Of a stretch of DNA of 21,133 nt, positions 1 through 21,133 are shown piece after piece; position 1 is the stretch's first letter; the number at the start of each line of letters is the position of its first letter. Under the pieces are notes generated by a model. That model had not been told where the DNA came from and made no database searches. It saw nothing but the letters and a program-made list of their open reading frames with translations. Origin of the DNA: a virus. The stretch lies in IMG/VR virus record IMGVR_UViG_3300025131_006896, positions 1-21,133 of that record. One strand, written 5' to 3'. The position numbers and the translations under genes are program-made.

Positions 1-3000
1 GTGTAGGTTGAGGCGGACCTTGTCGTAGTTGTAACCAATCGGCATGTCCCGTTTGAGGTTCCACGTCAGGACTCGCTCTTGGTAGTCCTCGCCGCCGGGC
101 AGGGTGTACTCCTCATATTGGGTGTCGCTGCCCCAATCCGAATGTGAGCCGTAGGTGAAGTCGACCACCTCGACCTGATGAGACTCAACCCAGCCCAGCA
201 GCTCTTCCTTGGTGATAGTCTTCTTGCCCTCGAGGAAGGTCTCGATCTCGAGGTACTGGAACTCCTCCGCCTTGATGCCTGGCTGGTAGTCCCACTTCGA
301 TGGGTCTTTCTTGTTCTTCTTGCGGAACAGACCCATGGCCTGCTGGGCGCTGGCCTTGGACGGCATCTTGGTCTGGACAGTCGAGATGATCTGTGAGAAG
401 AAGGGCGAGCCGTCCTTCTGGTGCAGCACGGTGGGGGTCTGCTCGCGCTGCAGGGCCTCGAGCCTGCGGAGCTCCTCGATCTGGGGCTGCGCCAGGCGAG
501 GCCTGTTACGGAGTTTGTCGATCCTCTGGGTCAGCGCCCGCTGGCCAGGGTTGGGCTGGTAGCCAGGCTCACGGCGCTGGTAGAGGGTGTCGCCCTGCTG
601 ATCGAAGAAGCGTTGCATCTCGCCGATGGTGCGGAAAGACTTGCTCCCACCTGGGACATACACGCCTTGTGGACCCACTTCTTCAACGATTATGCGCCCC
701 ATGCCCTTCGCCAGTTCCGCCATACGGCGCATCTGAATCGGAGACGGCGTGCCATCAACGCTGAAGCCAACCTCATTGGGAGAAAACGTAGTTCTTACTG
801 CCCCGGTTTCTATTAGGAACTGCGGCAAAGCGTCGAGGTCGTTATCTGCATCTACTACAAGCTGGGCAAGGACAGCGTGATCTCTTGTGCGTGGCACGGT
901 TCTGCCATCAGACAAAATGAAGGCAGGCGAGATTCCCTCTTCTTCGACTCCCTCAAACATATCGAGCATCTTCTGCTCGAGCGGGTGCAGCCCCCCCCTT
1001 GTCTGGTAGAGGGTTTCCCCTACGTCAGCCCCGCCGGCACGTCCTGCAGCTGCTCCGCCGTCAGATCCTCCAGCTCGACCTCGTCCCACGCGTACGCCAG
1101 TGCCACGAAGGTGTCCTTCGTAAGGGGAAGCCCCCTCGCTATCATGTACTGCAGCGTTGGAGACCCCTTCGCCTGGGCCAAAAGTTCGGAGGAAGGTTTC
1201 GGCTTGGTTTCTTGCGTTGTCGGCAAGTTTCCCTCCCTTGGCAATGCCTTGGTTGTACAGTCGTTCTTGGTCTGCTGCAGCGATGAGGAACACTTCGTCC
1301 CTCGCCTGGTCGATCGTGAGCTCGCCTGCGTCGTGCCTCGCCCACACCGCTGCGATCGTAGCAGCCAGCTTCTTGTCGCCCTTCTGGGTGGGCGTGAACA
1401 GGGCCCGCCCTGCCTCCCAGGTGATGGACTGGAGAGCATTCTCTCGAGTAATCCCCAGCCGCTCTGCTGCCCTGAGATAACCCTCTAAATATAACACATA
1501 TGTTCCACCTATTCCAGTGAACATGGAGGTGGATTTCGACCCGGTGCCACCGAAGTTCTGATCGACCTCTATCGCCTTCGTCCCCAGCGCCTTGAGCAGC
1601 GCAGCGGCGACGGCGTGGGTGTCGATGGTGATGTGCTTTCTGCTGTTCGGAGACAGGAGATTGTTGTAGAAGTTCCGCACCTTGTGCTGCAGGCCCAGCT
1701 GGATGGTGATGTTCTCCAGGCTCCCGTCCTCGTAGATCGAGATGGCCTTGGCGATGGTCTCGTTGGGCGCCCACCTTGTGGGCTCGCCACCGGGCTCATC
1801 CTCGATAAGCTGGCCGTCCGGGGTGATGAGCGTCTTGACCTTGTTCCGGTGCGCCTCGTCGTGGATGCGAAGCCAGAAGGCTTTATGTAGCTGTGTCTTC
1901 TGCTGGGCGAAGGTCTTGCCCGCGAGCTGGCTGGCCAACTGCACCTTGCCTGCGAGGTTGCTGATCGCTCTCAGGCTTACAAGGTTATTCTCGAGGAGCT
2001 CCGCTTTCGACATATTGAGGAACACTTGCTTCTGTGCTGCCTTGAGCGCCTTGCCCTTGAGACCTCTTTTGACCAGCAGCTTGCCGTCCGCGTCCCTCTT
2101 GTTCGCCGCGAGGTAGGCAGTCCTTTTTGCCGGGCTTGGATACCAGACAGTCGCCTCGACTTTAGCCAGGTAGCCCTTGATCCATGCGGCCATCTCTGGG
2201 GAATACGCTGTGTCCTGCTCCTGTGTCACCGTGTCGAGCACACGCCTCAACATCGAGGTGTTGTTGCCCCACTCCTGCTGGGCAGACAGCACCGCGGTCA
2301 TGCCTGCCGCTTGGTGTTCCTCGATGCTATACCTGGGAGCGACCACAGTGAACAGGGCCTTGTTGGCTCCGGGGTACCACTTGCCGTAGAGCCGGCGAGC
2401 AGCCGGGATCACCTTCTCATGCAGCCACATGAGGTTGTCAGCTACGTGCTCGATGAACGACTCGACGCGATCCAGCGGCGTGGCCGATTCGTCCATGGGC
2501 GCTATGCCCGTGTAGCTCTCCACCAGCTTGGCGTTGTGTGCGATCCACACCTCGTCGTCCTTGATCGTGTCGTAGTTCGACATGAGCAGCTCTTCGACGG
2601 GATCTTCTGTCCGGTCCTCAGACATGGGCAGGCGGGTCGACGCCTCCATGGGGTGCTTGCGCTTCTGGAACAGGGTGCCCTGCACGTCCTCGCCGGCAGG
2701 GGGAGTCTCCTCGTCAGCCGCGAACAGATCGCCCTGCGCCTCGGCGCGAGCGGCGTCCCCTGCTGCTTGATCGAGCGGCGTCCCCTCGAGCCCCTTGCCC
2801 TCAGAGCTGATGCCCCCGCTGGGCAGCTCGCGCTGGTCGCCGAAGGTCATGCCCGTCTGGTCTGGGTCTGTCTTGAAGCTCTTCCGGCGGGTCTGGTGCA
2901 GCGTGTCCTTGTCCCGGTAGTGCCGCTGCAGGGCGCCGATGGTATCGAACCAGACGTCGTCCTCTGGGGTGGAGATGTAGATCCCGCGACCCTGCGCTGC

Positions 3001-6000
3001 CTGGGCGATCCTCCGCATCTGGATCGCTGTGGGAGTGCCACTCCCGATACTGAGCCCTATCTCCTGCTGCGACGGGGATATGCGGATGGCGCCGGCATTC
3101 AGCAGGACGTCGACGGGATCGACTTCTCCACCGAGGAGATTGTCGCCAACCATGGCCTCGCCCTTGAGGGCTGCTTTGGTGTCCTCGTAGTGGCTGTCCA
3201 GGCGGCGGGTGACCGTCCCGTCCTTCAGGATGAAGCCCATATGCTCGTCGGCGGAGGTGATGGGGACGGCCCCGGCCATGTCCAGCAGCTTCTGCTCGAC
3301 CGGGTCGAGGCTGGGCGCGGTCTGGAAGAGGTCGTCACCCAGCTCATCGATGAACTCAGACGTGTCCTGCTGGAGGTTGTTCTCTGAGCGCAGGCGGTAG
3401 GACTCTGCTCTGGTGTTGCCGGCGGTGGCGCCGTAGACCAGCTTCGCTGTCTCCTCGCGGTCGAGGTAGTCGCCGTTGCGGTCAGTGAAGCCGAACCGGC
3501 CATCTTCCTCGCCGGTGTCGAAGAAGGCTTGCTCCTCCTCCTCGGTGATCTTCTTCTGGTCTATCAGGTCGATGAGCACCTCGGCGTGGATCTGCCCAGG
3601 CTTGCCCTCATGGACCGTGCCGTCCCTGAGTTTCAGGGCCACAGCTCGGAGCGGGGAGCCGTCGTCCTCCATCATCTGGAAGAGGGTGAAGTCGTCCTCG
3701 TCCATCTCGTCCATGTTGCGCTCGACCAGAGCCTCGAGCTCTTCGTCGGTCAGCTCTCCCATCTCCTCTGCGGGGACAAAGCCGCGGACGCGGGCCTCTT
3801 CCTCTGTCTCGCCCTCCTCCTCGAAGGAGTGCTTCTCGAGGAACGCACCGGTGCGTACCGCCTCGGCCAAGCTGTCGAAGTCTGTGACCTTTGCCTTTCT
3901 CAGGACGATCGAAGACTGCTCGTCCTTCATGGCCTCCTCGAAGAAGTCCTCGATGGTGCCACTGGTGGTCTTGCCACCGCGCCAGCGGGAGAGCGCCTGC
4001 CTGGTGCGCTTGTCGTCCAGCTTGCCCGTGGCGTTGGTGATCCGCTCGACCTCCTCGCGGGAGATCCCGCCGGCCCACTGGACCACGTTGTTGACCGTGG
4101 CGCCGGTGCGCTTGGGCGGCTTGCGCTTGGGCTTGGCTTTGGGCTCCTCTGCTTGGGGCTCTGGGAGTCCCTTGGCCTTCCTGTAGCCGTCGCGCTCCTC
4201 TGGGTCAGCCAGACGTGCCAGGCCGAAGGTGCGATCCTCGTCGGACACACCACCGGATTCCCCGATGGCGATCTCGTAGTCCGCCATCCACTCGTCTGGG
4301 TTGAAACCCTGAGCGGTGGCGGCCTCGCGCAGGCGCTGCTCGTTCTTGGCGAGGGCGGGATCCGCGGGCTCAGGCTTTGGCGTTGCGGTCTCCTCTTTGT
4401 CCAGTCGGTCCTTCGCGTAGACGTAGTCCTTCTCTCGGAGGCCACCCCTTTCCGCTACGACCAGATTCTCTTCCATCCACTTGTCTGGATCTTGGCCGGT
4501 GGCGGCGACCTCCTCCCGCAAACGGGCCAAGTTCTCGCGGTGTCCCTCCTCCGCAATCTGCTTCTCCAGTAGCTGCTCCCTCGCCTCCGCTGTCTCCTCC
4601 TCACTCCAGCCCTTGGCGATCAACAGTGCTTCAGTTTCGGGCTCGAGAGTTGTGGTAGATTCCTTCCGGGATATTTCCCGCTCGGGGGTCTTTTTGGGCT
4701 CCGGCTCTGTGGTAGGCGCGGCTGGGGGCTCCGGGGATATGTCGCTGGGGGGAGAAATGTCGCTGGCGACAGGCGGTGCCTCTGGGGGTGCCTCCGCTTC
4801 CCTCGACACTGTCGGGACACGTACGCCGATCCCCCGCTCCCGGCGGGTCTCCACCGCCCGGCGCAGCATCTCCGTTGCCGGGTCAACCGTGCCCTCTGCC
4901 TCGGTGCCTGCAGCTGCGGCGGTTGCCTGCTTGCGGAAGGTCTCTGTCTCCTCCTCGATAGACTTCTTGGTCCCCTCGAGCCTCTCGATCAGCTGCTTGC
5001 GCTGATCGCCAACAACAGGGTCAAGATTCTCCGCCTCGAGGGCCGCTGTATACGCGCCGTCGCGGAACCGGAACTTGAGATCCTTGAGCTCTTTGCGCTG
5101 GGCCTTGGGTGCCTTCTCCCCGTCTGGGAAGGCGATCTCCACTCGCGACCCGTGGCGGTCGCTCTTGCGAGTTACTGTCGGGGCGGGTTCCTGCTCTCTC
5201 CCCGTGGACTCCGGGCTCTCCGCAGTCCTACTGTCGCGGCCAGGTTCCCGCCCCGATCTATCTGCTGCCCCGGCACCGCCGGCCATACCCAAAAGCATGG
5301 CGGGGCCCAGGACGTTGACGCCCTGACGCAGCTGCTCTGCCGCTTCCTCTGTGGTGACATGCCCACCGGCGAGCTTGATCCCCGCCTCGAGGGGCTCCTC
5401 GGCGTACTCCGTCACGCCTTCCCAGACGCCGGATGAGAGGTAGCGCACAATGGCGTTACGCGCCCCCGGACCCAGCTTTCTGGTGAGCCTATCTATGCTC
5501 AGAGCGTTGAGGACTCCGGCCCCCAGGGCCATGAGCTCGCCAGCAGTCTCGGCTTCGTCCCTGGTGCCGCCCTTCGCGACGATCTCGCGATAGGTGGAGG
5601 TGCCTTCCATGATGCCGCCAGCCGCACCGCCGGCTATGTTCCTGGCAGCCCGGGCGGGAGTCATGGTCTTGAGCAGGGGGGCCTTCTGAATGCCCGCCCC
5701 GATCCGCGCCAATCGTGCTACCGTTGCCGGGCTCCACTTCACCGCGGTGCCCAGAACCTGGACGGCCCTGCCGGCCCCCATACCGGGCACCATGGCCGCG
5801 GCGAAGGACGGCACCATATCCGCCACGCCGTAGGCCCAATAGGCACTGTTCGACAGCAGGTCCCAGTTGATGGACCCGTCCTCCTGCAGGACGTCGCCCT
5901 GTGCTTCTGTGGGTGGCCTGTAGTCCTCCTGGAAGGCCTCAATCAGATCGGCCTCTTCTCGACCGGCCTGCTCCATGGCCTCGAGGCCCAGCTTGCCGCC

Positions 6001-6375
6001 TATGTATTGGACAAACGAGGCCGCGGACCCGGCCACCGTCAGCGCACCGTGCGTCAGTCCAGTCTCAAAGGCTCCGGGAGTGGTCTCAGGATCGAAGAGG
6101 CGGCTCTCGAGAAACTTCGACGGTGGCGGTGCCAGCTCGGCTTCCTCGTACCACAGCTCCTCGACTGGAGGCTCGGGAAGTAGCGCAGCTTCCGGTGGCG
6201 GTGCCAGCTCGGCTTCCTCGTACCACAGCTCCTCGACTGGAGGCTCGGGAAGTAGCGCAGCTTCCGGTGGCGGAGCGAGCTCCGGTAGATCAGGCGGAGG
6301 TGCCAGTGTGGCGGTGATATACCACGGCTGTTCCTCTTCCTCTTCCTGGAAGAGGCTGCCCAATGCTTGGCTCAT
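1..6375 (-). CDS. Giant phage polyvalent protein, partial (at least 2125 aa)
   Basis: One frame stays open from the ATG at 6375 (ATGA overlap with the previous stop) to the window edge. In order: a Pro/Glu-rich N terminus with a perfect 24-residue tandem repeat (38-85); a Gly/Ala-rich hydrophobic region (110-365); a charged helical region (410-495); two related PD-W-M units (616-730); a small GFTDRNGDYLDREE domain (910-990); a ~145 aa cassette (1015-1161); a ~450 aa domain (about 1255-1705) with TIDTHAVAAAL around D1585; a second copy of the cassette (1788-1933); and a C-terminal region with KAEEFQYLEIETFL and TKEELLGWVESHQVEVVDF (about 2018-2055). The cassette and C-terminal motifs are typical of polyvalent proteins delivered with phage DNA. 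Seven [TDV]L[FYH]Q motifs mark linkers. The frame looks disturbed near 1020-1260. Enzymatic domains may lie beyond the window. Confidence 0.85.
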   Translation of the reverse strand, partial: MSQALGSLFQEEEEEQPWYITATLAPPPDLPELAPPPEAALLPEPPVEELWYEEAELAPPPEAALLPEPPVEELWYEEAELAPPPSKFLESRLFDPETTPGAFETGLTHGALTVAGSAASFVQYIGGKLGLEAMEQAGREEADLIEAFQEDYRPPTEAQGDVLQEDGSINWDLLSNSAYWAYGVADMVPSFAAAMVPGMGAGRAVQVLGTAVKWSPATVARLARIGAGIQKAPLLKTMTPARAARNIAGGAAGGIMEGTSTYREIVAKGGTRDEAETAGELMALGAGVLNALSIDRLTRKLGPGARNAIVRYLSSGVWEGVTEYAEEPLEAGIKLAGGHVTTEEAAEQLRQGVNVLGPAMLLGMAGGAGAADRSGREPGRDSRTAESPESTGREQEPAPTVTRKSDRHGSRVEIAFPDGEKAPKAQRKELKDLKFRFRDGAYTAALEAENLDPVVGDQRKQLIERLEGTKKSIEEETETFRKQATAAAAGTEAEGTVDPATEMLRRAVETRRERGIGVRVPTVSREAEAPPEAPPVASDISPPSDISPEPPAAPTTEPEPKKTPEREISRKESTTTLEPETEALLIAKGWSEEETAEAREQLLEKQIAEEGHRENLARLREEVAATGQDPDKWMEENLVVAERGGLREKDYVYAKDRLDKEETATPKPEPADPALAKNEQRLREAATAQGFNPDEWMADYEIAIGESGGVSDEDRTFGLARLADPEERDGYRKAKGLPEPQAEEPKAKPKRKPPKRTGATVNNVVQWAGGISREEVERITNATGKLDDKRTRQALSRWRGGKTTSGTIEDFFEEAMKDEQSSIVLRKAKVTDFDSLAEAVRTGAFLEKHSFEEEGETEEEARVRGFVPAEEMGELTDEELEALVERNMDEMDEDDFTLFQMMEDDGSPLRAVALKLRDGTVHEGKPGQIHAEVLIDLIDQKKITEEEEQAFFDTGEEDGRFGFTDRNGDYLDREETAKLVYGATAGNTRAESYRLRSENNLQQDTSEFIDELGDDLFQTAPSLDPVEQKLLDMAGAVPITSADEHMGFILKDGTVTRRLDSHYEDTKAALKGEAMVGDNLLGGEVDPVDVLLNAGAIRISPSQQEIGLSIGSGTPTAIQMRRIAQAAQGRGIYISTPEDDVWFDTIGALQRHYRDKDTLHQTRRKSFKTDPDQTGMTFGDQRELPSGGISSEGKGLEGTPLDQAAGDAARAEAQGDLFAADEETPPAGEDVQGTLFQKRKHPMEASTRLPMSEDRTEDPVEELLMSNYDTIKDDEVWIAHNAKLVESYTGIAPMDESATPLDRVESFIEHVADNLMWLHEKVIPAARRLYGKWYPGANKALFTVVAPRYSIEEHQAAGMTAVLSAQQEWGNNTSMLRRVLDTVTQEQDTAYSPEMAAWIKGYLAKVEATVWYPSPAKRTAYLAANKRDADGKLLVKRGLKGKALKAAQKQVFLNMSKAELLENNLVSLRAISNLAGKVQLASQLAGKTFAQQKTQLHKAFWLRIHDEAHRNKVKTLITPDGQLIEDEPGGEPTRWAPNETIAKAISIYEDGSLENITIQLGLQHKVRNFYNNLLSPNSRKHITIDTHAVAAALLKALGTKAIEVDQNFGGTGSKSTSMFTGIGGTYVLYLEGYLRAAERLGITRENALQSITWEAGRALFTPTQKGDKKLAATIAAVWARHDAGELTIDQARDEVFLIAAADQERLYNQGIAKGGKLADNARNQAETFLRTFGPGEGVSNAAVHDSEGASPYEGHLRGTGVRVGRGRAGGSDGGAAAGRAGGADVGETLYQTRGGLHPLEQKMLDMFEGVEEEGISPAFILSDGRTVPRTRDHAVLAQLVVDADNDLDALPQFLIETGAVRTTFSPNEVGFSVDGTPSPIQMRRMAELAKGMGRIIVEEVGPQGVYVPGGSKSFRTIGEMQRFFDQQGDTLYQRREPGYQPNPGQRALTQRIDKLRNRPRLAQPQIEELRRLEALQREQTPTVLHQKDGSPFFSQIISTVQTKMPSKASAQQAMGLFRKKNKKDPSKWDYQPGIKAEEFQYLEIETFLEGKKTITKEELLGWVESHQVEVVDFTYGSHSDWGSDTQYEEYTLPGGEDYQERVLTWNLKRDMPIGYNYDKVRLNLH
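1020..1260 (-). other. Protein-like segment in a second frame inside the giant gene
   Basis: In the minus frame one base off the giant frame, the sequence reads SSELLAQAKGSPTLQYMIA followed by RGLPLTKDTFVALAYAWDEV and ELEDLTAEQLQDVPAGLT, then TAG at 1022-1020. This resembles a short motif (G-PLT-x-x-x-F/Y-L-LAY...LTAEq...P) that I recall from many small phage proteins. In this frame 40 of 47 codons end in G or C, while only 20 of 50 do in the giant frame, whose peptide here is Gly/Arg/Ala-rich and unlike a protein. The true coding frame therefore seems to shift by one base somewhere in about 1180-1260 and shift back near 1015-1025. Confidence 0.6.
6121..6264 (-). repeat. Perfect 72-bp tandem repeat, two copies
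   Basis: Bases 6121-6192 and 6193-6264 are identical, followed by 9 bases of a third copy. The unit is 24 codons, so the frame is kept. It encodes a Pro/Glu/Leu unit ending in ELWYEEAELAPPP. A perfect pair points to a recent duplication and to easy change in copy number. Confidence 0.95.
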
Positions 6376-7916
6376 CTGATATGGCCCTGTCGCGGCCTCT
6401 GGTATTGGGATCGCCTGGCATCTGACTCAGCCTGGATTCGCGCCTGCCTGGGAGCGAAGACCCTGTCGATGATCTCGTTGGCCAGACGGTTGGCCTCCCT
6501 GTGGCCTACCCCAGCTTCGCGGAGCATCCGCAGCACCTGGTTTTTGTTGATCTCACCACTTTCCAACTGGGCCTCGATCTGCTCCACGACGGACGCCACC
6601 TTCTCCTCGCCAACTGGGACAGATTCCCCCTGGCCTGCCCCAAGCATGGGGCCCTGAGATGGAGGTGAAACTGGCGCACCCAACTGTTCCACAGGAGTAG
6701 ACTCCCCTGGCTCTGCTCCCAACATGGGGCCAGAGGTTGGTTCCGGCATCGGTGCTTGAGTATCGGCGCCTTCGAGGATCCCCTGGGCAGCAGCTGGATC
6801 ACCCACGGCATTCTGCGAACCCCCTGCCCCCATCTCGTTCCAGGCTTCCTGGAAGGTCTTGTCCTTCTTGCCGCCGGCAGCCACACCGTACGTCTTGTTC
6901 CATTCGGCCAGCTTCGCAGCCACAGCTTTAACAGCAGCGGGCTCAAGTCGATTCGCGTTGATGAAGGAGCGATCGACAGCAGTCAGGTTCGCGGTGGCGT
7001 CCTGCGCGGCAGCTGCCGTTTCCATACCCAGCGGTGCCCGCTCCTCAACTTCTGTGAAGGCTTCAATGCCCAGGGGCTTTTCATACGAGGCGAGCTGGGG
7101 TTTACCGAGCTTGGGGTCCTCCTCTCCCGGCGGCGACGTCAACTGCGGCAACATCGCCTCAATGGCTTCGAGGCGCTTGGTGTCACGGGCCCTGTTGTCT
7201 TGGTTGTACGCGGTGGGGTGGGCCATGGTGGCGCGGAGATTCTTGGCTTCATCCTGAAGGCGGCGGATGACCGCTGCCTCGGCCCTCTTGAGATCCCCCA
7301 CTGCTTCCTTGTAGGTGGGCGAGTGCTCCACCCGAAGACCTGCCGCGAAGCCCTGTTTCACCCACGCTCGCATCTGGTCGATGTTGTTGCTGTCAGGCTT
7401 GGTGGGCATCCACGCCTTGAGCCGATCCTCGACGTCTTCTGGGACACCTCGGACAGTGCGCTGGTAAGCGGCCTCGTCCTCTTTCAGCTTCAGCTCGCGC
7501 TTGCCGCGGTCGTCGGCTGCGACCCCGCGAAGGTGCTGTGCGTCCCTGGTAGCCTTGCGCTGATTGCGCTCCTGCTGTGCCTTCCATTCCTCGTCGGTTA
7601 CGCGCCCGCGGCCCTGCTGCTCGTTGAAATCGCGCTGCTTCTCTTTTTCCTCCCAGGTCAGCTGCTCGTGCTCGCCACGCTGTTTCGCCAGGGAGGTGGT
7701 TGCCAGGGACGCCTCGGTGGCTGCAGCATCGCGCTCGAGGCCGGCCTTGTAGTCCTTAGAGTTGACGCGCAAGCTCTCCGCGAACGACAGGGCACCCATG
7801 CGCTCGTTGAGCCGGTTGCGGGACGATTGGTTCTCGGCTCGTATCGACCGGCGTTCATCGGCGTGTTTGCCAGCGGCGATGCCGGCGCCATACATCATGT
7901 TCTGGAAAACGCCCAT
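6372..7916 (-). CDS. Helical internal virion-type protein (514 aa)
   Basis: The 514-residue protein starts MGVFQNMMYGAGIAAGKHADERR after a strong AAAGGAGGG site. Residues 1-25 form a short Gly/Ala/Met-rich hydrophobic stretch, the kind seen at the N terminus of small ejection proteins. Residues about 25-170 are Arg/Glu/Gln-rich, probably long helices. Around 390-440 are two degenerate copies of a GPMLGA-GES-PV motif in a Pro/Gly/Glu linker. The C-terminal ~80 residues contain an EKVASVVEQIEAQLESGE helix and NQVLRMLREAGVGHREANRLANEI. No family is recognised. It is coupled on both sides: TGATG with the 1448 aa gene and ATGA with the giant gene, so it is probably delivered or assembled with them. 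T7 gp14-like function is a guess from position and size. Confidence 0.75.
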   Translation of the reverse strand: MGVFQNMMYGAGIAAGKHADERRSIRAENQSSRNRLNERMGALSFAESLRVNSKDYKAGLERDAAATEASLATTSLAKQRGEHEQLTWEEKEKQRDFNEQQGRGRVTDEEWKAQQERNQRKATRDAQHLRGVAADDRGKRELKLKEDEAAYQRTVRGVPEDVEDRLKAWMPTKPDSNNIDQMRAWVKQGFAAGLRVEHSPTYKEAVGDLKRAEAAVIRRLQDEAKNLRATMAHPTAYNQDNRARDTKRLEAIEAMLPQLTSPPGEEDPKLGKPQLASYEKPLGIEAFTEVEERAPLGMETAAAAQDATANLTAVDRSFINANRLEPAAVKAVAAKLAEWNKTYGVAAGGKKDKTFQEAWNEMGAGGSQNAVGDPAAAQGILEGADTQAPMPEPTSGPMLGAEPGESTPVEQLGAPVSPPSQGPMLGAGQGESVPVGEEKVASVVEQIEAQLESGEINKNQVLRMLREAGVGHREANRLANEIIDRVFAPRQARIQAESDARRSQYQRPRQGHIR

Positions 7917-10900
7917 CAGTACCCTCCTTTCCGCCATTCATTCGTGTTCGTAGACCAGTGCGCGACCTCCGTGCCCTGCCCTGCGACGATCACAAATTTG
8001 CCTGGGCTGAGCTTGTGAATACGGACGTTCATGCCGATCTCATCGGCCAGCTGGTTGTCAGTTCTGGTGGCCAGGTAATCATGGGCCTGCACTACGATGT
8101 GGCTGTCAGTCTCCTCGTTATAGTCACCGACGACATAGACATCTGACATCGTCGACTCACCCTGCGTAGAGGACTCGTCGCCCGTTGTTGGCAACTGGAA
8201 CAGTTCTGGTGGATTGTCGCCGGGCCCAAAGTAGTGGGTTCCTGCCTGCAATAGCGCGGTGTTGTCCGCCCACCCCTTGAATATGTCCCATGCCAGGCCC
8301 TGGAACTCCCCGTCTTCGCCCTTGGGTCCAAAGATCGCCTCGAGATCCTGTGGCAGCATCGCGTTGGTTTGCTTGGGCAATACCAGATGGGACAGTAGGC
8401 GATCAATGTCCACATCCCAGTCTCGCCCACGTAGAGCATCGAGCTCGTCGATCATACCCGAGAAAACCTGACCTTGATAGCCGTTCGTGTCCACAACCCT
8501 GTTTATCATAGCTGACCGATCGACCGGCTGGGTGTTTTGATAGATCCCGTTGGGCGAAACGATATCACGCACCGATTCCGGCATCACAAAAAAGACGCCA
8601 TTCTCGTCTGGTGTGCGCCGGTTCTGCATCATCCTCAACACGTTGTTGCGGTACTCCTTCTTTTCGGCGGGGGAGGTAGGGGGCACCTGGTTTCCATCGG
8701 CATCTTGATAGCCATCGTGCCAGACGCCAGTACCCATGCGCTCACCGGTGGCCTGCTCCCAGATCGCAGTGACGCCGTTCGCCGTGTTGACGTCCATAGC
8801 CTCCCAACTGTCAGCGTTGATGATGCCGTCGAACATGGTTTCATAACTCTCAGCCATCTCGGCGCTCGACATGATGCCGTTTCTCTCGCCCCAGGCGGCG
8901 AGGTCATCAGCCATGATCCGTAGACCGGCTGCGTCCATACCCGGAGCTGGGTCGTCCAGGCCAACACTTGTTTCACGCCAGGGCAACTGCTCCCACACCG
9001 CCCTCATGTTGTCGGCGACGTTCTGCTGGATCGTTCCGAAGTCAGTGCGGTTGCTGCCGTCAGGCATCTTCCACACGTTGTGATCCATGAAGAAGCGGAC
9101 ACTCTCCCCCACGCTGTCGGCGCCGATGATCTGGGCTGTGCGATCTTTACCCCAGATGGTCATGGGGTCGGTGGTGTAGAGAGCCGACCGACCAGCGTTG
9201 CCACCTATATGGCCCGTTGCGGTTGGCGCGTAACCGGCTGCCTGTAGACGCTCCGAGAACCTGCCAGGCTTGTCGGCGGCGACGGTATTGTCGTGGATGT
9301 AGCTGCCTTCTCCAAAGTCGGTCATGTGGCCGTCCTCGAAGATGGCGCCGATATTGACGGTTTCACCGTCATCCTCGACCCTGGCACCCATCATGTCGCG
9401 GAATCCGATAGCGTCGTTACGGCCCAGGTTGCCGAAGTAGCCGTCCCAATTTCTGATACTCTCCTCGCGGGCTCCTGGTAGGCGAAGGTTGTCTATGCCG
9501 TTATCGCGGTTGGCAAGGGCAATGGCGTTCTTGTAAAACCTGTAGGTCAAGTAGACCGTGATCGCAGCGCCGGCAACAGTCTGAGGTACGGTCGCGCTAA
9601 CATGCTCCGCAGAGGCCCCCCACCTACCGGCAGTGGCGGCGCTGGACTCCGTTACTCCCGCCCCGCTTGGAGTGAGCACGTTCCCCCACACGGGGTCACT
9701 GGCAGCCAATGACGTGCTCGTGGGGACGCCAGAAGTAAAGGCGGACGTGGCTGTTGAGACCTTGTCATACACCTCTTCCGCGACATCTCCTGAGCTGCGT
9801 AGTGCGTTCCACTTTTCGACAGTCCAAGACATCGCATCAAAGAGCTTGAACTTCTCGTCGCCCAGCCCAATCAGCTCGCCCACAACGTCAAACCCGAGAT
9901 CCATGATACCGGCCCACTGCTCACGCTTCGCATTAAGGGCGTCTTCTTCGCGCCGCCAGTCCAGCAGATTGCCGGCGATTGTCTCTGCAGAGGTGAGCTG
10001 ATTGGCGGCGATTGTCTCTGCAGAGGTGATGCGATCGGCCTGAAGAGTAAGCTGCAGGTCGCGATCGAGCTGACGCTCTACTGACTGCCACAAATCCTCG
10101 CGGCGCTGGACAGTGTCGTCGCGCCCCCACTGCCGGCTGGTCATAAACAGCTCACGAGACCAGCTTCGAGTCTCGGCGCGATTGTCGATCATTTCCTGCG
10201 CTGCCATCCTGTCGATGTCCAGGCGGGCCGCCAGGTCGGTCAAGGCACGCTCGTGCGCCTGGCTACCCGGCGCACGGTGCATCGCCCCAGTCTCGTCAAG
10301 GTACATGCCGCCATACTCGTCGATCATGTCGCGCTGCCAGGCAAGAGTCGCTGTCACCGCGGCGTGTCGTTGGGCGTCGTCCTGGATGGCCATCCTTAGC
10401 GATTTGTCCAGGCGGAGCATCTCACGGGCATTGCCGTTCCGCAGGCCTTCCATAACCATATCGTGACGGTTGGCCTTGCTGCTTTCTGACGCCGCTAAAG
10501 CACGGTCGAGGGCCTGGTAGGCCTCGAGGTATTTCTGCTGGTCGTCCTGTAGTTCCAACGACGCGGCGGTCTCGGCAGTGATGGTCGCGATGCTGTGCCG
10601 CTGCACGTCCTCACGATTGAGCCACTCTTGAAGCCGGTCCAGCCGCGCCTGCTCGCCGGCGAACTCGGTCCGCAGGCCTTCCATAACTTCATCGTGACGT
10701 TCGGCCTTGTTGCTTTCTGACGCCCGGTGAGCATGGTCGAGGATCTGGTAGGCCTCGAGGTATACCTGCTGGTCGTCCTGTAGTTCCAACGACGCGGCGG
10801 TCTCGGCAGTGATGGTCGCGATGTCGTGCCGCTGCACGTCCTCACGATTGAGCCACTCTTGAAGCCGGTCCAGCCGCGCCTGCTCGCGGGCGAACTCTCT

Positions 10901-12262
10901 GGTGGCATCGTCGCTCTCCATCGCAAGTTTCGCGGCATGGTTCGCGTCCCGCCATCTTGTGATGTTTTCTCGAGTGAATTGGGCCCGCGCCTCGTATTCG
11001 GTGCCCATCACGGTGACAGTGTCGTAGAAGGGGATGCCATCAGATCCGGTGCGCTGAATGACGATCTCTCCACCTTCTCGACGCAACGCCTCAAGGGCAG
11101 CTCCGCGCTCGGCTTTCATTGACTCAAACTGCTGGTGGCCGATGAGGGTCTGCTTGTTGCCGTCGTTGTCGATGTAACTGCCACCGTCAGCCATGAAGAT
11201 GGTGAAGGCTTGGTCTTGCTTCTGCATGTGCATCTGCAGCTCGTTCTGACCCATCACATGGACGCGCTCCCAGTGGCCTGCCTCGTTCATCACATGCTTG
11301 TAGGTGCCATTAGCATTCTTCTCGTCGTAGCCGAAGATGATGTCACGTTTTGTCTGGTTGTCCATCTCCCGCAGACGGCGTTGCAGCGTTGGTGAGCCGT
11401 CAGCAAACTCGCCTTTTTCCTCAATCCACCGCAGCTGCTCGAGGCGGCTCTCGACGGTCCTGCGCGTGTCGCCGTTCGCGTCGACTTCTGGTAGACCGGT
11501 GACGGGGTCGTAGATAGTGCCCTCGGCACTGAACCAGGCCAGGGCTTCATTTGCATCGGCAATCTCCGTGTCCAGCTCAAACCTTTGGCCGGCGAGCAAC
11601 ACTTCAGCCTCAGTCGCTTCAACCTGACGCGCCGTCAGTGACGAAACGCGAATCTCTGACGCGATCGTACCGGTCTCCGCCAGCTCGCGCACATGTGTCC
11701 CCGACAGCTTGAACCCACGCTGCTTGAGGTCTTGCTGAATGAAAGCGATGCCATTCTCGTCAAACGTGCCATCGGGCAGGCGGAACTGATCAATGACCCC
11801 CTGAGAGCCAGTGTTCTCGATTGTAAAGTAGCCGGGCCTGATGGTCGTGTATCCAGCGGCTTCCTCGCCGGCGCGGTCGTGCTCCTCGCCCACTATCGTG
11901 CGGACGCTGATAGGCAGGTCGGTCTCAGGATCAAGCTCGCCGGTAAAAAAATCACCAGTCAGCCTCGATTGCTCGAGGTTCATGGTGTGCTCTTCCTTCT
12001 CGCGCTTGAGCGTCTTTACGTAAGTGGTCACGCGACCGCGCTCATTGGGATCTCCCAGGGCAACACGGCGGGCCATGGCGTCACTGACCGTCGCCCCATA
12101 CTGTTCCCGGAACTTGTCCTTGATGGCGCCAACCTGCGATTCAAACTTGTCGCGGTTGGTGATCTTTGGGGGTTCCCAAGCAGGCGCACCGATGATCTCG
12201 CCTGTGGGGTCTTTGTCTCCCATCCTCTTATGCTCGAAGGCAGAAGCATTCGTGTTTGTCAT
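7916..12262 (-). CDS. Very large internal virion / ejection-type protein (1448 aa)
   Basis: This 1448-residue protein is mostly alpha-helical and charged. Residues about 454-607 hold two near-identical 77-residue helical repeats (ARLDRLQEWLNREDVQRH...), with a degenerate third unit after them (RLDKSLRMAIQDDAQRH). A doubled SAETIA motif lies near residue 745-765. One hydrophobic segment (about 886-918, VAGAAITVYLTYRFYKNAIALA) could cross or touch a membrane. The last 300 residues are rich in Trp, Asp and Asn. No lytic transglycosylase or polymerase motif is visible. Size, helical nature and place fit an ejection protein such as T7 gp15/gp16, which form a channel across the host envelope. The start is TGAGATG with the previous gene. 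The TGA overlaps the next ATG (TGATG). Function is inferred. Confidence 0.75.
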   Translation of the reverse strand: MTNTNASAFEHKRMGDKDPTGEIIGAPAWEPPKITNRDKFESQVGAIKDKFREQYGATVSDAMARRVALGDPNERGRVTTYVKTLKREKEEHTMNLEQSRLTGDFFTGELDPETDLPISVRTIVGEEHDRAGEEAAGYTTIRPGYFTIENTGSQGVIDQFRLPDGTFDENGIAFIQQDLKQRGFKLSGTHVRELAETGTIASEIRVSSLTARQVEATEAEVLLAGQRFELDTEIADANEALAWFSAEGTIYDPVTGLPEVDANGDTRRTVESRLEQLRWIEEKGEFADGSPTLQRRLREMDNQTKRDIIFGYDEKNANGTYKHVMNEAGHWERVHVMGQNELQMHMQKQDQAFTIFMADGGSYIDNDGNKQTLIGHQQFESMKAERGAALEALRREGGEIVIQRTGSDGIPFYDTVTVMGTEYEARAQFTRENITRWRDANHAAKLAMESDDATREFAREQARLDRLQEWLNREDVQRHDIATITAETAASLELQDDQQVYLEAYQILDHAHRASESNKAERHDEVMEGLRTEFAGEQARLDRLQEWLNREDVQRHSIATITAETAASLELQDDQQKYLEAYQALDRALAASESSKANRHDMVMEGLRNGNAREMLRLDKSLRMAIQDDAQRHAAVTATLAWQRDMIDEYGGMYLDETGAMHRAPGSQAHERALTDLAARLDIDRMAAQEMIDNRAETRSWSRELFMTSRQWGRDDTVQRREDLWQSVERQLDRDLQLTLQADRITSAETIAANQLTSAETIAGNLLDWRREEDALNAKREQWAGIMDLGFDVVGELIGLGDEKFKLFDAMSWTVEKWNALRSSGDVAEEVYDKVSTATSAFTSGVPTSTSLAASDPVWGNVLTPSGAGVTESSAATAGRWGASAEHVSATVPQTVAGAAITVYLTYRFYKNAIALANRDNGIDNLRLPGAREESIRNWDGYFGNLGRNDAIGFRDMMGARVEDDGETVNIGAIFEDGHMTDFGEGSYIHDNTVAADKPGRFSERLQAAGYAPTATGHIGGNAGRSALYTTDPMTIWGKDRTAQIIGADSVGESVRFFMDHNVWKMPDGSNRTDFGTIQQNVADNMRAVWEQLPWRETSVGLDDPAPGMDAAGLRIMADDLAAWGERNGIMSSAEMAESYETMFDGIINADSWEAMDVNTANGVTAIWEQATGERMGTGVWHDGYQDADGNQVPPTSPAEKKEYRNNVLRMMQNRRTPDENGVFFVMPESVRDIVSPNGIYQNTQPVDRSAMINRVVDTNGYQGQVFSGMIDELDALRGRDWDVDIDRLLSHLVLPKQTNAMLPQDLEAIFGPKGEDGEFQGLAWDIFKGWADNTALLQAGTHYFGPGDNPPELFQLPTTGDESSTQGESTMSDVYVVGDYNEETDSHIVVQAHDYLATRTDNQLADEIGMNVRIHKLSPGKFVIVAGQGTEVAHWSTNTNEWRKGGY
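7922..7930 (-). promoter_or_regulatory. Strong ribosome binding site that fixes the start of the 514 aa gene
   Basis: AAAGGAGGG sits inside the end of the 1448 aa gene, with a 5-base spacer (TACTG) before the ATG at 7916. The first in-frame ATG at 7937 lies upstream of this site and would leave it unused, so the start at 7916, overlapping the stop as TGATG, is preferred. Confidence 0.75.
8424..8449 (-). repeat. 26-base dispersed exact repeat, copy 1
   Basis: This stretch, inside the 1448 aa gene where it encodes DELDALRG, is identical over 26 bases to 20191-20216, same strand, but is read there in another frame. It contains the palindrome GAGCTC. Confidence 0.9.
9971..10036 (-). repeat. 33-bp tandem repeat, two copies
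   Basis: The units at 9971-10003 and 10004-10036 share a central GCGATTGTCTCTGCAGAGGT (plus-strand reading) and encode the doubled TSAETIA motif in the 1448 aa protein. Confidence 0.8.
10440..10901 (-). repeat. 231-bp tandem repeat encoding a 77-residue helical unit, two copies
   Basis: Copies at about 10440-10670 and 10671-10901 share runs of about 58 and 62 identical bases and a few clustered differences. The period is a multiple of three. A decayed third unit follows at protein level (RLDKSLRMAIQDDAQRH). Confidence 0.9.
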
Positions 12263-12263
12263 C

Positions 12264-14264
12264 TCAACCCCGGAGAATATTGTCGCGCAGATGTGCTGCG
12301 ACGGTATGGTTTATCTTGCCCTGGTCGTACAGCAGGTAGAGCGCACTTAGTTCTCCCAAGCGCCCGTCACGCACCATGTTCTCAATGTCCACCATGCGCG
12401 GATCGTTCAGCTGCCATACTTTCGACCCGTCGCCGAACTTGATGTTCTTAGCGAAGGTGCCGGGATTGGCAGCATGGGGAGCGCTACGCCAGTTGCTGCT
12501 GTCGGTGGTGGTAGTGTCGGCAGCAGCCTCGTCGGCAGCAGCCTCGTCTGCTGCTTGGGTGGAGCCAGTATTGAAGCCGCGGAGATATCTGATCGCCGCC
12601 TCCTTGCCCTCACCACGAAAAACGGCGGCGGCGTTGTGTATCTGATCTTCCGTGAAATTGCTCCCCGTCTGGGAGAGCACGTCGTTCTCAAACTTCTTCG
12701 CCGGGTTCGGCACGACCTGCTGATACTTCGCGGGAAGGTCGTCCCATTCCTGTTGTGTAACAGCACCGTAACCACCGTCGCGGTTTTGTAGATCGAACAG
12801 GAAGTCTCTCGCCTGCTCGTCGGTTACAGTGCTCCCGCCGCCGTCGTTGGCGTTGTCACTGGTGGTGGTGTCACTGGTGGTGGTGTCACTGGTGGTGGTG
12901 TCACTGGTGGTGGTGGTGTTCGTATAGGCACCAGGCATCGACAGTGTGTATCCGTCGAGCTTCGCCCGCAATTCGGCGGGCATGTCCCCAATCAGCCCGC
13001 CTTCAGCCAGATACGAACTCAGGGCACTTATGGTCTCAGGATCGTCTTGCCAGTCGACCTCCACCATATTGCCGAGTGAGGCCAGGATACCCTGAACGTC
13101 GGAAGGATCTGCGGCCATCTCCGCTGCCCAATCCAGGAACGACGACACTGGCATGTTGTCGCCCTGCATGAACCGATCGAAGAACTCGAAGGCGTCGTCG
13201 TAGCCGATGTAACCGACCACCTCTTCGATCTCCTCGGTGGAGAAGTCGATGGCCTGGGCGATCCCAGGGATGGCCACTCGAAAGGCGTCCTCGGTCAGAG
13301 AGCGCAATATTTCAGCGCGATCCGCTGAAGACACAGATTCGTCCCCTCCGCCAGCGCCACCCCATTCGCCGTCTTGATACTCTGACGGTGAGATTTCCAT
13401 GTCGGCCATGAACTCGGCCAGGTTGACAGTGATGTCGGTACCCCAATAGCCACGATGGACAGCCTCTTGAACGATCTCGTTGAGCCGATCGCGTTTCGCC
13501 TGCAATGTGTCCATGGTTGTGTTGGTTTTCGGATCGTAATACCTGCCTGTCATCTCCCCGCGCTGCTGGGCCCGCTTGATCGCCTGGTCCTGTTCCAGCA
13601 GGGTCGTCTTCCGCTCTGAGATACTCTGTGAATGCTCCTCGATCTTTGCTGCCAGTGTCTGGATCTCTTCCTGGGTTTCCGGGTCTGTCCACATCCCAGT
13701 CTCGCGGGCCTCTGCGACAGCTCTGTCATACTCTGAGTTGAGCTCGTCGAGAGCCTGGGCCCTGCCCTGGATTCCCAACTGCCCTTCTTGGATTCCCAAC
13801 TGCCCTTCTATCATGCCGATGTTGGCCATGGTCGTCAGGTCCTGCCGGCGTTCGGCCCGCTCGCCTTTGATCAGAGGCACCATGACGTCTTCCGCCACGC
13901 GCCCGTAGGTGTCCTCTGTGCGGCGGTCGTAGGTCTCCCTGCGATCACCGCTCCAACGCAGACCCATAGACTCAAAATACTTCTCGTCCTGCTTGCGCTG
14001 GTCGTCCAGCTTCTGGAAGTAGGGCTGGGCCTCGTGCTTGAACACCCGGTCGCGATCCTCACCTGACAGGGCCGGGGCACCAAGGTCTGTATTGGCCAGC
14101 TCCGCTGCCGTATTCAGGACCGCCGGCGTCTGGAAGGTCTTCTTCTTCGTATTGGCGTCCCCTGGGGCACCAAGGTCTGTATTGTCACCCACGGCCCGGA
14201 GTCCGGCGGATCTGTCGTATTTGACATCCTCGACGCCGAGACGATAGCCTGAATCTTTAGCCAT
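12264..14264 (-). CDS. Ejection-type internal virion protein with low-complexity linkers (666 aa)
   Basis: I place the start at the ATG at 14264, whose first base is the last base of the preceding TAA (TAATG); a longer TTG start at 14294 would overlap the upstream gene by 31 bases and is less likely. The 666-residue protein is helical and charged. It has a duplicated NTDLGAP motif near the N terminus, a doubled EGQLGIQ motif (about residues 152-166), two related segments ending DPETQEEIQTLAAK and DPKTNTTMDTLQAK, a Ser/Thr linker built from four TTTSD units (about 451-470), and three ADEAA units further on. No enzyme domain is recognised. Its position between the nozzle gene and a 1448 aa gene matches that of T7 internal core/ejection proteins; the function is inferred. 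Confidence 0.75.
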   Translation of the reverse strand: MAKDSGYRLGVEDVKYDRSAGLRAVGDNTDLGAPGDANTKKKTFQTPAVLNTAAELANTDLGAPALSGEDRDRVFKHEAQPYFQKLDDQRKQDEKYFESMGLRWSGDRRETYDRRTEDTYGRVAEDVMVPLIKGERAERRQDLTTMANIGMIEGQLGIQEGQLGIQGRAQALDELNSEYDRAVAEARETGMWTDPETQEEIQTLAAKIEEHSQSISERKTTLLEQDQAIKRAQQRGEMTGRYYDPKTNTTMDTLQAKRDRLNEIVQEAVHRGYWGTDITVNLAEFMADMEISPSEYQDGEWGGAGGGDESVSSADRAEILRSLTEDAFRVAIPGIAQAIDFSTEEIEEVVGYIGYDDAFEFFDRFMQGDNMPVSSFLDWAAEMAADPSDVQGILASLGNMVEVDWQDDPETISALSSYLAEGGLIGDMPAELRAKLDGYTLSMPGAYTNTTTTSDTTTSDTTTSDTTTSDNANDGGGSTVTDEQARDFLFDLQNRDGGYGAVTQQEWDDLPAKYQQVVPNPAKKFENDVLSQTGSNFTEDQIHNAAAVFRGEGKEAAIRYLRGFNTGSTQAADEAAADEAAADTTTTDSSNWRSAPHAANPGTFAKNIKFGDGSKVWQLNDPRMVDIENMVRDGRLGELSALYLLYDQGKINHTVAAHLRDNILRG
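12519..12548 (-). repeat. 15-bp tandem repeat, two perfect copies (ADEAA linker)
   Basis: The plus-strand unit CGGCAGCAGCCTCGT occurs at 12519-12533 and 12534-12548 and encodes ADEAA-type units in the 666 aa protein; a third, imperfect unit follows. Confidence 0.8.
12856..12915 (-). repeat. Four perfect 15-bp tandem repeats (TTTSD linker)
   Basis: The plus-strand unit TCACTGGTGGTGGTG is repeated four times without a mismatch and encodes TTTSD units in the 666 aa protein. It is likely a flexible linker whose length can change by slippage without a frame change. Confidence 0.95.
13768..13809 (-). repeat. 21-bp tandem repeat, two perfect copies
   Basis: Bases 13768-13788 and 13789-13809 are identical and encode the doubled EGQLGIQ motif in the 666 aa protein. 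Confidence 0.9.
14074..14184 (-). repeat. 21-bp direct repeats 90 bases apart (NTDLGAP)
   Basis: The same 21 bases occur at 14074-14094 and 14164-14184 in the same frame, encoding NTDLGAP twice near the N terminus of the 666 aa protein. The spacing of 90 bases keeps the frame. Confidence 0.9.
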
Positions 14265-15823
14265 TATACCATCCTCATGCCCTTGGTGACCCAAGGAAGG
14301 GTCAGTGCAGAGATAACGTGTGCGCTGTCTGTGTCTGTCTCTATGAGCTCGACACTGAAGTACCGGCCTGAAGAGTTGAGAGGTGTCTGGGCCTGTGAGA
14401 CTGACCCCACCGATAGTACGGACTCGTCCAGAATGAAGTCCACGTCCAGCATCTCGCCGCCGGCGCCCGCAGTGAAGGTGCCTGAAAAGATCGGACTTTT
14501 ACCCAGAGCCTCAACCAGAATGTTGAACGTCTTCTTGTCCGGGGTCTCGAGGTCCAAGATGATCTGGCGCAGCCCCTTGACCCCCTTGTAGCCGAAGTCC
14601 AGAAACCCTGTCGAGAACTCAGTGCGGATCGAGGCGCCGTCGTCGGTGAACGTGGTGTCTGCCAGGTTGTGGCCGAAGCAGTCCCAGACGTTGCCTGAAT
14701 AGTCGCCCATGATCGTACGCGGTACGCCGTCGCTGTCGACGAAATTGGCGCCAGTAGCGAAGAGCATCTTGGTGCCGGTGCTCGACGGGGGCCAGATCGT
14801 CCAGCCCTCGATCTGCGTGTTCCAGCAGAGGATGGCGTTGTTCTGGGTGCTGTTGGGGCCCACGGTGACAAGGAACAGGATCTCGTTCCACGGCTCGCCC
14901 CGCGGCACCGCCACGATCGAATCGAGGCGCCCGCGGTTGAGGCTATCCCAATACTGCTCGATCTCGCGACCGATGAACTCGTCCCGCCAGCTCTCTCCCC
15001 GCAGCCCGATACGACGAACGCCGCGCCGGGTGGCGTAGTATGTCCAGCCGTCCTTGGTAGCGATCGACTGCTTGGAGATACAGGGCTCAGATCCTTCCAC
15101 GGGAAAGGAGAGGAACGTGGGGCCCTCGCGCTCGTTGAACGTGATCCGATATACCTGGCGCTCGTAGAAGGCCAGCACGGCGTCTCTGGAGTGCTGCTCG
15201 AGGGCGAGGCCCAAGGAGTCGCGGGTGGAGTCGATGACGTTCTGGTCCGTCCAGTCGAAGCGACCATAGGCGCTGTAGGTGAGGCTGGCCCGGTAGAGAC
15301 TGAGGATGTGGCCGTGATACTCCTTGACGTCTGTGGCAACCGGAGGGGCTCCGGGGCCCAGGCTGGCCCAGGTGACGGCGTCGTTGGTGCCGTCCCAGGC
15401 ATAGGGAGGATTAACCCCGTCTGTGCCGAGGAGGTACTCGGTCGTACCGTCGGTGAAGTTGCCGAAGCGGTGTTGGTCGCTCTCAGTGGTTGAGAGAGTG
15501 AGAGCACCTGTGTGTGTCGCCCAGACATCTGACCCCTCAGTGAAGGCCTTCAGCTGCCCATTCGAGACCCCGAACAGCTTTCTGTTCGACCCGAACTCGT
15601 ACATCTGCAGGCCCTGCACGGCGTTGTCGCCGCTGATCTTGGGCGACACGTAGCTGGTGTAGCCGTAACGCTTCCGCCCCCGGCCAAAGCCGATGAGGTG
15701 GTAGTTCCTCATGCGGTAGAGCTTGGCCTTGTTGCCGCCGAAGATCCGCTGGTTGGTCAGGGAGTCACGATTATTCTCCCCGCGAAACTCCTCCATCCGA
15801 TAAGGCCGGCGCCTTCTTGCCAT
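14264..15823 (-). CDS. Tail nozzle-like beta-propeller protein
   Basis: The 519-residue protein is beta-rich with repeated short blades. Visible elements include a basic N terminus (MARRRRPYRMEEFRGENNRD), NRKLFGVSNGQLKAF, an EYLLGTDGVNPPYAWDG blade, the YSAYGRFDWTDQNVIDSTRD strand, ILFLVTVGPNS and ILCWNTQIEGWTIWPP. This run of WDG, W-T-I-W and F-D-W-T-D motifs is what I expect from podophage nozzle proteins (T7 gp12 / P22 gp10 type), which form a hexameric tube below the adaptor. It is shorter than T7 gp12 (~800 aa). It starts by one-base overlap with the adaptor stop and ends by one-base overlap with the next gene, which supports tightly balanced expression. A tail fibre or receptor-binding role is less likely because no collagen-like or fibre repeats are seen. 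Confidence 0.6.
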   Translation of the reverse strand: MARRRRPYRMEEFRGENNRDSLTNQRIFGGNKAKLYRMRNYHLIGFGRGRKRYGYTSYVSPKISGDNAVQGLQMYEFGSNRKLFGVSNGQLKAFTEGSDVWATHTGALTLSTTESDQHRFGNFTDGTTEYLLGTDGVNPPYAWDGTNDAVTWASLGPGAPPVATDVKEYHGHILSLYRASLTYSAYGRFDWTDQNVIDSTRDSLGLALEQHSRDAVLAFYERQVYRITFNEREGPTFLSFPVEGSEPCISKQSIATKDGWTYYATRRGVRRIGLRGESWRDEFIGREIEQYWDSLNRGRLDSIVAVPRGEPWNEILFLVTVGPNSTQNNAILCWNTQIEGWTIWPPSSTGTKMLFATGANFVDSDGVPRTIMGDYSGNVWDCFGHNLADTTFTDDGASIRTEFSTGFLDFGYKGVKGLRQIILDLETPDKKTFNILVEALGKSPIFSGTFTAGAGGEMLDVDFILDESVLSVGSVSQAQTPLNSSGRYFSVELIETDTDSAHVISALTLPWVTKGMRMV

Positions 15824-16560
15824 TAGTAGATGTAGCTCTCTCCCTCAACCGCCCCATACCAATCAACAACATGGATCTGCTCGTCGGAGTGCGGCGTCGG
15901 GTCGTAACCTCGAAGCTCTGGCAGGCGCGTCCTGTCCCAATGGGCAAGCATGGTTCTGAACTCAGATTCATCCTCCTGCTGCATCCCGAAGATGATGCAC
16001 AGATCGACGTGATCCATGAAGAAGTCCGAGTGGAAGGCGAAGTCTGTGGTCTCCCAATCGCCCCCGCTGCTGTCGAAGTCCTCGCCCCGGTAGTAGTAGC
16101 CCTCCAGGGTAGGATGGCTGCTGACGTAGTCGGAGCTGGGCTTGCCGGCAATGATCAGTGAATTGCCCCGCAGTGAGGCGTAGTCAGAAACAGTGTTGGC
16201 CGAGGCTGAATCCTTCCAGTTGCCGCCCAGGTCACGGTCGATCTCCTCTGCCTCGTCCCGCCAGATGAGGCGCTTGTTGCTGTTCACCCGGCGGATGGAG
16301 TCGACCTGCAGCTTGCGCGGGCGCACCAGAGCAGCCCCGTCCCACACTGTGTCAGTGTAGGCGTAGGCGTAGGTGCCCGCCGTCAGCGTCAGACTGAACT
16401 CCTGCTTGTGACAGGTCCAGTCGTTGATCCGCTGTAGATGGTATCCAGCCTGGATGATCCACCTTGTGACGTGGAGGTAGTCGTCCGTACCAGTGGTGCT
16501 CACGTCCTTGTGGACGCGATCACCGATGTGCGGGCGAATGTCCTCTGGAGCGTAGGGCAT
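15823..16560 (-). CDS. Tail adaptor / head-tail connector-like protein
   Basis: The 245-residue protein starts MPYAPEDIRPHIGDRVH and has a long helix with RWIIQAGYHLQRINDW (about residues 32-48), followed by a beta segment where FSLTLTAGTYAYAY (55-68) leads to RPRKLQVDSIRRV and then a RLIWRDEAEEIDRD motif. A helix-strand arrangement with an aromatic N-terminal helix, a G-T-Y strand and a later W-x-D stretch is typical of phage adaptor proteins that join the portal to the tail (tail tubular protein A type). Position between the head genes and the nozzle-like protein fits exactly. It would form a dodecameric ring under the portal. Its TAA overlaps the next ATG by one base (TAATG). The family match is by pattern and context, not by search. 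Confidence 0.6.
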   Translation of the reverse strand: MPYAPEDIRPHIGDRVHKDVSTTGTDDYLHVTRWIIQAGYHLQRINDWTCHKQEFSLTLTAGTYAYAYTDTVWDGAALVRPRKLQVDSIRRVNSNKRLIWRDEAEEIDRDLGGNWKDSASANTVSDYASLRGNSLIIAGKPSSDYVSSHPTLEGYYYRGEDFDSSGGDWETTDFAFHSDFFMDHVDLCIIFGMQQEDESEFRTMLAHWDRTRLPELRGYDPTPHSDEQIHVVDWYGAVEGESYIY

Positions 16561-16563
16561 AGC

Positions 16564-17019
16564 CTACCCCTTCTTGTCTACTGCAGCTTGCACGTCGGCC
16601 TTGGTGACAGAGCCGTCTTTGCCGGTGCCGTGGATCGCTGTCGGATCGAGCTCATGCTCGACTGCCAGCTCCATGGCCGCGGGGGATATCCTAAACTCTT
16701 CCTCTGGAGGAGCGGGAGGAGCGGTGCTCAGACAGTCCACGGCCTGCTGATGGGTGACCAGGCCCAGCTCGATCAGGAGGTCGAGCATCAGCTTCTTGTT
16801 CTGGGCCGACAGGAGGTCTGTGGGTTCGGCGTAGCGCACCGGAGAGATCCCGTGCGGGTTCCCTGTGTCCAGCAGCTCATCTCGGAGCGCAGAGGTCTCA
16901 ACCTCGATGACGCGCCGGTTCTTGTAGCCAGGGTTCGGGGGAAAATGCAGGCGCCCAAGCACCCGGTGTAGAATCGAAACATTGCCCTCGTTTCCCAGAT
17001 ATTCGACCAGATATGACAT
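16564..17019 (-). CDS. Virion-module protein with C-terminal E3-binding (peripheral subunit-binding) domain
   Basis: The 151-residue protein has three parts. Residues 1-65 form a small N-terminal region (MSYLVEYLGNEGNVSILHRV...), unrecognised. Residues 66-97 form a helix pair. A Pro/Glu linker (TAPPAPPEEEF, 99-109) leads to residues 110-147, which match the E3-binding domain of 2-oxo-acid dehydrogenase E2 subunits: ISPAAMELA, then a helix, then GTGKDG at 131-136 and VTKADVQAAV. In E2 enzymes this three-helix domain docks E1 or E3. No lipoyl or catalytic domain is present, so enzyme function is unlikely. As it lies between the capsid and tail-adaptor genes, it may be a head protein using this small fold to bind DNA or protein. 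It ends 3 bases before the next ATG. Confidence 0.75.
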   Translation of the reverse strand: MSYLVEYLGNEGNVSILHRVLGRLHFPPNPGYKNRRVIEVETSALRDELLDTGNPHGISPVRYAEPTDLLSAQNKKLMLDLLIELGLVTHQQAVDCLSTAPPAPPEEEFRISPAAMELAVEHELDPTAIHGTGKDGSVTKADVQAAVDKKG

Positions 17020-17024
17020 GGGTT

Positions 17025-17030
17025 CCTCTC
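17025..17030 (-). promoter_or_regulatory. Ribosome binding site that fixes the start of the E3-binding-domain gene
   Basis: GAGAGG followed by a 5-base spacer (AACCC) precedes the ATG at 17019. The longer frame would start at 17073, just upstream of the strong hairpin, and would add 18 residues (MREGAFASSLFYHH...) read through it. The internal ATG is therefore preferred. Confidence 0.65.
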
Positions 17031-17043
17031 TGTGGTGGTAGAA

Positions 17044-17071
17044 GAGGGAGGAGGCAAACGCCCCCTCCCTC
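17044..17071 (-). terminator. Strong 12-bp hairpin downstream of the secreted-protein gene
   Basis: On the minus strand the 28 bases fold as a 12-bp stem with one G.T wobble and a GTTT loop; the outer arm is GAGGGAGG paired with CCTCCCTC. It lies in the 83-base gap between the 204 aa gene (stop at 17103) and the next start at 17019. The bases after it (TTCTACC) are only weakly T-rich, so it may be a leaky terminator or an mRNA-stabilising end that keeps capsid transcripts more abundant than the tail transcripts downstream. Confidence 0.5.
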
Positions 17072-17102
17072 AAACAGCTTGCCCTACGGGCCCGCCAGAT
17101 CT

Positions 17103-17717
17103 CTATCGAGGATAGATTCTGGTGATCACCGCAGAGATATATACCGAGTCTCCCGCCGAGGAGTCAGGGTCAAACCACAGCCTGAAAAACCGGCTGTTGC
17201 GAACCATCATCTGATCCGCATTGGGTGACACTTCCATCCCTGCGGCGGTAGTCGGCGCAAGCAGCGTGTCTACCCCCCCAGAGGTGTTGAGCAGCACCCA
17301 CATGGTGGAATCTCGACCGGTGTTTTCAGACTGGCCCACCGCAGAACCCGCGGTGACGTCGACGCTGTAGGTCGTCGCAAGCGAGTGCCAGGCCCCGGTT
17401 TTGATGTTCTGGTTCGACACTTGGCCGTAGTAAGTGAGATCCTGATCGTCGTTCTTCGAGCGACCAATGATCTCGACGGAGACCTGTGAAGCCCCAGCGA
17501 TTTCGATACCGTAGGTGGTATCGTTCAACGTGCCGGCCACCATGGTGTCGACGCGGTTCGCCGTGCCGGGGATAGACCCCGAGGCGAACCAGATCATCGT
17601 GTCGGTCTTCGCAGACCCCACGTTGTTGCCGAAGTTGACGGGCCTCAACTCCTGCGCGTCGACAAGGCCAGCGATCAGAAACAGGGCCAGAAGGCCAGAA
17701 ACAAAGCGTTTCAACAT
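17103..17717 (-). CDS. Secreted or exported 204 aa protein of unknown function in the head module
   Basis: The protein opens with a textbook Sec signal peptide: two positive residues (K3, R4), a hydrophobic core (LLALFLIAGL, residues 9-18) and a likely cleavage site after A21 (VDA, then QE). The remaining ~183 residues are beta-rich, with many Ser, Thr, Gly and Asp and no cysteine pairs, ending FFRLWFDPDSSAGDSVYISA then ITRIYPR. No family is recognised. The gene starts 15 bases after the capsid stop with GGGGAGG before the ATG, so it is co-expressed with the capsid gene. A signal peptide is odd for a virion component assembled in the cytoplasm. It may be an exported infection-stage protein, or a decoration protein whose N terminus only looks like a signal. 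Confidence 0.75.
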   Translation of the reverse strand: MLKRFVSGLLALFLIAGLVDAQELRPVNFGNNVGSAKTDTMIWFASGSIPGTANRVDTMVAGTLNDTTYGIEIAGASQVSVEIIGRSKNDDQDLTYYGQVSNQNIKTGAWHSLATTYSVDVTAGSAVGQSENTGRDSTMWVLLNTSGGVDTLLAPTTAAGMEVSPNADQMMVRNSRFFRLWFDPDSSAGDSVYISAVITRIYPR

Positions 17718-17732
17718 TTTGGCGTCCTCCCC

Positions 17733-18848
17733 TTAGACCGATGTGTTGCCGTAGGTGCTCCAGATAGCAAGACTCTGGTTCACCGTGGTGGCCGCACCCT
17801 GATTCCTCCAGTCAGCCCGGCTCCATCCGCAGATGGCTTTGATGCCGAGACCGTAGGTGTCCTCATACTGATCCTCTTTGCGACGGACCAGGCGCGGGCG
17901 GGCAGTGACCCCTTCAGCGAGCGCGTCGGAGCCCAAGACCAGGCAGCGATACGCATTCCCGTTTGTTGCGGCCTTGCGAATGCGGTTGTACTTGTGGACG
18001 TAAATCCCCATGTACTCAGCATCCGCCATGTCGAACAGCGGGTTGTTGGACGGGCTGGAGGCCCGCTGCCAACCGTGCTGGAAAGCCTCACGGAACTCAG
18101 AGTCCGCGTTGAGGTCCACGTAGTTATACGTGTGAACCAGCATGATGAAGCAATCCCGGCCCATGTGGCGGATCGGGTTGATGTTGTTCACGTCGCACCA
18201 GGCGAATACCCGGCGCAGCTCTGCGGACGTCAGCGTGTCGCTGCTGGTCACAGAGGCGTCGTCGGCCTGGTTGCCCGCGTACTGCAGGCTGTTCGACGGA
18301 GGATCACTGGCGGACGCCAGTGAGGAGGAGACCACATTCGCCGAATAGCGATCGTAGGCGGCGTCGAGGACGCTCTCTTCCTGCTCCGCGGCCATCCAGT
18401 CAGCCAGGACGTCAGCTGCGCGGATGGTCATCTTGAACTCGGTGCGGAGATCCTGAATCTCAGGAGTGTTGAACGAGGTAGCATGTTTCATCTGCTCGAC
18501 CCAACAGTCCATGTTGTACAGTTCCATGGTCTCTTCGTTGTCGACCATGGACGCGGTGCCGTAGGTCTGCGCGTCGAGCGAGCGGGTTCCGGTGCCAACC
18601 GTGCGGTTGGTCGTGAGCTGCCGCTGCATCGCTACGCGGACTTCCTGGGCCCGCCGGTTGTTCAGTTGCTCTTGAGACACGATCGGTGTCCCAGAGCGCC
18701 TCTCGAAGGAGGGCTCGTCGCCGGTATCTGCACTCACCATCCCGCGCTGGTTAAAGAAAAACCGATTGCGGGTCTCGCGATGGAGCTTTGAACTCCACGC
18801 GATCCGGGTAAGGGTGTTACCGGACGCTGTGCCCGTGACGAAAGTCAT
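17733..18848 (-). CDS. Major capsid protein, N4-gp56/DUF4043-like
   Basis: The 371-residue protein has features I associate with the N4-gp56 / DUF4043 capsid family: an N-terminal segment with FFNQRGMV, a region of Gln- and Arg-rich helix (residues about 55-80, RRAQEVRVAMQRQL), a central helix with TIRAADVLADWMA and EQEESVLDAAYDRY, and later the HMGRDCFIMLVHTYNYVDL strand/helix region, GIYVHKYNR, CLVLGSDAL and a C-terminal KEDQYEDTYGLGIKAICG segment. The placement straight after a scaffold-like gene supports this. GGAAGG lies about 9 bases before the ATG. It builds the icosahedral shell. The region with repeated Ser, Ala and Asp around residues 170-200 is probably a surface loop. Family assignment is by pattern recognition only; identity as the major capsid protein is fairly secure from context. 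Confidence 0.78.
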   Translation of the reverse strand: MTFVTGTASGNTLTRIAWSSKLHRETRNRFFFNQRGMVSADTGDEPSFERRSGTPIVSQEQLNNRRAQEVRVAMQRQLTTNRTVGTGTRSLDAQTYGTASMVDNEETMELYNMDCWVEQMKHATSFNTPEIQDLRTEFKMTIRAADVLADWMAAEQEESVLDAAYDRYSANVVSSSLASASDPPSNSLQYAGNQADDASVTSSDTLTSAELRRVFAWCDVNNINPIRHMGRDCFIMLVHTYNYVDLNADSEFREAFQHGWQRASSPSNNPLFDMADAEYMGIYVHKYNRIRKAATNGNAYRCLVLGSDALAEGVTARPRLVRRKEDQYEDTYGLGIKAICGWSRADWRNQGAATTVNQSLAIWSTYGNTSV

Positions 18849-18874
18849 GGCTTCATACCTTCCGGTGGACGGGG

Positions 18875-19891
18875 TTAGAGGTAGTCTCCACCCATCTGTT
18901 CGCCTACTCTACGAGCGTGATCCTCTTTGATGTAGGCGTCCAGCTGCTCCGGGCTCAGATTGTCGAAAAACGCCTGGGCCTGCGGAGACGCAGAGGGGAG
19001 ATCGGAACCGTATTCGTACAGTTCAGCCGGCGTGGCCTTCGCGCCTGGAGGAGTCTTGCCGTTGGAATTGAGCACCTCGTCGGCCTGACCGTTGCGTCGG
19101 CGCTGGGTCAGTCCGTTTTGGAACCCTTCTTCCACCCATCGATTCTTCCAGTAGTCAGGCCGCGCTGCCTGATCTGCGGCGGCTACGGCATCTCGGGTGA
19201 ACTTGACTACGCCCGATGGATCAACCTCGCTGAGACCTTCCACCCGCATCATCCGATCCATACGACCCTTGATCAGATTCTGGGTGGACTTGTCGACGGG
19301 GGTGCCCGCCTTCTCCATCTCGTTGAAGTAGTCCTCGGTCGTCTTCGTGTTCTCCCGGTAGACTCGTTCCTGCTCGTTGGTCCCCTGCACCTCTCGTTTT
19401 ACCTGATCGGTGGCAGTCTTCAACTCGCGCCGATACTGGTCCGCTGCCTTCTGTTGCCCGTTGGCCAGAGCATCCCGCATACGGTTCTGGAGCGCCTCGG
19501 CGTGAGCCGCTGGCTCCTCACCCGGATCAGGGAGACCGGACAGATCCAATGGGTCTGCCTGCTCTTCCTTCTCCTGATTTGCTACCCGTGTGCGTTCCAC
19601 TCTCTCTTGGCCTTCCAGTGCAGCCAGGCGACGTTCCTCGGCCAGAGCTTGGCGCTCGGCGGCAATCGCTGCCTCCTGACGCTTATTCTCTGCGGAACGG
19701 TCCTCGTTACTTTTTCGCCAGTCCTGATCGTTTTTGAAGTCGGCCAGGTCTGACTTAGAAAACTCCTCGCCGTCGACCGTGATGGTGTCGCCCTCCGTTG
19801 CCACCCCAGCAGCCTCAGATCCACCGCAGACAGGGAACAGCATTGCCCGCTGGGTCATCGTCAGCTGTGAGAGGTCGTATGGCTTATCCAT
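18875..19891 (-). CDS. Scaffold-like coiled-coil protein
   Basis: The 338-residue protein directly precedes the capsid gene, with a 26-base gap. It is highly charged and helical: residues about 55-115 are rich in Glu, Arg, Ala and Gln (many EER, AAL and KRQEAAI type heptads), followed by an Asp/Pro-rich linker (DPLDLSGLPDPGEEP) and a second long helical stretch to about residue 215. The C terminus (LSPEQLDAYIKEDHARR) is a short charged helix of the sort that contacts capsid subunits in scaffolds. The composition, length and position are those of a phage head scaffolding protein; no enzymatic motif is visible, so it does not look like a protease-scaffold fusion. GAGGAG lies 10 bases before the ATG. 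I do not see a separate head maturation protease in the window. Confidence 0.7.
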   Translation of the reverse strand: MDKPYDLSQLTMTQRAMLFPVCGGSEAAGVATEGDTITVDGEEFSKSDLADFKNDQDWRKSNEDRSAENKRQEAAIAAERQALAEERRLAALEGQERVERTRVANQEKEEQADPLDLSGLPDPGEEPAAHAEALQNRMRDALANGQQKAADQYRRELKTATDQVKREVQGTNEQERVYRENTKTTEDYFNEMEKAGTPVDKSTQNLIKGRMDRMMRVEGLSEVDPSGVVKFTRDAVAAADQAARPDYWKNRWVEEGFQNGLTQRRRNGQADEVLNSNGKTPPGAKATPAELYEYGSDLPSASPQAQAFFDNLSPEQLDAYIKEDHARRVGEQMGGDYL

Positions 19892-19969
19892 TTGTCGTTT
19901 TCTCCTCGAGCGCGTCTGCCGTTGCCCATTAACTGTAGGTCGTCAGTCCGTTGGCCCGATAATGCCGGC

Positions 19970-20050
19970 GAGTGAGGCTGGCGCTGCCTCGCTCACCCGG
20001 CTGGTTAAAACGCCGGGTATTCCGGCTTTGGTCGTCGCAGTTTGCGACGA
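19970..20050 (-). promoter_or_regulatory. Three consecutive stem-loops in the 159-base gap before the scaffold gene
   Basis: Hairpin 1 (20032-20050) starts directly after the TAA of the 88 aa gene: a perfect 8-bp stem (TCGTCGCA with its complement) and a 3-base loop. Hairpin 2 (19995-20018) has a perfect 7-bp stem (ACCCGGC/GCCGGGT) and a 10-base loop. Hairpin 3 (19970-19994) has a 9-bp stem with one C.A mismatch on the minus-strand RNA (a G.U wobble on the plus strand) and a 7-base loop. Hairpins 2 and 3 are directly adjacent. None is followed by a clear T-run, and I see no convincing -10/-35 boxes. The rest of the gap down to 19892 holds only a ribosome binding site (GAGGAG at 19902-19907). 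The position before the highly expressed scaffold and capsid genes suggests mRNA processing, stabilisation or attenuation. Confidence 0.55.
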
Positions 20051-20317
20051 TTACGAAAGCGCAATGATGTCGGTCGCGGCAGTGCCGGTAGACCAGACGA
20101 TCTTTGCGCGAATAGAGTGAAATCCCACAGGACAGTTCTCGAAGATGACCTCATCGCCATTGGCGGTGGTCACCTTCAGATCCCCAGCCACGCCCACGTA
20201 GAGCATCGAGCTCGTCCTCTTCAGGAGGTTGGTGTCGTGTGGCGTCAGGGTCGTGGCATTGCCAAATGGCCCTCTGGGATCTTTGAAGCCTGGGAAAGGA
20301 TCTATCTCGTTTGCCAT
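20051..20317 (-). CDS. Small virion protein resembling the RCAP_Rcc01079 spike-base family
   Basis: The 88-residue protein reads as LTPHDTNLLKRTSSMLYVGVAGDL, then a KVTTANGDEVIF segment, then a VGFHSIRAKIVWSTG segment ending TAATDIIALS. From memory this is the pattern of the small spike-base family first named from the Rhodobacter gene transfer agent (RCAP_Rcc01079), where family members have TPsDt, LYVG-aGD, a t-dG-vtF stretch and a terminal ATgTTAtdI-AL. Length fits the family. In such particles the protein sits at the capsid vertex and carries head spikes. The gene starts 2 bases after the TAG of the Cys4 gene and lies two genes before the capsid gene, which fits a head role. The assignment rests on visual motif matching. 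The 26-base repeat shared with the 1448 aa gene lies in the LLKRTSSMLYVGV part. Confidence 0.6.
   Translation of the reverse strand: MANEIDPFPGFKDPRGPFGNATTLTPHDTNLLKRTSSMLYVGVAGDLKVTTANGDEVIFENCPVGFHSIRAKIVWSTGTAATDIIALS
20191..20216 (-). repeat. 26-base dispersed exact repeat, copy 2
   Basis: The second copy lies in the 88 aa spike-base-like gene, where it encodes part of RTSSMLYVG. It has the same orientation as copy 1 at 8424-8449 but a different reading frame, so protein homology cannot explain the match. Confidence 0.9.
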
Positions 20318-20319
20318 GT

Positions 20320-20979
20320 CTATACCTTCGTCCGGGCGTAGCCCATTTTGCCCTCACCTCGAGGGTCATGCGTCACGCGCATATCTGTGGCATGAACGTC
20401 GTCACCGGTGGCCACCGCGAGATGTTCGGCGGCGTCACGTTGGAATTGCTCGATCTCGACCGTATTGGCGAACCAGTCGTATGCCCCGCATTCCGGGCAT
20501 GGATGCGCCGGATACACCGCCGGCAGCTTGATCGTGCTCCCTGGGTACGTGATGTAGAACCACTTCTCGTCGTAGCCATTGCGGGCCGGTTGTCCGCCGG
20601 GTGTTCTGGTAGGATCGCCCAGGCGACAGCTCCAGCACGTACGGATCGTGAGGAAGGGAGAGATGATGCCGACAAGCACCCCATTGAAATGCACCGCCAT
20701 GTGGTGTGGCGGGATCTTCTGGGCCCACGTTGTGGACCAGTTCACATGGATCGTCCACTTCCAGAAGGAGTGCGACAGGATGCCGATGTCCCGGTTGCTC
20801 AACTGCTCCTCCTTCGACAGCGTCGGGTCCATGCGGATGTCCTGCTTCTCCATGATCAGCCACAGGGCTGGCTCAAAGGCGTCAGCGTAGTCGGACTCTT
20901 GGTCCTCCCAGCCGTCCACGTTGTCCGTCATAAACGGGATCGCGGGGTTGCCATGAGGATCGACTATGACACTGCTCAT
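20320..20979 (-). CDS. 219 aa Cys4 (zinc-ribbon-like) protein of the head module, function unknown
   Basis: The predicted protein has 219 residues. It contains C115-x2-C118 (CWSC) and C161-x2-C164 (CPEC), spaced like the two knuckles of a zinc ribbon with a long insertion. The N-terminal half is rich in Trp and aromatic residues (around residues 71-98), and the C terminus is basic and polar. The start is supported by GAGGAG a few bases upstream of the ATG, which overlaps the TGA of the preceding gene (ATGA). It ends 2 bases before the next start, so it belongs to the head operon. I do not recognise the family. Structural zinc binding is what the cysteines suggest; a role in head assembly or in packaging is inferred only from its position between a portal-like tail and the scaffold gene. 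Confidence 0.8.
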   Translation of the reverse strand: MSSVIVDPHGNPAIPFMTDNVDGWEDQESDYADAFEPALWLIMEKQDIRMDPTLSKEEQLSNRDIGILSHSFWKWTIHVNWSTTWAQKIPPHHMAVHFNGVLVGIISPFLTIRTCWSCRLGDPTRTPGGQPARNGYDEKWFYITYPGSTIKLPAVYPAHPCPECGAYDWFANTVEIEQFQRDAAEHLAVATGDDVHATDMRVTHDPRGEGKMGYARTKV

Positions 20980-21133
20980 CCTGTTGCTCCTCGATCAGCT
21001 GCTGTGACACGACCTTCAGGTTGCTGTGGGGGCCTCATGCGAGCGCCTCCTCCGGGTGGCTCAGGCGGTGGCCCGCCGCCGCCGGGCGGTGGGCCTGCTC
21101 CCGGTGGAGGTCCGCCCCCACCAGGGGGGCCAC
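20976..21133 (-). CDS. C-terminal end of an upstream phage protein, possibly portal (partial)
   Basis: An open minus-strand frame enters from the right edge of the window and gives 51 residues before a TGA at 20978-20976. The first 30 or so residues are almost only Pro and Gly (blocks such as GGPPPGAGPPPGGGG), and the end reads RGATG-stop. The TGA overlaps the ATG of the next gene (ATGA), which is usual for a real upstream gene in an operon. Low-complexity Pro/Gly tails are common at the ends of phage portal proteins, and a portal would be expected directly upstream of the scaffold/capsid block, but no portal domain lies inside the window, so the identity is only inferred. A weaker reading is a 20-residue ORF starting at an internal ATG just after a GGAGGAGG stretch; I prefer the longer frame. 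Confidence 0.55.
   Translation of the reverse strand, partial: GPPGGGGPPPGAGPPPGGGGPPPEPPGGGARMRPPQQPEGRVTAADRGATG

Follow-up and report, generated by a model that had tools for sequence, protein, structure and literature searches.

The giant polyvalent protein encoded in the window (the whole 21,133-nt stretch of viral DNA analysed) carries a repeated short motif, [TDV]L[FYH]Q, at the ends of its domains. Comparison with other giants indicates that these motifs are real, selected inter-domain tags, and tentatively points to cis autoprocessing by a zincin metallopeptidase (MPTase) built into the same chain as their most likely role.

A mosaic giant with a repeated motif

The C-terminus of the giant is open in the window and its reading frame continues on a second contig, L012, which overlaps the window over 1284 nt at 99.9% identity; the joined protein has 3774 residues. 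The continuation contains LPD38 (PF18857, E=2.9e-32), and the giant is therefore a phage polyvalent protein. The joined chain holds multiple unrelated domains, namely DUF7178, a duplicated cassette, an FYS/IQSDWH module, the zincin and LPD38. Its gene is the last in the block of ejection (internal virion) proteins, like those of Bordetella phage BPP-1 Bbp10 and Pseudomonas phage AF gp16, and this gene order suggests that the giant may be injected into bacteria with the DNA. The features in the window are as follows.

1..6375, minus strand: giant polyvalent ejection-type protein, first 2125 residues (open reading frame)
6346..6357, minus strand: SLFQ, residues 7-10, near the N-terminus
3676..3687, minus strand: TLFQ tag, residues 897-900
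3334..3675, minus strand: module of about 114 residues between the first two of the seven predicted tags, residues 901-1014, with tags on both sides
3322..3333, minus strand: DLFQ tag, residues 1015-1018
2905..3321, minus strand: cassette domain copy 1, residues 1019-1157, paralogue of copy 2, folded in the AlphaFold2 model
2893..2904, minus strand: TLHQ tag, residues 1158-1161
2665..2676, minus strand: TLFQ tag, residues 1234-1237
1015..2664, minus strand: DUF7178 / phrog_3842 module, residues 1238-1787 (PF23802 E=9e-12; phrog_3842 E=2.6e-12)
1003..1014, minus strand: TLYQ tag, residues 1788-1791
589..1002, minus strand: cassette domain copy 2, residues 1792-1929
577..588, minus strand: TLYQ tag, residues 1930-1933
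418..429, minus strand: VLHQ tag, residues 1983-1986, immediately before the module beginning PFFSQIIS
1..417, minus strand: start of the FYS/IQSDWH module, residues 1987 on

The FYS/IQSDWH module terminates on L012 at ITPELKAHVAKGQALFQ, and the zincin domain with its HEVSH comes next. The 901-1014 module is a distant relative of a segment of phage ORF L354 (blastp E=8e-5). Homologues of the cassette domain (L380, L335, L364 and L338) were found by an iterated profile, a direct scan of viral contigs having returned none, and the DUF7178 / phrog_3842 module has 119 relatives in viral contigs, often as stand-alone proteins in other phages. Three of the domain queries were short, one of them a consensus and two taken from retrieved loci.

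All seven motifs of the original prediction are present at the residues claimed (3687..418, minus strand). Across 20,000 composition shuffles the mean count was 0.09 and the maximum 3, for a pattern that was picked post hoc, after the data had been seen. The looser [LMI][FYH]Q occurs 8 times against 0.91 expected (P=5e-6), the strongest excess among the polyvalent giants examined. The tag near the N-terminus is an eighth that had been overlooked, and L012 adds two motifs, ALFQ and ALHQ, the latter probably a chance occurrence as it appears inside a helical region. The tags are not all independent, since those at 1015/1158 and 1788/1930 flank paralogous copies of one domain. One further motif, ELFQ, is found in the window protein P0002.

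The claim that the tags lie at domain ends was borne out where AlphaFold2 models were made. In a fragment spanning residues 1005-1245, fragment residues 18-153 were folded, DLFQ (11-14) fell within a stretch of pLDDT<50 and TLHQ (154-157) began the next, disordered one. Likewise, ALFQ sits in the sole pLDDT<50 stretch ahead of the zincin. Searches of PDB folds with both models, the zincin and the 1005-1245 fragment, gave no significant match. The T, K or R said to follow the tags was seen after 6 of the 7 in the window giant, but was not general among relatives.

Tags at the borders of other giants

The expectation that motifs of this kind would turn up in further polyvalent proteins proved correct. 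In a comparison set of 189 non-redundant polyvalent giants, [LMIV][FYH]Q was concentrated at domain borders, with 116 borders bearing it against 42.5±7.7 after shifting (z=9.5); nested borders are counted separately in this figure, and there are 79 unique tags. Among 12 third residues tested at borders, Gln alone stood out. The Gln of border tags was also conserved in orthologues (0.63 versus 0.39 for neighbouring residues, P=5e-5), and the control contexts gave 0.37 for border [LMI][other]Q and 0.41 for non-border [LMI][FYH]Q. Identity over the three positions of L-x-Q was 0.53/0.30/0.52, reflecting a variable middle residue. Over whole proteins Gln was unremarkable in the [LMIV][FY]X enrichment of all giants (1.13), and the signal therefore lies at borders and within particular proteins.

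The residue after Gln varied in the 79 border tags. Ser was 3.7-fold over background, while Pro followed directly in 6 of the 79 and was not rarer than elsewhere.

Equivalent borders in other phages bear other tags (FSRxQ, SFSL, LFMP, QYKA, RFKR), which recur within one protein with independent codons. The cassette domain, for instance, has QYKA on each side in L335 and RFKR on each side in L364; both copies in the window lie between L[FYH]Q tags. When this homogeneity was computed directly, unrelated borders of one protein had [FY]xx tripeptides in common 1.46 times as often as borders of different proteins (shifted controls 0.94-1.14). Recurrent Phe/Tyr tripeptides were found in 21 of 177 giants; the rate was 2.8% in shuffles and 3.4% in controls. 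A first test of whether Gln at one regex-anchored border goes with Gln at another of the same protein gave no significant result (4 pairs, 6.8 expected). These results suggest that many phage giants bear such tags, in differing versions.

Codon identity between tags of the same protein (242/556) was near the 223 expected from codon use, which indicates that the tag is maintained at the protein level; in the window protein it was somewhat above expectation (49/64 versus 36.5). A DNA repeat shared by the borders was ruled out, as codons differ as expected and the identity of flanking DNA is about 0.3-0.4.

A predicted metallopeptidase in the same chain

Directly behind ALFQ the giant encodes a divergent putative zincin MPTase (23 bits, E=2.7e-9 against one protein). 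A zincin-like MPTase has an HExxH helix and takes a third acidic ligand from a later helix; in the giant, HEVSH and a HERLADAVVDML helix further along can be aligned with the MPTase profile. The best viral matches of the domain are polyvalent giants, at E about 1e-3 to 1e-2, and its AlphaFold2 model has a pLDDT of 78, with no PDB match by Foldseek. Because 92% of giants have an HExxH or HExxxH, against 9% of reversed sequences, comparing MPTase presence with tags was uninformative as a test. The density of LxQ compared with a strict MPTase regex gave a weak association (combined P=0.011) that was contradicted by the MPTase-retrieved set, where the density of [LMI][FYH]Q outside the MPTase was not raised (0.76).

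The clade of the MPTase was more telling. [LIVMFY]xQ stands ahead of 80% of STFLHESGH-clade MPTases, over a background of 16%, and in the alignment of MPTases this Gln reaches 90% conservation or more; among recurrent border families the MPTase start is the best predictor. Gln tags were found at 28/31 ADP-ribosyltransferase (ART) borders in giants with this clade and at 3/35 without it (P=6e-12), and at 25/32 versus 15/46 WFG borders. The association is partly confounded, the clade of the MPTase varying almost in step with the lineage of the phage; with lineage-typical families removed only ART borders allowed a comparison (5/5 versus 3/34), and there was no effect at WFG borders (1/3 versus 13/44). 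In a prophage scan most ART borders seen carried an aromatic-x-Q or LFQ form, but the scan is not independent, as one query search word contained YQ.

P1 DdrB, which is reported to be processed, lacks an LxQ tag and has an MPTase of a different clade, and the giants of BPP-1, F116, AF and Caulobacter SR18 have no strong tags. According to Iyer et al. (PMC5512222), the virion RNA polymerase of N4, to which an MPTase is ascribed, enters the particle without being processed.

Discussion

The shared function that was predicted from the repeated form is supported by the border enrichment, the conservation of Gln, the protein-specific tags and the association with an MPTase clade in cis. For cis autoprocessing, each tag would be the recognition site of the zincin-type MPTase in the same polypeptide, and this enzyme would separate the modules by cutting at about the time of packaging, ejection or host entry. 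The tags within one protein would then change together, because all must fit one built-in enzyme. We infer from the clade association that the MPTase may read the tags; that reading would be cutting, and when, are further inferential steps. A cut N-terminal to or within the tag fits better than one after Gln. A stricter version, conceivable from the same comparisons though held with less confidence, is a private code in which a giant would have its own tag at nearly every border and an MPTase that reads that tag only; enzyme and tags would co-evolve, and captured modules would need re-tagging.

Of the alternatives, the one that survives best, although we consider it unlikely, is a role in docking or sorting, in which a phage partner (portal, core, packaging or other ejection protein) would bind the tags so as to fold, package or thread the modules, with no cutting. 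Docking equally fits the evidence for a selected, phage-specific short motif, would tolerate Pro after Gln, and has a precedent in P1 DarB, whose capsid localisation depends on an in-protein signal (PMC9024508). However, it does not itself explain why tag type follows the MPTase clade in the same chain, and it leaves the regular tag at the MPTase's own start unexplained.

Less probable still is plain inheritance within lineages, in which the tags would have no reader and would be parts of linkers or of domain ends (a C-terminal cap or strand), spread as domains are shuffled with short flanks. Some tags are indeed fixed in homologous domains (GQPLFQ after ITPEMR; ILxQ after DPxDP), paralogous cassettes inherit them, and tag and lineage are confounded. 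Against this, the terminal residue of the same domain end varies by phage and agrees with what the phage in question has at its other borders (L335, L364, L095), codons are not shared between tags, Gln is selected in the border context alone, and the AlphaFold2 models place the tags outside folds.

We regard it as very unlikely that a distinct protease acting in trans, resembling the 3C or the prohead enzymes, cuts after Gln. L-x-Q with its variable middle residue resembles a P3/P1 specificity, and prohead proteases cut head proteins in giant phages (PMC10052503) and P1 DarA (PMC12810830), but the tolerated Pro stands against it, Pfam revealed no protease of either type in the window or the giant, and the other ORFs of 20 tagged loci held one copy only of any tag, so that shared capsid substrates are not evident. 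The 3C-like cleavage raised originally fares no better. Pfam searches of the window proteins and of the giant's continuation turned up neither a chymotrypsin-like nor a 3C-like enzyme, the border tags do not follow the 3C-like rule (P1 Gln then a small residue, Pro disfavoured), and equivalent borders elsewhere have Gln-less tags. The search for a co-encoded protease that had been proposed thus yielded a putative zincin (HExxH) in the same polypeptide and no 3C-like enzyme.

Iyer et al. 2017 (PMC5512222) describe polyvalent proteins as very large mosaics that combine effector-like domains with LPD domains and a zincin-like MPTase as hub, which the window giant resembles in carrying LPD38. They propose autoproteolytic release by the MPTase and draw the analogy with RNA virus polyproteins. 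No cleavage sequence, border motif or link between MPTase clade and linker was found in the searched passages of that paper, and without cleavage sites the proposal was not directly testable; in the present analysis candidate recognition tags are named and tested. Among the papers that were searched, none was found to describe such domain-border tags. If autoprocessing is correct, the tags would provide exact sites for mutagenesis and N-terminal mapping, and would mark module borders in giant phage proteins whose functions are not known. It would also imply a family of zinc proteases that each recognise a specific sequence, differing from one to another, and would explain how disparate enzymes are injected as one chain yet act separately.

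As in the eukaryotic RNA virus polyproteins cut by 3C-like proteases, the giants have repeated short junction sites and one matched candidate protease per polyprotein, an operational analogy; unlike them, the giants have a zincin as candidate enzyme, show no restriction on what follows Gln and carry tags that diverge widely among relatives. Prohead-protease processing (T4 gp21, SPN3US gp245, P1 Pro) likewise uses short motifs, and T4 gp21 cuts after L/I-x-E, whose spacing equals that of L-x-Q. Prohead proteases cut phage head proteins in trans before or during maturation, mostly at N-terminal propeptides, whereas the tags of the giant lie between internal modules, and the window yielded no prohead protease. 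Compared with the window giant, Bbp10 and AF gp16 are poor in LxQ motifs and lack a tag that is strongly repeated; their MPTases carry STFLHESGH or STVLHELGH.

Identity of the giant protein

The window is a single virus record of 21,133 bases with its genes on the minus strand, in this order:

First, minus strand: Cys-rich zinc-finger-like protein, then a scaffold-like protein
Next, minus strand: major capsid protein (phrog_334, Phage_capsid_3)
Next, minus strand: putative tail proteins, then three putative internal proteins
Final, minus strand, 6375..1: giant ORF

This is the block order of Bordetella phage BPP-1, where Bbp10 (2052 aa) is the final gene, and gp16 of Pseudomonas phage AF occupies the matching position at the end of its block. 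A separate contig (L012), overlapping the window end by 1284 nt with 99.9% identity, extends the giant to 3774 aa, a protein joined from different records. The continuation carries LPD38 and an HEVSH zincin-like domain, detected with a profile of polyvalent metallopeptidases (MPTases), and on these two domains the giant is classed, by sequence, as a phage polyvalent protein sensu Iyer et al. 2017 (PMC5512222). Within the stretch of the giant gene that codes for the N-terminal part, 72 nt are perfectly duplicated in tandem (6121-6264), specifying an acidic, proline-rich repeat unit, ELAPPPEAALLPEPPVEELWYEEA.

Border motifs in the giant and its relatives

The seven [TDV]L[FYH]Q motifs that the original prediction placed at domain borders of the giant were all confirmed, and an eighth, SLFQ, lies at residues 7-10. 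Only 0.09 matches to the predicted pattern were expected in shuffles of the giant; because that pattern had been fitted to the data, [LMI][FYH]Q was also tested, giving 8 observed against 0.91 expected (P=5e-6), although two motif pairs bracket paralogues of a single domain and the number of independent motifs is therefore below the total. In the continuation, ALFQ immediately precedes the zincin and an ALHQ further along is probably accidental. In AlphaFold2 models DLFQ, TLHQ and ALFQ lie just beyond folded domains, in very-low-confidence stretches. Among the remaining proteins of the window a motif of this kind occurs once, as ELFQ (residues 1353-1356) near the C-terminus of P0002, the internal protein next to the giant (7916-12262).

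About 400 loci were fetched with five domain queries picked independently of the motif and reduced to 189 non-redundant giants, with domain borders defined as BLAST ends between otherwise unrelated giants. Here [LMIV][FYH]Q was enriched within 10 residues of domain limits (3.6-fold for starts, 3.4-fold for ends), and it occurred at 116 borders versus 42.5±7.7 after shifting, nested borders being counted separately, which bears out the predicted recurrence in other polyvalent proteins. Several statistics were selected during the analysis, and the figures are uncorrected for this. None of eleven other third residues in place of Gln stood out at borders in this set. The motif precedes the ADP-ribosyltransferase (ART, AYHGSPH), WFGDSK, MPTase (RGxF), FYS and IPED domains, and also forms the end of the domain whose last residues read ITPEMRxxVxxGQPLFQ.

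In orthologue alignments of 54 tags, as we call these border motifs, the border Gln scored 0.63 for conservation and the residues around it 0.39 (P=5e-5). No such preference was shown by a Gln that follows a residue other than an aromatic one (0.37) or lies in a motif off borders (0.41). This difference from the control contexts indicates that the border motif is under selection.

Tags are protein-specific

Aromatic tripeptides common to unrelated borders were 1.46-fold more frequent within than between proteins (shifted controls 0.94-1.14), and those shared within proteins are the tags: FSR, LFQ, MFQ, YSK, FMP and FQP. FSRxQ occurs six times, in unrelated contexts, in a 3966 aa ORF (L095), which would serve well as a model of five-residue tags. 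SFSL-type border tags occur eight times in a very large polyvalent ORF of 6102 aa (L091), which also has two HE[IV]QHAIQ MPTases. LFMP occurs four times in L129; this locus belongs to a phage group (with L105, L103, L119 and L098) combining LFMP border tags and an HExGHH/HELTH-type zincin in one protein. Tags are QYKA or LYKA in L335 and RFKR or KFKR in L364, and the cassette domain doubled in the window giant has QYKA at either end in the former and RFKR at either end in the latter.

A metallopeptidase in the same chain

HExxH or HExxxH was present in 92% of giants versus 9% of reversed sequences. [LIVMFY]xQ precedes 80% of STFLHESGH-clade MPTases (background 16%), and in a 22-sequence alignment, where gap placement can favour the result, the Gln before the MPTase was almost as conserved as the catalytic residues. 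Among recurrent border families, the MPTase start was the best predictor of Gln tags. With domain types assigned by regular expressions and MPTase clades by short patterns, Gln tags at ART borders, which lie apart from the MPTase, were found in 28/31 proteins with the STFLHESGH clade versus 3/35 without (P=6e-12), and at WFG borders in 25/32 versus 15/46; Ser tags showed the opposite distribution (2/130 versus 31/184). The clade is confounded with lineage, being accompanied by families typical of one phage group. Outside that group the ART-border association holds (5/5 versus 3/34); the WFG-border association was not seen there (1/3 versus 13/44).

Autoprocessing and its alternatives

Judged from sequence, the simplest account of the tags would be autoprocessing, in which the built-in zinc peptidase would cleave its own chain at the tags or next to them. 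One site per junction, matched to an enzyme in the same chain, would be the class of site seen in a polyprotein. Across phages the aromatic residue varies least of all tag elements, and zinc endopeptidases often choose a bulky hydrophobic residue immediately after the cut; cleavage N-terminal to the tag or within it would for these reasons be more likely than cleavage after Gln.

A role of the tag as a docking motif is a serious rival to autoprocessing. The predicted 3C-like cleavage after Gln lacks an enzyme among the window proteins and the continuation of the giant as searched with Pfam. Pro directly follows Gln in 6 of 79 unique [LMI] border tags (a count separate from the 116 borders), in agreement with cleavage ahead of the Gln. 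A recombination sequence is ruled out, since tag codons vary as codon usage predicts (242/556 identical versus 223 expected) and flanking DNA is unshared; the tag is maintained at the protein level.

Iyer et al. (PMC5512222) proposed MPTase autoprocessing and likened polyvalent proteins to polyproteins, citing P1 DdrB as a case with processing and N4 RNA polymerase as one without. As far as searched, neither this paper nor other published open-access articles describe border tags. In phage P1, Pro shortens both the capsid protein and DarA at the N-terminus (PMC12810830, PMC9024508), an event different in kind from the proposed tag processing.

Other features of the window

The 1448-aa P0002 contains a 231-nt direct repeat (10406-10867; copies 86% identical) encoding a duplicated 77-aa helical unit, and a 15-nt tandem repeat in P0004 (12848-12922) gives a TTTSD repeat in the protein. 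P0007 (16564-17073) has a C-terminal E3_binding (peripheral subunit binding) domain (PF02817, E=1.3e-9), unusual for a gene of a phage structural block.
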